Source of the DNA: a virus | Length of the DNA stretch: 34,775 bases | IMG/VR virus record: IMGVR_UViG_3300027970_000080 | Location: 1 to 34,775 of that record | Reading direction: 5' to 3' (one strand) | Shown: piece by piece, positions 1 to 34,775 of the stretch | Layout: the number at the start of each line of letters is the position of its first letter | Numbering within the stretch: the first letter of the stretch is position 1 | Program-made: the position numbers and the translations under genes | Notes under the pieces: generated by a model | Database searches by the model: none | Told to the model about the DNA's origin: nothing | What the model saw: only the letters and a program-made list of their open reading frames with translations

Positions 1-1
1 A

Positions 2-478
2 ATGGGTTATCGAAAATATAAAACTTATGCGGCCCAATCAGGCAAAATTATCTCGTTATCAGACGCTAAGGTAGCGCACACAGCCTTCCACACAGCATAT
101 CCACGGCTGCGTGAGTGGCACCGCGAAAGATCGGCCATGGTTGCTGATGGCTGGTGCTATGTTCGCACTCCGTTGGGTAGGCGACGACTTTTGTCTTATG
201 ACGATGCTCTGATGACGGCTTGTGCAAACACGCTAATTCAGGGAGCGGGTGCAGACATACTTAAGCTTTCTTTGGCTGAACTAGGTAGGTATCTAGACGA
301 AGAAGCCTCATTGGTGGCTTGTGTGCACGATGAAATTGTCTTGGAAGTTATCGAAAGCAAAGCAAACCAATTTAAAGAAATTCTTGAGAAATCAATGACA
401 TTGGCAGCAGAGACTATTTTAAAAGTTGTTCCAGCTAAAGCCGACGCTTCTATTGCAGACACATGGGCAGAAAAATGA
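2..478 (+). CDS. polA: DNA polymerase I (family A), C-terminal fragment
   Basis: This is the last 158 residues of a family A DNA polymerase that replicates the phage genome; the 5' part lies outside the window, so the ATG at base 2 is an internal Met. The visible part covers the end of the palm and fingers. A helix with N76, Q80, G81 and D85 matches the conserved region before motif C, and VHDE at residues 108-111 is motif C, whose Asp and Glu bind the catalytic metals. The intact motif suggests an active enzyme. The stop overlaps the next start as ATGA, which implies translational coupling. The 3'-5' exonuclease domain cannot be judged from here. Confidence 0.93.
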   Translation: MGYRKYKTYAAQSGKIISLSDAKVAHTAFHTAYPRLREWHRERSAMVADGWCYVRTPLGRRRLLSYDDALMTACANTLIQGAGADILKLSLAELGRYLDEEASLVACVHDEIVLEVIESKANQFKEILEKSMTLAAETILKVVPAKADASIADTWAEK

Positions 479-756
479 GTCAAGCTCCCGAACCGAAGCG
501 AAAGTTTAAGGAAGGTGATCGAGTTAAAGAGATAAACAAAATGCAACAGATGTGTGTTAGTCCATTTGCATCAAACGCTTCCAAAAACGTGGTGACTAGG
601 ATCATGGCGGATATAAGGATAGGCACCGTTTTTGCAACAGGCATAAAGCAAACTTCAACAGGGCACCGTCGGGTTTATGTCGATGTGTTGTGGGACGGTT
701 CAAAAACCCCCTCAAGACACGAACAAATGCGGCTAGCTTTGCTGGACAACGAATAA
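475..756 (+). CDS. hypothetical protein, 93 aa
   Basis: A small basic protein of unknown function. I chose the ATG at 475 because it overlaps the polymerase stop as ATGA; an ATG at 463 in the same frame would add four residues. The N-terminus is charged (PKRKFKEGDRVKE), followed by a probable beta-rich part with the segment RIGTVFATGIKQ and a VDVLWDGS strand. This layout, a charged start then short strands with a D-G-S turn, resembles small SH3-like or KOW-like folds, but no family is recognised. Its place directly behind the polymerase suggests an accessory early gene. Confidence 0.6.
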   Translation: MSQAPEPKRKFKEGDRVKEINKMQQMCVSPFASNASKNVVTRIMADIRIGTVFATGIKQTSTGHRRVYVDVLWDGSKTPSRHEQMRLALLDNE

Positions 757-794
757 ACGTTGGGTTACTCTTTACAAAAATTACCAAAGTTCTT

Positions 795-1349
795 ATGGAA
801 AACCAAAAGACAACTTTAACTTTGTCTAAGTTAATCAGTGCTGCTTCAGTCATTTACGATGCAAATCCGAGTAAAATCGTATTCACGATGAGAGACGAGG
901 GTGGTTACTACGGTTGCGTAAAGTTAAACGATCAAATTCATTTGACTCCAGAAGTATTTCCCACAGCGTTTCAAGCGGCAAATAAGGCACGTAACCTCCA
1001 AAAAAATCTGAAAAATAAAGATAAACCGCAAACCCTAACGAAACCTATAAAAGTAACTAGCAAAAAAGTTAAAAACCAAGTAACTTACTCTCGGAAGTTT
1101 CACACTTTTCGAGAAACTCAGCACATGCCCCTTCTAAAATTCCAAGAGGTGTGGGTTATCACGAAAGGTGATACTTACGTACGAGAGTATCTAGATAAAC
1201 AAAAGCAAAATCTTGTGACCTACACGACAGAACGTAATAAAGCAAAGATATATAAAGACCACGAGGAAGCCAAGATGAACATGAGAGTACTTAAAAATTT
1301 AATCGGCCCTGGTTTTAACCTGATGCGGTTTTTTGTAGAAAACAAGTAA
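795..1349 (+). CDS. hypothetical protein, 184 aa
   Basis: The frame is open from 690, but the first 35 codons would overlap the upstream gene, so the ATG at 795 (protein MENQKTTLTL...) is preferred. The protein is strongly basic, with a Lys-rich linker at about residues 65-90 (KNLKNKDKPQ, KVTSKKVKNQ). The C-terminal half has probable alternating helix and strand and ends in a hydrophobic helix near LKNLIGPGFNLMRFF. No catalytic motif or known family is recognised. The charge would suit nucleic-acid binding, but that is inference only. Confidence 0.6.
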   Translation: MENQKTTLTLSKLISAASVIYDANPSKIVFTMRDEGGYYGCVKLNDQIHLTPEVFPTAFQAANKARNLQKNLKNKDKPQTLTKPIKVTSKKVKNQVTYSRKFHTFRETQHMPLLKFQEVWVITKGDTYVREYLDKQKQNLVTYTTERNKAKIYKDHEEAKMNMRVLKNLIGPGFNLMRFFVENK

Positions 1350-1369
1350 ACTAGTAAAAAAAGTTTGCC

Positions 1370-1600
1370 ATGGCTACAAGATACGCTGGTGATTATTTTG
1401 GTGTCAGTTTAGAAGACTCATCAGATTCCTCTAAACTTCTTGAATACTTTCCTGGGCTAAGGAACACGTACAAAAAAAAGAGTGCTGAGGCAAAAGAAAG
1501 ACTGTACGAAGAAGACCCCGATAACGAACCTCGACTAACGGGGAACCTACGAGCTGCAGCTCGATTCCCTGGATTTAAAACGTTTGAAGCCCCGCGATAG
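1370..1600 (+). CDS. hypothetical protein, 76 aa
   Basis: A short hydrophilic protein with an acidic, serine-rich stretch near residues 15-23 and a Lys/Glu-rich probable helix around residues 34-50 (KKKSAEAKERLYEED). It has no membrane segment, no cysteine pairs and no recognised family. It sits 20 bases after the previous gene and about 50 bases before the repeat protein that follows. It is kept as a gene because it fills the space on the coding strand and has phage-like composition. Confidence 0.5.
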   Translation: MATRYAGDYFGVSLEDSSDSSKLLEYFPGLRNTYKKKSAEAKERLYEEDPDNEPRLTGNLRAAARFPGFKTFEAPR

Positions 1601-1620
1601 TTTTAGGTCTTGTTTTAAAC

Positions 1621-1626
1621 TATACT
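1621..1626 (+). promoter_or_regulatory. possible -10 promoter element
   Basis: TATACT lies 24 bases before the ATG at 1650, in a short AT-rich gap. No convincing -35 box is seen at the expected distance. The similar sequence CTATACT precedes the gene at 28653 at almost the same distance from the start (and both are followed by ACCTATG), which gives slight support to a shared promoter type. No experimental or matrix-based support is available here. Confidence 0.3.
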
Positions 1627-1649
1627 ATTGAAGATAAAGCTTTCGACCT

Positions 1650-2771
1650 ATGACTGCCTCTAGATATAAAGTACCCAAGGGTTTTTTAGACGTAGCAGGA
1701 CAACGGTTAGGTCTGAACTTAGTCGATTTGTTTGGCGACGATGACAAGGGTAAGGCAAACTTAGAAGGGTTTGAGCCTGTATATAACACACAAACACAAT
1801 TCACGACTAAAGGTAGGGGTGGTGTCTTAAGTTACAAAACACCAAAAGTTCCCACGACGACATACACAAGTGAGTTCTCACTCATACCTGAGAGAAAAGA
1901 AGCTGCACCTGCTGGACCAACTGGACCAACCACAAAAAGCTACAACTGGAACGCATACGGTAACCTCGGGGGACCTGGTTACGGTGCTAAAGATTTAGAA
2001 AAAGCTTTAGCTGAAGGTTTTAGTGAGCAAGACGTTAAAAATTACCTACAACAAAACAAACAACTTTTTGGTGCTGGTCGATTAAACCTGGCTGAAGATC
2101 TTCAAAAGAAATTTGGCTTTGATTACTCTTATGTAAACCCTGAGGTTCAGTCAGACGTTGTAGCTGGTAAGTATGGCTCACCTGCTTCATTGATCCGAAT
2201 GGCGGACCCGCAGAAATTTGCAGACTCAAGGCAGAATCAAGAGTTTATGAAGGCTGAAAATGTATCCCCAATAACAGCAGGAATCTCTACAAAATATGGG
2301 ATGAACTCTCAGTACTTTGGTGCCGAAGATCTTAAAGCTGCTCGTGATCAAGGTTTTACTAACCTACAGATTAAAGATTATTTAGACAAAAATCCTTCCT
2401 TGTTAAGGGAACAAAATATCAAAGGAGGAGGTGGTCTGTATGACGAATTAGCAAAATCACTCTCTCCTACCACCGCAACGGCAACAACAACAACAGCAGC
2501 AGCAATACCAACACCAGAACCAGCTAGGCCTGTAATTACTCCAACTCAAGAATTTAGAGTAGCCCCAGAGAAATTTGAAGAAACACGGGGGATAACAACT
2601 GACTACGGTATGGATGCTTCTTATTTTGGTGCCGAAGATCTTAAGGCTGCTCGTAATCAAGGTTTTACTGATAGAGAAATTAAATCCTTCTTAGATAAAA
2701 ATATTGCCGGTCTTCTTCGCGAAGGTAACTTACCAGGGAAGGGTGGTGTATATGATCAGCTCATACTTTAA
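1650..2771 (+). CDS. repeat-containing protein with three ~52-aa modules
   Basis: A 373-residue protein of unknown function with three related modules at about residues 102-154, 216-266 and 319-370. Each has the pattern YG....YFGAEDLKAA..QGF, then I/VK.(Y/F)LDKN, ending in a Gly-rich turn plus (L/V)YD(Q/E)L. Modules two and three are separated by a low-complexity Thr/Ala/Pro linker (about 271-300). The modules look like small helical units with a helix-turn-helix feel ('..DLKAARDQGFTNLQIKDYL'), and similar 'GF....I..YL' units occur in phage virion proteins. The gene lies among replication genes but has no enzyme motif. A structural, virion-internal or DNA-binding role is possible. The DNA of modules two and three is nearly identical over 48 bases, so part of the duplication is recent or has been homogenised. 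Confidence 0.7.
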   Translation: MTASRYKVPKGFLDVAGQRLGLNLVDLFGDDDKGKANLEGFEPVYNTQTQFTTKGRGGVLSYKTPKVPTTTYTSEFSLIPERKEAAPAGPTGPTTKSYNWNAYGNLGGPGYGAKDLEKALAEGFSEQDVKNYLQQNKQLFGAGRLNLAEDLQKKFGFDYSYVNPEVQSDVVAGKYGSPASLIRMADPQKFADSRQNQEFMKAENVSPITAGISTKYGMNSQYFGAEDLKAARDQGFTNLQIKDYLDKNPSLLREQNIKGGGGLYDELAKSLSPTTATATTTTAAAIPTPEPARPVITPTQEFRVAPEKFEETRGITTDYGMDASYFGAEDLKAARNQGFTDREIKSFLDKNIAGLLREGNLPGKGGVYDQLIL

Positions 2772-2790
2772 AGCACCACACGGAAACTAA

Positions 2791-3315
2791 ATGAATGAAT
2801 ACTGTTTACTTATAGAGAAAAATAAAAAAGAATTACAACTCTGTGTATCAGCTAATGATAACAACCACGCTAAAGCACAAGCGGTAGACATTGCACGAGG
2901 ACTTCAAGCAGACGCATTTACACTCGTATATGGACAGATCAAACCTTGTGAACTAAGCGAGTTCTTTAACAAGTTAGCTCTTAGTGACTTTAGCCACACA
3001 GAATGCTTTACTTGGCAAGGGAAATACTGCAACAACACTCCAGTAATATACGCACTAGGAACTAAGTATTACGTGCGTCCTTTAATACTTACGTACCTAG
3101 ACATACCTAAAGATTCTTTTGTACTACCCAAATGCAAAAGGAAAAACTGCATAAACCCTTTCCACAATACTTACAAAAATATGAAAGCCTCAAAGCTTAC
3201 TAGCGCAGATAGGCAATTGGCGCTAGCCTTCGCAAGCCAAGGCACTCCTGTTAAGGACATCGCTAAGGCATTTAAAGTTCACCGCTCTTCGATCTATCGC
3301 TTGTTTAACCAATGA
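2791..3315 (+). CDS. HNH_3-like protein with C-terminal HTH, catalytic His replaced
   Basis: The middle resembles HNH_3-type homing endonucleases: C72-x-W-x-G, then a region ending in a Zn-knuckle-like block with C115, C120, N122, P123 and H125. In active members the block reads roughly V-x-H-x-C...C-x-N-P-x-H; here the residue in the first His position is Pro113, so DNA cleavage is doubtful. The C-terminus (about 138-172) is a Hin/resolvase-like helix-turn-helix (DRQLALAFASQGTPVKDIA then a recognition helix with HRSSIYRL). The intact HTH beside a damaged nuclease suggests a DNA-binding or regulatory role. Its stop overlaps the SSB-like gene as ATGA. A distant paralogue is at 28653-29345. Confidence 0.68.
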   Translation: MNEYCLLIEKNKKELQLCVSANDNNHAKAQAVDIARGLQADAFTLVYGQIKPCELSEFFNKLALSDFSHTECFTWQGKYCNNTPVIYALGTKYYVRPLILTYLDIPKDSFVLPKCKRKNCINPFHNTYKNMKASKLTSADRQLALAFASQGTPVKDIAKAFKVHRSSIYRLFNQ

Positions 3316-3956
3316 ACATCCTCCTTTTAGGTCTCCGCGTCACCGACGAACCAATAGAAAGTGAAGGCAACTGCAATTTAAACGCAGAAGCTTTACCTTC
3401 AACCGAAAAGAAAATTCCGACAAAAGTAGTTTTAAGTCAGAAAGCAGATCACTATGTAGGAAAACTACTAAAGAAACTTAAAGATAAGGAAGTTTTCCTT
3501 GCTATCGGACCAACCAAAGCGGACCCGGATGGTTTGCTAAAGATGCAACCAATGCTAATTGCCAGAAAAGACAATTGGGATGATCTACTTGCTATCAATC
3601 TTTATATAGCCACGGGTGGCCTTGGTCCAAAAGCTGAAGAAAATCAACTTGGTGACAATACAGTTACCAACAGATCTTTGGCTTGGCAGGATGAAAACCA
3701 AGAAACAAACTGGATGAAGATATCTTGCTGGAATGAACTGTCAGCTCAACTAGCAGAACTTCCTGCAGGAACCCCAACTATTGCTGTTGGAAGGGTAAGC
3801 ACATCCGAAAAAGACGAAAGAGTATTCTTGAACTACGGCGTAGATAAGATTCTTTATCTGCCCCGCACACAAAAAGCAGCCCCTACAAAGGCTGCAGACC
3901 CTGAAAAGGGTCGAGTTTCTACTGCTGCTCTCGGTTCTCTCGATTTTTCGCTTTAA
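3312..3956 (+). CDS. ssb: single-stranded DNA-binding protein-like (OB fold)
   Basis: Residues about 93-183 follow the pattern of a bacterial SSB OB fold: a first strand ending in ATGGLGPKAEE, then NTVTNRSLAW, then a strand with TNWMKISCWNELSAQLAE and the TPTIAVGRVS strand. In the family these strands form the ssDNA-binding barrel that protects DNA during replication. The N-terminal 90 residues are extra and not recognised. The C-terminus ends in SLDFSL, not the classical DDDIPF tip. Its place between the polymerase and the nuclease fits the role. The match is by pattern only, so a different OB-fold protein remains possible. Confidence 0.6.
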   Translation: MNILLLGLRVTDEPIESEGNCNLNAEALPSTEKKIPTKVVLSQKADHYVGKLLKKLKDKEVFLAIGPTKADPDGLLKMQPMLIARKDNWDDLLAINLYIATGGLGPKAEENQLGDNTVTNRSLAWQDENQETNWMKISCWNELSAQLAELPAGTPTIAVGRVSTSEKDERVFLNYGVDKILYLPRTQKAAPTKAADPEKGRVSTAALGSLDFSL

Positions 3957-3962
3957 CTAACC

Positions 3963-4796
3963 ATGGTATTTATCGCAGGCAAATTCTCAGCTGATGAAAT
4001 CCTTTGTCAGATTCCCCCACACACACTACGAATTGATTTGCAGGCTCGTCGTTGGAAATCCGACAGTGATCCTGAAGCGGCCATCGTTGACACTAACGAC
4101 AATGGCATACCCATCGAGTTTATCTTGCTTGGCTTCACGCCATTCTTTGGTAACCTCGGCATGCGGGCGCACGAAGAATTTATACGAATTAGTTTTATCG
4201 GTGTTTCACCGAATCATCGTCTACTACCTCCACGGTGTGTCTGCACGAGCATCATCAGCGGTAAGTCAAGCCAAAAAAACTTTATCACGTACTTCCAGAC
4301 GTTGTATAACAATCGTATAAATGTAGGTGAAGTAGTAACGAGTACGAAGTTTGTGCAGAAATCTTTTAATGAACGCGATGCTTTTACAGGAGCTGATGGT
4401 CCAAAAATAAACTACAACGCATTAGAGTTTAAGGATCGGCCTTCACAGAATGACGAGGAGAAAAAGCTCATACAGGATGTATCTTCCTGGCTTGAGACTT
4501 CTGGAACAGAGCTGGTATCAGCTGCATTACGTTCTTCTATCCCCGGTTCTAATCTGGTTGAATTACCTCTGGGTGAAGACCACGGTGGTATTAAGGAAGC
4601 TTTTATGGAGGCTCACCCCAAAAGATTAGAGAGTTCTTTCGAAACGCCAAAGGCTTCTTTGCCTCCGGCTGCTGAAGCTCCAAAAAAAGCTGAGGCTGAA
4701 GTACCTCAAGCAACGCCAGCTCAAAAACCAGCTAAGGGACGAGAGCTGAATGAAGAACAGAAAGCTGCTCTAAAAGCGGCTGGTCTGGATTTTTGA
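3963..4796 (+). CDS. hypothetical protein with flexible Ala/Pro/Lys tail
   Basis: A 277-residue protein lying 6 bases after the SSB-like gene and probably in the same operon. The first ~200 residues look globular, with beta segments (PIEFILLGFTPFFGNLG, EEFIRISFIGVSP) and a LLPPRCVCTS strand. Residues about 225-260 are a low-complexity Pro/Ala/Lys/Glu linker, and the protein ends in a short probable helix finishing in AGLDF. A globular domain, a flexible linker and a short C-terminal tip is the layout of SSB-type hub proteins, so it may be a replication or recombination partner. No family is recognised. Confidence 0.6.
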   Translation: MVFIAGKFSADEILCQIPPHTLRIDLQARRWKSDSDPEAAIVDTNDNGIPIEFILLGFTPFFGNLGMRAHEEFIRISFIGVSPNHRLLPPRCVCTSIISGKSSQKNFITYFQTLYNNRINVGEVVTSTKFVQKSFNERDAFTGADGPKINYNALEFKDRPSQNDEEKKLIQDVSSWLETSGTELVSAALRSSIPGSNLVELPLGEDHGGIKEAFMEAHPKRLESSFETPKASLPPAAEAPKKAEAEVPQATPAQKPAKGRELNEEQKAALKAAGLDF

Positions 4797-4824
4797 CGTA
4801 AACTGTCTAAGGACATGGGGAACG

Positions 4825-4850
4825 CGCCTTCGTTTGAAGGCGTTTTTTTT
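4825..4850 (+). terminator. rho-independent terminator
   Basis: A perfect 7-bp stem (CGCCTTC / GAAGGCG) with a GTTT tetraloop is followed directly by eight T residues. It lies 28 bases after the stop at 4796 and before the next gene. This is the clearest intrinsic terminator in the window and should end the polymerase-to-SSB transcript. Confidence 0.88.
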
Positions 4851-4877
4851 CTACATTTTTAGAACGATTTGGTGTCA

Positions 4878-5411
4878 ATGGCGTTTTACCACGTGCCGAA
4901 ATTCATTTTTGGCCCTATTGCCGATTCAAAATTGTGCTCAGGCACGGTCCTATTACCAGCAGATTTTGACGGCCAACTCTTTGAACAAGTTAAAGACTCT
5001 AACGTAACAGACATTATTACGAACACATCAGAACAAAACATCCAAGATAAAAACTGGTGGGAAAACCAGAGAGGTAAGGTTGACTGGGTGATTGCGATAA
5101 CACAAGGACTAGGTGAATACACGCCGTGGGTCATTGAATACGGTTTAGACGTGGCAAAACAAGGAATATGCATACTGGATCGCATCACTTTTTTGGAACC
5201 TGTACGGAGTCGCGAAATCTTTCTTAAATCAGCTTCCTTAGTAAATCTAAAGATTCTAAGCCCTAGACCATCATTTCGTGCAGATGGTAAGCAACTAAAG
5301 GACTCAGTAACCTCAGCGTGGTTTGTTTTCAAAAAAGATGGACAAAAATTTACGAGTACAGTTATCGAGTACGAAGTAGGCTGGCTGCGCCCAAAGACCC
5401 CTCAACCATGA
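4878..5411 (+). CDS. methyltransferase-like protein lacking the NPPY motif
   Basis: The C-terminal part resembles the end of phage/cyanobacterial DNA methyltransferase-like proteins: a FLEPVRSR block (105-112), a strand with ILSPRPSF (127-133) and AWFVF (147-151). In active relatives the segment just before reads DW.ITNPPF. Here it is VDWVIAITQ (68-76), so the catalytic (D/N)PP(Y/F) motif is missing, and no glycine-rich SAM-binding motif I is visible in the short N-terminus. It is probably a degenerate or repurposed homologue of 177 residues. The ATG at 4878 is chosen; TTG 4869 and GTG 4872 are possible earlier starts. The stop overlaps the next gene as ATGA. Confidence 0.5.
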   Translation: MAFYHVPKFIFGPIADSKLCSGTVLLPADFDGQLFEQVKDSNVTDIITNTSEQNIQDKNWWENQRGKVDWVIAITQGLGEYTPWVIEYGLDVAKQGICILDRITFLEPVRSREIFLKSASLVNLKILSPRPSFRADGKQLKDSVTSAWFVFKKDGQKFTSTVIEYEVGWLRPKTPQP

Positions 5412-5719
5412 GTAAACAACTCTATAAGGCCTTGGACCAACTTATTGCTCTACAAAAGGAGCAGTGTCTAAAGCTGGACAAAATAGCGGCAGTGTTGATA
5501 AGTACACAACTACTCACTGAGTGCGTGGATTACCACGGGGAAGCAAGATCAGCTGAGGATTGTGCATCAATCACATTAGATGGTTTCTCGTCCGCGCTGT
5601 GTCTAATGAATGATTTAGATCAGCGTAACCGTGACTATCAATATCAAGCTAGTGAGTTCTTTGTAGACGATGACGAAGAAGACGAAGAAGAAAATGATGT
5701 TATCTCGGATTCCTTCTAG
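5408..5719 (+). CDS. hypothetical protein with acidic C-terminus, 103 aa
   Basis: Starts at the ATG that overlaps the upstream stop as ATGA, which favours it over the longer open frame. The N-terminal half is probably a helix with coiled-coil character (KQLYKALDQLIALQKEQ), and the C-terminus is very acidic (VDDDEEDEEENDV). Acidic tails of this kind occur in DNA mimics and protein-protein adaptors, but no family is recognised. It lies between the methyltransferase-like gene and the nuclease, in the early operon. Confidence 0.6.
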   Translation: MSKQLYKALDQLIALQKEQCLKLDKIAAVLISTQLLTECVDYHGEARSAEDCASITLDGFSSALCLMNDLDQRNRDYQYQASEFFVDDDEEDEEENDVISDSF

Positions 5720-5744
5720 AATTACATAAGTTGACACGCACATT

Positions 5745-6524
5745 GTGTCCCAAACAAGGGTAACTTTAAACGGACTAAGGCATTACGTTTGTAATGGTGT
5801 TCCTAAACCACTTCCTTCTGTCACGTCGATCTTAAGCACAGCTCAAACAGAAAAAACGCGACAAAAACTCGCGACTTGGAATCTGTTAAACCCAGGTGTT
5901 GCCGACCAAGCAGCCGAAAGAGGAACGTGGATTCACGGTAGTGCAGAAAACTACCTAAAGGGATTGAGAGTCGTTCCGCCTGAAAAATATAAACCTTATT
6001 GGGATGGTGTGCCTGAGTTACTTGATAACTTACTTAAAGGGGGACGAGTGTTGTGGTCAGAAAAACCATTCAACCAACCCAAGTGGAGTAAGTATGTTGG
6101 AGACGACGGAGTCGGAAGAATTCACTACTACGATCCAGTAACGGGTCACGGATACGCTGGCTGTTGTGACCTAATCTACATGAACGAAAATGCCGAGATC
6201 ATCTTGGCTGACTTCAAAACCAGTAACGGACCTTACGCAGCAAAGTTTCCTAGAAAAGAACAAGCAATGAGCGAAGAAATACGAAAAGCTTTAGTCTCCG
6301 GTGTTTTTAAAGTTAAGAAAACACGACTGCAGTTAGCAGCTTATAAAGCAGCAGCTGAAAGTTGTTTAGGTATTAAGATAAACAAAACGCAAATAATTGT
6401 CGCCACAGCGATTAAAGAATTCAACACTCAAATATTTACGTTCGGCCCTGAAGAAATTGAAAGAGACGAAGAAAGTTGGTTTGAAGTTGTGAAACAATAT
6501 TACGATATGCAACAAGTAACTTAA
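5745..6524 (+). CDS. PD-(D/E)XK nuclease, RecB/Cas4-type exonuclease
   Basis: A 259-residue nuclease of the PD-(D/E)XK superfamily, probably a phage exonuclease for recombination or host DNA degradation. Motifs in order: an HxxxE-like helix with G60 and H64; W104-S105-E106; the core acidic D142 in GYAGCCDLIY; D156-x-K158 in ILADFKTS; and the Q196...Y200 helix (QLAAY) typical of RecB-like nucleases. All metal-binding and catalytic positions are present, so it should be active. The start is GTG at 5745 because no ATG is available. It precedes the primase-helicase, which suits a role in replication/recombination. Confidence 0.85.
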   Translation: MSQTRVTLNGLRHYVCNGVPKPLPSVTSILSTAQTEKTRQKLATWNLLNPGVADQAAERGTWIHGSAENYLKGLRVVPPEKYKPYWDGVPELLDNLLKGGRVLWSEKPFNQPKWSKYVGDDGVGRIHYYDPVTGHGYAGCCDLIYMNENAEIILADFKTSNGPYAAKFPRKEQAMSEEIRKALVSGVFKVKKTRLQLAAYKAAAESCLGIKINKTQIIVATAIKEFNTQIFTFGPEEIERDEESWFEVVKQYYDMQQVT

Positions 6525-6553
6525 TGATCCGATCGAGCATAGGGAAACACACG

Positions 6554-6604
6554 ATGTCTAAAGAATTTATTTCGGGTGCACAACCCCTTTTGTTGGCAGA
6601 CTAA
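6554..6604 (+). CDS. possible tiny ORF, 16 aa
   Basis: ATG to TAA encodes MSKEFISGAQPLLLAD in the 97-base gap between the nuclease and the primase-helicase, 17 bases before the latter's ATG. It could be a leader peptide or chance. It is listed because the gap is otherwise empty and the genome is tightly packed. No Shine-Dalgarno sequence is obvious. Confidence 0.2.
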   Translation: MSKEFISGAQPLLLAD

Positions 6605-6621
6605 GCTATCCAAGGCACGTC

Positions 6622-9399
6622 ATGAAGTTCATTTGTTCTGTAAACGAAGTAGTCGCTCAGCACGTCCATCCAAAAACTGGAAAGATACCTGTAGGCGGAA
6701 ACTTTGCAGCATTCAACCTTAATTGGGTAGCAAAGGAGCTGACTGCGTCAGATCTAGCAACCGAGTTATCACAGGGTTATGGTCTATGCGCGTGGCACCT
6801 ACTTGAAGGCAAGAGACAATCCGAATCGACCGGCGTAATTAAAGCCGGAATGATCATAGTTGATATAGATAACCAGGAAGATCGGAAAGATTCCGATGGA
6901 AACAAGGTACAGAGACAAGAACTTACTTTTGACCAAGCACTCGAACTAGATATTTGCAAAAAATATCTAACGCTTGCCTATTACTCTCCCTCAACAACAT
7001 CAGAGTGGCCACGGTTCAGATTAGTTTTTGGTTTAGAGAAACCGATAATTGACCCAGGGTTTTATAAATTTTTTACACAGAAAATATACGCACAGATTCC
7101 TGGTTCAGATATAAGAGCTACAACAGTACCCAACCTTTTTTATGGCCCCAAAAAAGGTGAGAAAGTTTTTGAAATATCTGGGAACTACATCCCAGCTTCA
7201 AAACAAGATGAAGCTCACAAAGTATATTTAGCTACACCAAAAGAAGAAAGCCGGGACGATAAGACTGCCGAAGACATAATGAATACATTAACAATCAGTG
7301 AAGAAGGACTAGATCTTAAAAAATTGGTGTCAACTACTGTACGCTCAGTTTTAGATGGCGAGGCAGTAGAGGACCGAAGCTCAACAATGGCAGCGGTTTT
7401 TAAGGAGCTCATAGGCTGGAGTAATTGGTTGACAACACATGGTATGCCTGTGTGCGCATCAGCGTTGACAGTAGCACACCAAGCGTTCTATAATATCTAT
7501 GCCTACCCTCACGACCTGGACAGCAAATTTGACCGAATCTTAAACTCGATAAAAGACGCGACTGACATCCAGCCTGCGATCGCTCTGGCTTCAGACTTAG
7601 GTTCTTTGGCCATATGGAAAAAAATTAAGAACATCGACTACAAGCTCTATCAACAACATGCGACTGAAGAGATCAAAGAACAACTCAAACAACTCAAAAA
7701 AGCACAAGTAAACGCTGTCCTAGATTTTTCTTCCTTTCTACTCGACAGCCCGATTGAAACCAAACCAGACACGGCTATCTCAAAAACTACACAAGAAAAT
7801 CAAATGCAAGTCCCATCAACACCCACACAGCTGATCAACCTTCAAAACGCAGGGAATAGTCAAAACCGTCAGTTCTCTGAGAACGATGTCGCAGACATAA
7901 TCGTCACTAATCAAGGCGACGACTTTCTGTACGACAGTAGCCTAGATCAGTTTTATCACTACGACTTTGATTACGATCTGTGGTATCAACAAGACGAACA
8001 ACATATCAAACGAAGGATTGTTAAAGCACTCGACTCATTTGTTTTAGCTGGTGTATTGCCTAAATACACTTCAGCAACAATAAACAGTGTGTACTTAATA
8101 CTGAAAGCCAAGCTTTTGCGCTCCGATGACGGAGGTAGAAAGAGTATTTGGAGTAAGTCAAAAGGTCTTATTGCTTTCCAGAACGGTGTACTAGACACGC
8201 GCACATTTGAATTCTTGGAGGGAAAACATAAAAATTTATTCTTAAGACATAAACTGCAATACGCTTACAACGGTAAGGCAAAGTGCCCGGAGTTTAAAGC
8301 CTGGTTAAAGAGCTCTCTTAATGCGGGCCAGGAGCTTCTGATTCAAGCTTTTGCCCGAGCAATACTAACGGGTTATACAGCAGGAGAACGGTTTTTACAC
8401 TTAGTCGGTCCTGGCGGAACAGGAAAGTCAACCATGCAACAAATCATGGTTGCGTTAGCAGGCTTTCACGGAACACATACGTCTAGCCTTGAGATTATTG
8501 AGACTAACAAATTTGAAACGTACAACCTAATCAGCAAGCGCTTGCTGTTGCTTACAGACGAAAGCAACTACAACAAACGTATGGACATACTTAAAAAGCT
8601 CACCTCCGCCTCAGATACACTACGTGCCGAGCGAAAGTACGGCAAAGAGATTATCAGTTTTAAACCTGAGTGCTTGGTCTGTATAGCTAGTAACGAACAC
8701 ATAACGTCTAACGATTCTAGTAGTGGACTCGAAAGGAGACGACTTACGATTCTTATGGACAAGGTTGTACCTCCTAGTTCCAGAAAAGAACTAATCAGTG
8801 TCCACGATGATCACATCGAAGGGTCGTTTGAACCTGAAATGAGTGGCATCGTCACATGGGCGCTGTCTATGTCTTACGACCAAATGAAGGATGTTTTAGC
8901 TAACCCAACTAAGCATGTGCCTTCACTCAACAAGACAAATATAGATGCGCTCTTGTTCAATAACCAATTTGTTTCGTGGCTTAACGACTGTTGTCTGTAT
9001 GCACCAAATACGCACACACCTATTGGTCAAGGAGCACGAAAGCCCTCGGTGGATGAATCCGAAAAAGGTATGTACGTATCAAACTCATATGGTGCTCTGT
9101 ATCCTAGCTATGCAAACTTCTGCAAGGCCTGTGGCTATAAGCCAGCAGCTAAACACAGATTCATTGAGCGAACCAAAGAAGCTCTAATCAACATCCTTAA
9201 ACTGGACGGCATTGAGCTTCTGTTAAAAGATGGTATTCCTTCTATGAAGGGTTTGCGTTTGAAAGGATATGATCTAAAGTCGGACCGGGCTGCAACCGGG
9301 CCTGATCGACTGCCCTCACCAGTTGAGTTTGCTCAAGATCCCACGACATCCATCTGGAACTCTGCCTTTCAAAAACATGACACGCCTACCGAAACTTGA
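6622..9399 (+). CDS. primase-helicase (AEP-like primase plus D5/P4-type SF3 helicase)
   Basis: A 925-residue replicative enzyme that should unwind and prime phage DNA. The N-terminus is AEP-primase-like, with a D81-x-D83 pair in IIVDIDN and a PRFRLVF strand (130-136) carrying candidate conserved Arg residues. The C-terminal half holds a D5_N-like segment and an SF3 helicase: Walker A GPGGTGKS (596-603), Walker B with D646-E647 (LLLLTDESN), the motif C Asn in ASNEH (N691) and an arginine cluster GLERRR (702-707). The full motif set suggests an active protein. It overlaps the following membrane-protein gene by 23 bases. Confidence 0.88.
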   Translation: MKFICSVNEVVAQHVHPKTGKIPVGGNFAAFNLNWVAKELTASDLATELSQGYGLCAWHLLEGKRQSESTGVIKAGMIIVDIDNQEDRKDSDGNKVQRQELTFDQALELDICKKYLTLAYYSPSTTSEWPRFRLVFGLEKPIIDPGFYKFFTQKIYAQIPGSDIRATTVPNLFYGPKKGEKVFEISGNYIPASKQDEAHKVYLATPKEESRDDKTAEDIMNTLTISEEGLDLKKLVSTTVRSVLDGEAVEDRSSTMAAVFKELIGWSNWLTTHGMPVCASALTVAHQAFYNIYAYPHDLDSKFDRILNSIKDATDIQPAIALASDLGSLAIWKKIKNIDYKLYQQHATEEIKEQLKQLKKAQVNAVLDFSSFLLDSPIETKPDTAISKTTQENQMQVPSTPTQLINLQNAGNSQNRQFSENDVADIIVTNQGDDFLYDSSLDQFYHYDFDYDLWYQQDEQHIKRRIVKALDSFVLAGVLPKYTSATINSVYLILKAKLLRSDDGGRKSIWSKSKGLIAFQNGVLDTRTFEFLEGKHKNLFLRHKLQYAYNGKAKCPEFKAWLKSSLNAGQELLIQAFARAILTGYTAGERFLHLVGPGGTGKSTMQQIMVALAGFHGTHTSSLEIIETNKFETYNLISKRLLLLTDESNYNKRMDILKKLTSASDTLRAERKYGKEIISFKPECLVCIASNEHITSNDSSSGLERRRLTILMDKVVPPSSRKELISVHDDHIEGSFEPEMSGIVTWALSMSYDQMKDVLANPTKHVPSLNKTNIDALLFNNQFVSWLNDCCLYAPNTHTPIGQGARKPSVDESEKGMYVSNSYGALYPSYANFCKACGYKPAAKHRFIERTKEALINILKLDGIELLLKDGIPSMKGLRLKGYDLKSDRAATGPDRLPSPVEFAQDPTTSIWNSAFQKHDTPTET

Positions 9400-9958
9400 T
9401 CTAACACTAGTAATCGCCGGAGTCCTAGGGATCGGTGCCTACACAGCAGTGGCTTCTCCTGAAAACCTTGGAGCAGCTCTTGCTTTTGGAGGAGGTTTAC
9501 TAGGAGGTGCCAGTATTGTGCGCGAACGTTCGTGGGCTGCCAAGAGTCAAGAGGAGACTTCAATAAAAGTCACGTCAACTTTTACAGCTCTTTACGAAAA
9601 TAATGGTGGTCTTGTTGATCCTTTTCAACTCGCGTACCTTGCAAACATCGAGCCTGAACGTGCCTACGCATTCTTATCTTCCCTTGCTCAGAACACAGGT
9701 GGAAAAACAATAAACGTTAAAAATGAAGGCCACGTGGTCTTTGAGTTTCCGCATACAAAAAGTACGCTTGAAGAACTCACTCTCAATGCACAAAACTGGG
9801 TTAAAGCTCAGAATCAAGAACTGGTGTTAGAGCTCCAGAAACACAAACAGTTTATTAGTCTTCTTCAAGCTCAACAGGCTCAGCAAGCACAACAAGCTAG
9901 AACAAATGCTTTAGCCTCTTCTGAGACTCAGTCAGATATAGACCCTTGGACTAGGTAG
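9377..9958 (+). CDS. membrane protein with winged-helix-like and coiled-coil parts
   Basis: The frame is open from 9323, but the ATG at 9377 is chosen because it limits the overlap with the primase-helicase to 23 bases. Residues about 8-50 form two hydrophobic, Gly/Ala-rich segments (LTLVIAGVLGIGAYTAV; LGAALAFGGGLLGGASIV), probably a membrane hairpin. A soluble part (about 70-130) has the look of a small winged-helix fold (GLVDPFQLAYLANIEPERAY). The end is Gln/Ala-rich with coiled-coil character. Similar small cyanobacterial membrane proteins with this layout exist, but I cannot name a family. It converges with thyX; the stops overlap by 8 bases. Confidence 0.6.
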   Translation: MTRLPKLDLTLVIAGVLGIGAYTAVASPENLGAALAFGGGLLGGASIVRERSWAAKSQEETSIKVTSTFTALYENNGGLVDPFQLAYLANIEPERAYAFLSSLAQNTGGKTINVKNEGHVVFEFPHTKSTLEELTLNAQNWVKAQNQELVLELQKHKQFISLLQAQQAQQAQQARTNALASSETQSDIDPWTR

Positions 9959-10643
9959 GCTCACCAAAGTCCCAACCAGCTAAAGAGGGATCGTCAACGG
10001 TTTTAATTGCTTTGTAAACAATAGGAAGCTCTTTCTTTAAAATACGTCCAATGCTGTGGGCTATATTCCGATGCTCTAGTTGAGTGTTCTCTTTGCCACG
10101 CAGGCCAACGTAATGAATAAAAGATCTTATTGTGCCACTCATATGCACTCTTGTTGTTGTGTACTCTGGTAAAACATTTCGTGCACACTCTTTTGCTATT
10201 CCAAGCTCAAGCATCTCGCGGTATACACTTTTAATATCTTGATCAATAAACTTAAGTTTCTCCCAAAAGTAGTTTCGTAGATCTCCTGATATCTCTTCTG
10301 CGCTGCTCTGTCGGTTAGTCTCCGCTTGTAGTCGCAGATCAAATTTGAACTCGTCTTTTACATCAGGTAAAACTTCACTTGGGTCTGAATACCTTTGCGA
10401 CAACTCTTGAAAGGTAAAACTACGGTGCCTTAGTAGTTGCGGCGAAATAGCCCGAGTTGTAGCTATCTCAAAGGATGCCGAAGCTTGTTCAAAGACACTC
10501 CAGTGCCCATGCCGAACACAAAAACTTAAGAGTCTAGTAAATTCTTCTCTATCTGGATCTTTGGTTGATACTCGTGCGTGACGAGCAATAGTTTTTTCAG
10601 ATTTTGGTGTGATCCAATTGAGCTCAGCCGAATGAAGCTTCAC
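9951..10643 (-). CDS. thyX: flavin-dependent thymidylate synthase ThyX
   Basis: ThyX makes dTMP from dUMP using FAD, NADPH and methylene-tetrahydrofolate, supplying thymidine for phage DNA. The diagnostic RHR-x7-S motif is exact: R72-H73-R74 and S82, within RHRSFTFQELSQRYS. The length of 230 residues is normal. The start is GTG, overlapping the stop of the preceding 46-codon gene as TAGTG, so it is probably translationally coupled. It is the last gene of a minus-strand operon whose first gene is the endolysin, not part of the replication block it faces. Phage-encoded ThyX is well known in cyanophages. Confidence 0.94.
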   Translation of the reverse strand: MKLHSAELNWITPKSEKTIARHARVSTKDPDREEFTRLLSFCVRHGHWSVFEQASASFEIATTRAISPQLLRHRSFTFQELSQRYSDPSEVLPDVKDEFKFDLRLQAETNRQSSAEEISGDLRNYFWEKLKFIDQDIKSVYREMLELGIAKECARNVLPEYTTTRVHMSGTIRSFIHYVGLRGKENTQLEHRNIAHSIGRILKKELPIVYKAIKTVDDPSLAGWDFGEPT

Positions 10644-10783
10644 TAGCTACGGGGGAACGCTTGTTGGTACCTTAATCTAGCAGTGAGTTCAGTTGGATTT
10701 GACACCAACCTAGCAACGTCAGCCGGACCCATTCCGAGACGCATCCCCGCCATACGAATAGGTTCACCGCCGTTAGTCATCAT
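10643..10783 (-). CDS. small protein, 46 aa
   Basis: A short gene tied to both neighbours: its ATG overlaps the upstream stop as TAATG, and its TAG overlaps the thyX GTG as TAGTG. The product (MMTNGGEPIRMAGMRLGMGP..., ending ARLRYQQAFPRS) is Met/Gly-rich and basic and has no recognised family. Two perfect one-base stop/start junctions, with no gap, make a real gene much more likely than chance. It may serve mainly to couple thyX translation to the upstream gene. Confidence 0.6.
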   Translation of the reverse strand: MMTNGGEPIRMAGMRLGMGPADVARLVSNPTELTARLRYQQAFPRS

Positions 10784-11307
10784 TATTTTTTAACCCTGGG
10801 CATATTTAAAGGCATTTGCATAGGCAAAGACCCAGCCGTTCTGTAGCTTTGAGGATACGAAGCGTACGCTTTATCAGGTACATTTAAGAACGTTTGGTCA
10901 GGCGACGCAGTCAGGATTTGTAACTTTGCTCTCATATCAGGGGTCATAGTGTTTTGTGTATCAACTAGGTACTGAGCTTTACTCATATCAAGCGCCCGCA
11001 TAGGCATCTTTAAAGAATCCTTATGGTTATACCCGGCTGGCCCAGTTAACTCTGCACTCTCAACAATATTTCCCTCGCCATATTGAATAGGACCAATAGG
11101 TTCGCGAGCATACTCACCACGGTCGCGACGATACTGGGTATAGATCCGATTCATGTCATCAATTGTTATAGCCCGTCGAGCTTCAATTGCTTCAGCCGTA
11201 TTGGCATACATCGAAGGCTTTTCAGTCGCAAGCGTACCAATTGGCTTAACTCGCTCAGCCATCGGGCCGAGACCGCCCGGACGTTGCATGAAGTTGTGCT
11301 TTTCCAT
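10783..11307 (-). CDS. hypothetical protein, 174 aa
   Basis: A Met/Pro/Gly-rich hydrophilic protein (start MEKHNFMQRPGGLGPMAERV) with a helical middle (AEAIEARRAITIDDMNRIYTQ) and a repeated 'PMQMPLNMP' tail. No membrane segment, signal peptide or known domain is seen. It is 9 bases downstream of the HNH-like gene and coupled by TAATG to the 46-aa gene. Its composition and place among late genes suggest a minor virion or scaffold-type protein, but that is inference. Confidence 0.6.
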   Translation of the reverse strand: MEKHNFMQRPGGLGPMAERVKPIGTLATEKPSMYANTAEAIEARRAITIDDMNRIYTQYRRDRGEYAREPIGPIQYGEGNIVESAELTGPAGYNHKDSLKMPMRALDMSKAQYLVDTQNTMTPDMRAKLQILTASPDQTFLNVPDKAYASYPQSYRTAGSLPMQMPLNMPRVKK

Positions 11308-11316
11308 TTTTCTAGT

Positions 11317-11550
11317 CTAACTCCGTTTGGGCTGTTTCTCGCGGTTAGTTTTTTCAGACACTACACGAAGATTTGAAGGGCTGTTGTCCTCGGGGTTGAA
11401 GTTTTTATGATCTACCTCCTTACCATCACCTTTATGTACGCGACCATTTTTTTCCATGTATCGACGAGCTTTATTTCGTGCGGCACGACGTTTCTTCTGC
11501 TCCTCCGTACCTCCGTGCTCTCTATACTCCTTGGCGTAATCTCTAGCCAT
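11317..11550 (-). CDS. small basic HNH-like protein, 77 aa
   Basis: The ATG at 11550 overlaps the endolysin stop as TAATG, which argues against the longer open frame from 11574. The N-terminus is highly basic (KKRRAARNKARRYMEKN). The C-terminal half has VDHKNF.PEDNSPSNLRVVS followed by NREK, a pattern known from small phage HNH proteins (D-H, then N and N). It may be a nicking endonuclease that assists packaging, but cysteine pairs are absent and activity is uncertain. Confidence 0.62.
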   Translation of the reverse strand: MARDYAKEYREHGGTEEQKKRRAARNKARRYMEKNGRVHKGDGKEVDHKNFNPEDNSPSNLRVVSEKTNREKQPKRS

Positions 11551-12785
11551 TATTTGGACCCCTTGATATACCAACCACTCTTATCACCAGTAACCATCCA
11601 CCGGGGGCCAAGATTCTTCTTGGAGTACAACTTACTCTTGCCGTCACTGGAGATATAGCCTCCCGAGACAAGATCTAAATCCCCGAACGGATCGTGAACA
11701 ATAAGATTTTTTCTATCGGCAGTTACGCCTATACAACAAATCCAGTGACCCCCTCCCGTTGGTGCGGTGACAGGACCTTTATGAAGAATACCTATGGGAA
11801 CCGGAATGCCTTTTTGCAACAAAGATTCGATATCACTCCACGTCCCAGTTTGAACAAAAGAGGCCGAAATTCCAAAATCTTTAAGAGCTTTAAGCTGCGA
11901 CGAAGCTTCTGTGGTGTCCCCATAGCTATATACAACTTTTATATACTCGTCATCTATGTTTATAGCTTCAGGATCTAAACCACTCAACATCATGGCGCAG
12001 CTACTTGAATAACATGTGCGCATAGGGTCTTTATAATTGTCACGCTGCGAGTAGTAAGGCACCGCTAACCTAATTTCAGCAGTCGGTTTCTTTACAACAT
12101 CTTTTTCTACATCGTTAATAATTTTCCAGTGGTCGGGAAAAATCCACCAATCACCTGCGGGCTCGGCTGTAAGAAAGACTTTTTGATGGTTTTCACCTGC
12201 ATACATCCTTAGTTCGGTCCACTGCCACGCTGAATCTTTCGGTACAAACAGTTTTTCTTCAGGTTTTAGCTCATTGCTCGCTACCGGACGACGTTTTAGC
12301 CAAGTATCTTGTCTGGCTAAAATTGATTTTGACAACAAAGGATGTTTAACTTTTTCTAAAAACAGTTTACGCTCGGCCTCACGACGACGTACTAATCCGG
12401 GAGACGCCTCTTCGCCACCGGCTTTTACCCAGCGTAAAAATTCAGCAGAGACAACTACTCGAGTCACTCCTTCGTTCAGTAATTTTAATAAAGTTGAGTT
12501 TATAAATGCTGTCGGACCTACATTAAAAGTGAACGAAACAAGAGCGTCATACTCATTCTGATTGAGTTTTGCTACAACAAAAGAACTTACACACTGCTGA
12601 GCACTCTCAGTATCACTCGCTAAGTAACGGTTAGCCTGCTCTTCAGTAATGGTAAGGCCTTCTTTAACGTCAGAACCCGTATGCCCATAACCAATTGTTA
12701 ATATATTTGCGGGGCATCGGTAAGCAGTCAGCTCTAAGCCTTCAAACTCTTTAATTAAATCGAGTCCTTTTGAAGATAACCGCAT
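11550..12785 (-). CDS. bifunctional endolysin: GH24 lysozyme plus C39-like peptidase
   Basis: A 411-residue endolysin with two catalytic domains. Residues about 1-148 are a GH24 muramidase: the E-8aa-D/C-5aa-T triad is E15, C24, T30 (FEGL..., then TIGYGHT). The Cys variant is known in this family. A middle SH3-like segment (about 160-224, with TWLKRRPV...ELKPEEKLFVP) is typical of cyanobacterial cell-wall proteins. Residues about 240-411 match the C39_2 peptidase pattern: C258 (CYSSSCAMML), H347 (GGGHW) and D365 (HDPFG). The start is ATG 12785; a TTG at 12791 is a less likely one. It heads the operon that ends with thyX. Confidence 0.85.
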   Translation of the reverse strand: MRLSSKGLDLIKEFEGLELTAYRCPANILTIGYGHTGSDVKEGLTITEEQANRYLASDTESAQQCVSSFVVAKLNQNEYDALVSFTFNVGPTAFINSTLLKLLNEGVTRVVVSAEFLRWVKAGGEEASPGLVRRREAERKLFLEKVKHPLLSKSILARQDTWLKRRPVASNELKPEEKLFVPKDSAWQWTELRMYAGENHQKVFLTAEPAGDWWIFPDHWKIINDVEKDVVKKPTAEIRLAVPYYSQRDNYKDPMRTCYSSSCAMMLSGLDPEAINIDDEYIKVVYSYGDTTEASSQLKALKDFGISASFVQTGTWSDIESLLQKGIPVPIGILHKGPVTAPTGGGHWICCIGVTADRKNLIVHDPFGDLDLVSGGYISSDGKSKLYSKKNLGPRWMVTGDKSGWYIKGSK

Positions 12786-12815
12786 GGCCAACGAACAAGC
12801 TTTAGGTACTCTTGC

Positions 12816-12844
12816 AAAGAACCAACAAAAAAGAAAGGTTCTTT
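12816..12844. repeat. 8-bp inverted repeat upstream of endolysin
   Basis: AAAGAACC (12816-12823) and GGTTCTTT (12837-12844) form a perfect 8-bp stem with a 13-nt A-rich loop, in the 93-base gap before the endolysin start (minus strand). No T run follows on either strand in the way expected of a terminator, so a 5'-UTR hairpin or operator for the endolysin operon is possible. Confidence 0.35.
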
Positions 12845-12878
12845 TGGTTAACTACAGATAAAAAACAGAAAATAAATG

Positions 12879-13277
12879 TTACGCGGCAGTTATAGTCACC
12901 CGATACTCTGTAGCACTACGATCACTGCGGTCTACATACACAGTAGCTGTATCGTTGTTGGTTACTGAATAAGTAAAGCTTGAGTCAGCTCGACGAGTAA
13001 TTTTAGGCGCTTCAGCTTCACCAGCTACAGTTCCATCTGCTTTAAGAACGCGCACACCACGCACAGCAAAAGCTTCAGCTGTCAAAGTAACGGTAGCTGT
13101 TCCTGTGGTTCCGTAAGTAATCTCGTAAACATCAGCTAAAGGAAAGGAACCATCCCCCGCAAACGAACGATAATTGTTTATAGTGACGTTAGATCCGTTA
13201 CTAGTTCGGACCTGACCAAAACGGGTAATACCTTCGGGAGCAGCTCCAATCTCACGGTTGAACGTTACTTCAGCCAT
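12879..13277 (-). CDS. beta-rich probable virion protein, 132 aa
   Basis: A soluble, Thr/Val/Ala-rich protein with alternating hydrophobic residues (VTINNYRSFA, VYEITYGTTGTATVTLTAEAFAVRG, FTYSVTNNDTATVYVDRSD), which predicts an all-beta fold. There are no cysteines or enzyme motifs. Small beta proteins of this kind serve as phage decoration, head-fibre or tail proteins. It sits upstream of the endolysin on the same strand. The exact role is unknown. Confidence 0.6.
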   Translation of the reverse strand: MAEVTFNREIGAAPEGITRFGQVRTSNGSNVTINNYRSFAGDGSFPLADVYEITYGTTGTATVTLTAEAFAVRGVRVLKADGTVAGEAEAPKITRRADSSFTYSVTNNDTATVYVDRSDRSATEYRVTITAA

Positions 13278-13312
13278 TTTAAAAACCCACCTGTTTAGTA
13301 AGATTCTAAACC

Positions 13313-13648
13313 ATGGAAAACAAAAAGAACTACAACAGAGTGAATGCCTTAATTTATGAACTTATTATCTTCTTAGAACAGATTTTTTCAGGTTTAACCA
13401 GAAATAAACTTATACAAAGGATTAAGGACAATTGTCAAGACGATTGGACAGAGTTTAGAGTTTTGCTTTTTTTGGAGGAGCTAGATAAAGAGACAGCAGA
13501 AGTGCAAAAAAAATGGAAAGAGGAAGAACAAAAACTTATGAAACCTATATACACTGAATTACCTCCAGATGGTTCCAACGCTCAGGATCTGTTAGGAGGC
13601 GAGATGAGACTTACTTCCCCTTGGATGCACGATAAGCCCGAGCCTTAG
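13313..13648 (+). CDS. hypothetical protein, 111 aa
   Basis: A plus-strand gene in a mostly minus-strand region, starting 36 bases from the divergent 12879-13277 gene. The protein is helical and charged, with a hydrophobic stretch (ALIYELIIFLEQIFSGL, about 12-28) then a Glu/Lys-rich helix (about 62-75) with coiled-coil character. No family is recognised. Its 3' end overlaps the convergent gene at 13611 by 38 bases. Confidence 0.5.
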   Translation: MENKKNYNRVNALIYELIIFLEQIFSGLTRNKLIQRIKDNCQDDWTEFRVLLFLEELDKETAEVQKKWKEEEQKLMKPIYTELPPDGSNAQDLLGGEMRLTSPWMHDKPEP

Positions 13649-13823
13649 CACTTGCTCTTTTAGCAGTTTCAGTATTCTCTATATGAGTGTTAACTGGTTT
13701 ACCACGCGTGGCAGCTTTCTTTTTTTCATCTGTTGCACGACGTTCTTCAGGAGACATATTTGCCCAAGCAGCCCTAGGTAAATACCTTTCAGTGCGACCT
13801 TTTTCGCGAGCTAAATCAGCCAT
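13611..13823 (-). CDS. small basic protein, 70 aa
   Basis: A Lys/Arg/Ala-rich protein (MADLAREKGRTERYLPRAAW..., ending AKARAYRASKGK) with a probable helical hairpin and no cysteines. Short basic proteins of this type recur in phages near virion genes and may bind DNA. No named family is assigned. The gene overlaps the convergent gene 13313-13648 by 38 bases. Confidence 0.5.
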   Translation of the reverse strand: MADLAREKGRTERYLPRAAWANMSPEERRATDEKKKAATRGKPVNTHIENTETAKRASAKARAYRASKGK

Positions 13824-13856
13824 GAGCTAAGGATTTCTTTGTCCTATTATCGTGCA

Positions 13857-14081
13857 CTATTTCTTTTTTTCGTACTCTTCTCGTGTGCCCCAGTCTTCCT
13901 TGCCCCATTTACTTAAACGATTTTCAGATGATTTCTTTCCTTCGTAGCTTCCACCCATTTCTTTGTAGTACTTTGTAGCTAACTGCATTGCCCTAGCGCT
14001 GTGGCCACCCATACGCTTCCTTGCCTTAGCCTTTGCTCGGGCCCACTTTTCAGGGTCTCTCTTTTTTGCAATTTCAGCCAT
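13857..14081 (-). CDS. small basic protein, DUF5872-like
   Basis: A 74-residue basic protein. The pattern ARAMQLATKYYKEMGGSY, a Gly-Lys-Lys turn, then N-x-L-S-K-W-x-K-E-D-W matches what I remember of the DUF5872 family (KLYK..GGGY....LSKWTKEDW), which is found in viruses and bacteria and has no known function. That family name is from memory and should be confirmed. The N-terminus (KKRDPEKWARAKAKARKR) is a basic helix. It lies 33 bases from the next minus-strand gene. Confidence 0.55.
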   Translation of the reverse strand: MAEIAKKRDPEKWARAKAKARKRMGGHSARAMQLATKYYKEMGGSYEGKKSSENRLSKWGKEDWGTREEYEKKK

Positions 14082-14125
14082 GTAAAATATTTCCGTGTGT
14101 TCTAGCGTAATTTAGCAAGTGCTAC

Positions 14126-14131
14126 TATAAT
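14126..14131 (+). promoter_or_regulatory. -10 promoter element before holin-like gene
   Basis: A perfect TATAAT lies 22 bases before the ATG at 14154. No TTGACA-like -35 box is present at the usual distance, so this would be a -10-only promoter, a type used by cyanobacteria. It is the best consensus -10 in the window. Confidence 0.4.
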
Positions 14132-14153
14132 TTTAATAGATCTTGCCAAGAAA

Positions 14154-14333
14154 ATGTTAAACCACCTCACACAAAATTGGACTGAAATCGTAGGCGTTGC
14201 TGCTGCCGTCCACGTGCTGGCTCTGGCTGTTGTTAACTTGACACCTACACCAAAAGACGACGCAGTGTACGGTAAAGTTTACAGGGCTGTTGAACTTTTG
14301 GCTGGAATCTTCACAAAGTTGGTTAAGAAATAG
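14154..14333 (+). CDS. small membrane protein, holin-like, 59 aa
   Basis: Short gene of 59 codons plus stop. The protein (MLNHLTQNWTEIVGVAAAVH...) has one hydrophobic segment at about residues 11-28 (EIVGVAAAVHVLALAVVN), then TPTPKDD and a Lys-containing amphipathic end (VELLAGIFTKLVKK). A small single- or double-span protein with a conserved NLTPTPKDD segment is familiar from phage small membrane proteins that are often annotated as holins. A role in releasing the endolysins is plausible but not proved. A TATAAT lies 22 bases upstream. It ends directly beside the convergent HNH gene. Confidence 0.6.
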   Translation: MLNHLTQNWTEIVGVAAAVHVLALAVVNLTPTPKDDAVYGKVYRAVELLAGIFTKLVKK

Positions 14334-14702
14334 TTAGGCAGCTTCAATTAAAATAGGAACAGTAGAAGCTAGTGTTAACTCACTAGAGTTGAATTCATCT
14401 TGGTGTAACCAGTGAAGAATTAAAGTTTCTTTTTCTTCCGTCCAAAAGGATTGAGATCTAAACCATATATACCAATTTTCAGAACCTTTAAGAATATTAC
14501 AGTCGCCACAGGCGGCTATCAGGTTGTTTTTAGTGGTCGGTCCTCCTGCAGACCTTGGAATGACATGATCTAGAGTAGCTGGATTTAATTTGCCGCAATA
14601 GGCACAGCATCCCCATTCATCAAGTATTTGTTTTCTAAATGTTTTTCGCGCACATTTCTTTTGAAGACAGGATAGGTTGAAAATCAAATCCCGTTCGCTC
14701 AC
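14334..14702 (-). CDS. HNH endonuclease
   Basis: A 122-residue HNH nuclease with the full family signature: C33-x-x-C36 (CCAYCGK), D45-H46 in LDHVIPRSAGG, N60 and the second C65-x-x-C68 with N69 (AACGDCN). These residues bind Zn and the catalytic metal. Unlike the HNH_3-like proteins elsewhere in the window, its active-site set is intact, so it may be a free-standing homing endonuclease or a packaging-associated nuclease. The start is GTG. It converges with the holin-like gene without a gap. Confidence 0.85.
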   Translation of the reverse strand: MSERDLIFNLSCLQKKCARKTFRKQILDEWGCCAYCGKLNPATLDHVIPRSAGGPTTKNNLIAACGDCNILKGSENWYIWFRSQSFWTEEKETLILHWLHQDEFNSSELTLASTVPILIEAA

Positions 14703-14733
14703 AAGTGTGAGTGCGGCTAAATATATTTTAGCA

Positions 14734-14765
14734 AGAAATGTAACTCAAAATTATCTTACATTTCT
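14734..14765. repeat. 10-bp perfect inverted repeat
   Basis: AGAAATGTAA (14734-14743) and TTACATTTCT (14756-14765) flank a 12-nt loop in the 132-base gap between the HNH gene and the 974-aa gene. A second, overlapping small palindrome (TTACA...TGTAA) reuses the right arm. No T run follows, so an operator or transcript-processing hairpin is more likely than a terminator. Confidence 0.45.
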
Positions 14766-14834
14766 GTAAAAAATTAGTGAATGTTCTTTAAAAGCGCAGT
14801 TAATTAATGCTTTAACTCTGCCTTAAAGTTAAAA

Positions 14835-17759
14835 TCAACGACCAAACAATAATTCAGACAAACCAAACTCGCCGCGGGGGGGGTTAAACCTCTCTCCAGC
14901 TAACTCTATGCGTCTTTGTAACTCATTACGGTTTTGTCTACGATTCATCTCGGCTTTACCTTGAGCAGATAATGGTTTTATTTCAGCTGTTAAGGGTGCC
15001 GCAGCCATGCGTGGTTTACCTGCAACGTTAGTTCTGGGTGCTGTTCCAATAAACTGACGCACTTTAGGCACTATACCTTCGCCCGTTTCTTGACGAACAA
15101 CTTCATTTGCAGCTCTGGCAGCAGCCGACCCAATAAATCCTAAGCCCACGCCGGGTGCCACTGGTGCTAATACAGGAGTGGATAGAGCCGCAGCAAACGC
15201 TGCTCCCGCAGGTAAACTTTCAATAAATTCACGACCCATCTGTCGACCCATCGCAGCAGGTCCCTGCTTATACCCTGTCTGAATTGCTTCTGGACTTGGA
15301 ATTAGATCCGCAGCTCCTGGTAGTAGAGAGGCTGGTGTTTTTTTAAGGGCACGTCCAAGTTCAAGCGCTCCCGCAGCAGCTCCAGTTACTGGATCAACTG
15401 CATAATAAGTCTTGTTACTCGGTAAACTACTTTGGTTGACTTCTGCTTGACCCCCACTAAAGCTCAATTGTCCTCGAATTGGTGTCTCAGCAGATTTCAG
15501 CTGTAGTGGAATTACTTTTCCTTCTTTATTTATATATGCATATTGGGCTTGCTCAATACCTTGCACTGGTCCAAAACCGCCACGCTGGTAAGCTACTCCT
15601 CTTTTATTTGCTGGTTCTCCAATAACTTCTTGTTGCTTACGAAATGTCGAACTGGCGCGTCCTTTTCTTTCGGCAGCCTCCTCTAGATCAAACTCCCGTA
15701 ATGGATTATTCACTACTAAAGTTCCGGGAGGCATTCCAGCCAACGCATTTTTAGAAACAAATTCTGTGAATGCTTTAGAAACAGCTGGTGGTAAATCTTT
15801 GGCATCGTAAGTAAATCTATCTTCGTCAGGAGAAAGCGTTTTAAAACTTATTGAGGACGTCCCTAAAATAGGATTTTTTGCGAGAAACTTTAAAGCGTTT
15901 TCTGAAATATCGCCGCCGGATAACTTAGTAGAGTCAGCTATTGAAGGCAGCATAGGCGGAGAATTAGTCATACTTAGTCCATATATTTCACCAATATCAT
16001 CTATTTTTGCTGGAGTGACTTCATCCGTATCTGGATTGTACCTCACATATAGTTCCGTAGGGTTATTTACACTTTGGGTATACTTATCGAAAAGCCTGGT
16101 CCTAGCTTGAGGCGATAAATCGTCAACGGCTTTTTTAAAAACGCGAGCGCGGTCGTCAATCCGACTCATTAATTCTCTTGCTTCTGGATCATCCCTCCCC
16201 ACATATTTACCTCCTCCAATCAAAGGTCTGACAGTGGATGCAGCTTGTGATGAAACATCGCTTAATTTTTCAGCAGCTTCAGGATTTAACTGACCTAAGC
16301 GTTCAATAGCTCTTCGCTGACGCTCCGTATTTCCGCTGGTGTAGTCAAACTCTATTCCGGCTAGTTCATACTGAGGTATCCCACCTTCTTTCATCAAACT
16401 GTTATAAATAGCAGCGCGATCTTTTGGATCTGATATTTGTTGAACTGAATCTATAAAATTTGAATATCTTAAAATTTCTTCTTTGCCTCCCACGGGGGCT
16501 TCTCCTTTAGGTGCTCTAGATAATAAAGGAATCATTTCAGGGTATTGTTTTAGCACTCCTGCAAATCGATTGATTGCTTCTTCATCGAAGCTCCGCATCA
16601 CATCTTCTCTTAACTCAGGTATAACCAACTGTCCTGTTCTGCGAGAACGTTCTTCTAAGGCGGCAAGTGTATTACGCATTTCTTGCGGAGAATACTCCAA
16701 TGATCTTCGCATTCGTTCGGCATCATCAGGTGTTCTCCATTGCCGCAGAAAGTTTAACCTAGTAGGTCCTTCATTAAAGTTTGGTTGATCAACATCCGGC
16801 GGTGTGGTAATACCTGTACCAAAAAGTGTTGACCGTTGATTTTCTCCAACTGCACCACTCCTGATCGCATTAATAATCTCATCACCACGAGGGGATTCTC
16901 TAATTGCTGGAAGTACTTGATTGTATTGTTGCTCAAGGCGCTTAGAATTAGCGTTGCGTACTATTGCATTTAGGTCCCTAGCCAAAGTAACTAATCTATT
17001 ATTATTCGCTACATAATCCTCAAACGAAGCTGGTGGGCGATTTATTATTCCCGCTGCCTCTGCCACCAAGTTCTCTCGGGGGTCGATTTCATCAACAAAA
17101 TTTAATCTTTGTTGTGTAATCCCCGGAGAAAAAGGTATATTTAAGGAAGCAGCCGAACTAGCTACATCACGACTCCTTCTTTGGAAGTCCCTTTGCTGCT
17201 GCTCAATGAAGTCGACTTCGTCTCTTAGCTCACGGCTTATTTGATTTACAGGTTCATATAAATTTGCAATCGAAGGGGCACTAGGTTGCCCGCGCCCGCT
17301 TCGGTTTACCTCGTCAAGGATTTGTCCTCTTTCCCCTTCTTCAAAATCCTCGTAAATATCTGAAATAGCGGCACCTCTTTCAAGAGCCGTTCTAATCGCA
17401 TTGCGTTCATCGGCAGAAGCACGGGAAAACCCTTCATATATACTTTGAGTAGTTTCAGGTGATACTATGCGGCTATTTAAAAAATCAAGAGCTTGCTGCT
17501 GTTGTGCTGCGGCAATGTTTGCGAGCTCAAATTCATTAAAATCTGGATCTATATCTTGACCTCGAAACGGAATACGGTCACGAAAATCCTCTATGTCAGC
17601 ATCTTGATCTAAATCGCCTGCATTAAGCGCTTCATTAAAAATATATCTTCTTGCTCTAGTCTGATCATATCTGTTTGAACTTTGCCTTTCCTCTTCAACT
17701 TTACCTTGAACCCTTTGCAAATCCTCAAAAGTTACAGGTCTTATAGGTAGGGGAGACAC
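14835..17759 (-). CDS. large probable virion protein, 974 aa
   Basis: The longest gene in the window apart from the tail module context. The start is GTG (MSPLPIRPVTFEDLQRV). The first ~650 residues are highly charged and predicted largely helical, rich in Glu/Arg/Gln. Near residues 850-890 lies an Ala/Gly/Pro-rich hydrophobic segment (LPAGAAFAAALSTPVLAPVAP then GVGLGFIGSAAARAA) that could insert in a membrane. The C-terminus is basic. A long helical protein with an internal membrane-active segment is typical of phage internal ejection (core) or tape-measure proteins, but no motif identifies it. It is the most likely candidate for such a role here. Confidence 0.65.
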   Translation of the reverse strand: MSPLPIRPVTFEDLQRVQGKVEEERQSSNRYDQTRARRYIFNEALNAGDLDQDADIEDFRDRIPFRGQDIDPDFNEFELANIAAAQQQQALDFLNSRIVSPETTQSIYEGFSRASADERNAIRTALERGAAISDIYEDFEEGERGQILDEVNRSGRGQPSAPSIANLYEPVNQISRELRDEVDFIEQQQRDFQRRSRDVASSAASLNIPFSPGITQQRLNFVDEIDPRENLVAEAAGIINRPPASFEDYVANNNRLVTLARDLNAIVRNANSKRLEQQYNQVLPAIRESPRGDEIINAIRSGAVGENQRSTLFGTGITTPPDVDQPNFNEGPTRLNFLRQWRTPDDAERMRRSLEYSPQEMRNTLAALEERSRRTGQLVIPELREDVMRSFDEEAINRFAGVLKQYPEMIPLLSRAPKGEAPVGGKEEILRYSNFIDSVQQISDPKDRAAIYNSLMKEGGIPQYELAGIEFDYTSGNTERQRRAIERLGQLNPEAAEKLSDVSSQAASTVRPLIGGGKYVGRDDPEARELMSRIDDRARVFKKAVDDLSPQARTRLFDKYTQSVNNPTELYVRYNPDTDEVTPAKIDDIGEIYGLSMTNSPPMLPSIADSTKLSGGDISENALKFLAKNPILGTSSISFKTLSPDEDRFTYDAKDLPPAVSKAFTEFVSKNALAGMPPGTLVVNNPLREFDLEEAAERKGRASSTFRKQQEVIGEPANKRGVAYQRGGFGPVQGIEQAQYAYINKEGKVIPLQLKSAETPIRGQLSFSGGQAEVNQSSLPSNKTYYAVDPVTGAAAGALELGRALKKTPASLLPGAADLIPSPEAIQTGYKQGPAAMGRQMGREFIESLPAGAAFAAALSTPVLAPVAPGVGLGFIGSAAARAANEVVRQETGEGIVPKVRQFIGTAPRTNVAGKPRMAAAPLTAEIKPLSAQGKAEMNRRQNRNELQRRIELAGERFNPPRGEFGLSELLFGR

Positions 17760-17868
17760 GAATATCGTTACGCTAACTAAATAATAGCAGTAATTGCCGG
17801 TCGGTTAACCGCACTTGCTTTTTTGACCCTGTTAGCTCTACTGTGCTTCTGCATTACTTTTTAATCAC

Positions 17869-18240
17869 ATGAACAACTCCATGCTCACCATTCAACTTTA
17901 TAGATTTGCAGGAACCTGGGCTTTTACAGACGAAGCTCGTAAACTGACACACGAACCTTTTGTATTAGGCATCCCTGAAATTATTGACAAAGTTTTAAAA
18001 GATAATGATATTGTCTCAGATCAACCTAAAATTTTATTTTCAGCTAAACCCTTTCCTAAACATCAAGGCTATCTTCATTATAAAAAATTTGAAGATGGCG
18101 GGGTTTGGTATACCTTATTTTCCACGACTAACAAAGAAGAAAAGTATGTAAACGAAAATTTGACTGGTTGGCTTTGTCCTGCAACTTTAAAATACTTTCC
18201 AGTACATCCCGAGTATATCTATTTTAAACTTGATAAATAG
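17869..18240 (+). CDS. DUF6717-like protein, 123 aa
   Basis: A compact protein with the pattern GTWAFTDEARKLTHEPFVLG, then LFSAKPFP, GGVWYTLFST and GWLCPATLKYFP. This matches what I remember of DUF6717 (WvFDD...L..EPFV.G ... lFSa.PFP ... GWLCPALLKYF), a family of unknown function in bacteria, including cyanobacteria, and in phages. The length fits a single-domain member. Several Trp and aromatic residues suggest a ligand- or protein-binding beta fold. It stands alone on the plus strand in a small accessory cluster. Confidence 0.6.
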   Translation: MNNSMLTIQLYRFAGTWAFTDEARKLTHEPFVLGIPEIIDKVLKDNDIVSDQPKILFSAKPFPKHQGYLHYKKFEDGGVWYTLFSTTNKEEKYVNENLTGWLCPATLKYFPVHPEYIYFKLDK

Positions 18241-18260
18241 CCCGTAGTGGTTTTAACTAC

Positions 18261-18482
18261 TTAGTGTTCTTGGTTACTGGGTTCTTCTTTAAAATCCATG
18301 AGGTTTTTACCTGCAAGGTAACTATGAAGACGCTCAGCAAAAAGTGCATACGGAGCTTCCCCTGTTTCTAGTGCGGACGTAACAGCAACGCGCCACATTA
18401 TTTCTTGCCTTTCAAGATCAGGTAACGGTTTTAATAGATTGTCCTTGTTCTCTACAGAATCAGGTGGAATTAATGGCGTCAT
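18261..18482 (-). CDS. hypothetical protein, 73 aa
   Basis: A short acidic helical protein (MTPLIPPDSVENKDN..., LPDLERQEIMWRVAVTSA, ...AERLHSYLAG) with a hydrophilic C-terminus. No family is recognised. It lies 4 bases after the 85-aa gene and probably shares its transcript. The stop TAA overlaps nothing. Similar short proteins occur in cyanophage accessory clusters. Confidence 0.5.
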   Translation of the reverse strand: MTPLIPPDSVENKDNLLKPLPDLERQEIMWRVAVTSALETGEAPYALFAERLHSYLAGKNLMDFKEEPSNQEH

Positions 18483-18486
18483 GTTA

Positions 18487-18744
18487 CTAAATCAAATCCT
18501 TACAAGGAAGCAGTGTTTTCTGAGCGAGAAGCTTTTTAGCTTCGTGAAAAACCAAATCTAGTTCATCAGCGTCTATGCATACGTAATGATCTAGATCATC
18601 GCCTAATTCACAAATCTTTACAAAACCTCCTGCACCATCGTCGTCAATAGAAATTTGTAAAACCCCACGGCCATGAACAGGGTTCGTATCTGTTCGATGA
18701 ATAGAAACTGTGAGAATAGTTGCTACTGGAGTAGGGTCAGTCAT
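18487..18744 (-). CDS. hypothetical protein, 85 aa
   Basis: A beta-rich protein (ATILTVSIHRTDTNP, GVLQISIDDDGAGGFVKI, DHYVCIDADELDLVFHEA) with an acidic middle and an amphipathic C-terminal helix. No family is recognised. It is the first gene downstream of an intergenic region with repeated operator-like sequences (18835-18890), so it may be regulated through them. Confidence 0.5.
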   Translation of the reverse strand: MTDPTPVATILTVSIHRTDTNPVHGRGVLQISIDDDGAGGFVKICELGDDLDHYVCIDADELDLVFHEAKKLLAQKTLLPCKDLI

Positions 18745-18834
18745 GGTTTGGGGTAAGGAGCCTTATCTTACCGCACCCCCTAAAATTTGAAACGAACTAG
18801 AAGTTGACCGGACTAGGGGTGTTGACTAATGATT

Positions 18835-18890
18835 TTTGTGGATCACGGATTAACACCTAGCAAGTTTGTGGATCACAAAGCACCAATCCG
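18835..18890. promoter_or_regulatory. operator-like repeats: TTTGTGGATCAC twice
   Basis: TTTGTGGATCAC occurs at 18835-18846 and again at 18865-18876, exactly 30 bases apart. The second copy extends to TTTGTGGATCACAAA (18865-18879), a palindrome with 6-bp arms around GAT. The flanks carry a second inverted pair, CGGATT (18846-18851) and AATCCG (18885-18890). A TATATT-like -10 and TTGTGA-like -35 for the minus strand lie nearby with a shorter spacer than usual. This layout suggests binding of a dimeric regulator in front of 18487-18744. Confidence 0.45.
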
Positions 18891-18952
18891 TTAACACAAA
18901 ATATAAACGTGTTAGTAAAATCACAAAATCTTAACTTGTAGTGTGACTGAAA

Positions 18953-19168
18953 CTACTGCTGAGCTTCAAGTTCATCAGCAATAGCAAGGAGTTGGGACCG
19001 ATGATCATTCCCTACAAACTCGCAACACGATCGGGCGTAGAGAGCATCCTCCGCTACCACGTGATCGGCAGCAGCACGAAGGGCAGCGGCAAGCTTAACT
19101 TCTGCACATATTGGCGCCCCACAAAAAGCATCCCAAACTAATTGCGCGGCAGGGGAAAGGTCAGTCAT
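18953..19168 (-). CDS. host-like small protein, 71 aa
   Basis: Starts MTDLSPAAQLVWDAF and has AAALRAAADHVV plus LLAIADELE, a pattern I recognise from short picocyanobacterial and cyanophage proteins of unknown function. It is all-helical and Ala-rich, with two adjacent cysteines (SCCEF). It overlaps the upstream gene by 8 bases and shares its higher GC content, so the pair probably entered together. Confidence 0.6.
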   Translation of the reverse strand: MTDLSPAAQLVWDAFCGAPICAEVKLAAALRAAADHVVAEDALYARSCCEFVGNDHRSQLLAIADELEAQQ

Positions 19169-19496
19169 TGGGCAATGCCTCCAGTGCGCGGCGGATGGTG
19201 TTCAAGTCAGTGATGTCGAGCGTTACTTGCCCGGCAGGTGTGGGCAACACTTTCAGCGCCTTTAGCGCCTGCTCTTTTAATGTTGGAGGTTCTGGTCGGC
19301 GGGCTGTGCGGAGAGGATGGTTTGACCGTGTGTAATTGTAATTGAGCTCCAACCACTCACAACACGCCTCCAGCTCCTGATCGGCACCCCACTGGGTAGC
19401 AAAAATAAGCACATCTTCCTCCGAACGTGAAGCAAGCAGGTCTCTCCACATAGACACTAGCTCAGTAGGTGGCGTGATTGGGTGTTGGTTAATCAT
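19161..19496 (-). CDS. host-like protein, 111 aa
   Basis: Matches a recurring picocyanobacterial/cyanophage protein type: ITPPTELVSMWRDL at the start, WGADQELEACCEWL in the middle, then RRPEPPTLKEQALKAL and a C-terminal IRRALEALPND. No function is known for it. The coding DNA is clearly richer in G and C than the flanking phage genes, and it overlaps the next gene by 8 bases. Best explained as a short host-derived accessory cassette. Confidence 0.65.
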   Translation of the reverse strand: MINQHPITPPTELVSMWRDLLASRSEEDVLIFATQWGADQELEACCEWLELNYNYTRSNHPLRTARRPEPPTLKEQALKALKVLPTPAGQVTLDITDLNTIRRALEALPND

Positions 19497-19603
19497 GTGA
19501 TTAGTGTGCGGGACTAAGAAGCTTCAGCAGCATAGATCATCCAGGAAGGGCGACAACGCTGTGATCTTAAAGCTTTTTCACGATGTTGCAAATTTGTGAA
19601 TCC

Positions 19604-19798
19604 ATGAAAAAGTACCTGACTGTTCGCTATTTGCGAATAGCAAACCCGTCGATTTCCACGGGGTTAGAAGTGGGGCGTTCTCAAACTTTCGGGCGAGAAA
19701 CGTTTAATGCAGTTAACCTAGCTGCACCCCAGCATCGTATCCGTGTTCTCTACCAGGGCGAGTTAACTAAGAAAGCCACCCAGTACAGACGTACTTAG
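19604..19798 (+). CDS. small basic hypothetical protein, 64 aa
   Basis: ATG at 19604 gives MKKYLTVRYLRIANPSIST..., a basic protein with probable beta strands and an Arg/Lys-rich C-terminus (LTKKATQYRRT); the open frame starts at 19583 but the seven extra codons are unlikely. No family is recognised. The stop is followed by AGTGGTTTTAG, nearly the same sequence that follows the gene ending at 18240, which gives slight support to a genuine gene end. Confidence 0.45.
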   Translation: MKKYLTVRYLRIANPSISTGLEVGRSQTFGRETFNAVNLAAPQHRIRVLYQGELTKKATQYRRT

Positions 19799-19882
19799 TG
19801 GTTTTAGTTGGGGTTCCTTGATGCACATAAGGCCATGTAGAGGAAAAAACAAAAAGCATTAATGTATAGTTTTAAAAACAAT

Positions 19883-20401
19883 TTAAGTAGCAGCTATATA
19901 ATAAAATAATTTTGTAACACCGAGACAAACTGACTGTTCAGTTGTTCCGCTGACTAGTACATTACTAATACCAGTTCCAAATCCACTGGCTATGGTGCTT
20001 ATAGTAGTGGTTGTTACCCCAAGAGCCCCAGTAAATTCAAAATCGTTATTAGTAGTTACAAAATTGTCTAAATGAGTATGAGAAGCCATACTAGCAAACT
20101 GGAATGTGCCTGATTTACTAAATATAGGTAAAGCACCTGAAGGTGAAAGTCTAGTAAAAAAACCAGGATCATACGAAATATTATTTGCGGGAAATCCTCT
20201 CACACATAAATTATTCATATTTATTAAATTAAAAGTTCCGCTAGCACTTCCATAAGTTTCTTGAGGAAAAAATTGTGACAACCCTGGATAAGACGTTCTC
20301 AAATAACTAGCTCCGTTTAAATATAACCAAGTAACATTAAAATCATCTGTAAAAGAAGATCCTTTATAAAAACTTAATGTTTTTACGGTTCCGATAGACA
20401 T
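19883..20401 (-). CDS. tail collar-domain protein, 172 aa
   Basis: Resembles phage Tail Collar domain proteins: WLYLNGASYLRTSYPGLSQFF (start of the collar pattern), TFNLINMNNLCVRGFP in place of F.LPDLRGRF.RG, then SMASHTHLDNF with the conserved S-H-T-H, and a C-terminal YYIAAT strand. Such domains form trimeric receptor-binding tips. It begins with ATG overlapping the previous stop as TAATG and is probably a duplicate of the C-terminal domain of the upstream gene that became separate. Confidence 0.68.
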   Translation of the reverse strand: MSIGTVKTLSFYKGSSFTDDFNVTWLYLNGASYLRTSYPGLSQFFPQETYGSASGTFNLINMNNLCVRGFPANNISYDPGFFTRLSPSGALPIFSKSGTFQFASMASHTHLDNFVTTNNDFEFTGALGVTTTTISTIASGFGTGISNVLVSGTTEQSVCLGVTKLFYYIAAT

Positions 20402-21498
20402 TAGTTAGCTCCACTAGCAACTATATAATACATCATATTTATGTTATTAGGTCTTGTTTCAAAACTTCCAATACTTGACGTAGAAGAAGATACATTTCGC
20501 GGGGAATTTAGTGGACTTCTAGGCGAAGAAACTTCAAAAAATTCAGTGGTAGAGGCAGTTAATACAGCATTACTTACCGTATGTACATGTTCGGCTAAAG
20601 AATCACTAATAAAACCCGAGGAACCTACATTGTTACCTGATATAGTTATATAGTTAGAAGCTGATGAACCGCGTAGAAAGAGTCCAGCAAAGTCAGGTAG
20701 ATTAAAAGTTGTAGTTCCGTTACCCGACCCATACGTAGTTCCAATTCGATTAAATAAAATAGAATATGTATTTCTACTAACTGCTTGACCGCTGGGTACT
20801 AAATAAGTTTCTGGTACATAACTGTTATTTGTCGAATAGTCTAAGCCAGGAAGTCCGTTCAATACAATTGTACCAACAGGCGTTGTCTCTATATTTTTTA
20901 TTACAACACAATATATAATTTGTTGGTGTTTACCTTCATTTATTTTTTTACCACTAGAATTACTATTACTTTTAGTAGCGCGTACTACATACTGTGCTAT
21001 ACCATTGCCATTACTTCCGTCAGTAGTAAATGCAGAAACAGCACCCGAAGCGGTTTGCACAGTATGAGTATGACTTGGAATAACACCGGAGGCTTGAAAT
21101 CCTTGAGGAAATGCAGGTGTACTAGTTGCTGTTTGCCCAGCTAAATAACTAAAATTAGGAGGTATATCAATTACTTTAAACGTAGTTGAACCATCTCCTG
21201 AACCAAAAATTCCAGAAACTGCACTAAATAAACCGGAAGCTGTAGTACGATTAAGAAGACCCCCAGAAGCAATAACTAAAGTTCCTGCACTAGCTTGATT
21301 TACTGCACCAACCACACCAGTTGCGGCCACCATTATTATTTCACCTGGAATACATCCTGTTTTTAGTCGAGCGTCTACCTTAGGCCATTGATTAAGCAGA
21401 TTTAAAGAGTATATCTCAGTTGGACTTACAAACACTCCGTTTGCATTAAAAAAAGTTGGTTCACTATAGGGTCCAGTATAGCCTGCAGGTTTTTTCAT
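20401..21498 (-). CDS. tail fibre protein with two collar-like domains
   Basis: A 365-residue protein with two tail-collar-like domains. The first (about 48-205) has GLFSAVSGIFGSGDGSTTFKV, IPSHTHTV and a C-terminal strand IIYCVVIKN. The second (about 209-362) has VPSGQAVSRNTYSILFNRIG, GSGNGTTTFNLPDFAGLFLRG, LAEHVHTV and ETRPNNINMMYYIV, the usual end of collar domains. It should form a trimeric distal tail fibre that binds the host surface. Start overlaps the 21495 gene's stop as ATGA, and its stop overlaps the next start as TAATG. Confidence 0.8.
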   Translation of the reverse strand: MKKPAGYTGPYSEPTFFNANGVFVSPTEIYSLNLLNQWPKVDARLKTGCIPGEIIMVAATGVVGAVNQASAGTLVIASGGLLNRTTASGLFSAVSGIFGSGDGSTTFKVIDIPPNFSYLAGQTATSTPAFPQGFQASGVIPSHTHTVQTASGAVSAFTTDGSNGNGIAQYVVRATKSNSNSSGKKINEGKHQQIIYCVVIKNIETTPVGTIVLNGLPGLDYSTNNSYVPETYLVPSGQAVSRNTYSILFNRIGTTYGSGNGTTTFNLPDFAGLFLRGSSASNYITISGNNVGSSGFISDSLAEHVHTVSNAVLTASTTEFFEVSSPRSPLNSPRNVSSSTSSIGSFETRPNNINMMYYIVASGAN

Positions 21499-22115
21499 AA
21501 TGCTTTTTTTTCTATCCCTATGATAACAGATTCATAGATACTTTCAGGAAGAGTTTCTTTACTTGGAATCCAATCTGGATAGAGTTCATGTTTTTTTATA
21601 TACTTTGCTATAGTTCTTTCTTCTCTTAGTTTTTTCTGTTCTTCATACTCTTTTTTAACTCCGCCATAAATTATAGGAATCGAAGGAATATCTTGACATG
21701 TTATAGAGTCAAGCTCACGTTTGCAAATCAAATCTAACAATTTACCTTTATAAATACTATATTCGTTTATGTACTCATCAGTCATGTGTAAAAGTAACGT
21801 ATCTGTTGTTTTAACCTCTAAAATACGATCACTTAAAATATCTCTAGCTTTTTTATTTTCTTTTGGGCATACTTTTTTATTTAAACATACACCAGATACG
21901 ACAATGTAACAACAACCACACGAATCCCACTCTAAGTGTTCATTATCCGCGTGTTCAGGTAACTCAATAGGTCCTATGTAACCTAAAGTATTTAATTCTT
22001 CTAGAGTAACGTCATAAGAATAACGTGTTAAATTATTACAAAGCCGAAAACGAGTTGGTAATAAAGTTGGTTCTTGGCTTTCGATAGAAAATAACTTAGT
22101 TGAAAAATCCGGCAT
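21495..22115 (-). CDS. hypothetical tail-module protein, 206 aa
   Basis: Hydrophilic protein of the tail operon. A segment near residues 33-70 (YSYDVTLEELNTLGYIGPIELP..., ending W-D-S and YIV) resembles cyanophage proteins that sit beside tail fibres, and is similar in style to tail-fibre assembly proteins. Residues about 65-95 have four cysteines (CGCC, VCLNKKVC) that could bind metal. The C-terminal half is Lys/Glu-rich helix. A chaperone or assembly role for the neighbouring fibre genes is plausible but unproved. Overlaps the next gene by 4 bases. Confidence 0.55.
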   Translation of the reverse strand: MPDFSTKLFSIESQEPTLLPTRFRLCNNLTRYSYDVTLEELNTLGYIGPIELPEHADNEHLEWDSCGCCYIVVSGVCLNKKVCPKENKKARDILSDRILEVKTTDTLLLHMTDEYINEYSIYKGKLLDLICKRELDSITCQDIPSIPIIYGGVKKEYEEQKKLREERTIAKYIKKHELYPDWIPSKETLPESIYESVIIGIEKKAL

Positions 22116-22116
22116 A

Positions 22117-22434
22117 TTAAACCTCCACTAAACTTATAGTAGCATCAAGGAAACCGCTACTGCTACTTGTTAATCTGATGTTTTTACCGCTTGGTAAAAT
22201 ATATTTATTTGATAAAATCTCAACGTTAGTGTCTGCAGGCACTGGAATAGTAAACGCTAGATAACTTTCTAGAGACGCACCAGTATTTTGAGAAACAGTT
22301 ATGTCAGAAGATGAAGTTCCGTTAGTATTTGCAATCAAGATACTTAAAATAATCGTCGAATCTGACGATGAAGTGTATGCAACAGTTTCAACGTTGCTAA
22401 TAGCCTTAAGTTTAGTATTTTTAAAAGTAGCCAT
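22117..22434 (-). CDS. small beta-type virion protein, cyanophage family
   Basis: 105-residue all-beta protein: MATFKNTKLKAISNVETVAYT, then ILSILIANTNGTSSSDITV, YLAFTIPVPADTNVEIL and a final LDATISLVEV. I recognise this layout from small cyanophage tail/virion proteins of unknown role. The IPVPA-turn-strand pattern is characteristic. It is separated by one base from the next gene and lies between fibre genes, so it may be a tail tip or fibre-base subunit. Confidence 0.62.
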   Translation of the reverse strand: MATFKNTKLKAISNVETVAYTSSSDSTIILSILIANTNGTSSSDITVSQNTGASLESYLAFTIPVPADTNVEILSNKYILPSGKNIRLTSSSSGFLDATISLVEV

Positions 22435-22490
22435 AGAGAACTAAACTACAGGAAGTAACTAAATTATAGCCTATAACTGCTTGTAAAAAA

Positions 22491-24005
22491 CTAACTTAAA
22501 GCAAATATCAACCCAACTAAAGACTCAGCGTTAACAGGCAGGTTATTTCCAATAACTTCTAGAGCCGCATTACCAGAAGCCAGAGCTTTAACACTGTCAG
22601 CTAAAGCACTATTGCCCGAAACAACAGCATACAAACCAGACGAAATAGAATTATTAGAAACTTGTTGGTTAGTAACGGCTGTCGAAACTGCAGCGTTACC
22701 AGAAGCCAAAGCTACAGCTGAAGCCGAAATAGAGGCCACGCCAGAGCTAAAAGCAGTAGAAGCTAAAGTTAAACTGGCGTTTCCAGAAGCTTGAGCCGTA
22801 GCTGTCAAGACTAAGGCCGCATTACCAGAAGATAAAGTTGTTAAAGCTGTGGCAATAGCAGCGTTTCCAGACGCCACGGCGGTAGGCGCGTTAGCTAAGG
22901 CCGCATTACCAGAGGCTTGAGCAAGAGCAGAAGGTGCAAAAGCAGCTTGTCCAGAAGCAATTGCTCGAGTAGCTATAGGTAAAGCAGCACTACCAGACGC
23001 AATGGCTGGAATACTGTTCTCAACCGCATCATCACTAATAAGAAAAGTAAATAAATTAGTTGTAAGCGAGTCACTAACGTCATCTAGAGCATTAATAGAA
23101 TTTATTATTGCGGCGTTACCCGAAGCTAAAGCCTGAGTAGTTAGTACTCCGGCAGCAACACCGGAGGCCAAAGCTGTTGTGGACTCGATAACCGCAGCAT
23201 TACCCGAAGCAAAAGCTAAATTTGCATCAGCTAAGGCAGCATTACCAGAAGCTAAAGATAAAGCAGAAGATAAAATAGCAGCACTACCGGAAGCTATACC
23301 AAAAACACTAACTTGATCCGCCTCAAATCCAGAAGCAACAGCAGTATCGGAAACAAGTACAGCTTGAGTTCCAGATAAAACTGTTGAGTTAAAGTTAAAT
23401 AAAGCTGCATTACCGGAACTTAAGGCAGAACCTGCAATAAAAGCAGCAGAAGCGCCGGAAGCAAATGCTTGAGTAGAAGCAGTTGTACTAGCTAGCCCAG
23501 ATGCAAGAGCCTCAGAACTATTAATTAAAGCTAAATTACCTGACAACAACGCTGAAACAGAGACACCTAAAGCTGCGTTAGACGCCGAAACAGCAGATAA
23601 ACCTGAACTAATTGCGTTATTTGAAGCAACTAACGCATTATTCGCAACTACAGAAGCAGCGTTACCCGACAAAGTTGCCGTAATTGCACCAGATAAAGCA
23701 ACAATTCCAGACGCCAGAGCAACGGCAGCAAAAGAACTAGCTGCCACGCCGGAATTTAACGCCGTTGTAGAAAGTGTTAAATCAACACCGTCCGCGCCTA
23801 ATTTGCCTTCATTTGTTATTAATAAACCGCTGGAGTTTGCTAAAGAGGCTGTAAAAACTCTAGCTGTGTTGCTCACACCTAAAGGTAGTACAACACCGCC
23901 TAAACCACTACCTGCTACTAAGTCACCTAAAGCTGAAATTTGATCGGTACTGTCAATTTCAGAAATCAGACCATCAGAATATATAAGGGGGCGAAAAGTT
24001 GCCAT
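22491..24005 (-). CDS. tail fibre repeat protein A, degenerate 14-aa repeats
   Basis: 504 residues. An N-terminal domain (about 1-78) contains AGSGLGGVVLPLGVSN and LGADGVDL, homologous in layout to the neighbour's GSGLVGGGDTTQTIRL and IGVDGVAL; this GSGL.GG pattern is common in phage fibres. From about residue 80 to 490 the protein is built of ~14-residue repeats, ALASGNAAL-x5 type, many degenerate, interrupted near 330 by a non-repeat stretch. It ends ESLVGLIFALS, a tag shared with two other tail proteins. It probably forms a long trimeric rod. A one-base gap separates it from its paralogue, so tandem duplication is likely. Confidence 0.75.
   Translation of the reverse strand: MATFRPLIYSDGLISEIDSTDQISALGDLVAGSGLGGVVLPLGVSNTARVFTASLANSSGLLITNEGKLGADGVDLTLSTTALNSGVAASSFAAVALASGIVALSGAITATLSGNAASVVANNALVASNNAISSGLSAVSASNAALGVSVSALLSGNLALINSSEALASGLASTTASTQAFASGASAAFIAGSALSSGNAALFNFNSTVLSGTQAVLVSDTAVASGFEADQVSVFGIASGSAAILSSALSLASGNAALADANLAFASGNAAVIESTTALASGVAAGVLTTQALASGNAAIINSINALDDVSDSLTTNLFTFLISDDAVENSIPAIASGSAALPIATRAIASGQAAFAPSALAQASGNAALANAPTAVASGNAAIATALTTLSSGNAALVLTATAQASGNASLTLASTAFSSGVASISASAVALASGNAAVSTAVTNQQVSNNSISSGLYAVVSGNSALADSVKALASGNAALEVIGNNLPVNAESLVGLIFALS
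22545..23765 (-). repeat. diverged 42-bp tandem repeats in fibre gene A
   Basis: The coding DNA repeats every 42 bases, in frame, encoding the 14-residue ALASGNAAL unit. Copies differ at many positions, mostly outside the SGN core, and several lack it. The boundaries are approximate. Compared with the neighbouring array this copy is older or has been under weaker homogenisation. Confidence 0.7.
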
Positions 24006-24006
24006 A

Positions 24007-25518
24007 TTAAGAAAGGGCGATAATTAAACCAATTGCTTCTCCCTGAGAGATCCCAGGGTTAGCAAAATAAAGTGCTAAAGCTGCGTTACCAGAAGCCTGA
24101 GCAGCGGGAACAATAGTTAAAGCTGCATTACCAGACGCCAATGCAGTATTTGACACACTTATAGCTGCATTACCAGAACTTAAAGCAACACCAGCAACGA
24201 CAAGACCTGCGTTACCAGAAGCCAGAGCAACCGCAGCATTAACAAGACCTGCGTTACCAGAAGCTAAAGCCGTACCAGCAAGTGAAGTTCCAGCATTTCC
24301 AGAAGCTAAAGCAACAGCTGCAGCACTTAAAGCCGCATTACCAGACGCAAGACCTGTTAAAGCTAAAGAAATACCTGCATTACCAGACGCTAAAGCAGTG
24401 TTTACAGCTGCTAAGGCTGCATTACCAGACGCTAAAGCAGTTGAAGCAACAGATAAACCAGCATTACCGGAAGCTAAAGCATTAACAGAAACGGTTAAAG
24501 CTGCATTACCAGAAGCTAAGGCGGCCACAGATATATTTTGGGCCGAAATTCCTGAAGCTAGTGCAATGTTTGCTTGTTGGACAGCGTACTGTCCTGAAGT
24601 AACAGCAATATTTGAGAGTACAACAGCAGCGTTACCAGAGGCAATTGCAGTTACTGACTCTACGAGAGCTGCATTACCAGACGCCAAAGCACGATCTGCT
24701 AAAGAAAGTGCGGCATTACCAGATGCAAGTGCAGAAACAGATACAGTAACTGCAGCGTTACCAGACGCAAGTGCAACAACAGAGTCAGCTAAACCCGCAT
24801 TACCGGAAGCTAACGCCATAACTGAAGTTGTTAAAGCAGCGTTCCCTGAGGTACGTGCAACAACAGCAACGGATAGCGCAGCGTTACCAGAAGATAAAGC
24901 AGTGTTGCTAAGACTTAAAGCAGCATTACCAGATGCAAGTGCAGTAACAGCGTTAGTTAGACCCGCGTTGCCAGAAGCTAAAGCAGTTGAGGAGAGAACT
25001 AACGCTGCATTACCAGATGCAAGCGCAACAGCTGAATCTGTAACGGCAGCGTTACCAGAAGCAAAAGCAGTGTTTGCAACAGATAAGGCAGCATTACCAG
25101 AAGCTAAAGCTGTGTTGGCAACACTTAGGGCAGCATTACCAGAAGACAGTGCTGTAGAAGCTATGCTTAAACCAGCATTACCAGACGCCAGAGCAGTTAA
25201 CGATAAAGATATACCTGCGTTACCTGAAGCTAAAGCCGTATTTGCATCAGATAAACCAAGATTACCTGATGCAAGAGCATCTTGAGAACGTTTTAATGCA
25301 ACACCGTCAACACCGATATTGCCACCGGCAAAAACTAACCCGCTAGGTTGGGCAGTTAGTGCAACATCTAACCTTATAGTCTGTGTGGTGTCACCACCGC
25401 CGACTAAACCACTACCGGCAGTTAACGTACCACCTGATGCAAGCGCAATAACGCTGTCGCCTAGGGGTAGCTGAGCTAGGCTACCACTGACTAAAACAAC
25501 AGGTCTACGGATTGCCAT
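24007..25518 (-). CDS. tail fibre repeat protein B, 29 regular 14-aa repeats
   Basis: 503 residues. Residues 1-80 are an N-terminal domain with GSGLVGGGDTTQTIRLDVA, a pattern of phage fibre attachment regions. Residues 81-486 are 29 consecutive 14-residue units with consensus A-L-A-S-G-N-A-(A/G)-L-S-x-x-x-T, almost without a break; only units 11, 17 and 18 lack the usual core. The end is GEAIGLIIALS. The 7+7 spacing of the hydrophobic positions (L2, L9) would suit a coiled coil, although the invariant Gly is unusual for one, so another rod fold is possible. It should be a long fibre shaft in the virion. Confidence 0.78.
   Translation of the reverse strand: MAIRRPVVLVSGSLAQLPLGDSVIALASGGTLTAGSGLVGGGDTTQTIRLDVALTAQPSGLVFAGGNIGVDGVALKRSQDALASGNLGLSDANTALASGNAGISLSLTALASGNAGLSIASTALSSGNAALSVANTALASGNAALSVANTAFASGNAAVTDSAVALASGNAALVLSSTALASGNAGLTNAVTALASGNAALSLSNTALSSGNAALSVAVVARTSGNAALTTSVMALASGNAGLADSVVALASGNAAVTVSVSALASGNAALSLADRALASGNAALVESVTAIASGNAAVVLSNIAVTSGQYAVQQANIALASGISAQNISVAALASGNAALTVSVNALASGNAGLSVASTALASGNAALAAVNTALASGNAGISLALTGLASGNAALSAAAVALASGNAGTSLAGTALASGNAGLVNAAVALASGNAGLVVAGVALSSGNAAISVSNTALASGNAALTIVPAAQASGNAALALYFANPGISQGEAIGLIIALS
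24061..25278 (-). repeat. 29 tandem 42-bp repeats in fibre gene B
   Basis: Codons 81-486 of the fibre gene. Each 42-base unit carries codons for A-L-A-S-G-N-A-A/G, with the remaining six variable. Reading in phase shows 29 units with no length change, so expansion has been by whole in-frame units. The pattern of near-identical cores suggests unequal recombination or slippage. Confidence 0.85.
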
Positions 25519-25529
25519 AATCTTAGTAT

Positions 25530-26045
25530 TTAACTCCCAGTATACAGAAGAACGGGTGGATTAATTTCAACGCTTAGCTGCGTACTTGTTAAAGCCAGCC
25601 CAACGGGTGACGAGGCAGCGTATGCATTTGCACCTGAACCAGAAATTATTCCAGAAGCTGTTGAGAATCTAACAACTTCACCTTGAAACTTGGATAAATA
25701 ATAGTACTCACCGGGTATCAGTGCGGATTCGGCAGTTATGTTGGCATCCGACAATGTAACAACACCATCCAGATTGACAATAACGGGACTACCTTGAGCT
25801 GCAGCAGCAGAAGCGAATCCAATCGGCGAATACTGAGCAGCGGAAACTCCGCTTAGAGCCGTTGCAGGAACTACAAAGCTGCCACTTGCCGACAAACAAG
25901 AACCAGCAATTAAATTACCACCGGCAGTCAAAGTTATTTCTGGAGCCGGGTTTGTTACAACCCCTTGGCCATTTGCCAGGTATACAGTCGTGCCATCAGA
26001 CTGATAACTGGTGTAGTTTCGGTTAAAAATCGACCTGTTTGTCAC
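25530..26045 (-). CDS. small beta-type tail protein, paralogue 1
   Basis: 171 residues, predicted all-beta, start GTG (MTNRSIFNRNYTSYQ). Contains AGGNLIAGSCLSASGSFV, a VVTLSDANI strand and the block GEYYYLSKFQGEVVRF followed by PVGLALTSTQLSVEI. The last part matches the next gene's TYFLSHSGGYVVDY and LGVAVSPTSLRVN, so the two are paralogues. The pattern of a Y-L-S turn and a final strand is seen in phage fibre knobs. Probably a short tail spike or fibre accessory domain. Confidence 0.62.
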   Translation of the reverse strand: MTNRSIFNRNYTSYQSDGTTVYLANGQGVVTNPAPEITLTAGGNLIAGSCLSASGSFVVPATALSGVSAAQYSPIGFASAAAAQGSPVIVNLDGVVTLSDANITAESALIPGEYYYLSKFQGEVVRFSTASGIISGSGANAYAASSPVGLALTSTQLSVEINPPVLLYTGS

Positions 26046-26082
26046 CGATAATAACCATATTTAAGTTCTATTCTACAACGTC

Positions 26083-26475
26083 TTAAAGAAAACCACTAAC
26101 GACTAATATGGGTTCGGTAGCATTAACCCGTAAAGAAGTTGGACTAACAGCTACACCTAATTGTGTTAAGTAACTACTAGCATAACCAAGTTGATTCAGT
26201 TCAACTACATACGTAGGATAATCTACAACATACCCGCCACTATGGCTTAAAAAATAAGTTGTACCTGGTGTTAAACCGGAATAAACAGAGGCTGCGCCGT
26301 CTGTAACAACACGGCAAAGAGCGCCGGATGTTACGGTGTCAACCGAAAGACCAACAACGCTTGCGTTTGTAAATCCAGAAGGATTTGCTGGAATAATCTG
26401 ACCAGAAGTTGTAGGACTGATCCTTACAGCAGTGCCTAAAGTTATAGATTCTTTGGCAACAAAAGATAGAAGCAC
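26083..26475 (-). CDS. small beta-type tail protein, paralogue 2
   Basis: 130 residues, predicted all-beta, start GTG (MLLSFVAKESITLGTAV). The N-terminal ISPTTSGQIIPANPSG and VVGLSVDTVTSGALCRVVTDG correspond to SASGSFVVPATALSGV and YSPIGFASAAAAQGSPVIV of the 25530 gene; the C-terminal block TTYFLSHSGG and LGVAVSPTSLRVN corresponds to YYYLSKFQG and PVGLALTSTQLSV. The shared order of blocks supports duplication. It lacks the first ~40 residues of the paralogue. Confidence 0.62.
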   Translation of the reverse strand: MLLSFVAKESITLGTAVRISPTTSGQIIPANPSGFTNASVVGLSVDTVTSGALCRVVTDGAASVYSGLTPGTTYFLSHSGGYVVDYPTYVVELNQLGYASSYLTQLGVAVSPTSLRVNATEPILVVSGFL

Positions 26476-26502
26476 AATAAATTTTGTAGTTATCTACTAA
26501 CT

Positions 26503-26625
26503 TTAGCGTCCTTGTCCACGGTGGAGCTTACGCCCGTGCGAAGCTTTACTGTATTTACCTTGGCCCTGCCGAGTTCGTTTAATTTTTTTGACAATTAGTG
26601 TTCCTTCAGCTTTCGGTTTGGACAC
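26503..26625 (-). CDS. small basic protein, 40 aa
   Basis: GTG start, product VSKPKAEGTLIVKKIKRTRQGQ..., ending SHGRKLHRGQGR. It is extremely Lys/Arg/Gly-rich. The style, KRTRQG.GKYS near the middle and RGQGR at the end, matches small basic phage proteins that I remember from marine and freshwater cyanophages. It fits in the 178-base gap between the fibre genes. The product may bind nucleic acid or sit in the virion; the function is unknown. Confidence 0.55.
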   Translation of the reverse strand: MSKPKAEGTLIVKKIKRTRQGQGKYSKASHGRKLHRGQGR

Positions 26626-26650
26626 AGAGAAGAATAAAAGGCACTCAAGC

Positions 26651-28039
26651 TTAGCTTAGACCCATGATCAAGCCAATAACTTCACCCTCAGCCTGGTTAT
26701 CCAAACCAGAAGCAGGCGGTGAAGGCGGATTACCACTTGCAATTACATCCGCCCATAGCGAACCATCCCAAACACGAATAAGATTGTTAGTCGAATCAGT
26801 CCACAAAGTACCATCAACAGCAGCAACTGGTGCAGTGTCTCCGTAAACAGGAGTTCTCGTTGCAGCAGATTCGTACCAACCATTTGTAGCTTCGTCATAT
26901 ACAAACAACGAACCCATCAAAGTGTTGAACCAAATGGTGCCGTCAAGTGGTGGTGCATTTAGGCCAGCACCCGATGGTGGTACTTCACTCTTAATTGCTA
27001 GAGCATCTGCGTTAGCTAGATACCAGTCAGGACTACCGACTCCGTTACCAGAAGCATATATAAACAAACGACCCTGATCAGTGTCGAACCAAAGAGAACC
27101 GCCGATGTAGTCATTACCAGGTTCGCCCGAAACTGTAACCACAGCGGCTCCGGCACTTGCCGTGCTAGCAAAAGATATAAACTGACCAGAGTAAATAATT
27201 GTTGTGTTTGCACCTTCTATAGCCCCAACATCAATAATTTGATAATCTCCACTAGACCTGACACTTGTACCAGAACCTGCCGCAATAGGTGATCCATCTA
27301 CAGTGATAAAGGAACCTGAGTAAGAAACATCTGCAAAAGGACCAGCAAGGACACCAGCATCAACAATCTGGAAATCTCCGCTGGAGCGTACGCTAGTTCC
27401 AGATCCTCCAAGTAATAACTGTTGAGCTTGCCCAGAAATTACACCAACACCAGCTCCGTTGTAAGCAAAGTTAACAGAACCTTGGCCTACTAAATCAGTT
27501 GAAATAACTGCAGTATTACCACTTGCCAGAACTGTAATACCTTCACCGCCCACCAAACCACTAACAACAGCAACAGCTTGGTCTTTGGTCCCAGAAATGG
27601 TTATAAATGTGCCGCTGTAAACAACTGAAACACCTTGTAGTCCAATAACATCAACATCAAATATGGTGCCTTGACCACTAGGAACAGGAGTGACACCAGA
27701 TCCAGGAAATACTTGAGTTATTTGACTTTGAATTATGCCGTAACCGCCACTAACTGATACAAAAATACCAGAACCTGCAACTAATCCACTACCAATCGGG
27801 TCGACAGAACCAATACTTATGCCACTTATAGTCGTATTTAAATCTTCAAGTATACGAACGACTCCTTCAAAATTTGAAGGATAACCATAAGGACACCGAG
27901 AATAGCTTGAGGTTCCCACTCCGCTTACCGTTTCGATGAGTTCTGAAATAACAGTAACGATACCCTCAAAATTCTCCGAATGGAGTGAACGGGGTAACGA
28001 ACCGTGAGTAGGGCATGAAGGGACGTTTAATTCGGTCAT
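26651..28039 (-). CDS. tail fibre protein with internal repeats, 462 aa
   Basis: A Gly/Ser-rich fibre protein. Repeats inside it: NFEG(I/V)V at residues 23 and 56 with similar following helices; a ~46-residue block GSGTSVRSSGD(F/Y)QI(V/I)D...YSG.FI, present twice in tandem; and three G-(S/T)-(L/I)-W-(F/T)-(D/N) modules beginning at about 314, 367 and 410, each with a following aromatic strand (GRLFIY, GSLFVYD, LIRVWDG), typical of phage fibre carbohydrate-binding modules. The end is GEVIGLIMGLS, the tag shared with the 14-aa-repeat fibres. ATG start. Probably the main receptor-contact fibre. Confidence 0.75.
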   Translation of the reverse strand: MTELNVPSCPTHGSLPRSLHSENFEGIVTVISELIETVSGVGTSSYSRCPYGYPSNFEGVVRILEDLNTTISGISIGSVDPIGSGLVAGSGIFVSVSGGYGIIQSQITQVFPGSGVTPVPSGQGTIFDVDVIGLQGVSVVYSGTFITISGTKDQAVAVVSGLVGGEGITVLASGNTAVISTDLVGQGSVNFAYNGAGVGVISGQAQQLLLGGSGTSVRSSGDFQIVDAGVLAGPFADVSYSGSFITVDGSPIAAGSGTSVRSSGDYQIIDVGAIEGANTTIIYSGQFISFASTASAGAAVVTVSGEPGNDYIGGSLWFDTDQGRLFIYASGNGVGSPDWYLANADALAIKSEVPPSGAGLNAPPLDGTIWFNTLMGSLFVYDEATNGWYESAATRTPVYGDTAPVAAVDGTLWTDSTNNLIRVWDGSLWADVIASGNPPSPPASGLDNQAEGEVIGLIMGLS

Positions 28040-28113
28040 TTACAAACAAACGTAACCCCTCCTTAGCTCCCAGTTTAACTGAGTTCGACCGAAAAACAAA
28101 AGATCTTAGTAAT

Positions 28114-28284
28114 TTAAACTCTAACCTTGACTGGAGAAGAAGAACTTAGAACTAGTGTTCCGTCTTTTTGGTGGAAAGCTAGATCTTCAGCTAAGCGCCA
28201 GGCGGGCACACCGAGCAGCGTAGACCTGATCTTCAACTCTGTCCAAGAAGGATTGTCCAGAGGCTTGTCGATGATCTTGGACAT
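28114..28284 (-). CDS. small hypothetical protein, 56 aa
   Basis: MSKIIDKPLDNPSWTELKIR... with the C-terminus LVLSSSSPVKVRV. It is an acidic-basic mixed small protein with a probable helix (VPAWRLAEDLAFHQK) and a final strand. It lies on the fibre strand, with a stop codon just before its ATG. It is preferred to the longer + strand frame at 28127-28393 because it has ordinary composition and fits the strand order; no family is recognised and it could still be chance. Confidence 0.45.
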   Translation of the reverse strand: MSKIIDKPLDNPSWTELKIRSTLLGVPAWRLAEDLAFHQKDGTLVLSSSSPVKVRV

Positions 28285-28652
28285 AGATCAATGTAGTGTT
28301 ATCCAAATTGTAACACCTCCGTTAAGGTTTGGTAGTCCACACTGGTTCTTCGGTAAACTAAAACCCAAAAAGTTTTTCTACGCAGCTTACTGACACTCAA
28401 GTTTCACGCAGTAAGATACTTTAAATTAACTAAATTCGAGACTTATAAAGTAACTTAATACTTATCAGGTAAATAACAAGTACCAATTTTCGTTGCTTCG
28501 GAACTTTTTAAATACAGTTAAAGCCGCGCATATCAGTTGTCGACTCTTTTTAGTAATAGAAGATTAGATTTAATAGAATATTTGAACTTACCCTTAGACT
28601 ATGAGCTTCAGAGCGTTCTGTGTGCTATACTCTACCCAAACACGTCTAACCT
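28285..28652. other. AT-rich intergenic region, divergent junction
   Basis: A 368-base stretch without a supported gene, between the minus-strand fibre module and the plus-strand regulatory genes. It is visibly AT-rich. The + strand frame at 28127-28393 covers its start but is probably a shadow. It holds an extended -10 element at 28623-28631 for the plus gene; the promoter for the minus-strand operon would also be expected here or close to 28040-28110. I see no tRNA and no clear terminator. Confidence 0.5.
28623..28631 (+). promoter_or_regulatory. extended -10 promoter before 28653 gene
   Basis: TGCTATACT fits an extended -10 (TGn-TATACT) and lies 21 bases before the ATG at 28653. A -35 box is not obvious, which is usual for extended -10 promoters. 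The same CTATACT...ACCTATG arrangement occurs before the 1650 gene. Confidence 0.4.
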
Positions 28653-29345
28653 ATGGCGTTCTCTCAACGAGCCCTACTGCTTCTAGGTTTACTAGAACTC
28701 TCAGACGATCACCTACTAACGATCCCTTCAGGAAAACCAAACCGCACCGAACACCAAGATCACTGGCTAATCCAGCACTATGACCACGTCGCTGTCTGGG
28801 GTTGCCTCTGCGGTCGTTCTGACCCTCTGGTTATCCCTCAAAAGGACATGAAAAAAGTTCGACTTCCAAACGACTTGATCCGTGCCTGCGAGGTCTGCCG
28901 TCAGGAGTTTGAGTTTGCACGGGGTAAAACAGCACACCTTATGGCTTGGATCGAGCGGCACCGCTTTGTCTTAGACAAAAAAGAGCACCTGTACTTACCA
29001 GCTGATCTAGGCTATTGTCGCGACCGGGACAACGAACGTTCTACAAGGACAAAACGATTTGTTTATGAAATCTTCTGGAAGAAAAAATTAAAGGCTACAA
29101 ACTTTGTTCGTTCGACTTGTTCCGATCCCAACTGCATAAATCCTTATCATCTATGCGTAGCCGAAAGTCCAGCGGCAAAAATCACGAAACCAGTGCGGTT
29201 CTACATTCAGAAACTAGCTGTCCAGGGGATCTCGGCAAAAACCACACAGCGTCTATTGCACGATCAGCTCTCGCTCGAGCTGTCTCTGAGAGTAATACAG
29301 TTAATAAGATCAGACGCCGAGAAATCCAAAAGCTTAGTTGCTTGA
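28653..29345 (+). CDS. HNH_3-like protein with zinc ribbon and HTH, catalytic His replaced
   Basis: 230 residues. Cysteines C51, C53, C79 and C82 form a likely Zn site. A second block near 153-167 has C156, C161, N163, P164 and H166 (NCINPYHL), the C-terminal part of the HNH_3 pattern, but the residue in the first His position is Arg153 (FVRSTC). The C-terminus (about 182-222) is probably helix-turn-helix. The same block order, shared NCINP(F/Y)H core and lost His are seen in 2791-3315, so these are distant paralogues that are more likely DNA-binding than cutting. Confidence 0.65.
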   Translation: MAFSQRALLLLGLLELSDDHLLTIPSGKPNRTEHQDHWLIQHYDHVAVWGCLCGRSDPLVIPQKDMKKVRLPNDLIRACEVCRQEFEFARGKTAHLMAWIERHRFVLDKKEHLYLPADLGYCRDRDNERSTRTKRFVYEIFWKKKLKATNFVRSTCSDPNCINPYHLCVAESPAAKITKPVRFYIQKLAVQGISAKTTQRLLHDQLSLELSLRVIQLIRSDAEKSKSLVA

Positions 29346-29560
29346 TTGAGGAGCTACAGTATTTGCAACCCGCAAATACTACGGAACTATCAACAGCACT
29401 AGGGCAGTCTATAAATACGACTAGATCCCAGCTTAAAAAGCTCCACAGGCTTGAGCTCGTCATCAAAACGAGTTTTGAACAACATTCTTTGTATTGTTTA
29501 AATGGCAACTTCAACTTATTTATCGGCCAAGTCCTCCAATTTCTCAACTACAGCGGATAG
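29342..29560 (+). CDS. winged-helix-like DNA-binding protein, 72 aa (start uncertain)
   Basis: The frame is open from 29117, overlapping the HNH_3-like gene by 229 bases. I place the start at a TTG (29342) that overlaps that gene's TGA in the same 4-base manner as other junctions here. The product (LIEELQYLQPANTTELSTALG...) has ELSTALGQS-x-NTTRSQLKKL, a wHTH-like pattern, and a beta-like C-terminus (SLYCLNG). A longer product, from ATG 29153, cannot be excluded, and its extra part is basic. A transcriptional regulator is likely. It overlaps the next gene by 59 bases. Confidence 0.45.
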   Translation: MIEELQYLQPANTTELSTALGQSINTTRSQLKKLHRLELVIKTSFEQHSLYCLNGNFNLFIGQVLQFLNYSG

Positions 29561-29969
29561 CCCGCAGCCGCCAAAACCTTTTCTTTGGCCCGAAGAACAA
29601 CGAGTTCTAAGTTTACCGTTTTGGATTTATACGGATAACGAACCGCCAAAATCAATCCAAGACTGTAAGGCAACTATTAGTTCACTCGAATTTATAGTTA
29701 AGGATATAGATCTGCAAATTGAAATCAGAGAACTAGAGTTGCGCGGAGGTAATTCACGACACAACAGTAGCTTTGATTTTGAAAAATGGAAAACACAGGC
29801 TTTAAGAGCAAAACAAACACACTATTATCTTCTAAACGCGCATAACTATTGGTTAATAAAGAACACACCAGAAAAACTTGACATGGATCAGAAACTGCAT
29901 AAACTGATTAGGCTCTTAGCTGATGAACCAAAGGACTTCGTGACACAACTTGAATTACTTCTAGACTAA
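29502..29969 (+). CDS. hypothetical protein, 155 aa
   Basis: Starts at an ATG inside the previous gene. Ser/Thr-rich N-terminus (MATSTYLSAKSSNFSTT), a Pro-rich segment (PQPPKPFLWPEEQ), then long charged helices (ATISSLEFIVKDIDLQIEIR; LRAKQTHYYLLNAHNYWLI). No membrane segment or known family is seen. Its place in a small cluster of DNA-binding genes suggests an early accessory or regulatory partner. Followed by a likely terminator. Confidence 0.55.
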   Translation: MATSTYLSAKSSNFSTTADSPQPPKPFLWPEEQRVLSLPFWIYTDNEPPKSIQDCKATISSLEFIVKDIDLQIEIRELELRGGNSRHNSSFDFEKWKTQALRAKQTHYYLLNAHNYWLIKNTPEKLDMDQKLHKLIRLLADEPKDFVTQLELLLD

Positions 29970-29999
29970 AACAGTCAGCGTGAAACAAGGGCCACGTTG

Positions 30000-30024
30000 A
30001 CACGAGGGGTGCGGCTCGTGTTTT
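30000..30024 (+). terminator. probable intrinsic terminator
   Basis: A 7-bp stem ACACGAG/CTCGTGT with an 8-nt G-rich loop is followed by TTTT, 31 bases after the stop at 29969. The T run is short, so it is weaker than the terminator at 4825-4850. It would separate the 28653-29969 genes from the 30106 operon. Confidence 0.55.
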
Positions 30025-30042
30025 CGTCCTTTCCACACCGCA

Positions 30043-30071
30043 GCAATTCGCTTAAATTGCCTGGTACCAGG
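30043..30071. promoter_or_regulatory. paired inverted repeats upstream of HTH gene
   Basis: Two adjoining dyads: GCAATT (30043-30048) with AATTGC (30055-30060), and the perfect 12-bp palindrome CCTGGTACCAGG (30060-30071). They lie 34-63 bases before the ATG at 30106, in the leader of a gene for a probable DNA-binding protein, so they could be its own operator. The sequence does not show who binds. Confidence 0.45.
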
Positions 30072-30105
30072 TGGTTTGAGGAGCCCCTCCATCTTTCTTT
30101 ATCAC

Positions 30106-30435
30106 ATGGACTCTGCACTTCGAGAAATCAAACAGATACGAGACGCAATAATTAGTATTGATACGTCTCTGCAACTAATTGCGTTAAGTAAAAGCAGCGA
30201 CAAAAGAACAACAGTTTTTGTTTCAAAAAAAGTTATTTGCCAACGTCTTAACGTACCGACAGTTACTCTTGATAAACTAATTTATCAAGGCATAACATCA
30301 GGAGGCAAATCTGGTTTAGTGCAGGGTATTCACTACTGCAAAACTGACCCAGCCGAACAAAACAGTTCAAAGTTCCTGTACGATCCACACACCATTATCC
30401 AATCAGCCTGGAGCAACTTTCAAAACAATGGCTAA
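30106..30435 (+). CDS. putative DNA-binding protein, 109 aa
   Basis: ATG at 30106 is chosen; the TTG at 30076 would add ten residues but has no support. The N-terminal part is an amphipathic helix (MDSALREIKQIRDAI) with a helical continuation; residues about 35-100 have VFVSKKVICQRLNVPTVTL, then DKLIYQGI and LYDPHTIIQSAW. This has a look of excisionase/MerR-type helix-turn-helix: 'tvt.dkLI..G..'. I cannot name a family. Overlaps the following gene by 8 bases. Confidence 0.55.
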   Translation: MDSALREIKQIRDAIISIDTSLQLIALSKSSDKRTTVFVSKKVICQRLNVPTVTLDKLIYQGITSGGKSGLVQGIHYCKTDPAEQNSSKFLYDPHTIIQSAWSNFQNNG

Positions 30436-30847
30436 TCTTTCAAAGAGCGCAGCAATGTTGGTTAAACAACTGTTTCACGGAAACGAAACAGAAACAATGA
30501 TTGCTGCGGGGGTGATGCGAACAATCCTGGCTGACATCACAAAAATTTATTTTGACAACAAGAAGTCTTTAGGCAAAGGCATTTTAGTTTTTAACCCTGA
30601 AGATCCGCAAAAGAGTAAGTACCTAACGACAAAAGATCTATATAGGGATTTGGCGTTAGCTGAAGAAATGATGCACAAAGAAGTTTGCCGAATGTTGAAG
30701 AAGGTAGATAAATTTATCGAAGAACACGAGGATGAAAACTTAGCACTCGTTGCAATGATTCAACCTGAAGGAGTATCTCTACACCTTATAGATCCGCAAC
30801 AAGTGAATAAACGTATAGACGAATTTTCTCGTGGTCTTATCCTCTAA
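30428..30847 (+). CDS. hypothetical protein, 139 aa
   Basis: A helical, charged protein (MANLSKSAAMLVKQLF..., then ETETMIAAGVMRTILADITK, a basic KKSLGKG turn, then EEMMHKEVCRMLKKVDKF and an acidic IEEHEDEN). No enzyme motif or membrane segment is seen. It is placed between a DNA-binding protein and a Dam-type homologue, overlapping both by 8 and 17 bases, so it is probably expressed with them. Function unknown. Confidence 0.55.
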   Translation: MANLSKSAAMLVKQLFHGNETETMIAAGVMRTILADITKIYFDNKKSLGKGILVFNPEDPQKSKYLTTKDLYRDLALAEEMMHKEVCRMLKKVDKFIEEHEDENLALVAMIQPEGVSLHLIDPQQVNKRIDEFSRGLIL

Positions 30848-31409
30848 AGATTTTGTTTCGCCACCGGAATTAATCGCGCTGACAGCCGCGTTTTATGGTG
30901 GATCAATTGACTTAGATCCAGCCTCCAGTGAATACGCAAACCAAGTTGTACAGGCTGAGAGATATTTTAACTGGCAAAATAACGGTTTAATTCAGACTTG
31001 GAAGGCTAAAAATATTTATCTTTACCCTCCCAGAGCTGTTGCGCTGAAGCACGAGCAACCAAAACCAACTAAGTTATTTACAAAAAACACTCAATTTAAA
31101 AAATCAAACCAACGTATCTGGTTAGAACAAGCATATAGAAAATGGCTTCATAAAGAATTTGAACAGGGAATTTTATTTATAACTTCTGCTGAGGTTGCTT
31201 TTATCTCGACGCAACGAATTAATTTTGACTTTCCTCTGTGTATCCTGAAAGATAAACCAAAATTGTTAATTGATGACGAAACTTTAAAACCTTTAAAAAA
31301 CTGCAGGGTGTTTGGTTTTATTTACTACTTACCTCCTGTGACGCAGTACGAATCAAGCGTTAATAAGTTTCGTGAGATGTATAGTAGTCTGGGACGGGTT
31401 TATACGTAA
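30831..31409 (+). CDS. Dam-type DNA adenine methyltransferase homologue with lost motif IV
   Basis: N-terminus FVSPPELIALTAAFYGGSIDL then DLDPAS (27-32) and a Q-A-E-R-Y-F block follow the phage N6-adenine-methyltransferase pattern (PF05869-like: WxTPPE...DLDPASS..N..VKA.RY). The catalytic position, normally L-N-P-P-Y, is Y65-P-P-R68 (IYLYPPRAV), so the catalytic Asn/Asp is replaced by Tyr. The C-terminal half keeps the family outline (GILFITSAEVAF; PLCILKDKP; GFIYYLPPV). It may be an inactive SAM- or DNA-binding derivative. Start GTG 30831, overlapping the upstream gene by 17 bases. Confidence 0.65.
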   Translation: MVLSSKDFVSPPELIALTAAFYGGSIDLDPASSEYANQVVQAERYFNWQNNGLIQTWKAKNIYLYPPRAVALKHEQPKPTKLFTKNTQFKKSNQRIWLEQAYRKWLHKEFEQGILFITSAEVAFISTQRINFDFPLCILKDKPKLLIDDETLKPLKNCRVFGFIYYLPPVTQYESSVNKFREMYSSLGRVYT

Positions 31410-31632
31410 TAGGTTCTTTAGTCGCCCACGAATCATCAGGGCCAAAAGAATCTCGATTACCAAAATTTAAACCGGAAGGTTTGCCTGTGTAGGTTGGTTC
31501 TCGCCTAGGTTTTAAGTTAAACAATTGTCCAGCAAATCTTAAAAAACGAGGTTCTTTGTCGACGTGCGATTCTCTTCGCGAACCAAAACTATCAGCACGT
31601 CTTTCTGTTCCTGTTTTACCTATAGCTCTCAT
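31360..31632 (-). CDS. hypothetical protein, 90 aa
   Basis: Basic, Arg/Pro-rich protein (MRAIGKTGTERRADSFGSRR..., KPRREPTYTGKPSGLNFG) with an aromatic C-terminus (YKPVPDYYTSHETY). It has a likely disordered character. Its ATG overlaps the stop of the 264-aa gene as TAATG, and its 3' end overlaps the convergent methyltransferase homologue by 50 bases. No family is recognised. Possibly a small virion-associated protein. Confidence 0.55.
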   Translation of the reverse strand: MRAIGKTGTERRADSFGSRRESHVDKEPRFLRFAGQLFNLKPRREPTYTGKPSGLNFGNRDSFGPDDSWATKEPITYKPVPDYYTSHETY

Positions 31633-32426
31633 TACCCGTAACTCATTAGATCATTAACGGCTTGGTTCCCAGCATAAAATTGTGCAAGATTAGCACTAGC
31701 ATCAGGTCGATCATAAATTTTTCTCTGACTTTGAGGATCGCTGTAATTGTACAGTTCACGATTAGCTGGACTAAAACTCATAACACCTTTAATACCGTCA
31801 GTATCAATAGAGGCAATCGCATCAGGAGCATTATAAGCAGCTTTATACCGTGGGTTTGACAAAATACTGTATTGTGTATTACTTTGATCTATAGTATTTT
31901 TTAAACGTTCAGTGTCGATTCTGGGTGCTTCTGCTATTTGCCCCAAACCTTTAGCCTCAGCTTCAGGCATGTATTTGTTAAACGCGGCAACGTATTCGTT
32001 GACGGCATCGGGTATATTTTTTCCGGTTAAACCAGCAATCCTTTCAAAAGTTGCAGCTATCTGCTTCGTAGTATTTTCGCGTTCCGTGTTTATTTTATCT
32101 AAAGATTTTTGTGTTAATTGTTCGTTAAAAATACCTGGAGATTGTTGAGCCCCGACACCAGCTATGTCTTGATAAGCCTTAGCAATATTAGTTACGCTTG
32201 GTATAAGCCTACCGAGACCGTCTACAAACTGACCAGCTTGATTAAAAAAGCCACCGCCGCTTTGTGCTTTAGCAAAAGGATTATTGACATTGTAATCTCC
32301 ATAGTTAACTCCTAAGTCACCCATGGAAAACCCACCTGAAAAGTCTCCAGTTGGATACGTAAACCCACCTGGGTTAACGCTATAGTCACCGTAATTAAAC
32401 CCTAAGTCACCTACAGAAAAACTCAT
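31632..32426 (-). CDS. probable virion protein, 264 aa
   Basis: The first ~50 residues are Gly/Tyr/Asp-rich with two copies of a GDLG(F/V)NYGDY(S/N)VN motif (7-19 and 36-48). The rest is helical and Ala/Asn/Lys-rich (KSLDKINTERENTTKQIAAT, AVNEYVAAFNKYMPEAEAK). Gly/Tyr-rich N-terminal repeats with a helical body are seen in phage minor structural proteins, but no family is recognised. It sits between a small basic gene (TAATG-coupled) and the virion-type muramidase, which fits an internal virion module. Confidence 0.6.
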   Translation of the reverse strand: MSFSVGDLGFNYGDYSVNPGGFTYPTGDFSGGFSMGDLGVNYGDYNVNNPFAKAQSGGGFFNQAGQFVDGLGRLIPSVTNIAKAYQDIAGVGAQQSPGIFNEQLTQKSLDKINTERENTTKQIAATFERIAGLTGKNIPDAVNEYVAAFNKYMPEAEAKGLGQIAEAPRIDTERLKNTIDQSNTQYSILSNPRYKAAYNAPDAIASIDTDGIKGVMSFSPANRELYNYSDPQSQRKIYDRPDASANLAQFYAGNQAVNDLMSYG

Positions 32427-32464
32427 CTTACTTTGCTGCGAGAGACAGTCATTTAAGTTTAACC

Positions 32465-33340
32465 CTAAATTACAGGTGTAGGAGTAGTAAAAGCTTGTTG
32501 TGCTTGAAGCATAAGTCTATTTAGTTTGTCTTGAGTTGCCGCTTGAGCACTTTCAGCAGACGCAATTGCTTGGTTTCGCGCTCGAAATGCAGCCTTAGCC
32601 TCCTCATCTTCTTTAGCCTCCATAAGATAAGCTAAAACTTTATCGGAGGAAGCATCACCGTCCTCCTCTTCTTTAAACTCAACAAGCGGCGGACTAGAAA
32701 GTGTTGACCTTTCTAAATCTTTATCACCCTCTCCTGCTTTTTTTAAAAGTCCAGTAATTACACTTGCGACAACTGGGTCATAGGCTCTATTTGTTGGTTG
32801 ACCTTGAGTGCCGCCAGGTTCACCGGTACCTTCAGGAGCTGCATACTGGACTGAAGGGTCGTAAGAGACTGAAGCACGATCGCCACGGTTCTGTACAAAA
32901 CGTTGAATATCTTTAAAGGATCTAACTGGCTGATTCCAATAACTTTTTCCTTGCAACGTAGGTAAGGATGCCCACTCAGGAGCAAGGCGAGCAATAGTTT
33001 GGGGTGAGATTGGATCGCGATCGGGATTAACTCCGCGCATGCGAATTAACTGCAACGCCGCTAAATCTTGAGATCGAGGCCCAAAATCTCTGGCTTTTAC
33101 CATAGGAGCTACCCGATCCCACGTCGTTGACAAAAATTGATACGCACCCGCAGCATCACTTGTATAGTCTCCACTAGTATATAAACGTCTGGGGTGGTCT
33201 ACGAAGTTATTAGTTATAGGTTTATACCCAAACGTAATGTTGTACCGAGGTCTACCTTGAGGACCGAGGGTACCCTCAGTAAAAGAAATAACGTCTAGAT
33301 AACGACGAGCATTCGGCGATATAAAATCCTTATTAGTCAT
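32465..33340 (-). CDS. GH104-type muramidase, probable virion-associated
   Basis: The ATG at 33340 is chosen (MTNKDFISPN); the longer frame to 33364 would overlap the previous gene further. Residues about 10-130 match the lambda-R-type lytic transglycosylase pattern: LDVISFTEG with E22 as the probable catalytic acid, YNITFGYKP, DHPRRLYTSG and AAGAYQFLSTTWDRVA. The C-terminal half (about 170-290) is a Pro/Gly linker followed by helical, acidic and Gln/Ala-rich segments, unlike a free endolysin, so a virion-bound wall-digesting protein that helps DNA entry is likely. Overlaps the upstream 83-aa gene by 8 bases. Confidence 0.8.
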   Translation of the reverse strand: MTNKDFISPNARRYLDVISFTEGTLGPQGRPRYNITFGYKPITNNFVDHPRRLYTSGDYTSDAAGAYQFLSTTWDRVAPMVKARDFGPRSQDLAALQLIRMRGVNPDRDPISPQTIARLAPEWASLPTLQGKSYWNQPVRSFKDIQRFVQNRGDRASVSYDPSVQYAAPEGTGEPGGTQGQPTNRAYDPVVASVITGLLKKAGEGDKDLERSTLSSPPLVEFKEEEDGDASSDKVLAYLMEAKEDEEAKAAFRARNQAIASAESAQAATQDKLNRLMLQAQQAFTTPTPVI

Positions 33341-33584
33341 TAGGTTCCTCTTGGAATATATCAATATTAGTATCTATAGCCACGTCGAGCTCTTCTAAAA
33401 CAGATTTATACGCACGTTCTCTACACACAAAATTATAAATAACTTTCCACATATACTGGTCCCTCGCTTTTCCTTCCAAACTGATCGCCCTGTTCTTGAG
33501 TCTGGTCAGAACAAAATCGTCTTCGATTGTTAGACCAACAACCAACTGACTTCCGTGGTTTTTCATTGTGTCCTCGAAGCTCAT
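33333..33584 (-). CDS. hypothetical protein, 83 aa
   Basis: Acidic, helical protein (MSFEDTMKNHGSQLVVGLTI..., VLTRLKNRAISLEGKARDQY, ...DTNIDIFQEEPND). No cysteine pair or membrane segment. It lies between the DUF6321-like gene and the muramidase and overlaps the latter by 8 bases. The sequence is of a kind seen in cyanophage structural modules, but no named family is assigned. Confidence 0.55.
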   Translation of the reverse strand: MSFEDTMKNHGSQLVVGLTIEDDFVLTRLKNRAISLEGKARDQYMWKVIYNFVCRERAYKSVLEELDVAIDTNIDIFQEEPND

Positions 33585-33603
33585 TTAAGTTTAGCTCCAA
33601 TCG

Positions 33604-33852
33604 TCACCACGCTCGGCAACTCCAGAAACCGGGAGTTAGTTTGCTCTTTTTTTCGTCACAATTATGACGTGCTCTGAAGTTAGCTCTTCGTTCTGGAATG
33701 TGTTTTTTGATAGTCATATTAGGATCACCAAAACGCACTAAACGCACAGTATCTCCTTCCTTTGCGGCCACGGCGAATTTTTTACCTCCATCAGAATCTC
33801 GACGAGGTTGATTATATCCTTTGAAGATTTCGCCAGCAAGACGAATCGTCAT
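33604..33852 (-). CDS. DUF6321-like protein, 82 aa
   Basis: Pattern GYNQPRRDSDGGKKFAVAAK, then VRLVRFGDPNMTIKKHIPERR and RARHNCDEK with a final FWSCRAW. This is close to what I remember of DUF6321: K.FAVYVKN, V..VRFGDP.M.I..D.PERR..FRARHNC, ending W.C...W, a small phage protein family with unknown function and a probable Cys/His metal site (H-N-C...C). The length and final CxxW are typical. It is the promoter-proximal gene of the minus cluster. Confidence 0.65.
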   Translation of the reverse strand: MTIRLAGEIFKGYNQPRRDSDGGKKFAVAAKEGDTVRLVRFGDPNMTIKKHIPERRANFRARHNCDEKKSKLTPGFWSCRAW

Positions 33853-33888
33853 GCGCCGTATTTCGACTACAGTTTAGTCTACCGTAAC

Positions 33889-33918
33889 GATTATGAAATT
33901 AAGATTAAAAGCATAATC
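33889..33918. promoter_or_regulatory. 7-bp inverted repeat in divergent promoter region
   Basis: GATTATG (33889-33895) and CATAATC (33912-33918) flank a 16-nt AT-rich spacer in the 133-base gap between the divergent DUF6321-like and HTH genes. TTGACT at 33924-33929 and an extended-type TGC-TAACGT at 33943-33951 could form a weak promoter for the HTH gene. A dyad next to a HTH gene suggests an autoregulatory operator. Confidence 0.35.
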
Positions 33919-33985
33919 ATGGTTTGACTTACAGCTAATCCCTGCTAACGTCGTTACGTCCACGACATTTACTTTCTGAACTCCA

Positions 33986-34249
33986 ATGGAGACTGCACGG
34001 CTCCTGACTATCGCTCAGACCGCAGAGCTGCTCAACTGCTCTGCTGGTTTTGTACGTAAACGTATCTCTCTCACCGAATCTAATCAGCCCGGTGGTTGGC
34101 CTAAGGGCATCTTCGTTAATCTTCAGCCAAACGGCGCGAAGTCTCTGTACCGTATTCATCAAGATTCTCTTCAAGAATATTTGAAAAGCGGAGCAGAAGT
34201 TGATAACGAAGAGGTTAATATAGAGGAAAGCGCCGCCTGCGCTCTTTGA
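33986..34249 (+). CDS. excisionase-like HTH DNA-binding protein, 87 aa
   Basis: The N-terminus METARLLTIAQTAELLNCSA with FVRKRISL is the helix-turn-helix pattern of MerR/excisionase-type proteins (LTiaqtAEllncS...VrkRi). A wing segment follows (GIFVNLQPNGAKSLYRIHQD), and then a helix with LQEYLKS. The acidic C-terminus ends ESAACAL. Such proteins act as excisionases or small transcriptional regulators. No integrase is visible, so a regulatory role is more likely here. The antisense frame at 33935-34174 is a shadow. Confidence 0.75.
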   Translation: METARLLTIAQTAELLNCSAGFVRKRISLTESNQPGGWPKGIFVNLQPNGAKSLYRIHQDSLQEYLKSGAEVDNEEVNIEESAACAL

Positions 34250-34258
34250 GCTTAAACC

Positions 34259-34339
34259 TAATGACCTCCTCGATCACGGATATACTTCAGGCTGCCGTCG
34301 AGGCACCTAAGAAAGAAATGATCACCCAGGAGGTCATTA
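34259..34339 (+). repeat. 12-bp inverted repeat spanning dps start codon
   Basis: TAATGACCTCCT (34259-34270) and AGGAGGTCATTA (34328-34339) are perfectly complementary over 12 bp, with a 57-nt loop. The left arm contains the ATG at 34261 and an anti-Shine-Dalgarno-like CCTCCT; the right arm contains the SD-like AGGAGG. In the mRNA the start codon could be hidden in the stem. A perfect 12-bp match over this distance is unlikely by chance. Confidence 0.6.
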
Positions 34340-34775
34340 TACAAAAAGATAACTGTGTAGACAATTTGATCTACAACATGGTTGCTTTAGCTTCTTACCT
34401 ATACCAGCTAAACACGCAAGCGCATCTACTTCATCTAAATATTGAATGTCCCCAGTTTCTAGCGTTGCACAAGTTTTTAAAAAAACAATACGAACAACAC
34501 ACCACGGACTTTGATACAGTCTCTGAACTGGTCAGAAGCATGGATTACTTAATGCCTATGTGCCAGAACGGACTACTAAACGCCTATAAAAAGTTTCCTA
34601 ACACCAAAACGTACGAAGCAAACGACAGCCTAGTAACTTATTTAAAAAATCTAGAGCAAGGCGGAATGTTAGGTAAATCCGTCGTTGAAATGGCTAAAGA
34701 AGTTGAAGCTCCAGATGTAGAAAACTTTGTAGCTGAAATTGTTAACAACATGTTCAAGAGCGCGTGGATGCTCAA
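34261..34775 (+). CDS. dps: Dps-type ferritin, 3' end outside the window
   Basis: 171 codons are visible and the frame is still open. The ferroxidase residues of Dps (His31, His43, Asp58, Glu62 in Listeria numbering) appear here as H58, H70, D85 and E89, with exactly the same spacing. The surrounding pattern agrees: TQAHLLHLN, FLALHKFLKKQY, then DTVSELVRSM. The usual Trp next to the first His is Leu59. Dps forms 12-mers that oxidise and store iron and protect DNA. The ~30-residue N-terminal tail is basic-acidic. Start ATG 34261 is 12 bases after the HTH gene. A phage-borne copy with an intact site is unusual. Confidence 0.75.
   Translation, partial: MTSSITDILQAAVEAPKKEMITQEVIIQKDNCVDNLIYNMVALASYLYQLNTQAHLLHLNIECPQFLALHKFLKKQYEQHTTDFDTVSELVRSMDYLMPMCQNGLLNAYKKFPNTKTYEANDSLVTYLKNLEQGGMLGKSVVEMAKEVEAPDVENFVAEIVNNMFKSAWML

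Follow-up and report, generated by a model that had tools for sequence, protein, structure and literature searches.

A Dps-like mini-ferritin with an altered iron site in a distinct family of S-EIV1-type phages

Known phage Dps proteins

The ferroxidase site of Listeria Dps lies at the subunit interface and takes its ligands from two subunits. Dps genes are also found in phages. In the excerpt available, DPS is described in Gratiaviridae and in 36 other gut phages, for which a role in the oxidative tolerance of infected cells has been proposed (PMC8008677; Benler, 2021); the hosts given there are strictly anaerobic, and these phages are likened to the family discussed here by description only. 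Excerpts of two further papers describe Dps in Lactobacillus plantarum phages (PMC6669764) and list a Dps-like gene for a Campylobacter phage (PMC2853527). The initial annotation of the gene studied here knew of no Dps as a standard cyanophage gene. This view is at odds with the records of S-EIV1 and S-SRM01, which annotate ferritin-like or Dps genes, and phage Dps in general are documented by these reports from Lactobacillus, Campylobacter and gut phages.

The window, i.e., the whole stretch of DNA analysed, is an entire virus record of 34,775 bases of class “linear”, a class that often denotes a fragment. Among phage records, the sole match of its Dps-like protein at E ≤ 0.01 is AHV82153 of S-EIV1 (45.5% identity over 84%). 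This protein, which bears the annotation “DNA-binding ferritin-like protein”, is a direct homologue with 40–45% identity over most of the length and the same ferroxidase ligands. The available part of PMC5332604 places S-EIV1 in a small cyanophage group and mentions no ferritin there, and a literature search for S-EIV1 together with ferritin found nothing. Cellular Dps queries retrieve 139 and 173 phage records at 1e-3 (overlapping lists), among them S-SRM01, a cyanophage isolate whose Dps (L289) is of another type than the window family. S-SRM01, the Grimontviridae Privateer and 7-11, Lactobacillus LpeD, Streptomyces Peebs and Bacteroides BS162P1 all have phage Dps with His-Trp at the first ferroxidase His, and in the tree described below all six branch outside the window family, their own positions being unsure given the long branches. 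We take PMC8557907 to be the description of S-SRM01; the words starvation, Dps and ferritin are absent from its main text.

Several other leads were discarded. The YerA41 paper, in the part available, reports a dps gene of the host; in the excerpt of the Lacusarx paper, DPS denotes a sequencing method; the excerpt of the Baikal paper, which came up in a search on ferritin in freshwater cyanophages, concerns Pithovirus; and a search combining cyanophage with “DNA starvation” led to work on sponges.

The gene and its assignment to the Dps-like ferritins

The dps gene occupies positions 34261..34775 of the plus strand, where a frame of 171 codons without a stop (34261–34773) runs off the record, so that the 3' end of the 178-codon gene is cut at the record end. 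Three other contigs (L002, L003, and L004) encode the identical 171 residues followed by KATLRNS and a stop, i.e., a protein of 178 aa. These copies supply the downstream sequence of the full gene, contain no frameshift or premature stop in the seven codons beyond the window, which the initial annotation had considered as a possibility, and rule out a broken gene or an artefact. An alternative in-frame TTG start at 34246 overlaps the stop of the preceding gene; L007 and L008 lack this TTG, which favours the ATG at 34261. In one relative, L053 (~3651–4167), a frame change breaks dps into parts of 139 and 59 aa, and the neighbouring cluster 2 gene is also in pieces; the split in dps is probably a matter of sequence quality.

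The window protein matches the Pfam family PF00210 (Ferritin) above the curated cut-off of 24.5 both as truncated (1.2e-7, 32.2 bits) and at full length (1.5e-9, 38.4 bits), and 57 of 59 family members match it at E ≤ 0.001. PHROG 3636, labelled “DNA binding protein”, is matched at 2.5e-18 by the truncated and at 3.6e-20 (74 bits) by the full-length protein; it also takes all 59 family members from which our family profile, A1, was built, S-EIV1, all six other phage Dps and the one plasmid Dps. Given that other Dps score higher than the window protein (93–169 vs. 74 bits), PHROG 3636 is a general phage-Dps group that extends beyond the window family and cannot serve as a name for this family alone. 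The NCBIfam Dps equivalogs NF006975 and NF052461 remain below their cut-offs with the truncated window protein (17.5 vs. 114 and 16.4 vs. 300 bits, respectively).

Among solved chains, the best match of the A1 profile is 3kwo, a “putative bacterioferritin” (3.5e-11), followed by the Pseudomonas PA0962 Dps (8ff9, 4.7e-8) and then by many Dps. The AlphaFold model of L002, the full-length version of the same protein, has a mean pLDDT of 78.3, with residues 11–29 poorly modelled, and helices at 33–60, 66–93, 97–103, 105–108, 120–148, and 151–176; the predicted fold is a four-helix ferritin bundle with a short helical BC stretch and without the fifth helix E. Among the 50 PDB matches listed by Foldseek, 49 are Dps or named relatives (MrgA, Dlp, HP-NAP, TpF1, and Listeria dodecameric ferritin), the remaining one being a putative bacterioferritin; the best match is PA0962 (E 1.7e-5, TM 0.82 by target length). 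In VIA-align, Dps, thioferritin and mini-bacterioferritin reach Z scores of ~20 and bacterioferritins ~19, and the fold alone thus does not single out Dps. Taken at full length, the profile matches and the resemblance of the model to Dps crystal structures bear out the initial assignment of the gene as a phage-borne Dps-like ferritin. The same model also matches by fold three BFVD proteins named prohead protease (A0A6J7WPK9, A0A6J7XDU5, and A0A6J7WIS1); these may be cases, in other phages, of a Dps domain fused to a capsid protein.

The iron site and the family signature

The initial annotation described the ferroxidase site as intact, naming four ligands at the Dps spacing and two flanking stretches. 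All four residues are present, namely H58 (34432..34434), H70 (34468..34470), D85 (34513..34515) and E89 (34525..34527), all on the plus strand and corresponding to H51, H63, D78, and E82 of E. coli Dps, and the stretches LALHKF and DTVSELVR are both found in the translation of 34261–34775. The 58-70-85-89 spacing is identical to that of E. coli H51-H63-D78-E82 and of Listeria H31-H43-D58-E62 in a gap-free alignment; the two reference sequences used for this mapping are presumed to be correct. We collected 89 distinct stop-to-stop ORFs of the family from 161 loci, which come from two overlapping scans and S-EIV1. H58, H70 and D85 are each conserved in 87 of these ORFs and E89 in all 89, with the four ligands present together in 87.

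The term “intact” nevertheless does not hold for the site as a whole. The fifth ferroxidase acid (E. coli D67, Listeria D47) has its gap-free counterpart in position 74 (34480..34482, plus strand). The window has a Lys there, and none of the 89 family ORFs has an acidic residue (K 75, G 8, Q 2, R 2, N 2), whereas 28 of the 34 cellular rows carry an acid at this position (E 27, M 6, D 1 overall). The Trp that directly follows the first His in 34/34 cellular rows is replaced as well, by Leu in the window and by L, F or I (83, 5 and 1, respectively) across the family. The cellular set comprises 32 cyanobacterial and two plasmid proteins; two weaker Dps matches from one genome were left out, of which L259 has the Trp and, by eye, an Asp at position 74, and L258 lacks the Trp. 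Judged from the sequence, K74 and the Leu for Trp would impair the second iron site or change its properties.

The second distinguishing feature of the family is the signature RSMDYLMPMC (residues 92–101; 34534..34563, plus strand), which replaces the x-L-G-x-x-A-P-type loop of cellular Dps. Within the pattern R92-x-x-D-Y-x-x-P-x-C101, R92, D95, P99 and C101 are invariant in 89/89 ORFs, and Y96 is found in 61/61. Outside it, E62 is present in all 89 ORFs and in only two of the 34 cellular rows, both plasmid-borne alphaproteobacterial proteins, whereas H80 (87/89) and C101 occur in none of the 34. Cyanobacterial Dps of the “THNFHWNV” type have in common with the window family the H-H-D-E ligands, Y77, R92, P99, and W169, but are only ~19% identical to it and differ by E, M or D instead of a predominant Lys at position 74, by Trp59 instead of Leu, and by an L-G-x-x-A-P loop in place of M-D-Y-L-M-P-M-C, with H80 being new in the phage family.

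The reading that we prefer, and to which we give an even chance, is that this Dps-like mini-ferritin, a member of a distinct S-EIV1-type family of aquatic phages, forms an iron-handling cage.

A branch that has lost most of the ferroxidase ligands

One branch of the family (L045–L047, which encode one protein, and L048) has N, S, S, K, N, and E at positions 55, 58, 70, 74, 85, and 89, and thus has lost H55, H58, H70 and D85, as well as K166 and W169; the copies from the second scan are the same. In the tree, these proteins nest within the lineage that includes the window (lineage A, see below), and they keep the signature, the helix-turn-helix (HTH) partner gene and the neighbours of that lineage. 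In the records G026 and G027, the L045-type gene is the sole ferritin match, below the Pfam cut-off. The two distinct genes of the branch differ by dS 0.235 and dN 0.016 (~22.5 synonymous and 6.5 non-synonymous changes), so that, on this single pair, the branch looks to be under purifying selection, although weakly documented, and the gene seems to be retained there for a role different from that of a usual ferroxidase. No account of this modified site, or of the branch lacking the ligands, was seen among the papers listed in the literature searches (the S-EIV1 genome paper excluded). As a phage gene, that of the window is real, complete and of a type already known; less ordinary are its altered iron site, its invariant signature and the existence of the ligand-less branch.

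These observations bring up an alternative in which the conserved job of the protein is not iron oxidation: the cage, or the surface formed by the signature (R92, M/L94, D95, Y96, P99, and C101), would bind another metal or a partner from either the phage or the host, the ferroxidase site being inherited and dispensable. The invariance of R92, D95, P99, C101 and E62 in 89/89 ORFs and the loss of three of the four iron ligands in one constrained branch fit such a role, and H80 and C101, absent from the cellular rows, together with the rare E62, are possible new ligands. However, H58, H70, D85 and E89 survive in 87/89 ORFs across diverged lineages and a single branch has lost ligands, and we regard this alternative as unlikely, albeit one to be taken seriously. 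Slightly less likely still, we consider a phage-domesticated ferritin cage with a rebuilt site (Lys, Leu) and a gained Cys signature, E62, and H80, the essential job of which would now be a phage one, in late infection or borne on the virion; the ferroxidase would be dispensable, as the ligand-less branch suggests.

Gene neighbourhood in the two lineages

The 82 loci examined fall into lineage A (53 loci, including the window) and lineage B (29 loci, including S-EIV1), with several near-identical contigs among them, so that the counts are not independent. In the window, dps is preceded on the same strand by a gene for an 87-aa, weakly HTH- or excisionase-like protein (33986..34249), which ends 11 bp before the dps ATG. 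The window protein matches phrog_6058 (0.00089) and the excisionase group phrog_2907 (0.0012), and its homologue in L013 matches HTH_17 at 0.00017, below the cut-off. The HTH-like gene lies upstream of dps on the same strand in 52 of the 53 lineage A loci, the exception being L030 with only 52 bp of upstream sequence; none of the 29 lineage B loci has an HTH match by dps. A scan for promoters and terminators around the HTH–dps pair (L004, 7500–8700) found one promoter-like element (2.0 in shuffled sequences) and two terminator-like elements (1.0 in shuffled sequences, sd 1.1), and a tRNA scan of the window found none.

The lineages also differ in the N-terminal tail, the net charge of which is −2 in the window, −8 to −2 in lineage A (negative in 37/37) and −1 to +3 in lineage B (positive in 21/24). 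Thus, the window lineage combines an acidic tail with an HTH partner, unlike S-EIV1, which has a net positive tail (+1, with four K/R), no HTH gene, other neighbours, and the signature variant RSMDYYLPTC.

The neighbouring genes give some ground for a virion component, in which the cage or a shell part would carry iron or protect the packaged DNA in a Ferrojan-horse style. In lineage B, dps follows a cluster 24 gene on the same strand at 24–45 bp in 16 of 29 loci (in two more, that gene lies two places upstream), and the cluster member tested, from L063, belongs to the virion structural proteins of phrog_1645. In lineage A, a convergent cluster 1 gene adjoins dps downstream in 51/53 loci, with the L004 member assigned to the minor tail protein group phrog_356 (1.2e-15), and a tail-fibre/lysozyme-like gene of the window (32465–33364) lies on the other strand upstream of the HTH–dps pair, two small genes further up. 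The fold matches to the three BFVD prohead proteases and the predicted ferritin gp217, detected by mass spectrometry in the proteome of phage Sajous1 according to the excerpt of PMC10892097, point in the same direction. The case is, however, built on genomic neighbourhood, the lineage A dps is on the strand opposite to these neighbours, and several other neighbours of dps had no informative match. Furthermore, the same excerpt describes Sajous1 infection as independent of TonB or FeoB, with iron-uptake mutants infected about as well as the wild type. Altogether, we consider a virion role distinctly improbable.

More doubtful yet is iron storage for phage or host iron enzymes during replication, rather than protection from damage. 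This possibility derives from the Grimontviridae phages Privateer and 7-11, in which Dps is encoded beside nucleotide-metabolism and thioredoxin genes, but these Dps fall outside the window family, and there is no iron enzyme among those neighbours of the window family, a minority of the neighbour clusters, that were run against PHROGs or Pfam.

Several other genes were noted in these genomes. In lineage B (L052–L082), the gene directly behind dps is often long and variable (e.g., 688 or 780 aa), and an overlap with the dps stop is common; seven such genes gave no Pfam match over the cut-off, and this position is a variable slot. In S-EIV1, it is occupied by AHV82152 (L082:15453–16919), labelled sulfate adenylyltransferase, for which neither Pfam nor PHROG gives a match at 0.01; the label looks doubtful. 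A sulfur-linked operon was accordingly rejected, the more so as a related gene is present in only one other fetched locus, L077. Elsewhere in the window, a 974-aa ORF on the minus strand (14835–17759) has no PHROG match at 0.01 and none in 50,697 phage records at 1e-3, and the ORF at 24007–25518 has no match in the phage records.

Distribution, evolution and host

In viral contigs, the single-protein scan found 152 relatives (80 kept) and the alignment scan 290 stretches (80 kept). The search of the genomes of 84,980 species with the family alignment and two short patterns gave 68 pattern hits, none of which was a relative, although strongly diverged cellular relatives could escape such a search. 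Of 292 cyanobacterial genomes, sampled evenly across the phylum, 97 contain a match to the family profile at E ≤ 0.001, and those read are ordinary Dps, with a best score of 51.4 bits; the 61 family proteins score 189–296 bits, 59 of them having been used to build that profile. The mean identity is 53% within the phage family compared with 19% between the family and the 34 cellular Dps. In a quick IQ-TREE analysis of 105 rows (61 family, 36 cellular, and 6 other phage proteins and 2 references), with an arbitrary root and several very long branches, the 61 family proteins form one clade on a branch of seven changes per site with an SH-aLRT of 100, separate from the cyanobacterial and other cellular rows; the donor cannot be named. 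Each of the 23 records searched has one ferritin match, and of 14 gene pairs, the 5 whose dS is not saturated have dN/dS values of 0.04–0.08. In these searches, the S-EIV1-type family of the window was found only in phages, and it has long been apart from the cellular Dps compared. That the gene is an ordinary Dps recently taken from a cyanobacterial host as an auxiliary metabolic gene, an idea suggested by the nearest cultured relative infecting Synechococcus, is therefore rejected as barely credible on the low identity to cellular Dps, the profile scores (at best 51 vs. at least 189 bits), the long-branched single clade and the genome scan.

The initial annotation assumed a phototrophic host for the window phage. 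The search for photosynthesis markers covered the records that contain 51 of the 82 loci (52 with S-EIV1), and neither psbA nor an Hli-type domain was found in the 30/30 lineage A records, including the window, although fragments cannot show absence. psbA occurs in one of 51 records, that of L061 from lineage B (G036 C1:64584–65456, Photo_RC type), where it points to a phage with a phototrophic host, and an Hli-type domain in one of 52, S-EIV1, in a match with internal stops. The window primase has its best phage match in S-EIV1 (29.8% over half its length), which is also matched by 15 window ORFs (≥60 aa) at 1e-3 but is only a distant relative. These results do not bear out the assumption for the window phage itself, for which a cyanobacterial host is plausible.

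Proposed function and implications

The iron-handling cage agrees with the PF00210 match, the Dps fold match, the retention of the ligands in 87/89 ORFs, the HTH–dps pair in 52/53 loci and the low dN/dS; the never acidic position 74, the lost Trp, the ligand loss in L045–L048, the low equivalog scores and the bacterioferritin Z scores of ~19 count against it. We propose that twelve subunits, of which the monomer was modelled, would assemble into a cage. By analogy with Listeria Dps, Fe(II) would be bound at the two-subunit interfaces, by H58 and H70 from one subunit and D85 and E89 from the other, and would be oxidised and stored. The enzyme would probably be slower than the host Dps or differently tuned, if K74 and the Leu affect the second iron site as supposed above. 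Its most likely use would be as a scavenger of free iron and peroxide inside the infected cell, such that phage DNA and iron enzymes might be spared Fenton damage. The initial annotation suggested protection of replicating phage DNA from oxidative damage; direct coating of DNA has little to recommend it given the N-terminal tail with a net charge of −2, which is not Lys-rich as in the E. coli type, and the protection would rather operate without DNA coating.

The handling of iron by aquatic phages is mostly a matter of hypothesis, and the S-EIV1-type family offers a testable protein. The family is common (the 290 stretches in viral contigs), has a cultured relative in S-EIV1 and presents a natural series of altered iron sites. 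Within this series, the ligand-less branch is a natural case of loss of the site that could separate iron oxidation from another function of the Dps cage.
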